Below are positions 1 through 64,000 of a stretch of 64,000 bases of DNA, piece after piece. Source of the stretch: Saksenaea vasiformis B4078 (taxonomy: Eukaryota > Mucoromycota > Mucoromycetes > Mucorales > Saksenaeaceae); the NCBI GenBank assembly GCA_000697055.1, contig JNDT01001890.1, forward strand, positions 1 through 64,000, in the 5' to 3' direction. The notes under the pieces are model-generated. The model did no database searches, had not been told where the DNA came from, and was given only the letters and a program-made list of their open reading frames with translations. How positions within the stretch are numbered: the first letter of the stretch is position 1; the number at the start of each line of letters is the position of its first letter. Both the position numbers and the translations under genes were made by a program.

Positions 1-189
1 AAGAGCATATACTACTATGCAAAGTCTGGCGATCAGCTGTTTGTTGTAGATTGCACAAACATTGATGACTTTGCTGGTAGTGTACGTGAAGATCCTCTTC
101 GTTTCAACGGCAAAAGTTATTGCATTTGGCCAGGCATGGTTTCTAGCAACTACAACCAGTCCACCCTCGGCGATAGAAAATACATATAA
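1..189 (+). CDS. 3' end of an unidentified protein-coding gene
   Basis: Frame 1 is open from the first base to a TAA at 187-189 and gives 62 residues. The peptide is rich in Tyr, Asp and Ser and ends in GDRKYI. It has no motif I recognise, but its composition and lack of low complexity look like real coding sequence. The gene begins before the window, so its length, intron content and identity cannot be judged. It could be an intact C-terminal exon or a relic, since the next 3 kb is full of broken pieces. Confidence 0.4.
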   Translation, partial: KSIYYYAKSGDQLFVVDCTNIDDFAGSVREDPLRFNGKSYCIWPGMVSSNYNQSTLGDRKYI

Positions 190-308
190 TGTTTCAATAA
201 TTGGCCAATAAAAGCTACAAATACTATCGTGGAATTACATGATAATCCTAGGAACAGTTCTTTAGCTATCATAGAATTCCATGTAATATCATGGACTTAT
301 ATTGGAAT

Positions 309-421
309 CACTATCATGGAATAATCACGGAAAAGTGCATTTCCGTGATTATTTCCATGATTATTTTCGAGGATTGCTCCATGACCCGTCATGGAATTCC
401 ATGATTATTTTTCCCGTAGTG
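309..421. repeat. 113-bp palindromic mini-element with CACTA...TAGTG ends
   Basis: The segment opens CACTATCATGG and closes CCCGTAGTG, so the ends are imperfect inverted repeats; AATAATCACGGAA near the left end matches AATAATCATGGAA read inward from the right end at 12 of 13 positions. Inside lies a strong hairpin: a 19-nt arm at 315-333 pairs with 340-359 around the loop AGTGCA, with one bulged base. Variants of the ATGGAATTCCATG motif continue upstream to about 225. No matching target-site duplication is visible (AAT on the left, GAC on the right), so a CACTA-type MITE is an inference. Confidence 0.45.
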
Positions 422-1061
422 GACAGACACAAGTCGTTCGATATCCTTTACATCAGAAATGAATAGACCAGAATAGTTGGTATCTGTCATAGGCTCTAAA
501 ATTCGTAATACCGTTGGGTGGGCTTTCGTAACTACAGAAAAACTCCGAGTAAGGCAGAGTTCGAGGGTCTGATCTCGGTACATACCAGTAAAAAAGACTA
601 CAATATATGCGTAAAAACTAGACCCGTCTTTCAGAAAAGCAAGATGGTCGTTTCTAGTCCTTCATGAAACCTACCATTTGCTCGTATTTTCTCCTGAACT
701 GGAGCCCCATCATCGTCAAAATCTACTAGCTCTAGAGTTTGATAGATAGTGATCTGTACATATTGGAAGAATAGAATTTCCGTATGATGCTAGGCTTGTC
801 CTCTCTATACGGCATTGGCCGATTCGGATGCACAGTTCTCATATGAGCACGGAGAGCGATCAGTAACGCAAACGGTCTTCTTCTGCGGCATATACCAAAT
901 GGGCATATATGTGGGTCCATGGCAAGAGGATTTATTGTAAGACATGTGATCCACGTCACACAAAGTTGTTGATGTACACGCGCAGCTGGTAAAAGTAACC
1001 TTTGCTGCATAACATGTCTAACAGCTGAAAAGCTTAAAAGAATCGGACCACAGGAGAACAT
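390..1061 (-). pseudogene. Unidentified C2H2-like gene relic, downstream end reading into the palindromic element
   Basis: Three protein-like stretches lie in order on this strand. The 5' one (1061-732) contains CPFGIC followed by a hydrophobic spacer and HMRTVH, the spacing of a C2H2 zinc finger. The second ends at 675 with a good GTAGGT donor. The third starts at 597 after a TAG acceptor; joined to the second it reads smoothly through about 60 residues (DVKDIERLV near its end) and then runs into the palindromic element at about 421. The link between the zinc-finger part and the second stretch could not be resolved in frame. A truncated or decayed gene is likely; the function is unknown. Confidence 0.3.
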
Positions 1062-1127
1062 GCTGGGCAGCAGCTCGCGTAATCTTACTCATATAGTCTT
1101 GTTTGAATTACAATTCATGTTCTGTTT

Positions 1128-2356
1128 TTGCTGTCTGCAGGCGGAGATGGAAACCACGTTCATGGTAAGAAATGCCATGGCTGTATAAGCGTCCTGGCTG
1201 CTGACCGAGATCAACCACGGTTTCGTTTGGGCTCTGAGCAAACAAGAAGAAATTTACAGCTGGATTATTCTTTGAATAATGCCACCAATTTTCAGATACG
1301 GTTCGTGTATCATGTGCGAATGTGACCTAAATGATGTCAGTAGTATCCAGCTATCGCCTGAAGAGTCGTCTGGTGGGGAGTCAGAGATGCCTGTTCGAGC
1401 TGTAGAACCGTTTGTAGGTCTTTGTGATGCCTGTAACATCTATCTCAATTGTCAGCTCGCTTTCGTAGGGTCATACTCTCTGTAGCTAATAGATCGACGG
1501 AAATGCAGTCTTTCATTGCAGGTTTAGAAAAGAACGTGTACTTGGTGGATGCTTTTCCACAGTATCGAAAAGCCGAGCTTGCTTCTTTGAAGCTACTAAA
1601 AGAAATAAGGCACATCAATGACGACAGGCTGTACGTTGTTGAAACCGACTTGGTTGAAAAGGTTTGCAGCTATATTGCTTTATGTTTTTGATCTGGCTTT
1701 TAATGGTGAAGTATCAAGTGTTGCACAATCACAGGTCAATGTAGAACATCGTTGCATCAAGCGGTGTTACGCTGGATAGAATCATTCTAATTTCCCGTTG
1801 AAGATTTTCCAATAGAAAGGACTCAGACTAAACAAATGCTATATTCTTATCTCTTGGAACACAGGAGGTAAGCCTGTGTTAGTAGACATATGTTCCAGAT
1901 TTTCCTCTTTAGAATTCTTTGACAAGGTTATCACAGTGATGGTGATATCTTTTACAACAGTGTCGTCGCTAATTGCATCCAGTACACTCTCCTGAATCGC
2001 AACGGTGGCCCTCCGCGCTTGTTCCCTTGCCCCAACCTCATACCCAAGGAGACGATGTGCCTGATAGCGATAGTGGTATTTAACCGTGGGCTAAAGACGT
2101 TCTTAGCCTCTGATATTATGCAAAGCTCCTTTTTCGTTTGGCAACACTGACAGGCGACGACGCCCCAAGCTCTGCCACTAGTGGTACGCAGTTTAGCAAA
2201 ACCTCGTCCTGGAGAACCTTGTACGACAGCCTCGTTTTCGGCGCAGAAGGAGCAACTTTTTGGTGGACAGAAATCGAGGAACTAATTACAGAAAACCTGG
2301 TTGAAATAACAGGAGAATACAACGGATGGACTCCACATAAGTTACTGTATGGATAG
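1128..2356 (+). pseudogene. Unidentified coding relic with paired Cys motifs
   Basis: Protein-like segments occur in successive frames. About 1279-1485 has CIMCEC and later LCDAC, a possible metal-binding pair. From about 1455 the reading continues in another frame (GLEKNVYLVDAFPQYRK and on to 1660) with no plausible intron between. A third segment at 2138-2356 ends in a TAG and looks like a protein C-terminus. The frame change inside what reads as one protein suggests a frameshifted relic, although unrecognised splicing is possible. No family assignment. Confidence 0.28.
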
Positions 2357-3078
2357 ATAGCTCGAAAAAGTAATTTGTGGTGAAATAAAATAGCTTATTA
2401 TCGTCGTAGTAATTATATCGGACGTGAGACAACATTAAAAGTTTGGTTCTTTCGTTTAAGATGTAGTCTGTATACTGATTTCTCACCTTTAAGGCCTATG
2501 AAGAGGTGAAATATAATTTTAGCATGTGAGAAGCACCAGAAGTCGAACAATGCCAATGGCCCCTTTTCTACATACCAGTATACAATCCACAGAATCACGT
2601 TTATTTAACTGGCCAGTAGTAGGCTTTACTGAATGTACAGCCTCATACTAGGAGGGGGGGGGGGTAGCAGTCTAGCCCTCTTGGAACTTCCTCGTCCTTC
2701 CTAGCCCTTTTGCACCTGTGTATGTTTTTCCGATGTAGTCAAAACTGTATAATTCACACATCCTTTTCAAGTTACTGGCAAACTAACGGGACGTGCAGTA
2801 TGTCCCGTGTCAACCCGTCTAACCTTTTCATTAGCAGGCTCCATGCCCAAGCTTAGAGGACACAAAGATAACTTTGTAATACTTTAATTAATGATCAGCG
2901 AACTTGCTGGATAACGGTGACGATAGAAAGGGCCACTTACTGCTTTTATGCTAATGATGATTGACCAATGAACGTCGTATCAATGCGGCCGCTCGGTTGA
3001 TTGTCCGACACAAGCCACATGTATGGTAGAAAATGGCCTTGCCACAGCCCCTTGTGTTTTCTTCCGACGTGATAAACC
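2357..3078. other. Intergenic region, no gene seen
   Basis: AT-rich sequence with no convincing open frame on either strand. The only notable structure is a run of eleven G residues at 2654-2664. The segment just before 3079 presumably holds the promoter of the SAP-domain gene; no clear TATA box was identified. Confidence 0.5.
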
Positions 3079-4143
3079 ATGTCTCAGACTCGAACTCTTT
3101 GGAAGCCACTTTATTCAACCGCACGGTGCTTTCACGCCTCGAGAATTTCTCTAGAAAAATCGATATGGAACCAGAAATTGTTGCAGAAAACGAAGAAGGC
3201 AGATCTGGTGAAAATGGCTAAAGCATTCGAGCTGGACACAACGGGATCACGCTCTGCGCTGATCTCGCGATTAGTGGAATGCCAGCCACCTCCACCCAGA
3301 TATCTCCTAAAAGGAAAAGCTACCAAGGAAACCACAGCATCTAGACCGGAGAAGCAGTCGTCTGGCCCGGTGTCCATGGAACAGAAGCAGCCAGCAACTA
3401 AACCTCCAGCAGAGACTGTAAAAGAGGATGAAATTGATGAAATGAATAAGCAATGGGTCGAAGCATTTGACAAGAAGGTCGCACATCGTGGTTCACGAAT
3501 GGATAAAGTCCAAGACACTTTGTCCATACCCCTACCTGGACAAAATAGAGGCACCATCGCAGTAGAAGCCCCGGCTAAGAAGGGGCAGCTATTACGCTCA
3601 GAAGCTGAGCAACAACCAAAGAAACAAGTTGATCTGGATCAGAAGGAAAATGAAGCTACAGCCTTTAAATCAGAGAAGCAACCCTCCATGGAACAGAAAC
3701 AACCGGCTACAACCGCTTCAGCGGAATCTGTGAAAGAGGATGGGATTGATGAAATGAATACGCAATGGGTCGAAGCATTTGACAAAAAGGTTGTCCACCG
3801 GGGAGCGCGAATGGACAAAAGCCAAGACACATTGTCCGTGCCTGCGTCAGAACAGAACATAGACGTTGTCTCCGTAGAAGTCCTTCCAAAGGAAGAGCAA
3901 CTGCCACAGCCAGAGCCATCCAAGAAACAGGCCGGCTTGGAGCCAATGGATAAGTCGGAACAACCAGCGGCAGAAAAGCTCGGATCAGAAGAAGCGCAGG
4001 AGGATCGGTCCAAGGCGGAAACTAACCGGGGCTCCCCGCGAAATATCTTGCTTAATTCCCTAATTGGATCCAGTATTCTGCTCTGGTTGACTAGTGGAGA
4101 GGATGGATTTAAAAAGGTCGCGGATGCATTGACAAGTCTGTAA
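3079..4143 (+). CDS. AIM34: SAP-domain mitochondrial protein, AIM34-like
   Basis: Single exon, 354 aa. The N-terminus is Arg/Ser/Thr-rich with few acids (RCFHASRISLEKS), typical of a mitochondrial presequence. A SAP helix-extension-helix lies at about residues 34-68 (KKADLVKMAKAFELDTTGSR, then a leucine-rich second helix). The middle is low-complexity and contains two copies of a roughly 65-residue block, each with MEQKQPAT, EIDEMN-like, QWVEAFDKKV, HRG and QDTLS elements (about residues 112-180 and 203-275). The C-terminus has a predicted membrane segment (ILLNSLIGSSILLWL). A SAP domain with a presequence fits yeast Aim34, a mitochondrial protein of unknown role; the internal duplication is not something I know from that family. 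It converges on the hydrolase gene 200 bp downstream. Confidence 0.6.
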   Translation: MSQTRTLWKPLYSTARCFHASRISLEKSIWNQKLLQKTKKADLVKMAKAFELDTTGSRSALISRLVECQPPPPRYLLKGKATKETTASRPEKQSSGPVSMEQKQPATKPPAETVKEDEIDEMNKQWVEAFDKKVAHRGSRMDKVQDTLSIPLPGQNRGTIAVEAPAKKGQLLRSEAEQQPKKQVDLDQKENEATAFKSEKQPSMEQKQPATTASAESVKEDGIDEMNTQWVEAFDKKVVHRGARMDKSQDTLSVPASEQNIDVVSVEVLPKEEQLPQPEPSKKQAGLEPMDKSEQPAAEKLGSEEAQEDRSKAETNRGSPRNILLNSLIGSSILLWLTSGEDGFKKVADALTSL

Positions 4144-4345
4144 ACGCTTCCTACCTCTTCTTTTTATTTTTATACTTCTGCGTATTTTATGTACTCCTAC
4201 AACACAGGCAATGTATGCTGTAATCCCCTCGAAACCAACATAGATGAATAGACTACAAAAGTATTACAATGGTTCACGATAAATCGTGATAAAAACGCAA
4301 ATTTCTCGATAAATACATGTACTCTTCGACTCAGGGTATGCACTA

Positions 4346-5828
4346 TCACGCCATGGGTTCATCCAGTGGGTCTTGCTCGTCGCATGGTGCCGGGTTATCG
4401 ATAAACTCCTTAATATCGTTCATTATTTTAAGTTTGTAAGGCGGGTCTTGACGGAGGCAGTTAGGCATCAGTACAGTGATACACTGAGAGTGACGCGCTT
4501 GCTTGTACACCTGCATACGCATATCCACATCCTCCCATAGTTCATACGGCAATACTTCCCCAAACAAATTATACATTTCCTTGGATTGTTCGAGTGGAAC
4601 CACCGTGTCTTCTTCACCATGTGCCAATAAAATACGAGGCAGAAAGTCTAGGATATCGCGCGATTTTGTAATAATATCAGTATTTTCCCTGATCAAAAAA
4701 AAGGGGGAATTTTTGCGAAATCCTTCGAGGGTGGCTCCCATCACACCAGTCATGCCTGATAGCTTCTCAATCCCACGTCTTTTTTCATGTACCAAATGCT
4801 CTTCAATATTGTAGACACCGCAGAACCTGTAACAAAGATTTAGTCCCTCCTGCGGAATAAGGGCTTCACCTACAGGATAAGACCATCCACTTGGGGCAAA
4901 AAATGCAATGGTCGCTTAACAATTCCAGCATCGTATTTCTCAGTACCAGCGTTTAACGTTGCGTACGTGTATTTTGCTTTCTCAATGACGTCGGAAAGCA
5001 CCACTTGGGCTGCTAGATGGGCGCCCGCACTGTGCCCCTGCACGACTCTTTTTTTAGATGTTGTTGTTGTTTTCGACCTTCGCAATTTCTTTGCTTACCA
5101 TCACATGTAGCAATTCGACGTCGCCACGGATCTCACGCGCATGTTTGTATGCCCACTGGATAGCATGTCGTACATCCTCGTACATACTATCAATCTTCAC
5201 TTGGGGGTATTTGCGATAATCAGGAACGATAACGACATATCCCATCTCTCGTAGGGTATTTGCAAAAGTGGTGTACAAGTATTTTGATCCAGAGGTCCAT
5301 GAGCCACCATACACAAACACGATGATAGGTGCCAGGTGTTCACGTTGATCGGGGTGGTAGACATCTAATTTACACTGCTGATCCGGAGTATAAACAATAT
5401 TTCGACTATATTTTTTTAAGGTGAAAAAAGAGTTGATGTACCAAGATTTGTTTACCTAACAACTTGGTGAAACCGTTGACCCATAACATAGTACCGCCAA
5501 TGCAGGAATGACAGAATGAGCGGGATATCTCGGATCCAGTCCACAATAAAAGTCAATGCCGCATAATTGATTTTGATGATTCGGGATGGGTGGTAAGGCA
5601 GATTAAACTCTGTATCCGCATGAGTATGGTAAAGAGACACTGCCCATGCACTCAAGTACAGGGAAACTGAAGAAGGAGACCGTCAATACAACTGCTCTGC
5701 GAAATGGTGTCTAAAATACCAATGACAAAAGCAATGAGGGGTAAGCATAATACGGCTACGACGACCAAGGCAGGTAGAAAAAATAAAGAAGCAGACACGA
5801 CAAGTGTTCGTGATTCAAACCATGCCAT
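4346..5828 (-). CDS. Membrane-anchored alpha/beta hydrolase, prenylcysteine methylesterase-like
   Basis: Five exons close in frame to 427 aa: 5828-5720, 5666-5456, 5405-5099, 5049-4874 and 4826-4346, with introns of 47-53 nt. The N-terminus (about residues 8-36) is a strong transmembrane helix. The hydrolase core has an oxyanion-type VYGGSWTSGSK, then PDYRKYPQ, the nucleophile elbow GHSAGAHLAAQ, LFCGVYNI after strand 6, and HGEEDTVVPLEQS carrying the likely catalytic Asp; the His is probably in KQARHSQC. The order and spacing match plant isoprenylcysteine methylesterase (ICME) and fungal relatives. A related lipase or arylformamidase role is possible. The ATG at 5828 was chosen because it directly precedes the membrane helix; the frame stays open upstream without another ATG. 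Confidence 0.8.
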
Positions 5829-7692
5829 AGTTGCTTCTACCCAGCAAAGCGCGGTGAAACCTAAGTTTTTTGAAACCAAGCTCGTTCTCTCTCTTTTTTT
5901 TTTGACGCCGTCTTTCCCGGCAGAATGTAACTTTAGACGTCACAACAGAAAGAACTCCAAGAGTTATAAACATACAGATGAATTTCTTGTACATTTGGCA
6001 AATAAGGTTTAAGCATGTGATTGCTCGACTCTTCGAGATGCACGGTCCACACAAATTGGGGAATGATTACTATCGTCGTAGATCATGTCAACGGCTGAAA
6101 GACATTGACATTAGAACAAATTACGTATAGTAGTACAGTGCACCCAAACTTCCGACGGCAATTATTATTGAGGAAGTTCACTTATCTACAAGTCAGAAAT
6201 ATTGATATCAGGAGGAGGGAAATGACAAACTATTCTTACCATTCTTTGTGCAATCTGCCCCTACGTTACAGGAATTTTTCCTCCCGTTCACAATGCGGTT
6301 AATCAACTGTGCATGTCGTTTCGTAGCGTTACACCAAAAATGAATATGAACGTTAAAATCAAAATTTTTGCTGGCAAATGCAAACAGTCCGAAAGACAGA
6401 AAGGACAAGGTACAAAAGCAGACAGAACCGGGATATTTCTTGTAGTTAAATCCCGTAGCTATTTGTACTGCGTCTCAGTACAAATTTTTGTCCAATGCGT
6501 AGTGATGTTTGCACGTCTGACATCATGCCATAGATAGATTGCGGAGTCCGTTAATTGCGTAAGCTAATTTTTACTTGAAACGTCGGATTCCTTTAGTCAC
6601 TTGTTTGGATGTGTGACACAAGCATTAAAAGGACCAAAAGTGCAAACGCAATGTAAACTTCTTTAGCTGCTAGCGGGACATGTATCCGACGATGTGCACG
6701 AATCCATATGATCCTAATTTGTTTGTTTATGTTTCATCTTCTGCTGAAATAATCACAGAGAAAATTTTCAATTCGTGTCATCTAGATGAAATAAAAACAT
6801 ATCCAATGGACGGAAACATATTATTGTCCCGAACAAACCAGCGCTTGTTAGCAAACCGAGTTTGTTTACGCAGCAACTCAATCTTCCTTATAGAGAGCAA
6901 AGTGCTTTGTATTCTACACAGTTATTTTAAATTTGGCATCCTGACTCTCCCCGTTATCTTGCTTATATGTCAAGTGGACTTCAGTCAGCAAAGGATGGAC
7001 GTGCGTTGCGTGATCATGCATTTCCTATTAAATTTCACATAAGCTACGTTTAACGAAACGAGTGCCACAGGAAATACAGGCAATATGTATGAAGCGAGAG
7101 GCACCCAACGACAAGCCACTTGGTTTCTGTTATAGTGGTATCAATGCTTCCTCGCCACAGAGAGCTGGTGGTTGGTCTTATGACGTAAAATATGTTATCA
7201 TTTTTCTTATTGCAGGTCGTTTCACTGCAAAAGTTCTCCCGATGATTTGTTGATGCTTTCGCAAAGATCTGATTTGTGAAAACGTTCTATTCTGGCTCAG
7301 ACTCACAGTCCAGACAGGTTGGCGCCTATGACTAAAAGCTTTACGCTTGTAAGGAATATTGCGCTTAAACCGTACATAACAAAGTAACTTTGAGTTCACT
7401 AACCATGAACAAAATCTTATGCTCCTCAAATAAATTGCAATTTTCTTAGGAACCACAGGTATTAGTCGCGTAACTCTTACACAATCATAGAATACTGTAA
7501 AACACAATTGTCCTTACGAGCTATGGCTATGTCCGCATATTATGTATTATAACAATCTATCTAGTCAAACATTAGCATGAAGTGCTTCAGTAAAACTAAA
7601 GTCTAGGGTAGAGCTTAGAGTAGGCTCTAATGTAATTACTGTATGATTCCTAAGAGTTTTGATAAATATTTATATCGTCTCATAGTTTCAAT
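5829..7692. other. 1.9-kb gene-poor intergenic region
   Basis: No gene model could be supported. The longest open frame (6680-7042, +) has a composition like translated AT-rich noncoding DNA and no motif. No inverted-repeat termini, tRNA or simple repeat was noticed. Confidence 0.5.
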
Positions 7693-8660
7693 CTATACCA
7701 TGAGATAGGCTAGCATCTCAAACATTGGTAGCCAATGAAAACGTTCCGCAAAAAAGCTGGGAATCTTGGAGTGCCGTACCTCTTGATACAGCAGCCTACC
7801 GTCCTTCCCGTATGACACTGTGGCCATGTTAATTTTGGATTGCACCGCATGCAGTCCAATAGATTTTACCTTCCTTGCAGTGGCGACGCTGACTTTGGAA
7901 TACTGACGTAGGAGGACGTGCAGCATCGAACTGAGTTCCGCAACTGCTTCATGGAATCGCCAATTATATGCTCGATGTCCTCGGAAAACAGACCGGATGT
8001 ACGAGCTAAGAGCTTTTAGGTGTTCTTCGCACCTTTAGATAGGGTTTATTTATTCGCCAGTTGCATCTGTACATGAGCAATTGTTAGGAATGCTTTGAGG
8101 GGGCACTCCAGCTTCCTCAAAATCAAAAGCTTCTCGAAATAAACGCCCCGTCTCTTTCTGAGAATTGATTGGGATATGATGGTGTCCGTATTGCTGGAGT
8201 GCTGCAAACGGTGGAGGCTGGAATTTGGAAGGCTTTAAACGTGGAAGGGTTTCAAAAAGGTAGGATGCCTTGGGTGATAGGATACACGAAGCAGATGGTC
8301 ATGTCAAATAATATCTTTATGAACAGGGAGATATGTTAAAAGTAACGGTCAATCTTTGACTTCAGATTATGTTAAATGACGCAGATATTACGAAATACTG
8401 GTAAGGTTGTGCGTAAAATCCGCGTGGTGGAGCGTCCCGTTGGACGGTCCCTATCGCTTCCCTGAAACGATTATTTGATGGATACGACGTAGCAACTTCG
8501 TCATCTTCATTCGCGTGAATTTGGTTAAGAATCGTTGGAGGCAGCTCGGGATTTTCAGACAGGGAAAATGATAGCAACGGGTGCAAGTCGCGCAATGTCT
8601 TCTATGGTGGGGTTCCACGGCGGGACCCATTTTGACCTAAGCATATCGAAACGTCGCTTG
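7693..8660 (-). pseudogene. Unidentified gene relic, several protein-like exons
   Basis: Reading leftwards, four protein-like segments follow each other. The first, near 8650-8560, includes MLRSKWVPPWNPTIEDIARL. A second at about 8580-8365 (SENPELPPTILNQIHANEDD) is in another frame. A third, at about 8290-8050, is a long open stretch without a start codon (LPRLKPSKFQPPPF and on). The last, at about 8010-7693, includes GYRAYN-like text, KSIGLHAVQSKIN and SYGKDGRLLYQEV and ends in a stop. The first two overlap in different frames without a usable intron, which points to a frameshift. The last segment resembles, from memory, a poorly characterised family expanded in Mucorales; this is unverified. 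Confidence 0.3.
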
Positions 8661-8803
8661 GGTGAACGCTAATAAAACAAGGGGTGGCGCTACCTGCAAT
8701 CATATTTCGATGGGACGATCTTCTAGGTTTAAGCTATGTCACTTATCTAGCAATCTGGCGTCTTCTCTTACTGCGGACCGCTACGAGTTGACGATCAGCT
8801 TTT

Positions 8804-8831
8804 GTTGCTGTTGTTGTTGTTGTTGTTGTTG
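8804..8831. repeat. (TTG)n / (CAA)n microsatellite
   Basis: A short trinucleotide run, TTGCTG then repeated TTGTTG, lies about 225 bp upstream of the eIF2D start. It is not inside a supported coding frame. Confidence 0.7.
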
Positions 8832-9055
8832 GATTACGCAAATAGATTTGCGACGATCACCTTTGTATTACTGCCAGACATTGGTCAGGAGGCATGCAAG
8901 TCTCAGTATCGTTACTGCTGACTTCACAAATTCTGAAGGAAACCACAGAAACGATGTGTGGCGCTGTTAAGGCTAAGGCAACTTGAATACGGAGTCCCTG
9001 AACCAAAGCATTTGTGACAGGCATTGACGAGAGGATTTGCCGCTTGATCGTCTCC

Positions 9056-11184
9056 ATGTTTAAGAAACCATTGAGCAACTTAAAATCATTCAGTCCCTTA
9101 CGATCGTCAGATCGCAGACGATTTCAAAATGAAGCTTACGATGCCTATCCGCAACTCAAAGAGAAATGTTCACAAGAAGATGCTTCACCATTGATGCCCG
9201 ACACGTTACAATCAGCAAAATTTGTCACGCATATTGGCACACCTGGCATTGTCTATGTTGGAGACAAAAACCCATTGTGGATCAAAGTAGGCGATCTTAA
9301 ACCAGTCCCCACAGGTGATTGCATATAGCTGCCTAACTTGACGCAACTGACGTCGTAAAAAAAATAGTATATACGATGTGGCAACATCCGAACTGTTTGC
9401 CTATGCTTTACACATGGGGACCAGTGGTGCGTAAGCTTATGGAAGGTGCAGGTAAATGACACGTGGAATGAAAAAAAAAAAGAAACATGCAAGCTGAATG
9501 CAGTACCGGATAGATTTGATGATTCCCGGTCTTGTTCCGGGTCCCGAAGGCAAACTACCCGATTTGGATAAAGACGGTTTGGTGGCGATTACTGTCAAGG
9601 GTTATCCGTATGTCATGTCTTGTTAATCTACCTCTCTGATATATCATTTTTCAGGTTTCCGCTAGCTGTTGGCACGATGGCGTTACCTACGTCAGAAATC
9701 CGACCACGATCTGGAATGAAAGGGAAGGCTGTGCATATTGTTCATGTGTATCATGATTATTTGTGGTCTATGGGAGACAAATCCGAACCACCAGAGTTCC
9801 AGGAGACGTCTGATGATGAATACAGAGGAGAGGAAGAAGAGGAGGAACGCAAAGAATCGCCTGCGGAAGAACCAACTGTGCGTCAGGCAAAAGAACAAGA
9901 AGCTGCTTCCGTTCAACTTTCCACAAACGGTATGTGTACGACCTATTTGTTCTCTGATCTAAATGACTCATGGGTAGAGGTTGACGAACTGCTTAAGAAA
10001 TCACTTTATCAGGGACTGCAGTTTAAAATGACACCTGAAAAAGCACCATCGTTACTTCCGCTGTCTGTCAGTAACTTCTACTCTACTTACATCCTGCCCA
10101 GTCGTCCGATGGATGTTGGTTCTGAGGTTGATATCAAAAAATCAAGCTGGAAAAAAGTGCAAAAGTTTTTGAAAGTTATGGAAAAAGCAGGCATTTTGAA
10201 ACTGAAGGACCAACGAGGTGAAACGCTGGTCACTTCTGTAAATTGGTCACATCCAAGGTACAGTTACTACCGTGCTGTTGAAAAGAGGATTACTGACAAA
10301 GAAATGGCAGTTTTCAGGGGTTGAAAGCCTACAAGACGGTAGAATCAAGCGAGGCAAAACAAGCTACCAAAAGTGCGACATCCTCAACTTCCAATGAGCA
10401 GACAGAGATTGTGGATCTGTATAAGCCTCTTGGTAACAATGTTGCATTATTTGAAGCTGTCAACGCAAAGAAAGATGCAATGTACACTGCTGCAGAAGCG
10501 AGACAAGTTATCATGGACTATGTAAAGCAGAACAATCTCGCGAATCCGAGGAATCAGAGGTAGTTGGGTGCATTTGTTTAAGGAGCCTTTTCTAAGGCAG
10601 TAATTTGTAGAATGGTTAAGATCGATGCTATTCTTTGCGACGCGCTGCTTGCAAAGGCGGAATACAATACTGTGGAAGCATTAGCACGAGATGAACTAGT
10701 TCATAGGTAAGAAATCTAGAGCGTGGAGAATGTCATTAAAGTGGCGTAGGTTACTGGCGAAGATGCAACCATTCCATACCATGGCGTTACCTGGCAAAGA
10801 GCCTATCCTTCGCAAGGGGAAGCCAAAGCCTATCGATGTTATCCAGGAAATCCGCCAGGGACGAAAAACAGTGACTAAAGTGACAGGTGTCGAAGCATTC
10901 GGTCTTGATGTGGAAGAAATTTGCAAGGAACTCACCAAGCTTTGTGCTAGCAGTGCAACACGTAATATATTAAGAGAGGATAGGAAGAGATGGTGTTGAC
11001 TAAATCTGCTTCTTCTTTAGATAACGTTATTCATGGCAGTAGCCCTAAGAACCCAGTTTATGAAATCATGGTCCAGGGACCGCAGATCAGACACGTTTCT
11101 GAGGTGCTGTTGGCTAAAGGAGTTTCCAAACGTTTCATAGAAATCAACGACAAGACGTCCAAGAAAGGCAAAGGCAAAAAATAA
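9056..11184 (+). CDS. TMA64: Translation initiation factor eIF2D / Tma64 (ligatin)
   Basis: Nine exons close in frame to 570 aa: 9056-9314, 9368-9451, 9514-9607, 9655-9929, 9978-10257, 10311-10559, 10611-10706, 10750-10961 and 11021-11184. The start MFKKPL with SDRRRF nearby is the family N-terminus. PUA-region motifs follow (HIGTPGIVYVG, DKNPLWIKVGDLKPVPT, DLMIPGLVPGPEGKLPD), then an acidic linker, a SWIB/MDM2-type region (LPLSVSNFYSTYILPSRP, KKSSWKKVQKFL) and a C-terminal SUI1 fold (VYEIMVQGPQIRHVSEVLL). The length matches yeast and human eIF2D (565-584 aa). The protein delivers Met-tRNA independently of GTP and recycles 40S subunits. The intron at 9930-9977 is 48 nt with no stop, so retention would stay in frame. 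It ends 38 bp from the convergent TRAPPC5 gene, and its TAA lies within AAATAAATG. Confidence 0.95.
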
Positions 11185-11222
11185 ATGAAATACTAAATAT
11201 GCACAAACACACAAAACGTCTC

Positions 11223-12073
11223 TCATTTCAATAATTCCTCTCTTTGTAACACTTCTTTTTCTAGTTTGATCAAAATTGTAGTTCTCTGAGGAAAACCATC
11301 CACAGGCACTGTGTGAGCGGTTACCCGTGCAGGCTAACAGAAACATGTAAGACATGGTAAACAAAAACGAAAAAGAAAAAGATGGAGATCACTTACAAAT
11401 TGGCATCCATCCAATACGGCTTCAACAATACCAGCAATAAAAGCATTGCAGTTCAATTGTGATAACTCCTTTGGGACGGAAATATATCGACTCAGAACAG
11501 GATCGTTATCAGAAATCATATCTAGATGAGCAAGTCAGTGGGACAGCGTGCTATTAGACTTGCGATCACGTACATTCATCCTCATTCTCCGTGCTTTTCT
11601 CCAGTGAATCTGCTTGTTTGCCAAATAAAGCCTTCCACACAACACTGTGTATAAAATACAGTACACCTAGCACCCTTGTTTCCCGTTTGGCGACCTTCTC
11701 TCGCCAGATCAATAATTCAAGTATCCGCACTCCGACCCGATAACCGAATTCATTCAGTCTCAAAGAGACATCTCAGCAAGGAATGTCTGGGAGCAACTCA
11801 GACTTACTTGCGTTCTAGGTCCTGGATTCCATTCACTCGTTTTTGTGTATACTGAAGCATCTCCAAAAACAAGAAGTTTTGAGCGCTTAAGCTGACCTGA
11901 AACATATACGCTTTGAAGTTAGGATGATGGCGGCATTTGGCTAACGGCAAAGAACTGACCTCGGTTCCCCTTGTCTTGTTTAAATTACGCTCCAGTATAC
12001 TTTTTCCACGAGGTCGACGTTCCGTATAAGATGTAAACGATGCACGGGGTGCAGTAGACGATGTGTCGCTCAT
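11223..12073 (-). CDS. TRS31: TRAPP complex subunit TRAPPC5 / Trs31
   Basis: Five exons, 207 aa: 12073-11960, 11896-11808, 11758-11574, 11521-11397 and 11333-11223. After a short Ser/Thr-rich start comes [12 protein letters not shown], then the BET3-like core with [80 protein letters not shown] and GIVEAVLDG. All are family hallmarks in the right order, and the length is close to the usual 185-280 aa. TRAPPC5 is a core subunit of the TRAPP tether and GEF complex that activates Rab1/Ypt1 at the Golgi. All exon phases agree, so the gene looks intact. Confidence 0.95.
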
Positions 12074-14597
12074 AATTAGCTTGGTTTTGGTGCTTCACGC
12101 GGGGCGCGTGGAAGTGAAGAGCTCTGGGTTAAAAAAAAGGAACCCCGAGTCACGCAGCAGAAAACGCGCACGCGACGAAACCTGTCGTGCCCCGAACGTA
12201 ACGCTGATAACAAATCAGAAAGAAGTTGTCATGACAGCGGTGTAGAGGCTATTTCCGTGTAAACACATAAATAATTATTAGAACAATATACACAAAATTA
12301 CGCATCAACAACGAAATTTTAGCAAGTAATAATAATAATCGCCTGTGGCACACTTAACAGATCCTACATGATAAATAACCAAACGTCGATCTAAACGGTA
12401 TATTTCAATTGTCCTATCGTATACATGTGTATAATATTAGTAATACAGAATGAAGATGTAAACAATACAAACATGCATAAGCAACGTACACTGTGCTTGT
12501 TACTACAGTTGCCATTACTAGAGGGTCAGCTTCAGTATCAGCAAGCCGGTGTTGCTACAGAACAGATCCTCAGGGTGATATATATCCTAGTCATGATACA
12601 AGATCCTCATGCGCCAATCTCGGAAGGACGCCTGCATGGTCTGACGGGATAAACCCTCGCTCACTTGAAACCGCTGAACCATGTCTGCACAGAGGATGTT
12701 CAAATATGTAAAAAGTATCAATATTATTCAGTTGATTACTGCACTGTAAAATTAGTTTGAAGTTGACCACAAACACACCCGCCCTTACAATAGGAGCCTG
12801 TCACAGTGATCGTTTAAGGATGAAGATCTAGGACTTCCATCTTTCGAAGAAAGCTAGCATAACCATTTTGAAGATTGCTCTTATTAGTCCGAGTACTGAA
12901 GGGCAAGTCCCTGCCATTACGGATGAGAACCTAGAAGAGACTAAAGACAGTGAGGCATGTGAAGATATGGAAGGAGAATCATGCATTTGTCTGAGTATCT
13001 GACGAGGAGTGGCGTGAAGAATAGCCTGCAAAAGTTACTAGATATATAACAAAATGGACAACCTCTGGGTCATACTTTGTAACAGATCAATCAAATGAGA
13101 TAGCTCTGACGTAATAAATGCCCTCAATGAGCTATTTAACTTTCTTATAGTCTTGAACATGATAATAGTGTGGATTTGAGAATATACACACTGATTTCAG
13201 GCCAGTTTTTTAGAAAATTTGAAGAAAGCGAAGTTTAACATTAGACAGGTTAAGAGTAGGGGTCGGGCGCGCTGCATTGGTCCGAAACCGGCGGATCAGC
13301 AGAATTTGGCCCAGCCGCAAACATCAGACACGCTACCGCACTTGCCAAAGAAAGTCTACACTAGCACATAACGTACACACACACGCAACTTGTGGGGCTG
13401 TTCATTAAAAATTCGCTGCAGAAGATATAAACGACAGAATTGACGCAGCGTGTAGGCTTTGAAGTTCTCCCCAGCCATGTCACCTAAACTCAAATTTTCC
13501 AAGGTAGTACGGAAATAGTGTCCATTTTGGAAAAAAAAAGGACGAGCAGCAAGAGCAAAACAGTTCCTCTGAAATTGTAAGCACGGAGGGAAGACATTTC
13601 GCATACTTTTTTTCCTCCCCCTTTTCCTGCAGGTGCACGTCAAATAACAACGCAGTACCTAAAGCAGAGACGGATAGCTCCTTTAGCAAAAAGTCCACAA
13701 CGGTATTTAAGGCATGGATTTCCTGAAAATGCCTTCTTTATCGTTTTTTTTCTATATGCGTGTGTTTTCTGCATAACTAATCGCTATCTTTATCGCATTG
13801 CTTTTTCTGTAATGTATGATAACATGTTGGGAAATGCATGAGTATCCGGTGTAATGTTTTGAAGATATAGACGCATATCATTTTGCAAGTGTGCAGCTAA
13901 TAGCCACAGTAAAGTTTTTTTTTGTCAAGCAGTGCATGAAACTTAAAAAAGGAAACGTAAATGGTACAACATGGCGGTTAAACGGTGGTGTCAAAATACG
14001 ATGAATGTACCCAAGTGTTGTCTGCATGTCGGCATTCTACGCACGAACGTTTTCTTTTAAAATTTGAGTCCTAAACTCAGCCTATTGGCAACAATAGGGC
14101 ACTAGCGATGAGGGTCCATGTTAAAACGCTGCATGGCGCTATCGTCACTGCGAATCCCGGGCACCCTAACTAGGAGATCCGCAAGCGCGTTGTTCTCTCG
14201 TTAACTTGGGAGGGGTGCGCTACTGGCTAAGGGGGTCTAGACCTGCAGCTCATATCAAAACAGCTACCTTTTTTTTTTCGAGAAAGAGAGAGAGAGGGAA
14301 TGTGCATGAGGAGTGCTGACGGCAGTACTGATGATGATCGCGGTGACACGACATACTAAAAGCTCTTAGAGATCCGGGTTGATCATAGCTTATTTTGAGA
14401 AAAGGGTATACCTTCCGTTCGTGTATCATAGAATGAGACACTATTTCCTGTTACACCTCACTTGAAGCATGACCTTAGGTCCTTAAATGAAAATACACCT
14501 GTGGTACACAGTCGTTCACTAGGAGGCTGAAATACTTATTTCTATTATGCATTTTTAAGGGGTATACAAAACAAGGAAGAACGGGAATGAATTAATG
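12074..14597. other. 2.5-kb region without a supported gene; weak coding traces
   Basis: Two traces are worth recording. On + at about 12855-13000 an uninterrupted acidic frame (ITDENLEETKDSEACEDMEG) resembles a protein C-terminus but has no start. On - between 13735 and 13356 two overlapping frames look protein-like (FLLKELSVSALGTALLFDVH, and GENFKAYTLRQFCRLYLLQR) but cannot be joined by an intron of credible size. A (GA)n stretch lies near 14283-14298. Nothing else was seen. Confidence 0.45.
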
Positions 14598-16207
14598 TTA
14601 TGCTGCTTGATATGCCGAATCCACATTTGGTCTCTCATTTTCAGAATGCTCTTGTAATGTCTGTTGCGATTGTGTGGAAGAATGGTTCATTATTTGCCCG
14701 TTAGGTTTCTTTTCTTCTTCTTCGCGGCCTTTGCCAACCCATCGTTTTAGAATGTCCACTTGGAAATTTCCAATAAAGAGTCTAATGCTTGGGTTAGTAC
14801 AAATAAAAAAACACAGAAAAGTGAAAAACCTACTGTGAGATGTGGTACATCAGTAATGGCAGAGAAAGCACGCCAACAACACCATAAGAGCTATCGGAGT
14901 AAAGTACGTTGATAAGAGGAATACCCATTGACACTGTTTTTGTTGCAGCACAGTACTAAAGTAGTGTTAATATCGAGAGAAGAGGTAAAAAAAAAAGAAG
15001 TGTTTTCTTACCATCATAGCTACTGTGTCCTCTTTCGAAAATCTCCATCTGGTGATCCATGCTGGTTCTTTGAATCTCTTTGGCCATGGAACGCGGGCAA
15101 TGAAAATAGTGAGGCAGCAGCCGAAACAATACATGAAGATATCGACACCAATAATGGCAACAATGTCCGTTCCGCTCATTTTCTTAAAAGCGTCGCTTGC
15201 AACGCCATCACAAAAGACGGACCATACCATGGTAAGCAGTGCCAAGCTATTGATAATGGAGAACCGGAGTTTCGCTGCCAGGTACTTGATCTGTTTTGGA
15301 AAGAGGAACCGGATCACCTGGCCAACCACCAGCGGAACGAGAACAGTCAAGCCGAGGTTCTTTAGAACTTTTACGTAGTCTGGTGTACCACGTGCCGATC
15401 CGGGGGGAAACAGGATGCGATCATCACCAAAAACTTTTAAGAAAGGTAGTACGGTTAGTTGGTTCCCATGAAGATCCGATATACTCAACTTGTCATTAAG
15501 CCAGGTGAGATGAAAATACCCATCACATTTCCCAAAGCGGCATTGAAGAGAGCTAGATTGCGCTTTTTGTTAGACAAACTATAACATCACTTTATAAAAA
15601 AAACAGTTTACATACCAGCACCATCGTTTCCGTTGGCATTGCGGGTCATGACCGAGTTTGATGACACAGTAGTACTGGTTGACAAGGCAATCATCCAGCC
15701 TTGATAGACAATGGCATCTATATTCGCATGCACAGCCGAAAAGAACCTGACAATCCCCCAACCGATGAAGGGTAAAATCAGGAAATTGATGACTTGTACT
15801 ACCAGATGTAATCGCCATCGGATAATCGTCTGAAGCATCACTCGGACCTCCAGACCAAGACCAGATAGTAAGAAGATAACAATAACAGCACCCCATTTGA
15901 TCGTGTACTGTGCGTCAATGTCTCCGTAAGATTTGCCTACTTGAGGGAATGCCCAAGCTAAGCCGATCATCACTCCGAGCCCAAGGATAAACCAGTAACG
16001 CTGGAAGTAGGAGATCAACTTCCGTTTTACAATTGTTGGCCAGTGTCGCTTCGATTTTTCTTCTTTCTTTTCGTCGAACGGGCTTCCTTGATTTGTTTCT
16101 GATATACTACCATCGGAGTGATTGATCTCAATCGTTTGGTGAGGAGGTGACTCCTGTGTTACTGCGTTATGATTCTCTGATGGTGAATTCACAGTGATTG
16201 CAGACAT
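14598..16207 (-). CDS. RCH1: SLC10A7/Rch1-like SBF-family transporter with an apparent one-base frameshift
   Basis: Four exons: 16207-15616, 15552-15012, 14955-14834 and 14787-14598. The sequence shows about ten hydrophobic helices. Family motifs include FILGLGVMIGLAWAFP, FLLSGLGLEV, STSTTVSSNSVMTRNANGN, AALFNAALGN, LTVLVPLVVGQVIR and CAATKTVSMGVPLIN. Fungal Rch1 is a plasma-membrane regulator of calcium influx; SLC10A7 has a related role in animals. In exon 2 the frame carrying GIFISPGL stops at a TGA near 15490, while the continuation DKLSISDLHGN lies in another frame. Exon arithmetic needs exactly one extra base at about 15491-15505 to close (481 aa). A different acceptor, 10 nt upstream, keeps an open frame but loses the conserved block. 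This is either a sequencing indel or an inactivating mutation. Confidence 0.85.
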
Positions 16208-16224
16208 AGGTTCTTATCAATAAG

Positions 16225-16227
<3 letters not shown>

Positions 16228-16270
<43 letters not shown>
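16228..16270. repeat. (AG)21 microsatellite in the 5' leader of the SLC10A7-like gene
   Basis: A perfect AG dinucleotide run of 43 bases ends 21 bp before the transporter ATG at 16207, so it probably lies in the 5' UTR (CT-repeat on the coding strand). Confidence 0.9.
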
Positions 16271-16276
<6 letters not shown>

Positions 16277-16954
16277 AAGAAAGGAAGAAAAAGATGAGGG
16301 AGAGGAAGTAGTAGTAAAGAATAAGTTGATCAATTTGTACTAGTTGGAATTCTATATCAGGGAAGAACAAAGGCCGTCGAATGGGTAAACATAGCATGTA
16401 ATCGATCTTGGAGCGGGTAGGTCCCCAAATTCAGAAAAATTGCCCTTTTATGGTTTAGCTCCTAAAAATGGATCCCTGGGGGGGCGAAAAGGTTTGTCCT
16501 CTGGGGTCAAATATTTGTTTCATGTTAAGAGAGAACCTTAAATAATGTCCAGCTGAGGTAAACAATGACTGGAACTATTGTTTCTGTAAGAGATCGGCGG
16601 GTTTGCTGGGTAGCATTTGTCATGAAAGACAGTGTGATCAATACAGATAGATGCCCTTCAAAGGAAGTCATTTTTCCGGTTTTGCTTCGAATTACATTTT
16701 CCCGTGATTCATATCTTTCTGCCTTTCTGGCTTTCTACTACTTACGCCACTTGGGCGGCTGCAAGTATGTATGTATCTGATCCAAACGCCTTCACATAAT
16801 TTTTTATTTCTTATTGAACAAAAACAGAAGTTATTCATAAACACTGATTTACATAGGTAAAAAAAAAGATTTATGCTTAAAAAGAAATTCCACCGGGGAA
16901 ACTAGATAATGTATTTTCTCTTTTTTTTTTGTTGTTGTTTTTTTTCTCTGCTTT
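16271..16954. other. Intergenic region, no gene seen
   Basis: Open frames here are short and unstructured. The segment carries the presumed promoter of the SLC10A7-like gene on the left and the 3' UTR of the zinc-finger gene on the right. Confidence 0.5.
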
Positions 16955-19920
16955 TCACATGTTTGTGAACATATGGCTGGACGGATTGACCGCGCCTGTT
17001 GAGTTTGTTGCATATGACATGATGTGCTCTCCACGTGGAGTACCTGCTCCTACTGAAGAAGGTTCCATCATTGCGGGTACATGGAAGGTTTGTGGCACAT
17101 TCGGTTGATCCGGGGTATATGGCTTGACATAAGCGGGTGGTGGTGGAATGGATAAACGTAAGGACTGTGACATCAATTGGTTGTTGTGATAAATTTGCGA
17201 AGGTGCTAAATGGTCATGCTGAGGCTGTGCATGCATTGGCATAGAAATGTTGGTAGGCACAGATCCGTTGAAGCTGTACGACGGGGCCGTGGTGTAAGGT
17301 ACAGATGATTCCTGCTGTATGTCATGTATTCTTTCGTGCTTTTTTAACGATCGGGAATGGTAATACGCCTTTCCGCATCCTTTAGCAGGACAAATGTATG
17401 GACGGACATTAGAATGTGTTTTAATGTGGGTTGTCAATGAATCGGGTCTAGAAAATCGTTTTTCGCAACCTGTAACGTTTTTATCAGTCATGATTTCAGA
17501 AAAAAAAACCTAAGTCAAATCTTACCAGGTTTTGTGCATACAAATGGACGCTCGCCCGTATGTGTTCTGAGATGATTGTACATCTTGTGTCGCTTTGTGA
17601 ATGGTTTCTGATTTCGCGCACAACCTTCCCACTCACAGGTATAGGTAGGCTACATCTTCAATCAGCACAAAAAAGAAAAACGAACCTGTCTATTCTATAC
17701 CTTTCCACTGCCAACATGATTTTCACGGATATGGGCAATCAGCTGTTGTAACTCATCAAACTTTTCACCGCACTGCTTCCAGCGGCACTGAACTTGCTCC
17801 TTTGCTAGTTCCTGCTGATCTCCATCCCCTTCTTCTTCCTCCTCTTCTTCTTCATCCAACTCTTCTTCCTCATCTGCTACACCTTCTCCATTATCTTGTT
17901 GTTGCTCGTCAAGTGGTGTCGATGGACCATCTTCCTCTTCTTCATCCACATACGTACTTGTTTCCGATTTGATCTCAGCTACACCCTCCTGTGGGGTCGT
18001 TGCAGGCTTACGAGTAGGTTCATCTATCGACATTCTTGTACTTCCGCCAGGGCTGTTCTGCAGGGATCCTGCTCGCTTCTCTGTCTCCAGTTCCATAAGG
18101 CGTGCAATCAACTGTTCACGGGACATGTCTTGAAATTCCTTGGTAGATACATTAGCACTCTCAGCCAAGGACTGCGATAATCCCGGTGTTGACTGTGTCT
18201 GTAATCCCAGCTCTGTCGGACTTGGCCGCGGCGGAAGAGTGATCTGTTTAGGAATTTGTTTGGCGTCTTTCTGGTTAAGCTCCGCTGATGCGTCTGCTAC
18301 AGGTTCTGCGGCAACAGTTGTTGTACACTGGTCGCCACTATCTACAGGCTGACGATCAGGTGCATACTGTGTTACATTGACTGAAGAATGTGAAGCGTTT
18401 GCTTGTGCCTGAATTGCATTCGTTCCAATGGTTGACAAAGGTGAGTGACCGTTCGACACGGCTTGTCTTCGTACTTTGCTTTGATGATTATTCGCGATTG
18501 AATCCTGTGATGAACGCTTTGCAAGTGGAGGACTATCTTCTTTCATGTACGTTATTTGATTGGCTGCTTCTTGATGCTGTTGAAACGGATGAAACGGTTG
18601 TTGGTTAAAGCTCCCTTGCACAGCAGAAGGATCGGCAGGGAAGGCGGGTGGTTGCATTTGAACCATTATATTCGCCTGTACTGTGCTTGTAGGTATCTGC
18701 GGTGTGAGCGGGTGATGGGTGGCAACGGATTCAGTCGTAGCAACACCAAACGCATGAAGGCGCTGTTCGATCGGCGACAAAAACTGCTCTGTCATTGGTT
18801 GCGGTTGCGTGGAAATCGTAATAGGGTGCATTGTATTATGTACTGGCAGCAGTGCTTGCTCCGAAGGGGGAGCTGACTGCGCTTGTTCGTGCATTGCTGC
18901 CACCTGCTGTGCCATAACATGTTGTAACACGGCAGCTTGAGCGCCGGATGTCGGTGGCTGAGAAGAAGAAACGGCTTGCATAGAGACCATCTTCTGTGCC
19001 ATTGCCTGTTGTACTGCCACTGCCTGCTGCTGTGCTTCAAATGACTCCTGTTGAGAAATTGCTTGCTGCAGCGCTGAGCGATACTCTTGTTGTTGCTGCT
19101 GCTGTTGATGGTGGTGATGCACAGGTACAAGTGCGTGTTGAGAGGAAACTACTGGTTGAGTCTCCAACGGCTGTCGATTAAAGATCATGTTCTGTAGCAT
19201 TTGCTGTTCATGTTGGTGCTGAAGCTGTATCTGTTGTTGTTGTTGGTGCTGCTGCTGCTGTTGTTGTTGTTGTCGTTGTTCTTGCTGTTGCTGCTGCTGT
19301 TGCTGTTGGAATAAATGTTGTTCCTGAAGCTGCTGATTATGCGGATCATATCGAATCTGATCTGAATGGAGCTGTTGCAATTGATGAAATGACTGGTTTG
19401 GAATCTGCTCAGCCGGGTGTGCAACATGCTGTCCCACCATGCCCAGCCTGCCACTCTGGTCAGGTACCAGTATCATGTCGGCTTGAGAGCCATCATTCAA
19501 TGCAGAACTTTTCCTCAATAAATTCTGCTGCTGATTAGATTGAAGCTGAAGAGCATGTTCTGCAAAAGGTGGATTTGTGTTCTGTTGCTGCTGCTGAGAT
19601 AACATGGAATCAATTCTCTTTCTACAATAATTCGTTCTTTTTATTACCATTATATCAGGATTCTGCAGAGAGACATTCTGAGGTATCAACATAGGCTGCC
19701 CCTGAGCCGTTTCTGTCAAGGTATGCTGATCCATTTGTGATAGTGTTGTAAGCTGACTGGAGAACAGGGCGCACGCTAATCTTACCTCTTGTCCGCTGCT
19801 ACCCGGAGGTGCACCAGCATTTGTCAAAATTTGCGTGCTACCATATAAATGAGACAATGGTTGCTGTTGGTTTGACATGGGCGTCATTGACTGCGACAGT
19901 TGTTGACCGTACTGTTGCAT
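16955..19920 (-). CDS. GLI-like five-C2H2-finger, glutamine-rich transcription factor
   Basis: Three exons close to 952 aa: 19920-17701, 17649-17526 and 17469-16955. Residues 1-620 are dominated by Gln/His tracts coded by CAG and CAA. An acidic patch (EEEELDEEEEEEEEGDGD) precedes the DNA-binding part. The fingers run CRWKQCGEKF...HIRENH, CEWEGCARNQKPF...HLRTH, CTKPGCEKRFSRPDSLTTH, CPAKGCGKAYYHSRSLKKH, plus the spacing of the atypical first finger. The first two show the long, irregular spacing seen in GLI/ZIC proteins. A Pro/Ser/Gln-rich tail follows. The target genes are unknown. The first in-frame ATG after an upstream TAG was taken as start. A 60-nt stretch in exon 1 (GTAAGA...GATCAG, about 19787-19728) looks like an intron whose removal also keeps frame. 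Confidence 0.85.
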
Positions 19921-19999
19921 GTCGACGGAATGTTGTATGCCGTCCGAGCACAACCGTACTATGTTCCCCACAGGTTGTGACTGTTGCTGAAAGTGCGTG

Positions 20000-20995
20000 A
20001 CAAATTCCTATATTGGGAAACACTTCTTCTTTGCTCCAAGCATACTCCATAGCATCAAAATACTTCTTTATCTCCAGAAACTTTTCAGGCGAGCATCCTT
20101 CGCAGCTTTGGAACTCTTGCAGGAAGTTTTGCATTCTCTGTTCCAAGACTGTCTTCTGTGACGCGAAGTCCAATGTGCCATCTTCCGTGTTTTGAACTGG
20201 AATAGTTGCTGTTACATGTGAGTAAGTAGACACTATTAACAGCATTATGCGTTAGAAGCTGTATGCAAGTAGTTTTCTACAATACCTTGAAGGACGTTTA
20301 GGTTGGGATTGGCACGCTGGAGAAGATACATATGTTTGCATGCTACTTGGCGCCAGACGAAGTCTCTGCAGGTGCATGCTGTCATGTTCGAATTTTCGAC
20401 AGAAATATTATATGCTACGCCCTCCTGTGTGAATGATCTGACAGTATGATCGGGACCATATCGTCAACTACAGCACTAGGTATCTGGGCAGCTGCAATCT
20501 CTCGTCGTCTTCTCTCTCTTTCTGCGGGCCCCATTCTTCCGATATTCGCGCTTACTCGTGTCGTGGTCATTTGGAAGTCGAACTCCACATCGTGTATCAA
20601 TATCAAGTCAGTAATGATCTTCTTGTGATCCGTTTGTTCTCTGCTGTATTTCCAACGTCGATTCACTTGCGAGGATTATCCCTACACGATCTAGCTACGT
20701 GCCATAGTTGGATACATACGTTCAAATGTGCAAATCTGTCTTGCAGCTCGACACGTATATCTTGCTGCTGGTTTTTGTTGAATCTTACTAAAAATGATTT
20801 TCTTCCACCCCTTGCATTCTGCTTATTTTCGGGTACATTTGCATTTCATTTTGCAAAGTTTTTATCACATCATCGAGATCCAACTGTGGCAACGTCTACC
20901 TGTGTCCCAATCATTGCTGCACTACACAATCGCTTATTATCTTCAATATGGAAGATAGTTCTGCATCTACAAGCTTCTTCCAGGTTATTTTCTCT
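20000..20995 (-). pseudogene. SWIM zinc-finger protein relic, Mutator-transposase-like
   Basis: A SWIM motif is clear at about 20350-20320: CTCRDFVWRQVACKHMYLL (CxC...CxH). Upstream come HDVEFDFQ and GRMGPAERERRRREIAAAQ, a spacing I associate with SWIM regions of Mutator-like transposases and FAR1-type derivatives. Downstream is a coiled-coil-like tail (QRMQNFLQEFQSCEG...EIKKYFDAMEY). Exons use GTATTG and GTAGAC-type donors. At least two joins fail by one base: near 20675 (DNPRK into VNRRW) and near 20895 (MIGTQVDVA into LDLDDVIKTLQ). A decayed gene is the simplest reading. It lies about 500 bp from, and divergent to, the Fanzor gene. No catalytic DDE region was identified. Confidence 0.55.
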
Positions 20996-21500
20996 TTAAA
21001 TAAAAGGGGTAGTTTCTTTTGAGACAGGACAACACCGTCCACAGAGACCAGTTTCTGACAGGAATTGTTTGTGATTAGCTGTAGGAATATCTTTCCGATC
21101 TGACGGACAAAGAACAGGATTTACTCGCACGCAGCGATCAAACGTTGACCAATAGGCTTTAAACAGTACGAAGGTTCATACGTCTTGTGGCCACACTGCC
21201 TGTGTAATTAATCCTGAAACGCTGGGGTCTACTGCTGAAGTTATATGGTAGGCGTAAGGTTGATAAATCCTGAAACACTGATTTATCAGGAGCTTAAAGG
21301 CGAAAAATTACGTCGACTGATCAGATTACAACACAATGAATGCCAAGTGTGACACAAGTTTGCTGCAGTTCATAACAATGAAAACTGGCAGATAAATAAG
21401 CTCAATTTTTGACAACGTCCTCTGATCTTTATCATTTTATTCTTCTGTTACCCTTTGGAGCTTTTCCTCGTCGCCTGCTGTTTTACTCTGCCTGCAACTG
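20996..21500. promoter_or_regulatory. Divergent intergenic region upstream of the Fanzor gene
   Basis: About 500 bp between the SWIM relic and the Fanzor start. It contains an inverted repeat, TGATAAAT at 21261-21268 with ATTTATCA at 21281-21288, whose 12-nt loop includes CCTGAAACACTG; a near copy, CCTGAAACGCTG, occurs about 50 bp upstream. These could be protein-binding sites or transposon-end remnants. No terminal inverted repeat was matched on the far side of the Fanzor gene. Confidence 0.3.
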
Positions 21501-24500
21501 ATGGAGCCCCTTGCAGAAGAAGGGCCGCCACGGCAGCGGCAACGACAACGGTACCGTCAATCGCTTTTGCCACGAACCGATGGGAGAACTTCAAGGGTTA
21601 CCAGAAAGCTGAAGCTTTCGAGCTTTCTCAATGAAGACTACAAGTATCTGCGAGTAAGGTTTCACTGCATTGGTAAATATGTTACTAAAATGCTATTGAC
21701 AGGAACAAATCCGTTTCGTTGCTGATGAGTATCATGTAATGAGGCGGGATGCGGTTAACCTGGTGAACCTACACTTGCGTCGCTGGGTCGAAGGACTAGG
21801 CACAGAAAGCGCATTCGGCTTCCCGCCTATTACGACCAGAGCTTTTTGGGTTAAAGCTTTTCGTATCACAAACGATCGAGTCAGTAGGGTGTTAGGAAGC
21901 TTAGACGTAAGTACATCCTACAATTTTATGGAGATGTCTAAAAGGAAGATATGTTGTTTAGCCTCAATGGCAACTAGACCTACTGGAGACATTTATGTCC
22001 CACTTTTATCCCTTGCGCAGAAACATAGACGCTAACGAAAGTAAGATATATCTGCTCATATCCACCGACCGTTTCTAAATTGTATGCATAATAGACTTTT
22101 ATGAAGTCGTAGAAGTGCAAGGAGTATACATTCCAATTGCATCCGCTTTTGCCCCAGAAATCGTACAAAGTACTGTGATGATCGTATTATTGATGCATGG
22201 TTAACATTTGTAACTTATGTCAACAGATGTGAAGCGCCATTTGGTGATAAATGTTCCTGTGTTTCTGAAGTCTGTCTGCAGTGCCTATTTTCTTCAACTG
22301 AAGGAAAGGTTTGGAGGAAACCTTCCTGGAGGTGGACCAGCTCACCACGGTAAATAAGCATCTTTCTAAATGGCTGGTAGTCTCACTTCTATTATTTATA
22401 GCTGACACGGCTGTAGCAAATATTCTGAACCATGAACCACTACAGGACGACATGTGGGAGGATATGCCTCATCGGGCAGAACTAGCAGAGTTTTACCGGT
22501 AAGCATGACATGAACTGTCCACAGTTGACTAATATTTATGCTACTACTACAGTGTTCAGCACGAACTATACGAACGTCATATGGCTGGTGTGGAAATCCA
22601 TAATTTGGACCCGGAAGACGATGAAGCTGTTCCGCTCATGTCACGCATTGTTCAATATATATATCACTTGCACCAATACAGTACCGAGTATAACGGCAAA
22701 ACCTGGTCATTACTACCAGTGATCAGTCATCAGATTGGTCATTTTCCCATATTCACATCCGTACTGTGGTATCTGCTGCGAGACGCCTATTTGGCAAACC
22801 AACACGTTCCCGAGTCATTTCTGGCAACGCTCCATTTGTACAGTGCATGTAACTGACATTTTTCACTTTAGCGAGGACCGCAAGTCGGAGGACGAGTGAG
22901 ATACCTGCCTCTACAACAATTTGAGCTTCGTTGTCGCGACAGTGAGTGGAAAGAGGCACTTTGGGAAGAAATTTTCAACATCGATAAATGCCAAGCGAAA
23001 CGTCGACGATTTGATCCTGACCGTAAGCCATCATCCGCTTTAAGTCGATCATCTAATTGATTTGTTTTTAAAGATCATCAACCGGAACTACAGTTGGAGT
23101 TTGCGTATTACTTGCAAACCGATGGGGTATCGGTCTCTGTGCAATTCGACCGCCGTCGCTCGGGTACGCCAATGGAAAGTTTACTACTACTTACTATGTT
23201 TGATTAGAACGATATCCATCTTCCAAACGAGATTTTCGGCTGCTTCCGCGAGAGATGGACCTGAGCACCTGGCAAGGAGGCATATATCATCTGAACAAAG
23301 AGCCTCATGGGCTAGATCAAGACCGATTAGCTCAGTCAAGAATTGTTGGCGTGGATCCAGGTATAAGTCAACTAACTATTTCATTGCCATGTCTAATATA
23401 TTGACAGGGATCAGATCGTTGTTCACAGCCGTAGATACAAACGAAGCTATGGACACTCCCGAACTTCGCAACGCTCATTCTGCCACGATCAGTAACAAAG
23501 AATACCAGTAAGTGACAAATGTCCCCCTATTGTTGAGCTAATCCCAGCATTGGTAGATTGCGTTCGATGTTTACATGGTCGAAACAGAATGAACTGAAGT
23601 CTAGAACCACGGCCCAAATACAGCCACATTACGACTTGTTGACAAACAATCCTCCCACCGTTATGAGCGTACAAGGGTTTAAGGGATATATTGCCGCCTT
23701 GAGCATCATCCATAACACGTAAAAAGAAAAAAGCATGAAATCAATTCTGATAAACCCTTAATAGACTCCATAACTTCAACAAAAGCTACCGACATCGGGA
23801 AAACCGGTTCCTTCTCTACTCTTCCAGGCAAAGCACACTCGACGTGCTAGCAGACCGCATCGCCAACTGGACACCCCGAGACGTAAGTTCGTCATGCCCT
23901 CGTACTATGCTAACTTATCTAATAAAAAAATAGCCAGACGTACGACCACACTACAGGTCGACCCCCTCATCGCGGAAGCATCGCCGTCGCAAGGCCCGCC
24001 GACATCATCCTCGCCCAGAACAACCAGCAATCATTGCGTACGGTGACGCGGATTTGCGACCTTCAATGCGGGGCCAAGGTCCAGTTCCAGTGAAAGTTAG
24101 TGCGTGCAAGCTTTGTAGACAAGGTCTCACAGATTCCAATACTAGACATTCCGACGAGTTCTGGCAAGACACGCTCTCGTTGTTCTGGTCGATGAATACA
24201 AAACTAGCAAGGTGTGTTCAAACTGCGACCATGACACGGAACAGTTTCGAGCACCAACTGCACGATGTCAGCACGAGTATGTATCATACAGCTGTGACTA
24301 TTGAAAGTTAATTTCTCCATCAACAGGACAAAGGTGGTTCGGTTTGTCGGGGCTGGGAGAGCCAAACGCTACTGTCTTGATGAGAACAAACGAACGATGC
24401 ATCCGACATCACAATGCCCAGAACTTCGACCGCTAGGCAAGTGAATATTAGTTTGCATACTTGTTATTCTAACCGGGTCTTTAATGCAGCCATTACAGAT

Positions 24501-24781
24501 AATCGCAGCAGCGTGTATCCGATTAAGGTGTGCCACCACCATCAGTTGGGACAAGCTGTGGATGATCAAGGTCCCAGACCGTTGGTAAGTGTTGTTCGAA
24601 CTATTATTCCATTATCTGATTACTCCTATAGTTCTGGAACCGCGACGTGAATGCGGGAAGAAATATGAGAAGGATCTTGGTTGCCTACATGGAAAATGGA
24701 CACCAGCTGGAATCAAGACCCCTCTCCTTACAACGACCTCAACAACAACAACAACCGCCCCATATCGGGGCTAGGCAGTAA
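21501..24781 (+). CDS. Fanzor protein, eukaryotic TnpB-like RNA-guided endonuclease
   Basis: Eighteen exons close in frame to about 800 aa: 21501-21653, 21703-21906, 21989-22040, 22113-22169, 22227-22349, 22402-22498, 22553-22823, 22872-23022, 23074-23178, 23208-23360, 23408-23507, 23548-23718, 23765-23882, 23934-24095, 24146-24276, 24327-24436, 24490-24584 and 24632-24781. The N-terminus is basic (possible NLS). Family marks in order: a LLP block (KTWSLLPVISHQ), LQTDGVSVSVQF, RuvC-I RIVGVDPG (D454), AYGDADLRPSMRGQGPVP, RuvC-II VDEYKTSKVCSNC (E656, T659-S660), and RuvC-III FWNRDVNAGRN (D756). The 204 residues from D454 to TS fit the Fanzor/TnpB signature. The second zinc pair is unusual: CHHH where Cys-x-x-Cys is common. 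Two junctions use GC donors (24437 clear; 22824 inferred because no GT donor there keeps frame). No stop or frameshift is forced, so the nuclease could be active. Exons 3-4 and 7-8 are the least certain. Confidence 0.9.
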
Positions 24782-24840
24782 GAAACTGCCAACAAGCCTC
24801 TTGTCAGGCATTCGGTGTGCTGTCTTCGGGCAGGTAAGTG
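24782..24840 (+). ncRNA. Candidate guide (omega) RNA region 3' of the Fanzor gene
   Basis: Known Fanzor and TnpB guide RNAs overlap or follow the 3' end of the gene. Just after the stop, CTGCC (24786-24790) can pair with GGCAG (24829-24833), enclosing a tight hairpin ACAAG-CCT-CTTGT (24792-24804). A GTAAGTGG follows at 24834, which could be a splice donor in a longer transcript. The pairing is short and may be chance. The guide boundary and the transposon end that would define it were not found. Confidence 0.22.
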
Positions 24841-24887
24841 GAAATTGTATTTGAATTGGAAAAACTTATGTCATCTTTTTCTGTGAC

Positions 24888-25190
24888 TTAAGTGCACCGA
24901 AGTGGATTGGTACGTGAAGAAGCTTCGAGGACCGAAGTGGGATGGGTTGTCATGAGCACATGCTGTTGTGATGACTGATTACTATCAGGTACAGCGTTGA
25001 TATTAAAAGGAACAGAAACTGGTTGAGTACAGGCCGGGACTGGTACTAAGTAATGAATGGCGGAGGAATCTGTAGTTGATGGTACCGTTTGCGTATGTAA
25101 GCTTTGTTGCGTGCTAGTTTGGTCTTCTTGTGTTCGTGCGCAAGCCTGTACTTGTAGCGAGATAGGATAGCTAGTTTGGTGTGCTTCCAT
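24888..25190 (-). CDS. Small hypothetical Thr/Gln/Ser-rich protein
   Basis: An ATG at 25190 opens a 100-codon frame ending in TAA at 24888, directly behind and opposite to the Fanzor gene. The peptide is rich in Gln, Thr, Pro and Val (QACARTQEDQTSTQQ) with no recognised domain or signal peptide. Its composition is unlike random translation of this AT-rich region, but it may be one exon of a longer gene or part of the mobile unit carrying Fanzor. Confidence 0.35.
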   Translation of the reverse strand: MEAHQTSYPISLQVQACARTQEDQTSTQQSLHTQTVPSTTDSSAIHYLVPVPACTQPVSVPFNINAVPDSNQSSQQHVLMTTHPTSVLEASSRTNPLRCT

Positions 25191-25449
25191 CACCAGATAG
25201 CGTCAGGTTGATTAAAGAAGTAGAGATAAAAGGAATAAAAAAAAAGTAAGATACAATATCCCCAAAGGGGAAAAGGCGAAAAACGAGGATAAAATATGCC
25301 TAAGAGAAGCAAGACAATGCAGATCAAAGGCACAAATAAAAAAATGAAAAGGAAAACAGACAGCTCGTGGGGTTGTGATACGGTTTTGCTACTGCCACCT
25401 ACACACCGTTGTCGGGAATATGCCCACTTTTTTACTTGGTCTTCGCCAG

Positions 25450-25710
25450 TTATTCTCTACGCTGGAAAACAGAGAAGCGAAAGAAGGAACCACAGGATTT
25501 TTCAAAACCAGAAACATGTCTCTCTTTTTTTCCCTTAAGGCACCCAGTCTCTACACTATTGGATGAATTTTGGATCGTCTGTACGTGAAAACCGCGTATA
25601 CATATATTATAAATCTGTTCGTCACACCATCTTACGCGTCGCACAGTTGCACGCGCCATGACTTTTTGCCAAGCAGTATGAGCTTTATGCATGTAGGATA
25701 ACTGCGTCAA
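25450..25710 (-). CDS. Possible small exon(s) of an unidentified protein
   Basis: The frame contains YMHKAHTAWQKVMARATVRR, followed by a good GTAAGATGG donor at about 25635 and an ACGTACAG acceptor about 60 nt later, then a Lys/Arg/Ser-rich segment to a stop. An acceptor-like GACGCAG precedes the first segment, so it may be an internal exon. No family was recognised, and the 5' part was not found. Treat as tentative. Confidence 0.22.
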   Translation of the reverse strand: MTQLSYMHKAHTAWQKVMARATVRRVRWCDEQIYNICIRGFHVQTIQNSSNSVETGCLKGKKERHVSGFEKSCGSFFRFSVFQRRE

Positions 25711-27674
25711 ATATATTGTTATTATCTGTAGACTATTCGCCTACGGATAACTCGTTTTAACTGACAATTGAACAGGGTATTGGCTCGGTCTAACCACCTT
25801 GTTTTTTGTCAGACAGCTCCCTAGCAACAACGGATGTTGCACCACAATGCTGAATAAGTCACTACTCAATGAATAAAAGAAATAATCAGGCATCTGTACA
25901 AAATGGTTCACGGAAGCTTTGGCCTGAAAAGGACGTAGTACAGCGTCAAGTGCACTACCAAGCCTCCCCCCTTTCGGAGGCCAGGACGACCATTCTATTG
26001 ATCAGAACAAAAATACAATTCTCTAATTATAGTTGCAACTACCATACCGTTTATCTTTTTTTATATACTAAACATTCGTTGGTTGGTGTGCATATCGGTA
26101 GAGCTGCACTACATAGGTCGCTATTGGATCGTCATAAGCTATCTCTTGTATTACTCAATGGACTTGTTCTTACAAAGGACACGTGAACAAATCCGTATCG
26201 ACTTACCCTCATTTATGCAGTAGGTTCCCTAAAGAAGAACTTTTTTTTTGCTCGTTGTCTCAAATCGATGGGCAAACAGATCATCCCCCCTTAAACGGAA
26301 ATTAATTCGGAGTGCTAAATTTCCATCGTTTTCCCACTGGATCGGCGACAAAAACGACCACTGATCTTTTCAAAACCTTAAAACATGAAACACGATCTCA
26401 GTAACACTTTGCTCATTTCGAAATGTTAAGAAAAGAGAGAGCAAAAAAAGTGTTACCTACCTAATTACACATCTGCAAATGACTCCAATCTATTTATTCT
26501 GGTTATTTTGATTGTGTTTTATTTTAGGTTTATTGGTATCATGGACTTGACATCCGTCCTTATGCCTTTTCTGGTAAACAATTCTTGAACGATATTTGCA
26601 GGTTTTGTTTGTAGCACGGCCCTCGCTAGGAACCGTTCGATCCTACTGTGAAACAGTCCCACTTACATCTTGCATCAGTTGTGAAATAGAGAATATGGTA
26701 GAAAAAGAAGAAGGACTTTAGAAACTACAGAGAGTCTTGTTCTGTTTGTAAGATTATGTCAAAAGCGAGTGTCTTGACAGGGATGATGTACAAATAGAAG
26801 CGTGACATAATTGCTTATTCTATGAGAATCAAGTGCAATAATGGTAATAAGTAGCAAGACATGTACAGCATTGACAAATCCTATATTTTCGATTATTGGA
26901 ACTGGGCCACCTGCATCCTGTAGCTCAAGGTTGACTGAAATCGAACAGCTGTCCAATGTAACGACGTCATTTCCTGGTATGCAATCGAACCTGTTGATAA
27001 ACATTGTTTCTGCCGAGTTACAATGATTGTCATTTTTGAGTAGAACACGTGCAGATAGTCTTATAGTGAGGGGTACACAGTATCATTAACAGTTCGGAAA
27101 TCCGAGAATGACTAAAAGATCCCAGGACGTGGGGCAGGGATATAAGCAAAGGAAAATCGAAAGAGCAAGAGATGGGCTAAGCTCTCAGTAAACACCGCCC
27201 GTATTGTTTGCTATCTCTGTCATGCGCGCAAGTATGATCCACGACAGCCGCTTTTATAAATGGCTTTCGTTTTCTGTGGCGATTTGCCATCAGTCGAGAG
27301 ATCTTATCATTTGTGGCGCTATTCAATGATAGCTACCAGCACTTATCCATTCATGTGTCATCGATCGTCCAATCAAAAAGGTCGCCGTTATTTATAGCAT
27401 GGAATTGTTTGTAAATGCTCGTCCTAGTTATCGCCTTTTGTAGGTTTCTATTACATTGTATCGTTGGAACTACTTGACAACGACAACGAGATTGCGTTAA
27501 AAAGTGTATTTACATAGTACATGAGGTGACTAAAGGGATGCTGAAGCCTGCATGACGGAGGTATGACACAATTGTCATCTCATCGCGCTGAGTTTCTACA
27601 CGCTCGGGATGCCAAAAAATTTTTGGCCTGCAAGCGTCCGGCTACAGACGTTTTACATACATAACACGTACAAC
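25711..27674. other. 2-kb region before homoserine dehydrogenase, no supported gene
   Basis: Several frames of 60-105 codons are open on both strands around 25869-26186 and 26760-27026, but none carries a motif or a consistent splice pattern. The last few hundred bases should contain the HOM6 promoter; TGACTAA-like elements near 27112 and 27527 are imperfect matches to a Gcn4-type site. Confidence 0.4.
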
Positions 27675-28866
27675 ATGGTTAACATTGGTATCGTCGGTGT
27701 GGGTCTAGTTGGTTCCGAACTTTTGAATCAGCTTAAAGCTACTGGCGCTAAGCGTTTAAAGGTTGTGGGCTTGACCAGCTCAAAGAAAATGGTCATGTCG
27801 TCTGATTACTCAGTCTTGTCATTGAATGACTGGAAGACAGAGCTCGCCAATGGCGTTCCTTCCGACCTTGACGCGTTTGCCAAGTTCCTTGCCGCGTCAC
27901 CCGAACACAGCGTCATTGTTGATTGCACAGCTTCCGACGCGGTTGCAGAGCGCTATCCTTCCTGGTTGAAGGCCGGTATCAGCGTCGTAACACCTAACAA
28001 GAAGGGCTTCTCCGGTTCTCTTTCACTTTACAACGAAATTAAGTCTTTGGCTGCCAACATGGGTGGATCCGGTCGTGTCCCTCTCGCATACCATGAATCC
28101 ACTGTTGGTGCTGGCTTACCTGTTCTTGCAACGCTTGCTGATCTGGTGAAGACGGGAGACAAGATTGTTCAGATTGAGGGCACCTTCTCTGGTACCTTGA
28201 GTTATATCTTCAACAACTACTCCTCCCTTTCCTCGGAAGGTGGCCAACCCCTCTCCGAGATTGTGAAGGTTGCCAAGGAGCTTGGCTACACCGAACCTGA
28301 TCCCAGAGATGACATGAACGGCATGGACGTCGCACGCAAGGTAATTAAACATCGGTTTAAAAAAATATCATACTGACAGCAGCGGAAAATTGGGTTAGGT
28401 CACCATCTGTGGTCGTTTGGCTGGATTGGATCTCGATCTGTCTACACTTCCCGTGGAGAACATCGTCCCAGAACAACTCCGCGACGTTGCTACCGCTGAT
28501 GAATTTATGGCCAAGCTGCCCGAATTTGATGCTTACTTTGCTCAGATGAACGAGGAAGCCAAGAAGGAAGGCAAGGTCTTGCGTTATGTTGGTCTTGTAG
28601 ACGTCAAGGGCGGCAACAGTGGTGTCAAGTTGATGAAGTATGTGGGCCGAGGCCCGGAATTGGAAGCTGACTAATAACCTTACCCTAGGTACCCTGCTTC
28701 CCACCCATTTGGTTCCCTGCAAGGTAGCGACAACATGATCAAATTCACAACCGAGTACTTCCCCAACGGTTTGATCATCCAAGGTGCTGGCGCTGGCGCT
28801 GCTGTCACTTCTTATGGCATCTACTCAGATCTTCTCAAGATCCAGGAACGTGTCGAAGGTTTCTAA
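27675..28866 (+). CDS. HOM6: Homoserine dehydrogenase
   Basis: Three exons, 360 aa: 27675-28340, 28399-28637 and 28689-28866. The N-terminus MVNIGIVGVGLVGSELL holds the NAD(P) Rossmann glycine motif. VVTPNKKGFSG, AYHESTVGAGLP, EGTFSGTLSYIFNNYSS and the signature YTEPDPRDDMNGMDVARK with catalytic Asp and Lys follow, and the C-terminal part (GAGAGAAVTSYGIYSDLLKI) completes the fold. The length equals that of yeast Hom6 (359 aa), so this is the monofunctional fungal form without an aspartokinase domain. It reduces aspartate-semialdehyde to homoserine in Met/Thr/Ile synthesis. The ATG at 27675 is the second in frame; an upstream ATG at 27609 would add a 22-residue extension that homologues lack. 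Confidence 0.96.
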
Positions 28867-29574
28867 GGAAAATCTATTCCTATAATAAAAACGAAGCTCG
28901 TCATTACAAGGAAGATGCTTTCTACCGCCGGTTATTACTAGCACATTGTCCCAGAAGATGCCTTTGGAAAGAAGTGTTTGCTAGCCAGTTAATTCATACT
29001 AGACGAAGCTATTGGCTATGAACCACGATAAGAAGACATCTACAATGTATCGCATTTAGCTACTCAAACATACGTCGTCTCTAATGTTTTGTACTTTTAC
29101 CGTTTAAGCGCACGGTTTCTTTATAAGGTTCAATTCAATTACGTTTGCAGTTGAGTTTCGAGTGTGGCTCGGATGGTCGGCCGTTTTCACCTCTTTCTGG
29201 TGGACCCACAAGCACGATACTTTCAGTTGATGAAGCAAAAGCTTCAATGGGAGATGTAGACCTGACTTAGTTTTGTCAAATACGGGTTTCCCTTTTTTCT
29301 CATTTTTTGCATTACTACGAAACCGTCATTATCGAAGTGAACTCTACGTTTCGCTTCGTAGTCTGAATGTTATATCTGCGATGCCCAAATGGAACTGTAC
29401 AGTACTAAATCCTGCAAATCTAAAAGCGTATTTTATAATGGTCTAGACGTGTTACTGAGCAAATACAGGTGTACAACAACACAGTGTCGATCTATAGAAT
29501 CTTACGTCTTCCACAACCATGACCGCTATATTTGGCTTTACAGAAACCGTATTAACCCACCTGCTTTTGCGATT
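28867..29574. other. Intergenic region, no gene seen
   Basis: HOM6 3' flank followed by AT-rich DNA with only short open frames. No repeat termini or RNA gene were recognised. Confidence 0.5.
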
Positions 29575-30312
29575 TAAAGGCTTAGTACCTTTTATAGCTG
29601 CACAACATGCTTGCTTGAAGCAATCATGGACACTTAACTTATCCTTGGCTGAACATTCAAGGTAACAGACAGCATTCAAGCGCGAGCTGCATCCAGTCCC
29701 TAAAAAAAATTACTCAGTTTATCAGTGATCAAATGTGTAATGAGTGTTACCTCTTCGAATGTTATTACCTTTTTCTCTGCATATTTCTTGGAACAGCCCT
29801 CCCTGAGGTCACATTTTTGTGCCATCAAAACTCACTTGCCTTTAGGACAGTATCTTTCAATGTCATACAACGACCGGTTTGCAACGCCCTCCAGAGAATA
29901 TCTGTCGTCTACTGCAAGACATAGCATGACAATATCTGTATGCTTATAATAAACTGCGAGAAGTTACTCCTCTTGGTTCTCTCGAGTACAGATATTATCT
30001 CAATAAATCTCAGACATGTGCTATCTTCTGCATGCCGTACCTTTGTCCCACAGTGCTACTGTGACTTCTTGACCATCGATATTCATGGTGTAGAAAGAGC
30101 TACACAAGTACATGTGAATACCGGGTTGTCCTAATCATTAGTATACACTAAACTGCTTAGAAAAGGTGCTTGGTGTTTGTAATTTTATGGTGGTTTTACC
30201 TGAGGGAGACAACGCCGGTTAGAACTGAGATCAAAGATGGTTTTCCACAGCCGCGATCGCCGAGGATAACAATTATAACAATTACATTATCTTATACCAT
30301 TGGCAAAAAGGC
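29575..30312 (-). pseudogene. Rho/Ras-type small GTPase pseudogene
   Basis: Segments of one Rho-like GTPase lie in order. A P-loop exon reads ILGDRGCGKPSLISVL, with Pro where Thr binds Mg (GKT/GKS expected). Then come FYTMNIDGQEVTVALWDK (switch-I side and WDxxG strand), TDIVMLCLAVDDRYSLEG and YDIERYCPKGK. An in-frame TGA follows, then VLMAQKCDLREG (TKxD-like), VITFEEG, LNAVCYLECSAKDKLSVHDCF (SAK motif) and AAIKG. Lesions: GKP, the TGA at about 29846, a one-base slip before LNAVCY, a phase mismatch after the first exon, no start codon before the P-loop, and no CaaX box. This is a clear processed-of-function relic that still keeps its intron positions, so it was not retroposed. Confidence 0.75.
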
Positions 30313-31038
30313 ATGGAAAAGCGAAAGAAGAGAGGAGAGAAAGATAAACCCCGTGTGAATTTTCATGTCTGGTGATCATCTACCAGCTTCTGGAAGAAGC
30401 AAGCAACTCTTTACGAAGGATGACAGCTTTCATTCCTCATATTGTACAATGTGTAACTTCTCTGTGATCGTCCATAATTTCTATGATATGGTGAACGCGA
30501 GGATTCTGTCCCAAGATCACATGGAAAGATGGTACAAACTAAATTTTCTCTGGCGGATCCCATTTCTTGGTTTCGAAGTACCATTACGTCTTCAGGCGTA
30601 ATAACCCAATGTGTAGCTTTGAGCATCAGTTACTTTTCAAATATCACAATTCCAGGTGGCGCGCACTTGTCTGAGACAGAATGTTGGCCTATCCTCACCC
30701 TTGTCCTTACAATATGATATATCAAGGATACAGAGATAAACATTTATACCCTTTTTTACAACATTTGTTGAAAACAACGTGGCCAACTTGGCCAATTAGC
30801 CGTTGCAAGAATATATAAGCATGAGTGCTTCACTTCATGGCTTCTGGTTTGAAAGATACAGCAAAGTGTATCTAGAGGTAAAGGGAAGCAAGAAAAAATA
30901 AAAGGTTTTTATCCTGTGGATCCGACTGTTCTCGCTTGTTGTCCACTAGTCTAAGGAAGCCCACAAAGTTCAATCTTGTGATTTGAAATTATATCCTCGC
31001 AAGAATGAACCGGTGCGTAAGTCTCACATCTCTCTGGA
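30313..31038. other. Intergenic region, no gene seen
   Basis: Short frames only; none shows a motif or consistent exon structure. It ends at the TA flanking the pogo-like element. Confidence 0.5.
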
Positions 31039-31040
31039 TA

Positions 31041-31541
31041 CAGTGCAACCTCTCTAATTTCAAAACCCCTTTTTTTCAAGAAATTTCGGGTCCACCGCCA
31101 TAAAACATAGCGTAGGTTTTCAAATCCTCTGTAATATCAAGTTCAAGTCTGAAAAGGAGGTTGAATCTCTTATCGTGAGAGGTCTAGTGCTCAAAAATTT
31201 ACTAATCGCATCTCTTCTTCTCGGCCGCCACTCTCGAAATCGGATATGGTCATTGTGGTCCACTTGATCGCCTGAAGGTGACAATTCATGTTGTCACAAA
31301 TTCATCCAGCACTGAGGTTGCTTCATCTCCATGAGCAGCTTTATCCATGAGACCTGTCTTGCGCCAGCAATTTTGGAAGGTACTAGGATTGTGTTCTAGT
31401 GTGTCAAAGGAGAGCTTTATCCACCACATAGCTCAATTCATACTCAATATGCTTTATGGCACATCCTCTATAATATCAAAATCCGGAATTTCCAAGCATT
31501 TTGCAAGGGACGGAGGACTTGAAATTAGCGAGGGTGTACTC
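31041..31541 (-). mobile_element. 501-bp pogo/Tigger-like DNA transposon remnant
   Basis: The left end reads CAGTGCAACCTCTCTAATTT; the right end, read inward on the other strand, is GAGTACACCCTCGCTAATTT. The two agree at 21 of 27 positions. Both sides are flanked by TA (31039-31040 and 31542-31543), the duplication expected of the Tc1/mariner-pogo superfamily. The internal minus-strand sequence still encodes FQNCWRKTGLMDKAAHGDEA and VLDEFVTT, the C-terminal NCWR-type region of pogo/Tigger transposases, ending at a TGA. The catalytic DDD part is missing, so this is an internally deleted, nonautonomous copy. Confidence 0.75.
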
Positions 31542-31593
31542 TAGATGATGCGATAGTAGCAAATTCTACCGGATCACAAATTGCTCAATCACC

Positions 31594-31907
31594 GGATCAC
31601 AGCAGGCAGCTACTCGAGGACAACTTGATAAAGGTGGAAACGGCAAAACCGTTCAAGAAGATGATCCGGGGATCAAGGACTGGGCCGAAGCTGGCTACAC
31701 TACTGACGACGAGCCCCAAAATAATTACTTGAACAAATACGCTGAAAGAAGGTGAAGCTGTTTTGAAGTGAAAAGCATTGCCTAATCATGAAGTGCACTA
31801 ATACTTTTTATTCTAGATTTTGGAGACCTCTGAAAAGGCAAGATCCGGAAGACTTTGATTTCCGTGCCGGAAATTTGATGCTGCTCAGTTTTTGGCATGG
31901 CTCCTAA
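31594..31907 (+). CDS. Unidentified exon pair between two transposons
   Basis: An open frame ends at 31751 (TTDDEPQNNYLNKYAERR). A GTGAAG donor and TTCTAG acceptor remove 65 nt, and a second exon (31817-31907) continues FWRPLKRQDPEDFDFRAGN to a TAA. The frame is kept across the intron and the peptide is hydrophilic and protein-like. No start codon was placed. Upstream, the phrase ACCGGATCACA is directly repeated. It may be the 3' end of a host gene disrupted by the neighbouring elements. Confidence 0.3.
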
Positions 31908-31998
31908 GAAAAAGAGAGTAAGTATACCGCACAGTATCAATGCCCTCTTTTCACTTAGTCATTGTTATTATTTATTTAGCGGCGAAGTGGTAGCGGAA

Positions 31999-33654
31999 CA
32001 CTACGAAAAGTGGTTCCCTATGGTTCCTGTAGGATCCTAATTTCCTGGGTTCCTCATTTTCTATTTTTCTCGGTCAAAAAAATAGCTATTCAGGGACCGA
32101 GTAACCGCTAGTAACCTAGAGTATCCTTCTTGTAGTTAGCTATTCAGTGTCCCTAGAGATCCTAAAGATCCGTGGTTTAGTTATTCTGTATCCTTTAAGA
32201 TCCTAGAGTATTTCACTGATACGTATCTTCGTGACCATGAGGGACGTTTAGGAACCCCTCGAGTAAACAGCAGTATTTGATCGGGTACTCTTATGAGGAT
32301 TAGAAGCTTGTATTGGATATCTCACAACGCAGCGGTATAAAGCTTTCTATTGGACGGATTCAACTACTGTAATAGACTACTTTTACTAGATACATCAGGC
32401 ATTTTGACGGGTACTCTTCGTCTTCTTTGATACCTCGGTGTTGCTGTTTTTTCCTTTAATCGTTTCTGAGCCTACCGGTGCTGGTTGATTGTGGCCAGTG
32501 GTTGGTGCCGGCACACCAAACGTAGTAGCTACTTCTAGAAACGGTGAAAAGAAAACAGTTAAGGATTGCCAGAAAATACATCAATATGTGGTTTATGATC
32601 GTCTTGCTGTGCTATCGGGCGATCTTCCTGCGTTGCTTCCTTTGAGACAGAATCATCCTGACTTGCGGTTTCCTTGTCCTTTTCGACTAGCACTTGGGAC
32701 GTTTTACTGAAACTTTTACGTACAGTCAACTCTAGAAGCATGTTTTACCTTTTACATTCTGTCTTTGTACTCGGCCAGACTTTCTACAAGAATAGTCTGG
32801 CTCCCCAGAAGCTGACACACCTGTTCAGAGATATACCTGTTGACATACCCACATCCTCTAAAAATTTATATGCAGATATGTTCACGTTATCTGGTAGGCA
32901 TTTCCAGGAGATTAAGTTATCTGGCTCTATCAGAAGACCAGAGATTACATCTAAAACAAGAGAATGTACGTTCTTTATATGAATCCTCACATTTGAAATA
33001 CTGATAGATGGTTGATTGCTTTCTTCTCGCGCTCTGTCAATCAACCATTTTATGAGCTTTGCACTCATTTGCATTGGCTTCCCAAAACGCACAGAGCCTT
33101 TATCCACCTCTATGGGATGCTCGATATCCCGGTTTTCATCAGCTGAGGCCGTTCTCAACTGGAAGCAATCTAGGCGTAGCGCTGACAGCTGATACAGCAT
33201 TTACTTGGATTTTCCACTAGCAGAATTAGCCATTATGGTAGCCTATGAAGTTATAAACCTTCAGTTCAGCAATTTCTTCTGCACACTTCCCATCGTTTCA
33301 TCCATGTTGTCTATTTTTTCATTCATACCTTTTCGGCGATCATCCACGTCAATAATCTTGGACAATAATTGTGGTATCATGTAATCGTATGAATCACCGC
33401 AAAAAAAATTGTTGAGAAAAAAGGCAATCAAAATGTGCTCTGAGGAAAAACCCTCCTTTTCTACGACAGCGTAGTATGGGAATATGACACAAACTTTAAG
33501 TCATTTGAATATATCTACGTTTTTCGGACCTACAGGAACCATCAGTAGCCTGCTGGTTCCAAAGTATCCTACAAGATCGTGGAAGAACGTAGTCGCAGAA
33601 CTAAAGATATCTAGCATCCTGCAGGTTCCTAGAGGTTCCCAATTTTCTGTAGTG
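31999..33654. mobile_element. 1656-bp CACTA-like DNA transposon
   Basis: The left end is CACTACGAAAAGTGGTTCCC; the right end read inward is CACTACAGAAAATTGGGAAC. The match continues with CCTGTAGGATCCTA against CCTGCAGGATGCTA, giving imperfect terminal repeats of about 44 bp. Both flanks carry GAA (31996-31998 and 33655-33657), a 3-bp target duplication as expected for CACTA/EnSpm elements. The subterminal regions (to about 32220 and from about 33520) repeat short TAGGATCCTA and GGTTCCT units, also typical. A 138-codon frame lies inside, but no transposase was recognised, so it is probably nonautonomous. Confidence 0.7.
32784..33200 (-). CDS. Hypothetical protein inside the CACTA-like element
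   Basis: An ATG at 33200 gives 138 codons ending in a stop at 32784. The product is mixed hydrophilic (IEVDKGSVRFGKPMQMSAKL, IKWLIDRAREESNQPSIS, VRIHIKNVHSLVLDVISGLL) and looks genuinely coding. A further open stretch at 32741-32559 (DSVSKEATQEDRPIAQQDD) may be a second exon; AACAG|GTGTGTC near 32818 is a possible donor. No domain was recognised. It may be a captured host fragment or an accessory gene of the element. Confidence 0.4.
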   Translation of the reverse strand: MLYQLSALRLDCFQLRTASADENRDIEHPIEVDKGSVRFGKPMQMSAKLIKWLIDRAREESNQPSISISNVRIHIKNVHSLVLDVISGLLIEPDNLISWKCLPDNVNISAYKFLEDVGMSTGISLNRCVSFWGARLFL

Positions 33655-33667
33655 GAAGCAACCCGAA

Positions 33668-34000
33668 TGGACAATGGGACAGAACGATTATGACACGGCA
33701 AATTTATTTGAGCGGAAAATCGATTTGTTACTGAAACTAAACGATACATCGGTTGAACTGGCATCAAACGAGTGGAAAAGCAACAGGACGAAGCATCTTC
33801 AGTTGAAGCAACAAAGCAAAATCTCCGTTCAAATTTCGCTATCTTAAACAGGCTGTATATCGAAAAGGAGATGAGGATCAACACAATCATGGCCGCGGAC
33901 GTTGTTGGTAAGTCACGAACAGCATTTCCCCTTTTCATTCAGTTAATTAATTGAAGCTATCTTTTTCGCAGGATCAGTTGGTCATATATACAGTCACTGA
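33668..34000 (+). pseudogene. Relic of an uncharacterised Mucorales-expanded gene family
   Basis: After an ATG at 33668 the frame reads NDYDTANLFERKIDLLLK and LNDTSVELASNEWK. It then continues one base out of phase as VEKQQDEASSVEATKQNLRS and LYIEKEMRINTIMAADVVG, followed by a GTAAGTCA donor at about 33909 and a TTTTTCGCAG acceptor, after which GSVGHIYS ends in a stop. I recall a widespread uncharacterised Mucorales family with the pattern DYDTENLF...SNEWK...ILQELY...MAMDWIGSTGYM, but this could not be checked. The frame slip and early stop make it a relic. It begins 14 bp from the CACTA-like element. Confidence 0.4.
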
Positions 34001-34510
34001 GTTCAGTGCAATTTGGTAGCACTGTATCATCACAGTGATTGATCCATACTATAATCCTCATCGAATACAGAGAAGAATGACCACTAACCCTTATTTCCAA
34101 TAAAATATTGAATCATACAAACGGGCAGACTATCTAATTAAAATAAAGGTATCGAACAGTTTCAAAGGATTCCATCCGTCTGCTGTCTGAACTAAACCTA
34201 CCCATACAACACCGTGTATCGCGGGAATAAGGGTGTGGATTGGAAGTAGATGCATTGCTTGAGTTGTTTCGAGAGAAACAGAAATGCTTTCTGTTTCAAG
34301 CTATGAAGGTCTTTGAATGTGCATCTATACGGTTTCCTTTGCATACTTTGAATTTCACCGATAGATTCACTACTTCACGAAACCGGTGAAAGACTGCTGC
34401 ATCCCGCAGAAAGGTCGCTTTCGCCTCCGTCCTATCAACGTACAATCCGTTCGCACCTACAGCACATTCGTAAAAATAAGCGCTCCGTATCTTGAAACAT
34501 GCTCACGCTA

Positions 34511-34790
34511 TTCGGTAGGATACCGAATAACTATCACTGAAGCACCTTAATGCAACGCGATACTCATGCTTCACTGAAACATCTTTCTTACCTCCGCACA
34601 TTGTACTCCTTCCGAAAGGATGCCGAGAAACTCATCGCTGAAACAAAGAACTGCTACAATACAAGAGTGAGATCATCTGTGCGCAAATTATTCCTTGGAT
34701 TAACGCAAAATGAAATAATTTTCAATGGAAAGACGCACCATTTTCCAGCGCAGAATGTGCCCGACTTGAAACTTGAAACGATATTTAATT
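34511..34790 (+). repeat. Degenerate paired repeat, copy A
   Basis: Two related units of about 37 bp start at 34511 and 34610 (99 bp apart), each TTC(C/G)G(A/T)AGGAT(A/G)CCGA then AACTATCACTGAAGCA-like. Downstream the sequence aligns with the 40.7-kb locus up to the shared CGATATTTA(A/G)TTGA end. The open frame 34550-34792 across it has no known domain. Confidence 0.45.
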
Positions 34791-34865
34791 GATGCCAACG
34801 TCCATTCAAAATCCAGTGTTTTATGCTTATGCTGCTGTTTATTTTAAGTTTATATTGTTGTATAT

Positions 34866-36643
34866 TTAATGTTCATGGGCTTTCCACGTGCCTTGGTTAA
34901 TCTGTGCTTCATCCTTCCTGCGCTCCTTATCCAGTTCAACATATTTAAGTGCTCGGTTTTTCTCTTCATCAGTAAATACACTGATCTTATTGGTCTCTTT
35001 TATGCACGATGAATCAAACTCCCAGTCTTCACCTTGAGCATAGTGTGTGAATGTTAAGTATCTGTCGGGCCACCTGTGTTTATCGCGAAGTAATCCACCA
35101 TTCCACCACCAGGGTTTGTTATTCACGTCCATATGTAGCTGATTACCGCACACGTTGTTCTCAGCACCAGCATCTCCAAGACCTCCAATGACAGCACCAT
35201 ATGATTTGACAAAGGCATAAGGTGTTTGCATCATTTCAAATCCTACCCAGAACGTCTATAATAATAATTTAAATATTGATCAACTTCGCGATACTGAAGA
35301 TAAATTGAACTTACTTCTTTATCGCCATGAGAGTGCTTGTAGCTCACTTCGTCGCGTTCACGTTTATCATTCATTTTACAGGTTGCCAGCAAACCCAAAA
35401 GAGATTTTGTTTTGTTAATGACGACAACGCCTGATTCTTGTTCATGAGCCGAAGTCATACGCCACCATCGGGTGTTCTTCACTGCAGAACTCATGGTCGG
35501 TAAAAATGATTGAAGCCAGTTCCGTCCAACGTTCCATCCTGGGAAAAGAGTTCGGTCGTAGAAAAATAAACTGCCTGTAGTTTGGTAACCAGCATTCTCG
35601 AATAGCGTGTCTGGCTTTTGAAAGAAATATACATCTGCATCCATCAAGATCACCTCTGAAAAGCTGCTGGCTAATATAGCATATGGCTTTATGGCCCAGC
35701 CGCCAAATTGCGTGTAAAAATCGTCAATGAAATCAACAACCTTTCGCGTCTTGACGTTACTGAATTCAGTTTCTAGGTACGTGCGTCGCGTTTCTGTAAG
35801 ATCATCGTCTCGAATGTAAAAGACTTCAATAGGTAAATCCGACTGAAGCACTTCACGAATGCTGCGAATGGTTGTGGCTGCGAATTGGAACTGATGGTTG
35901 CCGATGCAAATGACTATGCCTCTGCCTGAGGACCTTTGGTTGATTTGAAAAGCATTTTTCCATTGAGGGTGTAACCATGGATAAATTGTAGCTTCCAGTC
36001 GGGTATACAGATCCCAAACGTCTTTATAATCGGGATGCGCGCTTGCATCGATTCCTTGACCGATAATTGGATCAAGGTACTGAAACAATCCCTTGAAAAC
36101 ACGCTGTTGAAATGTAAGGACTTTGAAATCTGGTATTGACTCTGGAACAAGTAGAAGCTCCGAAAGTAATGATTGACCCAGGGACGTTTTTAGGACACCC
36201 ATATCAACTTCTGCTCAAGTTAAATCAAAGTTTACTATATGTATAACATTACCTGTCCAAGGATTAATTGGTGTAGGTATGGCAATGTCATGGGTCTTTT
36301 GAAGTGCAGGCATACCGGGATCAGAAGCAGTAAGGACTATATTTGTATGAATTACTTTCTCGGTCATGATAAAATTTTCGGTAGACGTACCCGGTTCAAT
36401 TACACTTCGATATTTATCTTGTGCAGGATCGTGAAGAGAGTTATCAGTTGATTTCTTTCCTCGTTGTATTTCTTGTTCCTGTAAAAGTCGTCTCAGGGCT
36501 TCAACATCGTCTGATGGAGCAGGAGTACGAATGAAGGATTGGAGTTGTGCATTGTATTGAAATGCAAAAGTAAATATCAGAAAGACAGCAATAAGGGCTA
36601 TTGGTATGAACTTCCCAAAGTGTAACTTATGAAAAGAATACAT
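34866..36643 (-). CDS. Golgi alpha-1,3-mannosyltransferase-like GT71 (Mnn1 family)
   Basis: Three exons, 558 aa: 36643-36253, 36210-35315 and 35255-34866. A short cytosolic tail is followed by one hydrophobic helix at about residues 13-30 (IPIALIAVFLIFTFAFQ), the type II signal anchor of Golgi transferases. A low-complexity stem (to about 130) leads into the catalytic domain: GIVICIGNHQFQFA, IEVFYIRDDDLTE, FGGWAIKPYAILASSF, then VILMDADVYFFQKPD with the DxD nucleotide-sugar/Mn site, ESGVVVINKTK, and CGNQLHMDV with WWWNGG near the end. These are Mnn1/GT71 features. The substrate linkage cannot be told from sequence. It is divergent from the alcohol dehydrogenase, with 340 bp between start codons. 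Confidence 0.88.
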
Positions 36644-36983
36644 GTGGGAAAGATAAAGAAGAAGGGCAAAAGCCCAGTTTTCCGCTTTTTCAATTGGGTG
36701 TCTGTGACCAGTTCATATAAAATTAGGAGCTAACACTTTTTGTAAGCTTCAGCTCAAAGCCATTTGCTATATTCAAAATAACCGCACTCTCCCCTGCAGT
36801 GATCATCTATTAAAAATCCCTTTGTGAAAATAAAAAACCAGATTGACGAGTTGTAATTTCTTACGCTAAGGAAGTAATTGTGGCAAAGTAGCACTTTTAG
36901 TTTCTGTTTCACAGACCCCTTAGCACGTCATATGATTGTAGCAATCTGCACTGTCCTTTCTTTTTTTCTTGACATAACGCACA

Positions 36984-38381
36984 ATGACAGAACAGTTCAT
37001 CGGATATGCCGGACTTCAACCTCTTATTAGAGACGATAAAGAAACGCATCTAAAATCATTCAAGTTTGAGCCACGTCCACTTGAGGAAGATGAGGTCGAG
37101 ATTGCCGTAGCTGCTTGTGGAATGTAAAATCTGATGCTGTCTTATTTATCTGCTTAACAACATTGCTAGCTGTGGTTCCGATATTCATCAACTGACCAAC
37201 GTATGTATACATATGTGCGTGTGTATGTTGGACCCAGGTAACTGACAACCAACTTTACTGCTCTTCCTTTTTAGGGTTGGAAACGAGCTACATACCCACT
37301 AATCCCGGGTCATGAGTTCATTGGAAAGATTACTGCTGTTGGCTCGGCCGTAAAAGAATTGAAACTAGGCGACCGTGTTGGTGTGAGCCCTGTTTCTCGT
37401 AGTTGTGGCCAATGCGCTGAATGTAAATCCGAGTTTGGTCAGCTGTGCCCAAAGAAAGTGGTGACATATAATGGCGTGTATAAAGGAATTCGTACATATG
37501 GGGTATATTTAAAAGTTAGCTGTTTAAATTCGACTCATCCATAGCGGGTAGGGCTATGCAGAAAAAGTCCGGGTTCAGGAAGCCTGGGCTTTCAAAATTC
37601 CAGATAACATTGATAGCGTACAGGGAGCTCCGCTGTAAGTAAAATACACCGCATCAATGCTGTCATTACTAACAATTTCTGATAGTCTTTGTGCAGGCGT
37701 TACAACGTGAGTTAATTGACTGGTTTGCTGATTTCTGACACACACACACGCCCACAGCTACCTGCCATTTAAGCATTACAACGTCGGCAAGGAATCGTCC
37801 GTTGGCATCATCGGTATAGGTGGTCTTGGCCACCTGGCGGTACGTTATCCTTATTGTATATGACAAAAAAAAGGTTAATAGATTCTATATTATAGATCCA
37901 ATGGGCAAGAGCGAAGGAATGCAAGCGAGTTGTTGCATTGTCTTCCTCTTCTTCAAAGGCTGATGAGGCAAAGCAACTCGGCGCCTCAGACTTTATTTCA
38001 CTGGAAGATGGGATCCCTGAGCAGTATTTGCAAACCCTGGACATGTTAATAGTTTGTGGATCTGGAAAATCAACTGATTGGGATCAATTGCTTGGAATGA
38101 TTAAGACACATGGAAAGTTTGTGGTGCTAGATGTTCCCGAACATCCCATCTCATTGTTTCTTACTCCTTTGATTTACCGACATATTTCAATGGTCGGTAG
38201 CTTTGTCGGCAGTAATGGTGATGTCAAGGAGATGTTGGCCTTTGCAAGCGAGAAAGGGGTACGCCCATGGGTTCAGACAGTAGGGAACACTCTCGAAGAG
38301 GTCAATCGTGGTTTGCAGAATTTGATGGACGGAAAAGCTCACTACAGAATTGTCATTGATGGTGAGGGGCGAACAGAGTAG
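36984..38381 (+). CDS. ADH6: Zinc-dependent NADP alcohol dehydrogenase, Adh6/cinnamyl-type
   Basis: Seven exons, 356 aa: 36984-37123, 37170-37200, 37275-37502, 37552-37634, 37686-37706 (only 21 nt), 37758-37839 and 37896-38381. The catalytic zinc site lies in GICGSDIHQ and PGHEFIGKITAVG. The structural zinc has the four-Cys pattern CGQCAECKSEFGQLC, and GIGGLGHLAIQ binds NADP(H), followed by VALSSSSSK, where a Ser/Arg-rich turn favours NADPH. This is the medium-chain cinnamyl-alcohol-dehydrogenase branch with yeast Adh6/Adh7, which reduces aldehydes. All splice phases agree across the 21-nt exon, which encodes only LCAGVTT-type residues. An AATAAA lies about 30 nt after the stop. Confidence 0.93.
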
Positions 38382-39006
38382 ATATATAGTGCTCAACTTT
38401 CAGCAACCGAATAAATGATCCTTCCACCATTGTAAAAATCTGAGCTGTCCTACAGGAAACATTGATGAAGGCAGTATCCACTAATGTGTGCCTGAACAGT
38501 ATGTGTCTTATATATTTTTTCATGTACTCACATTTTTTGACCTCTTTGACAACCCTTCTCGCGGTTTATACAGTACGTATTATTTAATTTATTTACCCCA
38601 GGTAAGAATCAAGGGACACTAGGCAGCGCTGTAATCAATTTTTTTTCGACTACCATTTTCGCGTTTATTTACAATCAGACAATAGCAAAGAGTCTTCAAA
38701 TGCACTATTTTTGGAATCATCCTGTTTTGATCATTGACTGGTTGCATCTTACCACGCATGAGACGACGTGCGAAATTGGTAAGGTAAGAAACGGCTAGAA
38801 GCACTTTGAGACTCTTCGCAAAGACCTATGATATGTGAACTTATTTTTATTGGGATCCGTATTTAGAAACGTTTGTTAGCGTGAGAGGATGTTATACGCT
38901 ATCCGGCCGGCAGCCTTTGATGCCAGGTCATTAAGGTCGACAAGCTTTGCAGCTAAGGAAATACTGTAAGTGGAACCTTCATCTACGCCGACTTCTCTTT
39001 CATTGA

Positions 39007-39459
39007 TTAGATTGCATGGCGCAGAGGACAGGAAGAATTCGCTTTGAACTTGCCATCAGCATCTTCATACGCACTAAGCATGTCGCTGAAGTCATTGAAG
39101 TGAATCTTCCGTTGGCGTAACAACGCAACCTTGGCTAGCGATTGCATAAAATAGGACGCCAGTTTCTCCTGAGATTCACAGGATCTTCCAAATCCACGTG
39201 GCAGATCGCAATATGTGAATATCGTGGACGGACAGTGTAAACTGTTGTCAAAACCTGTTAAGGTGTCACGATACATCGAGAAACTCGACGGATGATCGAA
39301 TGCACTCATTGGCGTATTCTGGTTGTACTCGTGGTGCGTATGACACGATCCTGAATAAGGCTCCGGATATTGTCCCGAGGTCCCAAAGGCTGTCCCGTCG
39401 TGACCAATATCTTCGTCTCTCGGGACAATGAGATGTCTCGACTTAAGTGTCCCGACCAA
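39007..39459 (-). CDS. Hypothetical ORF, 5' part overlapping a repeat cluster
   Basis: The frame gives 150 codons. The C-terminal two thirds (DHPSSFSMYRDTLTGFD, KLASYFMQSLAKVALLRQRK, FSDMLSAYEDADGKFK) look coding. The first 30-40 residues come from the TGTCCCG-rich repeat at 39371-39505, so the true start is unknown, and the repeat may have displaced the original 5' end. No domain was recognised. Confidence 0.25.
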   Translation of the reverse strand: MVGTLKSRHLIVPRDEDIGHDGTAFGTSGQYPEPYSGSCHTHHEYNQNTPMSAFDHPSSFSMYRDTLTGFDNSLHCPSTIFTYCDLPRGFGRSCESQEKLASYFMQSLAKVALLRQRKIHFNDFSDMLSAYEDADGKFKANSSCPLRHAI

Positions 39460-39505
39460 GTTCGAGATAAAGATATGTCCCGTTCCGTTCCGTTCCGTTC
39501 GGTTA
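39371..39505. repeat. TGTCCCG motif cluster with (GTTCC)n tail
   Basis: TGTCCCG occurs at 39371, 39391, 39448 and 39476 and inverted as CGGGACA at 39421, with AAGATAT-like spacers. It is followed by four tandem CGTTC units (39481-39501). The direct and inverted copies resemble the subterminal regions of a small DNA element, but no clear ends were found. Confidence 0.4.
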
Positions 39506-40697
39506 GGGGTCTTAATCCTGAAGAACGTCTATTTTCAACTGACGAAACTTCTCTACACATGAACGACGTAAACATAGTCGGTCTGCCTCGCCTAACACAG
39601 CCTACATGTCGTTGTAGACCCCTGGTCCCGCAGACACAATCACCTCCGGGTCCACAACTCCAGAGCAGGTGACCTAGGTATTGAACGTTGTAGTCCCAAT
39701 CACCATCTTTCTACTTGCGGCCGTAGCCATCTTCGTCTGGATGATTGATCCACTGAGGAGGGACGCTAATGCTGGTAGTCGCTCTGGGAGCGATCGAGGA
39801 TCGACGTTCAGGGCCTCTGCAATGTCGTTAGGCAGCTGGACATACGGACCAACTCTATCCACCAGCGTCGGCAGACAGGAGCTTCTTAGAGCTACACCCA
39901 AAGATGGCCCAACGTTGGATTTACTGCCACCAGTCTCCTTGGTCGACGGTTCAGAATATTAACTAATCAACGGTGAGACTCGATATATTGCTTTTATGGT
40001 GCAATCGCTTACAAAATCCGAGGAAAATCATTCCACGACGAAACGTGAATTCTACCTTGTACGCGGCCCAGTTTACGCCCAAAAGATTGCCAATGCTATG
40101 GTAGCCAACTGGGCAGAGCATGGTTTGACGTTGTTCATGTGTCATATTACGTCTTGCTGGACCAACGCTCCTGCCTCTTCCCCCGCGAAAAAAGACCTGA
40201 AGCGCGAGCGGAATGTTTCATAATTTGGATATGATAACATATTGCACTATTTGTTGGATGATATTTTACGCTGCTCTGAATACATTCGGCGTCCATAAAG
40301 AGCCAAGTGTGCGCTAAAGAAAGAATTAAATACGCGATTATTAGTTAATGACTTGACGACAAGATTATACTTCACTTATATCAGCTTGGGCCTCACATGG
40401 ACGCAGAATTTATTCGAGCAGCATAAAATTTCATTCATGGTTAGTAAGTGGGAAGATGCTTGATACCAACTTACTTACACCAAGGTAACCAGGCCTACAG
40501 GCCCACATTTGGATCCAGCTGGAATGGCGAGACAGCTTGGAGCTAGTTTAACGACCAGAAGTCTAAAATGATAAACCAAAAGGCTTAAGTAAATGTATAG
40601 TCAATCCGAGTACGTACCAAGAGATGCAAAGATAAAACAGAGACGAAGAATAAAAATGATTCCTGCTCCCCTTTAAATACGGAAACATTTGTACGCC
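39506..40697. other. Region with unassigned open frames
   Basis: On - at 39901-39674 (ALRSSCLPTLVDRVGPYVQL, PNDIAEALNVDPRSLPERL) and on + at 39996-40223 (TTKREFYLVRGPVYAQKIA, MVANWAEHGL) there are protein-like stretches without motif or splice support. They may be gene relics. The rest shows nothing. Confidence 0.3.
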
Positions 40698-40960
40698 TTC
40701 CGATAGGTTATAAAGAAACTATCACTGATACAACGAGTCAACAAAAAGACGTTTACAGATCATTTTCCTTATTTTGAAACATTTTTACTGCTTCCGAAAT
40801 AACACCAAGAAAATTTATCAGTGATACAATGGCCCGCTCCAATGCAAAATTCAACTTCGACAGATATAGAACGGAATATAGTACTTCCTCGCGCAACACT
40901 TGCCGCTTCCCAGGCGAAAATTCATCCCACTTGAATGCAAAACGATATTTAGTTGACAGA
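40698..40960 (+). repeat. Degenerate paired repeat, copy B
   Basis: Two units of about 37 bp start at 40698 and 40792 (94 bp apart): TTCCGATAGG...AACTATCACTGATACAA and TTCCGAAATA...ATTTATCAGTGATACAA. They are related to each other and to the pair near 34.5 kb. The following 150 bp aligns with copy A at moderate identity, ending CGATATTTAGTTGA. Confidence 0.45.
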
Positions 40961-41168
40961 GCGGTCATTAGGGATCCAATAGGTCAACCTGATTTCACCA
41001 AGCGCGGCGGCTTTCAAATTTTTGGCATGAATATAGTGACGAAAGCATGCGGGTCTGCGGTGTTTCAATGTGGTTTTTCTAACAAAAGTGTCGCAGCGTG
41101 CAGCGAAACCCCGAGGAATTGCCTATCCTCTTTCAGCGTATTGAAAGATCTTATTTTCATCTTTGATC

Positions 41169-43956
41169 ATGTCATCCCGCGCTTATTCCCGTTCACGATC
41201 CCCTGTACGACGCAGCGGTTCCGATAATTACGATCGTGATAGATACTATGATAAATATGATGCCCGCTACAATGGCAGACGTCCCGATAAACGAGACAAA
41301 CCAAGAAGGGATCGTGACGATCGCATACGAGACGGTAAGCGATCCGATCGCCGTAGCGATAATAAAGACGATCGACCGGAGAATATTTCAGAGGTTACTG
41401 TAGAGGAGGAGGAACAGGTTCCTGAGCAACCCAAAAAGAAAGTTCCAGTCTCTATAGAAGAGCTCTTGGAAAAGAAGGAGAAAGAGAAGAAGGAGGCTGA
41501 CAAGGTCTGTTGTACATGATGGAAAGCTTTGCATATTCATATCCATTTTTAGCCTAAATTTCTAACGAAAGAGGAACGTGCAAAGATTGCCCTTGAGAAA
41601 CGGCAAAGAGAGGTGGAAGAATTGAGGAAAAAACAAGAGGAAGAGAGAAGAGCACGAAAGGATTTTGACTTTAAGGCAGAGGATGAGTTTCGAAAGCTGC
41701 AAGATCAGGCACGCTACAACCGTTACGACCGCGACCGGCGTTCTGATCGATTTGACGCACGAGCTCGTGATGATAAACGACATGAACGCGATTCAACGGT
41801 AGATCCTGAGGATCCTGAGACAGAACTCAACGAAAAAGAAAAGCAAGCTATTCGTGTATGCACATAGGAGAAATAATGGGCAAAAATTAATTGGACATAT
41901 GTTAGGAACGTTACTTCGGAGGTGAGCGTAAGAAGAGAAAGATCCGCCGAATGAACGAGAGAAAATTTGTGTTCGACTGGGACGCAGGAGAAGATACTTC
42001 TTACGATTTCAACCCTCTCTACGCCAGCAGACACAATGCCCAAATGTTTGGACGTGGACATATTGCTGGCATTGATATCAAAGAACAAAAGAAACAGCAA
42101 TCTGAATTTTATCGCCGTATGTTGAAGGAACGACGAACTACAGAAGAGCAAGAGCGAGCAGCGTACGTATATAAAAAAGGGTCAATGAAGCAAGTACAAA
42201 CACATGTTTCTTTTAGGGAATTGGTTGAAATGAACAAGAAGAAGGAAGCCAAGACCAAGTGGGATGAGCGCCATTGGAGTGAGAAGCCTTTGAACGAGAT
42301 GGTGGAAAGAGATTGGCGTATCTTCAAGGAAGATTTCAACATCACTACCAAGGGTAGGTAAAGTTTAAGGTTGAAACAGTTCTCTTATATAGCTATAGGT
42401 GGTGGTATTCCTCGCCCAATCCGTTCATGGGAGGAATCTGGTTTGCCTGAGCGAATGTTGAGTGTTATTGATCAGGTTGGCTATAAGGAACCAACTCCAA
42501 TTCAAAGACAAGCAATTCCTATCGGTATCCAAAACAGAGATATCATCGGTATTGCAGAAACTGGTAAGTGCGTCTACGACTTGTGGTACGTTACTGAAGA
42601 GCTGTATAGGTTCTGGTAAAACTGCGTCGTTTGTTATCCCCTTGTTGGTTTATATTTCCGATCTTCCCAAGCTCACGATGGAGAACATGGCGGATGGCCC
42701 ATATGCTCTTATTCTTGCACCTACACGTGAATTGGCACAGCAGATCGAACAGGAAACCCACAAGTTTGCAACACCCATGGGATATACTTGTGTGTCTATT
42801 GTCGGTGGTGTAAGTAGAATGGAAAAATGATTACATGATTTAATATGTTTTTACTATTAGCACTCTATTGAAGAGCAATCGTTCAATCTTCGCAACGGAG
42901 CTGAAATTATTATCGCCACACCTGGTCGTCTGAAGGATTGTTTAGATCGACGTATTCTGGTACTTAATCAGTGTACCTATGTGGTTATGGACGAAGCAGA
43001 TCGTATGATTGATATGGGTTTCGAACCCGATGTGAACTTTATCCTTGACGCTCTTCCGGTATCCAACGTCAAGCCGGATGGTATTGAAGCTGAAAACGCC
43101 AAGGCAATGACCGAAGTCTTCGATGGCCGTAAGTACCGTCAGACAACTATGTTTTCAGCCACCATGCCACCGGCTGTTGAGCGCCTAGCGAAGAAGTATC
43201 TTCGCCGACCGGCAGTTGTCACAATCGGTACCGCTGGTCAAGCCGTAGAAACAGTCGAGCAACGTGTTGAGATGATTAACGATGAGAACAGAAGAAAGTA
43301 AGTTTATAATCAGTAACGAATGTGCCGTTGATTTCTTTCTATTAGGGACCGTCTCCTCGAGATCCTCAACTCCGGTGTATATGAACCACCGATCATTATC
43401 TTTGTTAACCAGAAGAAGGGTGTTGATACGCTTGCCAAAGCTCTTAACAAGCTTGGTTATCATGCTGTCACATTGCATGGTGGTAAATCCCAGGAACAGA
43501 GGTAAAGCGTTTATGATCGTAACAGGCCAATGCTGATTTAAAAATAATGTAGAGAATCTGCCCTTTCGCAACTGAAAACTGGCAATGCTGATGTACTCGT
43601 GGCAACAGACGTCGCAGGACGTGGTATTGATGTGAAGAATGTGTCGCTTGTGATCAATTATGACATGGCGAAGAACATTGAAGGTGAGATAGTAGATTCG
43701 GTTGCATTGGCTCTTACCATGGAAAAAACTAGATTATACACATCGTATCGGTCGTACTGGTCGTGCTGGAAAATCTGGTGTCGCTATTACTTTCTTATCG
43801 AACAACGATGCTGATGTTATGTATGACTTGAAGCAAATGATAGCCAAGTCGCCATTATCCAAGGTCCCACCGGAATTGGCCAATCATGAAGCTGCACAGA
43901 CAAGACCAGGTATCGCGAAAGCGAAGAAGAAACATGAAGAAACAATATTCCAGTAA
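41169..43956 (+). CDS. PRP28: DEAD-box spliceosomal RNA helicase Prp28 / DDX23
   Basis: Ten exons, 781 aa: 41169-41504, 41553-41855, 41906-42162, 42217-42353, 42399-42563, 42610-42809, 42861-43297, 43346-43501, 43553-43683 and 43733-43956. The N-terminus is an RS/RD-rich region ([13 protein letters not shown]), then charged coiled coil. [20 protein letters not shown] and [17 protein letters not shown] mark the Prp28 class. Helicase motifs: [10 protein letters not shown] (Q), [11 protein letters not shown] (I), PTRELAQQ (Ia), [19 protein letters not shown] (II), SATMPP (III), DVAGRGIDV and [10 protein letters not shown] (VI). Prp28 displaces U1 from the 5' splice site during tri-snRNP entry; the RS N-terminus resembles human DDX23 more than yeast. 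Convergent with the C2H2/PHD gene. Confidence 0.97.
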
Positions 43957-44627
43957 AACCCATAAATACATCTTCGTTACGGTGCGAATAAACTTTTCAC
44001 CGATTCACATATGAAAAGAAGACTCGTTATCTCACATAATAAATGCTTCTAAAACAATATCTACAAAATTTATTCCGTAGCTTTGAGAGTTGCCTCGGAA
44101 AGAAAAATCGAATCACTTCAAAGTCGAACAGTTTTAGCAGATCATTGTGGAATTGATACATGCGGTAAACTATTTAGCTGAACGTGGCATGCTTTTAAGA
44201 TACATGATGGTCATACGGTAAAAAAAAAAAGGGGGGGTTAAATGTCTCTACTCTGCTCTAGCCTGTAAAAACTGCGATACAATGTTTAAATGAGGGGTAA
44301 AGGGCTCAAAACAATATCCATTATAGCAACGACCATGATAACAGCATGAGAGAGATCCACAGCATGCAAGGCGTTCTCGAGTGCATGAAAAACTAAGACT
44401 GTGAAACACTGCGACTTTATTTTATGAGCCGTTGGCTTCATATCCCAATTGGAAGCAAATTAACTTGTTGCCGTTCGAAATAGACTTGCAACTCAGCGAA
44501 ATAAAACATACGTCTGTTTATATACTCACGTTGTGGACGGCATATAATACAAATTCCAGTTCAAGTATGCTTACAGCAAATGGAGACTATATAATTGGAT
44601 GTAGGGGAACGGGAACACACACAGCAC
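43957..44627. other. Intergenic region between convergent genes
   Basis: Contains the two 3' flanks and a homopolymer junction (A run then seven G) near 44220-44238. No gene was recognised. Confidence 0.5.
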
Positions 44628-46323
44628 TCACGAAACTTGAAAGTCGTCGCATTCATAATCGTCCTCGAAGTTCGCGAATTCAAACCAAGAGGATTCTAGT
44701 GCAGGTGTCATTTCGCATAGAGAGCCTGGCTGTGAAGAATTCATGTGATGTGAAGGGAGTGCATCGGTTGACAGGGCAGATGGTAAGTCGTCGTCCAGAA
44801 TACTACTCATTGTAGTATCAGAAAATAAAAGGGAGGGTGGTTGGGTAATGTTCGTATCTGGTGCGCTCCATGTAGTGCTTGCAAGAATGTTGCTGTCATC
44901 GCTCAATTTACTCCAGGCGCCGTCAGATGCTAAGTTTTCGTCTACTGCTGCATGGGCAGACGATACGGATAAGCGATCCCAACCATGGGGTTGTGATACA
45001 TGTTCTGGATCTGATACGGAATCGTAGCAGATATCATCGACTGACAGTAAGAGTTCTACATGCCCTTCATCATTGTTCTCTTCTTTGCACCGTCCATTCT
45101 CTCGGTTGTTGCTATCGTAATGACCGTCTGTGGTTGTCGGTTTGTCTGATTGTCGTTGGCTTTCCTGGGTACTACCAACCTCCGGAAAGGTCTGGCTGTC
45201 TTCATTATCTGTCGTCGTGTCACCGCTAGATGAATGTATGGTATCGCTGCATCTAGGACACTGATGTATGATATCGGATTGTTCATTACTGGCTCCTGTG
45301 CATATGCGATGTAGCCAGAACTTGCACTTGGCGCACTGCACCATGACGCCTTCGTTTTTTGTTGCTTGAGAACAGATGCAGCGTACGGTCGTGTTATCGG
45401 TCAATTGATTGTTTTCCCCGTTTGTGTTTCTGTATTTGCAGCGATCCAGGTGATATCGCAACCCACCAGGATTCTTGTACTTTTTGTTACACGGTTCACA
45501 GACGAACGCCCGTGACCCTGCACGCGATTGTAATTAGTGATCGCTGTGTGTTACCCTGTATTCTCTTACCATCTTCTAGAATTACTGCGCAAATTGCTTG
45601 TGGTTGTCGCTTTGGTTTTGATGAAGATTCTCTTCTACGTTTCCTTTTTTGCTGCTGTGCTGCCGCTGCAGTGTTGTTGTTGTTGTTGCTGTTGTTGCTG
45701 GAAGTAGCTGGACGTTTTCGTGGGCTTTCGGAAACGCCAGCGCTGTTTGGATCGTTCGTCGTGGTAGCTTGTTCTTGGGGTGCGATAAAAGGCATAGATT
45801 TACCACGTTTCTTCTGAAACAGATTCCGCCCATTGCCGACGAGGGACACGTACGAGTTCGTTTGTTTGTGCGAGAGTTTTACTGGCAAACCTTGAGACGT
45901 TTTTGTCCGGAAAAACGAGCGAGGTTCTGTGCATTTGGGATCCGCTTCTAGTGCCGCCAGGGCTCTGAATTTGGCCTGGGATAATCGTATCTTGAGTAAG
46001 TCACTCATGGCCTTGATGCTATCGTGACTAAAGTTGCCTAATGAGTGTGGTTGATTACAAGGCCAAATACGACGACAAGTCTTGTAGAGGAAGGATGAAA
46101 AATCATGATTTTGAAGATGTCTTGACGACGGTGGCACTGTATTTGTTGGATCGATCTGGCGGCTGAGCATTTTTAGCTGGTCTACAGGTACTTGTTTACG
46201 TTCAGAACTTAGAGTAGGTGTCTTGCCGCTTAAGGAGCACCGCTTTTTTGGCCGAACGTTTTGCGTAGTGGAGAGATCTTTGTTGGAGAGAGAGGTGTGG
46301 TAAACTTTGCGTTTTGCCGACAT
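44628..46323 (-). CDS. C2H2 plus PHD-finger nuclear protein
   Basis: Two exons, 547 aa: 46323-45570 and 45517-44628. The first half is basic, with Asn and Ala homopeptides and KRKRRRE (likely NLS). After the splice junction a single C2H2 finger reads FVCEPCNKKYKNPGGLRYHL with HLDRC. A PHD finger follows directly: VRCICSQATKNEGVMVQCAK, then CKFWLHRICTG and HQCPRC, i.e. C4-H-C3 with the Trp of methyl-lysine readers before the His. The C-terminal half is acidic and Ser-rich. PHD fingers usually read histone H3 tails; the target is unknown. The frame stays open upstream of 46323 but without another ATG. Confidence 0.8.
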
Positions 46324-49300
46324 GACCTTGGCGTCATCCCCCAACTGCCGTTGTTCCAGTATGTTGTCAAGAGATGTGAGAACTGATGGTCTTCTGATCG
46401 AGATGCTGGTAAGGGTTAAACGCAGGGGGAAGATCTATTAAAGCATTACCTGTGAGGTGATGGCGTTGTTTGAGAGTCCATAACGGAAAAAAGAAGGAAT
46501 ATGTGTGGGCTTTTTTCTGGTTCCTCAAAGCAGACGGAAGAAATCGGTACTTGGATTCTCGTCGCACTCGTTGTGTTTGATTGTGGCGCACAGATCGAAC
46601 TGGCTTATGGAAAGGTCAAGAGCGTCGGCTTGGGATACACTCTATGTATACAGCTATGGTTTGCTCTCAAGCTGATGATCTAGTGACTAAAACAACGTGA
46701 AAGCAGCATTCAGCGTTTCAATTTAACCTACTCATATCATGAAATGTTTAGATAGCAAAACATCTAGCAAACATGGACTACATAACAGTAACCCCAATGG
46801 CGTATTTAACTTACACAACGATAACCCTATCCATATGCGATCCTGAGAAATATGGAATAGAAAGTACCTGCTTCATACACTGTTCATATTGTCTACAGCA
46901 GAAAATGGGAAGAATGCATCCATCATGAGTATATAATCAAGTAATACTGGTAGTGACCAGCTTGATCTCTAGGCAAGAAATAACCCACGTGTTACCACTA
47001 GTTGAATCTGAACCGGTGTATTCCAAGTAGCTGTATCGACAAGCATGCTATCTGTATGCTTGTTCGCAAATCAAGCATTCGGAGGCGCTAGAACAGCACG
47101 TCTGGGTACTAACACCATGTAGGGCCAATGCACTCCATCAGGTACCTCTGAGAGACTGATTATCCGTTTAGAGTTTTAGTCATTTGGGTGCAAAACTATA
47201 CGTTAGTTCAGCAGGGCTACACAACCAATCTGAATGGCTAAGTTTCATCATAGAAGCAGCTAAGCAGTGGACAACCCCCAGATGCTTTCGTCCTGGCAGC
47301 AAGTTGGTGACTTATGATTGGCAGATAATCTATCTTTTAAATTGCAATCAGATGCTAGCAACTCCAGTTGCTATTTAAAGCGCATTGACTAAATTGGTCG
47401 ACTCTTCGGCAATTTCACTCGCCGTAATTTGTATCAACCATAGAATACGGTCTATCACAACTATTTGACACTGAGCAAGTATACGTAGCAACCTTCCTAA
47501 CCGAGTTGCGGCTAAACTTTCGACTTCCCCTTCCTATTCCTTGCCTGCATAAACGTTAGCCGACTGTCATATATCCAAAGAAGCAAACCAAGCAAGCAAT
47601 GTTTCAGTTGTATTTAAAGCTGATGGTTTCAGAAATCTTTATCCATGTCATCGTTACCTGACGTGAGCTTCTAGCGTAGGTCGCTAAATGTAGGCATAAC
47701 TGAAGCCGCTTCGGCCGGCAACCATTTCCAAGGTGAAAACAGGATCCCACTTCTTCAGAGTACGAATATAACACTGGTCAAAATGCAATTCATATGAATG
47801 CTTGTGCACATGTAAACGGTGTAGTAACCAAATTTATTGTTGACTTAGTTCCCCGCGTATGCATCAACGGAGCTAAGCCATAGAGTGTCTAATCTATCCC
47901 AGAATATTGTCCTTGGTGATGGAATTACGGATCCTACATCCAGAAGGCTCCGTCTCAGCACTTCTCATCAATTTTAGCAGGAATCCTTGATTGCTTTACG
48001 AATGGAGCTCACGTCGAGTAATACTACAATTATAGACCGGGTTCTTTTTACATTGTAGGCGTCAACACGGTTTTATTGAATAGAGTATTATCTACCATCA
48101 AGCGTGACCTTCGTAAGCCTTCTCGAAATGAAAGTTCCCTTTCTAAATCCAATGCCCTGATCCCGTTCGGTGCCGACAACAGTACTAATGAAATTTAGAG
48201 AGAGGCTACTGTACAGTACTGTAAAATGTGTGTTTGATCGCAGCAGAAATGTTGAAAATGTCTGTTGGCTAAATTTAACGTGGACGAAATCAGAAAAGGG
48301 GAATGTGGCACATCCGTCACTGCGGTAATGGACGCTATGGACTCCTACCATTTAATTCATTAAGCGAAGATTTTACTGAAAACCTAATTAACTCCGTACC
48401 AATGGTGCTGAAAATATTGTGATATTACGTTCATTTCCCTGGAAGATGCTGTCCTTCTTCTATGATGCTTAGTGTAAAGATCAGTAAAGCGATGGATTCA
48501 CACTCTGATCTTGAAGGTTGTTTGTAGGTCTCCGTAGCGGGAAGAGACCTTTAATAGAGTCGTATCTAGCATACGCTACTCACCCAGATATCCAAGAACA
48601 TGTTGGTTATGGTGCACATTAACTTTATTCTACAGTACTTGTGTGACCAAGCTGCAGGCATACAATCAGATATGCTAGGAATGAAGGGATACGTTGATCC
48701 AGATCTCTATGCGAACAGATGGATCCACTAGTCGATCAACTGGTTTTAAAGATCGTGCGATGTTTCCAGGAAATGAAGTTCGATATACGTGGTTATTTCG
48801 GTTTGTGACGAGATAATCTAGTATGCAGCCATTAATTCCAGGACAGACTAAAAATGCAGAATGACGATACGAGGTTGTTTCCAAATACAGGAAATTTCAA
48901 CCTCCCTTTGTAGAAAAATCAAGGTTTCGAATACTGTAGCAATGGTCATACATTAGCAGAGAGCACACTGCTACAATGTCCTTGACGCACCAGTAAGTAC
49001 ATCGTATCTGGATAACTGCTACAGAACGTTCTCCAATTTTTGCATGATATCCCTTGGCAAATGGAGTACCGGAAATTGTGTTTAAGGGGATTTGATCCAT
49101 CTCTTCGTGAGAGCGCCTGATGATGTACCAGTTAACGACTAACTGTGATCGTATTTTAATGTTCCTTGTTAAATTACACAATTTCATGATTCTTTTCATA
49201 GAAAGTGTGTTGGAAAGGAGGACACACGAACTTCTGGAACTACAAATTTTTCATGGTCCCTTTTACAACTTAATGTAAAAGCTCTCTTCCATGTTAACTT

Positions 49301-50030
49301 ATGACTCTAGGTCGATCTCGTGCCCACGAAGAGCCAAAATTGCACCAAGGAAAAACTTGAGTACGTATCATGAATTCGCAAGTTTTTTACTTATATCAGT
49401 TTAGTTAAAGCTGGTGCGAGATAGCATGCAAAATTTTGTAAAGAAAAAAAGAAGGTGATGTGCTTTCCCGGGCGAATCGATATCGTCTTTGTGCGACTGT
49501 TTTCTTTGGCCATGCACAGTTCTTTTTTTGGGCAAGCGCGACTTCTATTTTGGTCATCATGCGACTTTGATTTTGAGAAGAATGTTTACGTTACACGATT
49601 GCTGTCAATGAGCTGATCTGAGGGTCCTGCTAAACTTTGACGGAAGAGCTGGATTTTTTGAAATCGCGGTCCGGGTAACCCAGATAACCCACACGGTATC
49701 TCTTCGGCATATAGTTTCTGAGAAGGCGTCTCGTATTATGAGGGATTCGAGACCAATGGATTAGCATGTCACAAAAGAAAACATTCGTACGGCATCTTAG
49801 CGCAATGATTATTTTTTTTCGAAGGTACTGGAAGATGGTTTTAAGGGAAACGGCCAGTTCCCGAGTGCGACATCGATACTCGCATCCTATTCGTCAGTTT
49901 CTACAGCAAATTTAGTGGGGTGACAGCTGTCATGCGCGAGAATTTTCTTCCGTCCGCTCTTTTTAAGTCCCCAAACATCGGAGGTTCTGCCACGCTCGCT
50001 ACTTTCTGCTTCTTCTTTTTTCTCCGTACC
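46324..50030. other. 3.7-kb gene desert with decayed traces
   Basis: No gene could be modelled. One trace at 48531-48615 (+) reads VAGRD, then after two stops and a frame change LAYATHPDIQEHV, reminiscent of the I-helix to K-helix region of CYP52-like cytochromes P450. Other open frames (46501-46683, 47184-47378, 48088-48351 -, 48897-49199 -) have no motif. Base composition and stop density resemble old, decayed coding or transposon sequence. Confidence 0.4.
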
Positions 50031-50836
50031 ATGGCTGATAATGATAATACCAGTGATAACGAATCCCCTATACTACGAAAAGACACTGTAGTCCATCATT
50101 ACCATCATGAACCGGAACTCCAAGAGCGTCTCCAACGAGTGGTCATCATTAGTTTGGAAGAAAACTCGGCGCGCGGTGTATTTGACTGGGCAATGACCAA
50201 CTTTATTCGTCCAGAAACAGATATGGTATGGGTATATTTCCGTTCATCTGGAAGGTTCGCTCAACAGATTATTTAGGTTGTTCTGGTAAATGTTCGACAT
50301 CTCGACGTCCCTATAGCACCGTACATCAGCACCACAGACTATCTCGACGAAGTGGCCGTTATGCGAAGAGAAGACAGTCATCGGTTATTGAAAGATTTTG
50401 CTACAGAGTTGATACATGCAAAGGTAAAACAATCGTGTGTGAGAGATCGGCATTACGGTACACTTACGGAATAAATGCAGGTGGCGTGCAAAGCTATTTC
50501 GATGATTGGGGACCCAGGGTAAGTAGGACATATTGGATGGTATATAAAAAAAAACTAATATACCGTCAAAAAGGATGGAGATCGTGCGCAAGGCAACAGA
50601 AATAAAAGCAGATGTTCTGATTATGGGCTCACGACAAATGGGCGTTATAAAAAGGTAAAAGTTACGATGGATAAAGGACCGGGGTCTGACTAGATGTTGG
50701 TTACAGGACTTTCCTTGGTAGTGTAAGCGATCATTGCGTCCATCATTGCCCTTGTTCGGTCATTGTTGCTAGACCTGATGAAACAGACAAGGCACGCCGT
50801 CGTTCCATTCTTCGACCCCAGAGCAGCTCATCCTAG
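50031..50836 (+). CDS. Universal stress protein (UspA) domain protein
   Basis: Five exons, 196 aa: 50031-50225, 50277-50423, 50481-50518, 50574-50654 and 50707-50836. After a His-rich lead (HHYHHEPE) the fold starts RVVIISLEENSARGVFDWAM, continues VVLVNVRHLDVP, and ends with ADVLIMGSRQMGVIKR-TFLGSVSDHCVHHCPCSVIVARP. The last is the Gly-rich ATP-binding USP signature G-x2-G-x9-G(S/T), with GS replaced by GSVS. The role in fungi is not well defined. An in-frame ATG at 49932 would add 33 residues (Phe-rich), judged less likely. Convergent with LysRS 170 bp away. Confidence 0.88.
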
Positions 50837-51006
50837 CTTGTGTTACCCTATTCCTCTTTTCGCGCTCTGTATAAAAAAAATATGCCATCCCTTCTTTTAT
50901 TGTCGTCAACAACAACTGAGAACAATTTACGAAATGAACCAAAAAATATAATAATTCCTGATGCAAAAGTTTTATTATGTACGTTTCAGCTTGATTCCCT
51001 ATTAAT

Positions 51007-52995
51007 CTAGTTTTCCTCAGGCTTCATGGCGGGGAAGAGGAGGACCTCCTATAAATAGATAGTCTCGTGAGTAAATGAAAGAAGAAAAGAAGAATCAGTT
51101 TCAAAATGTCAACAAACCTTGATGTTGTTGGAGTTGGTCAAGAACATGGTGAGACGATCGATACCCATACCCCAGCCACCAGTGGGTGGCAGACCATATT
51201 CAAGTGCTTGACAGAAGTTCTCGTCGATCATCTGTGCCTCATCATCACCAGCATCCTTATCCTTGGCTTGCTGTGCGAAACGTTCACGTTGATCGAAAGG
51301 ATCGTTCAATTCGGTATATGCGTTACAGACTTCCTTGGTGGCAACAAACAGCTCGAAACGTTCGCAAAGACCAGCCTTGGCACGATGCTTCTTAGCAAGG
51401 GGAGACATCATCATAGGATGGCCAGTGATGAAGGTAGGGGAGATACAGTTGACCTCAATATACTCGCCCACAAGCTAAAAAAAACGCATCACACCATGGT
51501 ATTATTACCTTTTTCTTTGCTATCAAATAGTAAACTAGCTTACCTTGTCCAACAAACGGGCATTGGTTCTTGGTGCAGAGCAGTCAACGTTGTGCTTGAT
51601 GCAAAGATCAGACAAGAACTTGTTGGTTTCATCGGTATGAAGTTGGTCGCCAGGAGGGAACTTGACATTCAGCTTCTCTTCCAAGGTCTCGATCATATCC
51701 AATCGGCGGAAAGGAGGAGAGAAATCGATTTCCATTGCGGGTTCCTCAGGTCCGTGAGGATGGTACTCAATCTTGTAGGAGCCAAACAGCTTCTTGACCA
51801 TGCCGGACAACAATTCTTCGGTCATATCCATCAGGTCGTGCATATCAGCATAGGCCATATAGAACTCGCAAGTGGTGAACTCGGGGTTGTGGGTCAAATC
51901 GATGGATTCGTTACGGAATTGACGGCCAATTTCATACACACGATCCAAACCACCGACGGTCAACATCTTCAAGTACAATTCAGGAGCAACACGCATAAAC
52001 ATATCCAACTTCAAGTCGTTGTGGTGGGTGATGAAGGGCTTGGCGGTAGCACCACCGGCGATCTGGTTCATCATGGGGGTCTCGACTTCCAAGAAACCAC
52101 GCTCGTCCAAGAAGGCACGGAGTTGAGTGATGATCTTGGAACGTGTAATGAACTTGTTGCGAACGGAGCCATTCATGATCAAATCGAGGTAACGTTGACG
52201 GTAACGCAGTTCCTGATCCTTGAAACCGTAGTTGGCCTTGGGCAACATGCGCAGACAGGGAGAAAGAAGCTGGATCTCCTTGGGGAAAATGGACAGCTCA
52301 CCACGCTTTGTCTTACCAGGCATACCACGGACGCCAACAATATCACCACGACGGAGAAGGTCGTGAATCTGAGCATAGTCGCCCTCAGCATCCTGTGCAG
52401 AGGCCATGATCTGAATCTTGACATCCTCAGCGTGCAAATCGTAGAATCTCAGCTTAGCACCAGAGGCACGCTTGTTGTGGATACGACCAGCAACAGTGAT
52501 GACTTCCTCATCCAAACGCTGACCAGTCTCCAGGTTCTGGTACTTGGCAATGAATTCAGGAAGACCCATCTGGACATGGAACTTGTGAGGATAGGGGTTG
52601 GGCTGTTGGGTTTCACGCAATTGACGGATAGCCTTGCTTCGCAACTCGAAGTATTGCTATTGTCCTGTTTAGGAAATCGACTTTTTTTTTTCAAACGACA
52701 GGAACTTCGTTGTTCTACTCACGTTAGGGTTCAGTTCTTCTTCGTCGTCTTCTGCGCTCTTAGTCTTAGTGGCAGCGGCAGCAGGCTTAGCGGCAGCCTT
52801 GGCGGCCTTGGCTGCGTCTCTCTCGCGCTGCTTAGTGCGTCTCTTCAATTCGCTATATGGAGCGCGCACAACCACCATTAACTTTCAGGTCAACGTGGAA
52901 TGCAAGTGTGCAACTTACGACTTGGAGATCATTTCACCCGTAACGGGGTCTTGTTGAAGGTTTTCCTTATTGATGCTGGCTTCGGCTTCAGACAT
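51007..52995 (-). CDS. KRS1: Cytosolic lysyl-tRNA synthetase (class II)
   Basis: Five exons, 572 aa: 52995-52919, 52852-52723, 52656-51544, 51474-51118 and 51048-51007. The Lys/Ala-rich N-terminal extension ([19 protein letters not shown]) is the tRNA-binding helix typical of eukaryotic LysRS. An OB-fold follows ([20 protein letters not shown]), then class II motif 1 FLEVETPMM, motif 2 [20 protein letters not shown], and motif 3 [15 protein letters not shown], ending [13 protein letters not shown]. The coding sequence is unusually G/C-rich at third positions compared with neighbours, as expected for a highly expressed gene. No mitochondrial presequence was seen, so a cytosolic form is likely. 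Confidence 0.98.
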
Positions 52996-53125
52996 TGTCA
53001 AATAACAGAAAAGTGTTAGCGGAACCAAGAAAATTTTTTTGACTCCTTTTTAAAGCAAAAACAGATGCGATAATCTCAAAGTGTGCTATGATTGGCTCAA
53101 ATGGTCTAGCTGCGGTTGAAAACTT

Positions 53126-55253
53126 TCAGGTCTTACAAGCTCTTCGGCAAGACCGCGAAACCTCATCTAACAGGTCCCACACACATTCCTCAGCCATATA
53201 CTCGCTGTACCGTTGGCTCATTGGTTTCCATTCCTCCAACACCTGCGGTGGGTACTGGAAATCTGGTCCGAAGTTACACCGCACCATGCCGCCCTTGAAT
53301 ACACTCACAGCAGGGTAATAGCCTAGCGTACCATCATCGTCCAGGGGAGGATCTTCTGTCCATTGCTGTGCCCGTACGCCATCATACTCTTCTTCTTCCA
53401 TGCGCATCCTAGGCATACTACTGCCATCTTTCTTCTGTTTCCTTTTTTTCTTGTTTCGCTGCGCCATTACCAATTCTGGCAATCGGCCGAAATCCTCAAA
53501 GTCTATCAGATCCTCAAACATCACACCTTGATACACGCCGTTTTTGTACACACTGATGGATGATCCCGGTATGGTTCGTGGTTGATAAGCTTCCTCATCC
53601 TCCTTTTTGTCATCGTCATGTGTCAGTGCCTTGAGCTCTTTGCTTTGTCGGAAATCCTTTTCCTCAAACCATAACCGGTCCTTGTACGCAATTGGGATCC
53701 GCTTGCGTGACGGACTCTTGAACGCTCGATCCGATCTTTTTGGAAGAGATATGTATAAGCCAATGACATCACCCACACCAAACGATTCTCCATATTTTTG
53801 TGGTCGAGAACAGAAAAGTTTATCGCCCGTTAAATCCCGGTAACCATAGCCATAGGCATCGTAACCAACAGGTGCATTCAGGCAAGCTAGATGATAATTA
53901 CTACGTCTTGGATTGTTGTTCCCAATGGCTGAAGAGCCAAAAAAAAAATTACTTTTTTTTTACCTTCTCGTCTTGCCCATCCTATCCGAACGTGCGGATC
54001 AATGGACTTTCCTTTTTCGGTTGTCTGCTGAATCACGGCTTCCCAGAACCAGTTGCCTTCTTTGACACCGACATTCGCACGACACATCCGGAATCCTTTG
54101 TCCGTTGTCACCGTGAGGCCATCGCTGGTAACAGACACATAAGTACTTCTATCAGCAGTGCTTATAGTACAGCCACCCGGGCCATGCTCCGCTTGCTGGT
54201 ATGCTACCAATGGAAGAACGGATGGTTCGCACGGAATGTACTTGAAACCGAATCGATTGAACGGATGGTCTGTGTTAGCGGAGCTTGGAAAGGCAGGAAC
54301 ATTGGTTGGCGTGAGTACGGGGGATGAGGATCGTGGCGAAGGCGTGGTTGGCGTAGTTGACCTCCATTTTGCGTCATGCCGTAGTGATCTGTGCTGATGT
54401 TGCGGCGGTGTTTGTGGTGCCATGCATGAATCATTGTCTGTTTTCCTCCTTTCCCTCGTGCGTGGTACAGTTACAGGCGCTTTGCCTCCAGACTACACAT
54501 AATGATGGGTCAGAGCTGCAGCAGTGTTCAATTATGTCGTCACCTGGATTGTTGGTCGAACGTGCCACAGATTGGCATCGGTCAAACAGAAATCGGACGC
54601 GGCTGACCGTTGGCGCTCGTCACGGGCGATAAATATTTCTCTTGAGGAATACAGACAACTACCCAAGGTTGCCCACCTAATGGATGGTTAGAAGCGAACA
54701 AAATTTAGACAAGCTTTGTACTCTCACTTACCACGTAGGTGTCCGCACGCGTTCGGTACAGATACTTTTCCAGTGCTTATCCACATACGGAATAATTTCC
54801 TTCTTGTTGAAATAAAACTGTTCTGGATGCCACTCTTCCATAAGACTTGCATTCTTACTTTCAAACAGTTCTCTATTTCCTGTGCCAATGCGGCATAAAA
54901 TTTCCTCCAGGATCAGATTCGCGATCGTCGTAGAACAGATATCTTTCCAGCCGGCCGTTGTGCGTTCAAACGTCTCGACATTATTTTCTCCACAACGTGC
55001 ACAGACGAAGATGTAATTGGTGGTAAAAAGCAAATCCGGCGGATTGCTTACAGAGATACATTCCGCATGGAACCAGTCTTTACAGTCTTTTTTAAAATGC
55101 TTTAAGCAAGGCTTGTCTGCAATTGGAATACTCCATTTACCTACATCGACATTGAACGGATATCTCCAAAAGGTTCCTATCTTGACCACAATAACAATAA
55201 CGATGTTGCGAATTAATCGTGTGCGTTTCGTTCCACACGGTGAAATCTGACAT
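53126..55253 (-). CDS. ASH2: COMPASS subunit ASH2 / Bre2 (PHD-WH + SPRY)
   Basis: Five exons, 628 aa: 55253-55145, 55086-54732, 54676-54544, 54492-53964 and 53886-53126. The N-terminus has the atypical PHD (YCYCGQDRNLLEISVQC, CKDWFHAECI, FVCARCG) followed by the winged-helix part (NLILEEILCR) and WWATLGSCL. A low-complexity linker with PRSSSPVLTPT leads to the split SPRY domain: FRMCRANVGVKEGNWFWEA, VRIGWARRE, CLNAPVGYDAYGYGYRD, FGVGDVIGLYI, ISVYKNG and YYPAVSVFKGG, and the C-terminal SDI-like region ends EECVWDLLDEV. ASH2 activates the SET1/MLL H3K4 methyltransferase; this gene has the full metazoan-like architecture, longer than yeast Bre2. Confidence 0.95.
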
Positions 55254-55745
55254 GATGCTCAAGTCTCTCTAATTGATCGTTTTTGCTTGTTCTGTTTTAA
55301 AGCGTCACGCTTGGTCGCCCCATTTTGCGCAAAACGTAAAATTCTTACTCAGATTCGTAGGCTGGCTTCGTCCTCAGTTGTCTGTCAGAAACCGCTTGCA
55401 CCTTAGCATCAGTTTCAATAGAAAGAAAGTCATTTCGATTACTATTGGGGATCGTTTCGATGCTAATAATGTATGATTTTCTCTTCGGCGACTAACGGGA
55501 TCATATGGCACATATTGGATATATCTGTAAACACTGAGCATTCATCTATCACTTGTTTTCACGTCATGCGGCTAAAACCACGCAGATTTATCTAACTTTC
55601 TTGTTATACATATATATATATATATCGTGTCTTCAAGCAAGCCGCCGTAAGCCTTTCCAAAATTCAATTTGTAAGCATGTGGTGGTTGAGAAATCCAACG
55701 AGCGCTTGTGGCTGAAGTGGTGGACCGCTTCTTTCTCCAATCAAC
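55254..55745. promoter_or_regulatory. Divergent promoter region ASH2 / ALB1-like
   Basis: A 492-bp stretch between two start codons on opposite strands. It contains a short (TA)n run at 55609-55626. No specific factor site was identified. Confidence 0.4.
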
Positions 55746-56121
55746 ATGCCCAAAGCACGACGAGATCTCACTTCGAAGGCGAATTCGCCTTATACCCGTT
55801 CGAAAGCTGCGAAGAAAGGTGAACATGGCATTGCAATCAAGAAATCAACAAAACCTATTTCGAAATCGGAACGGATCAAGAATGCAAAAATAACAGATCA
55901 GCTCGACGATCTAATGAATGATCTCTCGCCACAACTACTCTCGAAAAAAGAAAAGAAGAATCAGAAGGTATGAATGAAAAGGATAAATGGCGATGAGACG
56001 ACTAAAGAAAACGTCCTAGCAAATTGCAAAACCGATACAAGACATCGAAGCAGAGCAACGCGAATATGAGAAGACTCAAAACGCTATGGAAGATGCTTTA
56101 GACTTGTTGACACGATTATAA
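55746..56121 (+). CDS. ALB1: Alb1-like ribosome biogenesis protein
   Basis: Two exons, 107 aa: 55746-55967 and 56020-56121. Very basic first half (MPKARRDLTSKA, RSKAAKKGEHGIAIKK, SKSERIKNAKITDQLDDLM) and a helical C-terminus (DIEAEQREYEKTQNAMEDAL). Size, basic character and the KxxR...LDDLM arrangement match Alb1, a shuttling factor that binds the 60S export factor Arx1. Small basic nucleolar proteins diverge fast, so another pre-60S factor is possible. Confidence 0.5.
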
Positions 56122-56604
56122 GATTTTTAACGGTTCTTCCTATGAAAAGTTTCACTTCTTTTCTGCAGTTTCTGCAATCCTCATTCATTGTAATTCTTTA
56201 AACATGCCCTTTTCCCCATTACGCAGCATTAAAGCTGTTCTGTATCTCAATATACACTACGTTCAGACCTTAGATATCGCTACAATTTGGCGCTTTTCCC
56301 GTATGGATTGTAGATCTCCATGAAATGTATAATATTTTTGGGGAAGACCAGTGGCCTTGAAGTTGAAATCTAGTGGATCGATCCGCAAAGCTGAGTAATC
56401 TGAATGGAAACTTCTCTAATCAAGATGCGCTCCTCCGTAAAGAACACCTGTGCGAACTTTAACCTTGTTTTTTGAATGCCGAAACCTGGATTTGTAACAA
56501 AGGAAGATGAAGACAATGTAACTGATGATTTTTCGTTCTATTACAATTGTTTTGACTTTATTTAGACGCGATCTTCTAGTGTATATTTGAGTGCTAATGT
56601 TTCC
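56122..56604. other. Intergenic region between convergent genes
   Basis: 3' flanks of the ALB1-like and F-box genes; no open frame of note and no repeat recognised. Confidence 0.5.
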
Positions 56605-58293
56605 TTATTCTAAACAAACACGCTTTTTGTTTATGTACAAGAGTTCAACAGATCGACACTGTAGGCGAACACAGCCATGTGTCATATCTCGAACAAGTTT
56701 ACGCGGTATCCTTCTTTCTGGGATCTGTTGCGATTTGAAGTCCCTGGAACGTGCTTCCGCCCATGCGACAGTATCTGTGTCAAGTGCTGCCATTTCTAAA
56801 GCTTCGTCCCAACATCGTTGTTGATCGTCTTGTCGAGTTCTGAATCGGGACATATAATACCAGCGTTGTTTCATTTGATCCTCGACAGCAAACATCTTCA
56901 TACGTTGTTTACTTGTTGTGCTACAAACATGTTGGATGTCAACCGAATGAAGAGCGTGTTGTGGCAAGCGCAAGTGGATGACACGCTGATGAGAGACAGT
57001 ACAGTCAAACAAACGTAGATGGGTTAACTGTGGGCACGCAGAGGCCAAACAATCAATCACAGTATCAGCAAACTGGATGTGCTGCAGCACAAATTTTTTC
57101 AGCGGGTGATCGTGGACGGTTTTGGCATGAGAGCTAAGGATACAGTTCTCGAGTGTCAGCGATTCGAGATGTCGGCAGTTGTTCAATATCTCATTTAAAT
57201 TTATCCGGATTGCGCCTGGGGTAGTGGCTTGAAGTGTCAAATGTTTTAATCGCTGGCAATGTTTCAACGAGGGGGTCCAGAAGGACAACGAAAGGGAAGG
57301 TACATCCATCCAAGCAACGTCTTCTGCTTGCGTTTGTCCTTCTCCTTCTTTCTTTTTACGTAGAAATTGTTGACCAACATCATCCATTTGAAGGACGCTT
57401 ACATGGTCGAGTCTTGTTCCAGCCGCAGCCAGTACTTGGAAAAGTCGGTTATCCGGCGGAACAACGGCACGCCATTGAAAGGATTTGAGTTCGCGACAAT
57501 GTTTTGCAAATAGCCCGAGTGCTTGTCGCCGTTGCCGCGGATGTCGTTCCTTTTCTTCAAACATATGCTGAAAAGAAAGGGACTGAAGATGCGGATATTT
57601 TTTTGCAAAGTACATCAGCCATAGAGGATGATAGCCATGGAAACAGTCCAGATGGAATAAAGTGAAATGGGGAGCGGGCTCATAGTGTTCAGACAGCACC
57701 CCTGGCGCTGATTTAAGACCATTGAGATGGAGCTGTCGGAGACAAGGTAAGGCCGCGTGGATCGCTTCAACAAAGGCAACAGTGATGGTTTTTCGAAGGC
57801 CAAACAACGTCAATTCACGCAACTGTGGTACATACGAAAGAACTTCCGTTAACAGTACGTTACGGAACCAAGCTGTATCGAGTGTCAGCTGCGTCAATCT
57901 CCCGTACGACTGCAAAAGTGGTGTCACCAGCTGGGGTATGCCCTCCTCCTCCTCCTCTGTCTGATCGATCGTGTGCCAATATGTCCAAATACGCCAATCC
58001 AAACGTAGCGATTCGATTGAAGGACAGTGCGCTTTCAACAGTTGGATGTCTTCCAGAGTCAATTTGGTGACGAAAAGATCGAGTTCTCGTACATGGTGGC
58101 CTACGCGAGGTACCATATTCAAGAAGCTACAGAGTCTTCTTCTGCTCTTGATCGTGACATTTCGATATAATAAGCCGTGGAAAATATGGTACCAATCTTT
58201 ACAGACGTATAACAATGTGCAGCAGTCCTCCTTGGAAAGCAAACAATAAATTAATTGCGTTACTTCAAAAGGAATCGCGATGAGATTCGTCAT
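56605..58293 (-). CDS. F-box protein with leucine-rich repeats
   Basis: Intronless, 562 aa. The N-terminal F-box reads IPFEVTQLIYCLLSKEDCCT, then LYVCKDWYHIFHGLLYRNVT, giving the Skp1-binding helices. From about residue 65 to 470 there are irregular repeats of about 25-30 residues with the L-x-x-L-x-L pattern (VRELDLFVTKL, IESLRLDW, LTQLTLDTAWF, LRQLHLNGL, LKHLTLQATT, LESLTLENC, LTHLRLFDC). Such proteins recruit substrates to SCF ubiquitin ligases; the substrate is unknown. Intronless F-box/LRR genes are common in these fungi. The Glu-rich insertion EEEEEG at about residue 113 is encoded by a CTC repeat. Confidence 0.88.
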   Translation of the reverse strand: MTNLIAIPFEVTQLIYCLLSKEDCCTLLYVCKDWYHIFHGLLYRNVTIKSRRRLCSFLNMVPRVGHHVRELDLFVTKLTLEDIQLLKAHCPSIESLRLDWRIWTYWHTIDQTEEEEEGIPQLVTPLLQSYGRLTQLTLDTAWFRNVLLTEVLSYVPQLRELTLFGLRKTITVAFVEAIHAALPCLRQLHLNGLKSAPGVLSEHYEPAPHFTLFHLDCFHGYHPLWLMYFAKKYPHLQSLSFQHMFEEKERHPRQRRQALGLFAKHCRELKSFQWRAVVPPDNRLFQVLAAAGTRLDHVSVLQMDDVGQQFLRKKKEGEGQTQAEDVAWMDVPSLSLSFWTPSLKHCQRLKHLTLQATTPGAIRINLNEILNNCRHLESLTLENCILSSHAKTVHDHPLKKFVLQHIQFADTVIDCLASACPQLTHLRLFDCTVSHQRVIHLRLPQHALHSVDIQHVCSTTSKQRMKMFAVEDQMKQRWYYMSRFRTRQDDQQRCWDEALEMAALDTDTVAWAEARSRDFKSQQIPERRIPRKLVRDMTHGCVRLQCRSVELLYINKKRVCLE

Positions 58294-58587
58294 TTTTTTT
58301 TGTTCTTTGATTTTCTTTGGCCCCTTTTTCCTATCTATTTATTTGTGTCTCAATTTAAAAATTAGTGTGTTTTAGAGCGAAACTCTGGCATAAGCTCTTG
58401 AAATCCCGTTTACGCGAAAAGAAAGGTTCTTCCGATTCTTGCTTTCGGAGTTGATTTATGCCCATCAGGTCACAGATAAAACTTTGGTCTGGACGCTACT
58501 GTACGCTCGGTCCACAAAGTTCTTTAATGCAACACGTTTTGTAGGTGCTTTATTTCATTGTATTTACAAAAGATATAGTAGATAGGT
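58294..58587. other. Short intergenic region
   Basis: About 290 bp between two minus-strand genes, holding the F-box promoter and the FANCM 3' flank. Nothing further was seen. Confidence 0.5.
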
Positions 58588-61500
58588 TTATACAAAATCG
58601 CTATCGCGATCCTCCGTGTCGCCTTCTCTCAGGCCACTTTTTTCACTTTCTTCTATTTCGTCATTCTCTTCTTCATCTTTCTTACGAATCCATTTTTCCG
58701 TATCCATTTTGTCTATCCATGTTTTCCTCCGCGTTTCTGATCCTCTACCGAACAATGTGTTGACGCCTCGAGATTTTAACGTGTCCGGACTGAGCAAGCT
58801 TGCGCGATAGACGGAATAAATGTCCCCATGGTGGCTCGCTCCATCTTGCATTAACGAAGAAGAACTTGTGCAAGGAACAAGTCCTGAGCTTCCATCATGG
58901 ATAAACGAATCCAAGCACGAAGACCCCTCCATTTTTCCATCTCCCTCCTCGCCATCATCGGTACTGTAATCATCACTGCTTCTCTCTGCCTCTATGTCTA
59001 AAAATGGATTTGCATCGTCCACGTCGAGAATCCTCCGTTTTTGCCGTTTATCTGCTGCATGCGGACTTGATGGATGCCTCTTCCTTTTAGTGGCATCATG
59101 ATGGTCTGATCTGGAAGGCGGTGGTTCTTGATCTACCGCACATGCACGTCTCAATTGCCCACGTTTAGCCTTTTTACCTTCCTCGGGAGCAGCAACATCA
59201 TCGATGACCACGACCGATTGACGGTCAGTCTGGGATGGATTATTCATTTGACTTGACATGTCTTCGCTGTCATCAATGGCTACCATTCGCTTTCTAACAC
59301 GTCGTATTATTGGCGAAGGCGTCGCTGCATGGTCCGATTCTGCATCACTACCTGTATGGGCAGCCATCGGGGGAGTGCCTTGTACAGATGGTTCTGGGCT
59401 ACCAGCTAAATCCCCAAGAATCGAACCTTCGTCATCCTCTTCGTCGTTGAACGTGATATGGGATGGTAGTTTGTTATCGTACTCGGTCTCTACAGGTTCT
59501 CGCTCCTCTGCCGGTTGGCTTGCCATAATATTTTGTAATGTTTCATCTCCAGTAAAATCGAATTCGATTATATCTTCGGCAGCCTCTGCTTGAAGCAAGG
59601 CATGATCATCCCCATTCGCCTCTTCTACTTCGCCAAGGGGTGCAGCAGATACAGCATCGCATCTTTTGAATGCCTCCAGATCAAGGTTCTTTTGGATAGA
59701 TGGCGCGGGAGGTTTCGCTGGCTGTGAAATGACTTGACATTCATCATCATCATCATCATCATCATCATCTGTCAATGTAAAAATAATGGCTTCTTCTTGT
59801 TCTTCTTCTGGTCGTGCTTGTTCGCCGGTAGTGCTGGCTGTTGGTTTCGGAGAAGGCGCCGGTATTATTGATTCAGCACAATCATTCGGTGCACGTCTGT
59901 CTAGATCGTTGCCAACATCTTTCTCTGGTGGCTGTGAATCGATCATGATCACTTCTGCTTGTTGTTGTTGTTGCGGAGAGAGTGGCATGTCAGCAAGAGC
60001 ATCTAGGAAGCTGTCGCTAAGATTATCGAATTCTTCATGATCATTTTGGATGTGGACTTTCGTAGGCCCTGGCGGTGTTAAAGGTATGTCTGCGAGAGCG
60101 TTTGCCAAACTATCCGCAGATCCAAACGAAATATCATCGAACCTGTTTTCAGATGCCTCTTGTTGCATTAATTTTCCGTTTCCAGGGATATAGCGAGCAT
60201 AGATCCCACAGGTAATAAACCGTCCGGTATCTTCCTTATGTCGTTTTTGTCGATCTTCCAGTACTTGTATAGCCCTAGCCCTCAATCTAGGTGTTGACAA
60301 CGATAAAATCGAGATTGTAGGCTCGCCGAACGAAATATTCTTGCAAAAATTACCACCTTCGTAGGGGAACTTTGGTTCCAATGGATCATTGAAGTCAAAC
60401 GCATCTTGGTCTTCTTCCATTTTCTCGTCTTTCACATCCGACGCATGTATTGGAGTTTTATTTTGTTTCTCGGAACTGTCCGTTTCCTTCTTGTCCAGAT
60501 AGTTGTTATCAGGGGCCTCGCTCATTTCATGGTCACGCACAATGTCTCCTTGATATGCTGGAAGGCTGTCATCCCAACCATCCCAATCGCAGATGTCAGG
60601 AACGTCCTCATCAGCGTTCTTTTGCATTTCTTCGTACGTTATCAGATTTCCTTCACAGCCGAACAACTCTTTCGGATGATACTGATGGTGTTCCTTTGAA
60701 AAGATCTCATCCACTTCCAGAAACGCAGAGGCGTCCCAAGAGTCGTCGCATCCACGACTTCCAGGCTCTGGAGAGGCAACAGCTGGTTGCTTGCCTTTCC
60801 CGTCTACTTCTTCCATATCCCACGGATTGAACCCGGACATCTGCCCAAATCCATCAAAATCATCTTCTTCGTCCAGCATTCCTTTTGTCACAAGGTTCCC
60901 GGCTTGTAACCAAAGTTCATCCGCATCAGTCTCCGTTTCTTTATAGCGTTTCCGCGTGCTACTTTCTGGTTGATCGTCTACTGCTTCTTCGTATCTTCTA
61001 CGAAGCGAATCATCCGCTCTTTTCTCCTTGGTAAGCTTAGTCTCTTTGATTTTGCGGGATTTTTGTCGATCGACTGTATCTTTTTCTTCTTCTTCCTCAC
61101 GCCCACGTTTTCGGCGGTTAGGAAGCACGATCTTATCGTTCGAATTCAAATCCCTAATTTCTGAAGTTTTTTGTGGTGGTGGTGGTGGTGTTGACAAAGG
61201 CTCGTCGTCCATCGGAATATTGGTGTCAGAACGATAAGAGGATGGATTATCACCCTTCAATATCTGCCGTTCCATCTTGTTTACGAGAGTGACAAGTTGA
61301 TATGTACGTCGCGAATGTCGAACATGTTTATAGGATGATAACCGAGAATGAAGGGGGATATACTTGAGCGAGGTCTTTAATGGGCTTTGGACTGGCCAAT
61401 GCCGATTTGTCACTTGCTGGATAGTCAACGTCTCGTCATCACCGCAAAAAGATTTTACAAATTTCTGGAGCGTTTTCTCCTTCAGTGTACCATCTGGATT

Positions 61501-63881
61501 GACCTCGCTATCCTCATCAAACGTTGGATCATTGTTCCTCTTTCGTCTGCTAGTAACTGTTTTGGTGTATGTACCGATTTCCATCGTCTTTCTGGCACAA
61601 ACAGGTTTGTAGTTTGCAGGAAGCACAGTTGGATTCGGTGAGAAGTACTGCAACATGTTTCGCCTTGAAATCATATCCTGGACACGTTGATACGTGTCTT
61701 TTGCGTTTTGATACTTCCTCTCTTCTTGTTCAGTCATCAAAAGAAGGCATTTTCCTTTACGCTTTCGGCCAGTTCTTCCCATTCGTTGCAACTATAAAAG
61801 GAATGAGCGAGGATTCATGGGTAACAAACAAATGTGGACGAACCATTCGGATAGGTGAGCTTTGTGAGTCGTAACAGATAATTAGATCGACTTCACCGAT
61901 ATCGAGACCTTCTTCGCCAATCGATGTTGCAACTAGCACGTTGAGCTCGCCGCTACGAAACTTAGAGATAACCTAAAAATGGACAGTGAGCCCTCTATAT
62001 GGTTCGATAAATGGCTATGCCTACCTCTTTTTGTTCACGCTGATTTAATCCTTTCGTGCCATCCTTGCCTCCTGCTTGACCTACGAAGGACGAACAACGC
62101 ACAAGTGGTTCATGCGTCGATAGAACTTTGACAATCTCGTCCACTGAACTACGAAAAGTCGAAAAAACAATGACTTTGGATTGTTCACCTTCTTGCGTCT
62201 CGCTGAAATGTTGCAGTAGTGCATTCATTAGACTATCCATTTTAGGATGTCCCACAAAATCGGGGCGAGCGGATTGCTCTCGCAAATCCTGTAGCAGATT
62301 CTTCACGGCAAAATCTTTTACGAGATTGATCTTCTCACGGGAAGAAACCTTTCCGCTATCAACCTCTTCTTGTAATTTCTGCATGAACTGATCCATCGTT
62401 CCCAAAAATGGTCCGACACCGTGTACGCACAGCATTTCATAAGCACGACTCAGTCCTTCTGCGATGCTAAAATCAACAAAAATTTTTCCTTTCAGACCTT
62501 GCGCAAAGTTTCTGGCATTCGCCATAAAAGTACGACGTGCTTGTAGGATTTGGTAAGGTGAGTTTCTTTCCGGTTCCGGATCATAGATAACATGAAATTT
62601 ATGCAAGCGTTCAAGTACGGGCATAAAAATCTTTTCACGAAAGGTGGAGATCGCTTTAGGTACCACACCAGTTGCTCCACCAGTATAACTCAATTTGACC
62701 ACTGTCTTCTGAATACTTTTACCGTGTGAGTATTCCTGTATATCCATTGAATCCTCCGTTCGAATTTGTACATTGTCGATGCGTAAGTTGGTAATGACAG
62801 CCTGCACATTGTCCAAATTCGTTCCTGGAGTAGCTGTTAAGGCGAGCACCCTGAAATGTTCATGTATCTTTGCAATTTTCCGGACGACTTCGGTGTATGC
62901 ATAGTTTCCTGTCGCTTTGTGTGCTTCGTCAATTACGAGACAGGCAACCTTGTTCGCTGGGCAGATGCGATCGTTCAGATCGTTTTGAAGCGTCTGCGGT
63001 GTCATAAAGTACACCCGCTTTGTTTGCCAAAGCACCTTTCGTTTGTCTTGTTTCAATGTTCCTGTAAGCTCTACAGTGTCTGATTGAGGTAATCCGCAGA
63101 TCTTAAAACACGCTTCGATCTGCTGTGCCACCAATGGACGTGTAGGTGCTACAAATATGATCTTGGACCCAGGGAACCATCGCCAGTAGTTGTACATAAC
63201 GACAGCCGCAATGAACGTTTTACCCAATCCTGTCGGTAGAGCGACGAGTGTATTGTGGAACAGCGCTTTTTGAACAATGTTGTACTGATATACACGTAAT
63301 GGGTAATTAACCGGATAGATCCAAGTGGGTAGAGCTTCTCTATCCAAAGAATGGAACGAAGGGATTCCTGGGGGTGGCGGAGCAGGAGGAACAGGATCCT
63401 CTGGGATAAGGAATGGCGTCCTATTACCAGTGTTGCTACTGCTGTTGTTGTTACTGTTACTGCTACTACTACTGCTGCTACTGCTACTAGTGCTGTGATT
63501 GAATGAACGTGTTGAGGCCGATTCCGCAGCAGCACTGGAGCGTGTAGCGTTGGTATTTCTATTAGGCGACCGACTAACAAAGTCCATGATACTCGTTTGC
63601 TTTGTCAGCGTAGTGGTACGAGAAGGGCTATTGTTGTTTGACACAGGGCGACGTTGTTCCGCTACTTCAGCCATGGATATGAGAGCATCAGCATCAACAT
63701 CGCCGAAATCATCGTCCAGAATGATGGGTGACGATGGGTCGTTCCTCCTTGCTTCTGCATTCTCCACAGCTGCCAACAGATCCTGAGTAAGATCGTCAGA
63801 GATCTCAAACTCGTCACTATCGTCGACACTGGGCATATGTGAAATCCAAAAAGAAAGAGGAGTGGATTGAAACCCCGCCAT
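58588..63881 (-). CDS. MPH1: FANCM / Mph1 DNA helicase with long disordered C-terminus
   Basis: Three exons, 1729 aa: 63881-62025, 61972-61844 and 61791-58588. After a Ser/Asn-rich lead, ATPase motifs appear in order: Q-region [15 protein letters not shown], Walker [39 protein letters not shown] box [22 protein letters not shown], then the FANCM-type insertion, [28 protein letters not shown] and [13 protein letters not shown]. These define the FANCM/Mph1/Hef branch, which remodels replication forks and D-loops. The last about 950 residues are acidic and low-complexity with Asp and Gln runs; MHF-binding or FANCM-specific motifs were not resolved. It is longer than yeast Mph1 (993 aa). An ATG at 63836 (MPSVDD) is an alternative start. 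Confidence 0.96.
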
Positions 63882-63902
63882 TTATTTCCCTTTTCAAAAA
63901 AG
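63882..63902. promoter_or_regulatory. 21-bp gap between divergent start codons
   Basis: Only 21 bp separate the annotated FANCM ATG (63881, -) from the ZNHIT1-like ATG (63903, +). Either transcripts overlap at their 5' ends or FANCM starts at the downstream ATG (63836), widening the gap to 66 bp. In both cases the promoter elements must lie inside the neighbouring gene. Confidence 0.5.
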
Positions 63903-64000
63903 ATGTACAAGAAGAGCGAAAGAGCAAAGCAGACATCCTATCGACAGGATCCAGAAGCTCAGCAACGCCATTTGAAACGGCAACTCGATTCATTGGAGCG
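63903..64000 (+). CDS. VPS71: 5' end of a ZNHIT1 / Vps71 (Swc6)-like gene
   Basis: The ATG at 63903 opens a frame that runs to the window end: MYKKSERAKQTSYRQDPEAQ, continuing QRHLKRQLDSLE. The basic start and the (Q)RxLxRQLxxLE helix match the N-terminus of ZNHIT1/Vps71, a subunit of the SWR1/SRCAP complex that deposits H2A.Z. The HIT zinc finger would lie beyond the window, so the call rests on about 32 residues. Confidence 0.5.
   Translation, partial: MYKKSERAKQTSYRQDPEAQQRHLKRQLDSLE

Follow-up and report, generated by a model that had tools for sequence, protein, structure and literature searches.

The described systems closest to this locus are the Fanzor1 nucleases PpFz1, from Parasitella parasitica (PDB 9cf0-9cf3), and SpuFz1, from Spizellomyces punctatus (PDB 8gkh and others), in which a RuvC triad and a zinc-binding region follow one another in the same order as in the protein analyzed here. 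As predicted for our locus, their omega RNA lies at the 3' end, with two small stem-loops before a guide derived from the flank (PMC11423790, PMC10432273). SpuFz1 is a single ORF, and the omega RNA of GtFz1 overlaps the coding sequence by 17 amino acids (PMC10432273); the omega RNA of ISDra2 TnpB likewise overlaps the coding 3' end, and so does the candidate described below. Unlike what we propose for our locus, the sections consulted mention no intron that separates scaffold from guide in GtFz1 or ISDra2 TnpB. The word "intron" is absent from the main texts of PMC11423790 and PMC10432273, and "spliced" from that of PMC10432273; "splic" occurs twice in PMC11423790, for the roles of cyclophilins and in one reference.

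Introns in Fanzor1 genes are already known and ordinary; in Chlamydomonas, CRe-1 has five exons and CRe-2 and CRe-3 have ten, with EST support (Bao and Jurka 2013, PMC3627910). The Mucorales MuDr-type elements ROr-4, PBl-3, and MCi-4 carry Fanzor1 in a MULE-like element, as appears to be the case here, and have terminal inverted repeats and 9-bp target-site duplications but no transposase, while in the 5'-variable MCi-2 family the copies share the Fanzor part and differ in their 5' regions, as do ours (PMC3627910). Splicing also meets transposon ends in the bacterial IStrons, some of them TnpB-bearing, in which the intron is a self-splicing group I ribozyme that makes insertions harmless (PMC4227781). 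In fungal U3 snoRNA, spliceosomal introns interrupt a stem-loop of a structured non-coding RNA; their positions cluster, their borders are occasionally GC-AG, and there is evidence that they have slid (PMC5832005). U3 does not guide a nuclease, however, and the survey found no such introns in Mucoromycotina (PMC5832005). Here, we analyze a 64,000-nucleotide stretch of Saksenaea vasiformis DNA (the window), which leads us to propose that a Fanzor1 guide RNA is probably assembled by pre-mRNA splicing.

Fanzor gene and family assignment

The initial annotation had recognized, at 21501-24781, an apparently intact Fanzor gene with 18 exons and one continuous frame of about 800 aa. The gene model agrees, running from the ATG at 21501 to the TAA at 24781 in a single 802-aa frame with no internal stop (Table 1). 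Exon borders were read from the alignment of copies; an automatic splice model created spurious small introns and was dropped. Exon lengths in the window and in 18 copies of the same genome are mostly equal wherever a copy covers the exon, in a comparison that used a model variant with exon 7 three bases longer. The values of dN and dS are 0.082 and 0.77 against the sibling copy C525, and 0.0065 and 0.052 against the 98%-identical C662. Since exon lengths agree among copies and dN is well below dS, the exon model is not due to chance, and the dN/dS of about 0.1 argues for strong purifying selection on the family.

Table 1. Positions in the window of the element, gene, and predicted RNA features
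Feature	Position	Strand	Basis
Whole mobile element	19998..24902	.	homology to sibling copies
Decayed SWIM zinc-finger ORF remnant	20284..20660	-	matches C420:20454-20660 and 20284-20493, minus strand
Fanzor exon 1 (ATG)	21501..21653	+	
Fanzor exon 2	21703..21906	+	
Fanzor exon 3	21962..22040	+	
Fanzor exon 4	22095..22169	+	
Fanzor exon 5	22227..22349	+	
Fanzor exon 6	22402..22498	+	
Fanzor exon 7, then intron with GC donor	22553..22823	+	alignment of copies
Fanzor exon 8	22872..23022	+	alignment of copies
Fanzor exon 9, TDGVSV block	23074..23163	+	
Fanzor exon 10, LLP block; RuvC-I IVGVDPG, D464	23208..23360	+	
Fanzor exon 11	23408..23507	+	
Fanzor exon 12	23557..23718	+	
Fanzor exon 13	23765..23882	+	
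Fanzor exon 14	23934..24095	+	
Fanzor exon 15, RuvC-II VDEYKTSKVCSNC, E663; cysteines C670, C673	24146..24276	+	
Fanzor exon 16 (C720)	24327..24440	+	
Fanzor exon 17 (C736)	24509..24584	+	
Fanzor exon 18, RuvC-III WNRDVNAG, D758; stop codon 24779-24781	24632..24781	+	
Candidate omega RNA scaffold	24757..24833	+	at 40 loci of genome; alignment; fold
Scaffold P1	GCCCC 24757-24761 / GGGGC 24767-24771		
Scaffold P2, enclosing the stop codon	GGCAG 24774-24778 / CTGCC 24786-24790		
Scaffold P3	GCCT 24796-24799 / AGGC 24806-24809		
P4	5' arm 24811-24824; UUCG loop 24825-24828; first half of 3' arm 24829-24833		
Predicted intron GTAAGT...CTTAAG, 59 nt, GT-AG, inside omega RNA	24834..24892	+	splice-site score
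Predicted 3' exon, second half of P4 3' arm, TGCACCGAAG	24893..24902	+	stops at element right end
Predicted guide, DNA just beyond right end	24903..24918	+	flank differs per copy

The whole RuvC set that had been annotated is present, although D454, E656, and D756 become D464, E663, and D758 in our model. The T-S-x-x-C entry to the zinc finger is T666-S667 with C670, and the DGVSV and LLP blocks are found as well. The distance from D464 to T666 is 202 residues rather than the 204 given before, and is within the family range. The Fanzor1 motif, D-X(125,275)-[TS]-[TS]-X-X-C4 zinc finger-X(5,50)-RD (Bao and Jurka 2013), is thus complete, with D464, T666-S667 at +202, the four cysteines C670, C673, C720, and C736, which we infer to bind zinc, and R757-D758, which follows C736 after a spacer of 20 residues. 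In a four-way alignment, D464, E663, D758, T666, C670, C673, and C720 are invariant.

The sequence similarity to PpFz1 itself is only distant (direct E 1.6e-3; 2.3e-4 with a two-sequence profile). The search with TnpB/Fanzor profiles by which the family was to be checked matched PF07282 with E 6.4e-5, but the 23.5 bits are under the Pfam cut-off of 26.3. In a database of 5.8 billion entries, a single-sequence search gave nothing at 1e-3 among 7,999 candidates scored, and the two-sequence profile found the proteins P0001 (1.6e-6) and P0002 (5e-3). P0001 matches PpFz1 (4e-15), SpuFz1 (1e-13), and GtFz1 (1e-7), as does P0002 (2e-21, 1e-19, and 1e-9). Because these intermediates match solved Fanzor1 structures, and given the invariant residues, the annotated Fanzor identity stands, and assignment to the Fanzor1 kind is supported. 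Close TnpB similarity, a mark of Fanzor2 and TnpB, was not found, the NCBIfam guided_TnpB profile giving 12.4 bits against a cut-off of 100; as to their other mark, association with an IS607 serine recombinase, the neighboring remnant is of SWIM/MULE type.

Intron 7 (22824-22871, 48 nt) has a non-canonical GC donor (GC-AG). The site is covered by 12 other copies, of which 10 have GT as donor, C525 has GC, and C214 has AT. Retention of this intron would, by reading, give an in-frame stop, so the earlier statement that no lesion is forced is right for the open frame but true only if the GC-AG intron is spliced. "Apparently intact" likewise fits the full frame, but the donor of intron 7 and the loss of the left terminus weaken it, and we describe the gene as largely intact. 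One could regard the locus as an ordinary old Fanzor1 relic, its 3' stems and introns reflecting ancestry, with no expression. Most sibling copies do have stops, frameshifts, or truncations under the shared exon model, and the window copy itself is truncated on the left and has the GC donor. However, dN/dS is about 0.1 even against C662, with its silent-site difference of about 5%, and the window copy retains its full open frame, so a relic seems very improbable to us.

The mobile element

Homology to sibling copies shows that the mobile element is larger than the gene, reaching from about 19994-19998 to 24902. The left border is 19994 or 19998, depending on the sibling copy used in the comparison, and the right end is the point where sibling copies diverge; at the left end, about 60 bp are missing relative to C525. 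The element is present in several copies in this genome, with 18 others aligned. The SWIM remnant, divergently oriented to the Fanzor gene, corresponds to the C-terminal part of a MULE-like transposase and is all that the window copy has of it. The sibling ORF in C525 scores 18.6 bits with PF04434, under the cut-off of 19.6. A MULE-like transposase ORF adjoins Fanzor in one examined element of another family, D, whose ORFs match PF10551 (13.9 bits, cut-off 27.6) and SWIM (15.8 bits, cut-off 19.6) weakly.

This transposase ORF distinguishes the family D element from ROr-4, PBl-3, and MCi-4. The ends differ as well, since terminal inverted repeats and target-site duplications of about 9 bp, as in MuDr-type elements, were not found in the copies compared. 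In three copies of family A, to which the window copy belongs, comparison of left and right 30-nt flanks gave no target-site duplication; the longest common words, of 6 (C525), 4 (C456), and 7 (C552) bases, lie away from the borders. Candidates for either feature in family A were rejected as unconvincing, and the ends of family D have, by eye, only a short inverted match, GTCACAAA with TTTGTGAC. Rfam and tRNA scans of the window gave no matches.

A candidate omega RNA at the right end

The candidate omega RNA starts at 24757, still inside the gene, and overlaps roughly its final 7 codons as well as the stop. Its scaffold is found at 40 loci of the genome, 23 of family A and 17 of family D, the latter with only the first 42 or so bases. 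At the expected start of the guide, each copy of families A and D that has a right end shows a flank of its own. A conserved, folded end followed by a copy-specific flank would fit an omega RNA with its guide taken from the flank; the guide length of about 15 nt is taken over from SpuFz1. A search of this genome for other matches of the predicted guide, or for an empty site, found the right flank only here and one further place with 1 mismatch in 16, taken as chance. Neither the candidate omega RNA nor its intron-like stretch figured in the initial annotation; the coding overlap aside, both lie outside 21501-24781.

An intron-like stretch within stem P4

When the GT-AG pairs that lie past the stop codon and within the element are ranked for the window copy by a splice score trained only on the 17 coding introns and blind to structure, 24834-24892 comes first; it stops 10 nt short of the right end. 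With these 59 nt excised, P4 would form 14 consecutive pairs (wobbles included), capped by UUCG, at -21.9 kcal/mol and abutting the guide. The insert is bounded exactly by GT and AG, and its excision leaves the stem without an unpaired base. In its borders, its length (coding introns, 44-68 nt), and its score (12.5, against 9.4-16.3), the stretch is like the other introns of the gene; its branch site, CTTAT, is weak. Identity between the window copy and C525 is 63% in this stretch and 86.5% in the scaffold after the stop. Among 19,935 random 120-nt stretches of the window, a top intron (score at least 11, ending at most 20 nt from the end of the stretch) came with a helix of at least 12 pairs in none, of at least 7 pairs in 104, and of at least 5 in 587.

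Across family A, the stem is paired in 95.7% of 117 alignment cells, against 29-51% for slid versions, and 10 of 500 shuffles reach both this pairing and the covariation score. The outermost pair is C-G, A-U, G-U, or U-A, depending on the copy, and in sibling subfamilies, paired positions of P4 change with the hairpin mostly unbroken. However, both partners change in only one pair, and 305 of 500 shuffles do as well, so that the covariation support is modest. The alignment (A2) has 9 distinct rows representing 17 of the 23 family A loci, including a row labeled "9copies" that represents 8 and the row of C666, with a lost donor; it omits L056, L065, L073, L074, L075, and L076, in which the right end is missing or the stem or scaffold has a deletion.

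Several observations would fit an omega RNA that is not spliced, in which the 59 nt are an extra RNA domain or merely the transcribed transposon end, and GT...AG is coincidental or decayed. P4 would then close as a multibranched stem, like the larger omega RNA of GtFz1, which has three stem-loops between SL1 and the guide (PMC11423790). If unspliced, the family A RNA is predicted to retain the 8 outer pairs of P4 (0.72 for the outermost, 0.93-0.98 for the rest); the intron then becomes a partly structured insertion, within which lies an inner hairpin, CUUAYGUCA...UGUGACUUAAG. Furthermore, conservation between subfamilies extends over the 3' half of the intron, about its final 30 bases, where splicing would not demand it; the splice score alone is ordinary, 143 of 1000 random window stretches matching it; and the family A branch sites, CTTAT and CTTAC, differ from the fungal RCTRAY. 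Nevertheless, an unspliced RNA is unlikely in our judgment, given the exact GT and AG borders and the gapless stem left by excision. In addition, the inserts of four further families (B, C, D, and H) differ in sequence and length, yet mostly have a similar donor and an AG at the border, and the related family E has the terminal stem of family F without an insert. The hairpin within the intron was weighed as proof against splicing and is kept as part of the unspliced alternative. A genome search for processed, intron-less copies of families A and D, which would be direct proof of splicing, gave 0 matches at up to 2 mismatches.

Proposed mechanism

The mechanism that we favor, splicing of the guide RNA precursor, builds on the gene and its selection, the conserved scaffold, the right end, the splice-like borders, and the continuity of the stem, all read from sequence. 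A transcript would start at the Fanzor promoter, cross the gene with its stop codon, and continue beyond the right end into the flank, and its 3' part would fold as the scaffold P1-P3. The spliceosome would remove the 59-nt intron from the guide-adjacent stem, joining GGGCAG to TGCACCGAAG to give P4 as a single hairpin directly before the guide. The Fanzor protein would then bind the spliced RNA and cut DNA matching the flank. Transcription, splicing, binding, and cleavage at the locus are the steps that we infer. Near the 3' end of the intron, TGTGAC (24882-24887) is an inverted match to TGTCAC at the left terminus of sibling copies. Because of this match, a DNA terminal repeat could sit between scaffold and guide, and the intron may exist so that this repeat is tolerated at the DNA level without disturbing the RNA.

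If this is true, a eukaryotic RNA-guided nuclease needs the spliceosome for its guide, and the overlap of the omega RNA with an intron-rich mRNA is explained. We know of no case of a spliceosome-dependent guide for an RNA-guided nuclease. A literature search gave none among the matches listed, with incomplete journal coverage. Splicing of the IStron intron reportedly competes with the TnpB guide RNA, according to a 2024 study, whereas here a short intron of spliceosomal type would build the guide RNA.

Other Fanzor families of the same genome

The other families were examined only once the pattern had been noticed in family A. Stems that span the predicted junction occur in four of them, clear in B and C and individually weak in D and H; two further families give suggestive stems, and one has the stem but no intron. 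Insert lengths are 152-162 nt in B, 64-70 in C, 31-55 in D, and 69-93 in H, with sequences that differ between families, and in most copies the donor resembles GTAAGT or GTAAAC and an AG falls on the helix border or close to it; a donor or acceptor is lost in L054, L075, L077, L081, L104, and L116. The search patterns for B, C, and H partly required GT/AG borders; where the pattern left the border free, 18 of 19 copies of A and 14 of 15 of D have GT there. Family E has its uninterrupted stem in L094, the only copy checked, and families F and G were checked on L111, L107, and L120 only.

Five families contributed 45 distinct right ends, and for 33 of these the intron that ranks first also gives the longest helix abutting the right end (A 14/16, B 7/7, D 7/8, H 5/6, C 0/8). 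In family C, another acceptor scores best, and the helix-maximal intron ranks second in 6 of 8. The 45 are the right ends that fit the search patterns, from a fuller list of 59 copies, with decayed ends absent; L095-L098 of family C, identical including the flank, were counted once, and the sibling-less L002, L115, L121, L123, L127, and L130, as well as L001 and L004, were left out. In alignment A3, the row naming L104 differs from L104 at the last base. Stems as good as those of D and H are given by about 32% of random 3' exons, and folding energies equal to theirs by 638 of 3000 random cases for D and 2400 of 3000 for H. Against random window stretches, the splice score is unusual for family H alone (6 of 1000), and no covariation measure stands out for family C (139-290 of 500 shuffles).

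Several multi-copy families make the same splicing prediction. That fungal Fanzor1 elements in general make guide RNAs that depend on splicing we put forward only tentatively, as somewhat less likely than not to hold so widely. An intron in the guide-proximal stem of several families would then mean that a functional guide arises only after the spliceosome has acted, and splicing would be a licensing step that parts coding RNA from guide RNA. Guide prediction for fungal Fanzors would change, with the right ends of A, B, C, D, and H carrying about 50-160 nt that would be absent from the mature RNA, and, if the feature is general, guides read directly off the genomic DNA of such elements would be wrong.

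Between the predicted acceptor and the right end there are 2 nt in family H and 8-12 nt in the other families. Such an acceptor might instead serve the splicing of host genes, so that an insertion is removed from the host transcript and stem continuity is a by-product; the element would then be a spliceosomal counterpart of the bacterial IStrons, in which a self-splicing intron is combined with an IS element (PMC4227781). We give this very little credence, since the best donor is inside the element, just after the scaffold, and not at the left end, and since the window copy is, from a reading of the ORF list, in no obvious sense-oriented gene. It would also leave unexplained the continuity of the stem across the junction in several families. 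In family D, the junction completes the UUCG loop (UUC^G), and in family B, it sets GAAA between the arms.

The window gene is a Fanzor1

The genome searched comprises 38.7 Mb in 666 contigs, and the window is bases 1–64 000 of contig 420. Its short introns and its Fanzor content suggest a fungal source. A six-frame search, with 150 of 388 candidates scored, gave at least 137 genomic matches to PF07282, which covers the TnpB/Fanzor zinc-finger region. The automatic draft of the window gene was revised from an alignment with 18 other element copies from the same genome, and in this alignment-based model the 18-exon gene of the initial annotation is real and forms a single frame. Its 17 coding introns are 44–68 nt each, at positions mostly common to the copies, and 16 have GT-AG borders. 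The exception is intron 7, which is GC-AG in the window and in the sibling copy C525; of the remaining copies spanning the site, 10 have a GT donor and one, C214, has AT. Two PF07282 matches on other contigs lie inside long open frames and are possibly intron-poor Fanzor genes (Table).

The claimed Fanzor identity is borne out, and is of the Fanzor1 kind, by the PF07282 match, intermediate proteins, and invariant residues. The profile check succeeded in part: the match to PF07282 has E = 6.4e-5, but its 23.5 bits are under the cut-off of 26.3. The sole match to the window protein in a PDB search to E = 1 was Parasitella parasitica Fanzor1 (PpFz1; E = 1.6e-3). A two-sequence profile built from the window protein plus one from family D, another Fanzor family of this genome, gave the same match with E = 2.3e-4, with the DGV and WNRD blocks also aligning in order, at insignificant scores. 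This profile reaches two intermediate proteins, both of which match PpFz1, SpuFz1 (Spizellomyces punctatus), and GtFz1 strongly. D464, E663, D758, T666, C670, C673, and C720 are invariant in the four-way alignment. By itself, the window gene, real and a Fanzor1, is one more instance of something known.

Predicted splicing of the omega RNA

The surprising part is the guide RNA of the window Fanzor, which, as predicted from the sequence, is likely to be spliced. The candidate omega RNA, the guide scaffold at the right end of the element, has stems P1–P4. A stretch of 65 nt that surrounds the stop codon and extends beyond it was found at 40 genomic places, 23 in family A, the window-like copies (3 of these matches being partial in the search), and 17 in family D, which shares about the first 42 bases. 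P2 is GGCAG/CTGCC in family A and GGCCG/CGGCC in family D, a compensating difference. Past this stretch there is a GT donor, then an AG, with a total of about 54–61 nt in most copies, followed by 8–10 nt and variable DNA. No two A or D copies with a right end share the DNA past it; many independent insertions therefore define this end.

Splice-site scores, trained on the window coding introns alone, place a 59-nt GT-AG stretch inside P4 first among possible introns between the stop and the right end of the window element. In the predicted spliced RNA, the pair probabilities of P4 are 0.96–1.0, with 0.73 for the outermost pair. By family A subfamily, the outermost pair is C-G, A-U, G-U, or U-A, the second U-G or C-G, and the third G-U, G-C, or A-U. 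In the family A stem, 95.7% of the 117 cells are paired, a level that 10 of 500 shuffles attain; a single pair changes on both sides, and 305 of 500 shuffles do as well. These shuffles leave the relatedness among copies uncorrected. Sliding the arms lowers the pairing to 29–51%.

We examined 46 further right ends, of which 6 have no sibling; the other 40 cluster by similarity into three groups, the source of the families judged here (B, C, E, F, G, and H). Of 45 distinct copies of families A, B, C, D, and H, 33 have their top splice score on the very intron whose stem to the right end is longest; in family C, a later AG scores slightly higher, and the agreement is 0 of 8. Four family C loci (L095–L098, on C29, C33, C74, and C428) are identical over 751 bases. 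Because this identity includes the flank, either a larger Fanzor-bearing stretch was duplicated or the assembly contains it repeatedly. Families E (L094, L099, L100, and L105) and F (L106, L111, and L119) are related and have a common terminal stem; E without and F with an apparent intron make a natural pair for dating intron gain or loss.

Table. Coordinates, junctions (^), and stems.
Feature	Position or sequence	Description
Window Fanzor gene	21501–24781, + strand	18 exons, 802 aa
65-nt stretch		part of P1; P2 enclosing stop codon; P3; 5′ arm of P4
Predicted omega RNA intron, window	24834–24892; GGGCAG^TGCACCGAAG	completes 14 consecutive pairs, UUCG cap
Family B	TACAGTT^GAAAAACTGTA	seven pairs around GAAA
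Family C	TACACTGCTTAG^GAGTAGTGTA	eight or nine pairs; A-U, G-U, G-C at one position
Family D	GGGAGAGCTTC^GGCCCTTCC	one mismatch in most copies
Family H	TAGACNNNGTC^TA	
Families F and G		seven-pair stems, suggestive; G splice scores <11
Family E	ACAAGT/ACTTGT	stem of F, unspliced
PF07282 match	C525:135633	in 452-aa open frame
PF07282 match	C419:64464	in 772-aa open frame
Window, upstream part	19994–21441	95.7% identical to C525; no match in C662
Window, gene side	rightward of 21498	98% identical to C662
Apparent chimeric join	21441–21498	before ATG
Large ORF, window	17695–20007, minus strand	glutamine runs, zinc-finger-like end (translation read by eye)
MULE-like transposase, family D	L135 (C606:104000–108200), 1403–2758; also L031	divergent from Fanzor gene
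Fanzor fragment outside window	C420:70255–70942	3′-terminal, same family, opposite strand

None of 19 935 random 120-nt stretches matches the A-like stems (at least 12 pairs); 104 reach seven pairs and 587 reach five. Random 3′ exons attain the observed stem, per 20 000, 30 times for the window, whose own site may be among the draws, 252 for C, 463 for B, 6478 for D, and 6410 for H. By folding energy, the corresponding counts per 3000 are 0, 36, 120, 638, and 2400. The case thus hangs on families A, B, and C; D and H are consistent with it, each weak singly. The splice scores taken alone are unremarkable. Could the omega RNA instead stay unspliced? The outer 8 pairs can still close in unspliced family A RNA, the 3′ part of the intron is kept alike between subfamilies, the covariation in family C is not significant, the donor or acceptor is gone from some copies, and a search for processed, intron-less copies found none, all of which count against splicing. 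On the stems of families A, B, and C, we consider splicing the likely reading.

The omega RNAs of SpuFz1 and PpFz1 are described as having one small stem-loop between SL1 and the guide (PMC11423790), the same place as P4 of the window RNA. Neither PMC10432273 nor PMC11423790 uses the word 'intron' in its main text, and the titles and abstract openings of the papers listed in literature searches on Fanzor describe no spliced omega RNA, which does not establish its absence from print. According to PMC5832005, fungal U3 snoRNA already provides examples of a structured RNA with introns in a stem-loop, and the predicted intron of the window omega RNA is likewise inside a stem-loop.

Selection and intactness

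Is the window copy intact, as initially annotated? Of the 19 aligned sequences, it alone combines full length with a frame open from end to end; the C662 copy is full-length with one stop. Compared with two siblings, the window gene has diverged far more at silent than at amino-acid-changing sites (dN 0.082 and dS 0.77 against C525; 0.0065 and 0.052 against C662), and identity to C525 is 83% in exons and 73% in coding introns. The noncanonical GC donor of intron 7 and a left end that is about 60 bp short weaken the case for full function. GC-AG borders are reported as a common exception to canonical introns in fungi (PMC5832005).

The mobile element

The sibling elements C525, C456, and C552 are about 5 kb long. 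Their left part has a SWIM zinc-finger ORF, divergent from the Fanzor gene (143 aa in C525), that is decayed in the window copy; its relatives are on many contigs also bearing family A and D Fanzor copies. In C606, a family D element, this ORF runs on into another ORF, which is transposase-like and weakly matches MULE. In L135 and L031, the family D left end TGTCACAAAC matches an inverted TTTGTGAC near the right end. One such element thus appears to combine two genes, a MULE-like transposase and the Fanzor, in a single unit.

The window copy looks chimeric, with an A2-type gene joined to an A1-type upstream region; the gene is just 80% identical to that of C525. Similar 5′ variability is reported for the Mucor Fanzor family MCi-2 (PMC3627910), which resembles the window element in this respect. 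Since the left border of the element is at the 5′ end of the large minus-strand ORF, the Fanzor insertion may affect that ORF. The Fanzor fragment outside the window is about 46 kb downstream of the window copy, near the contig end.
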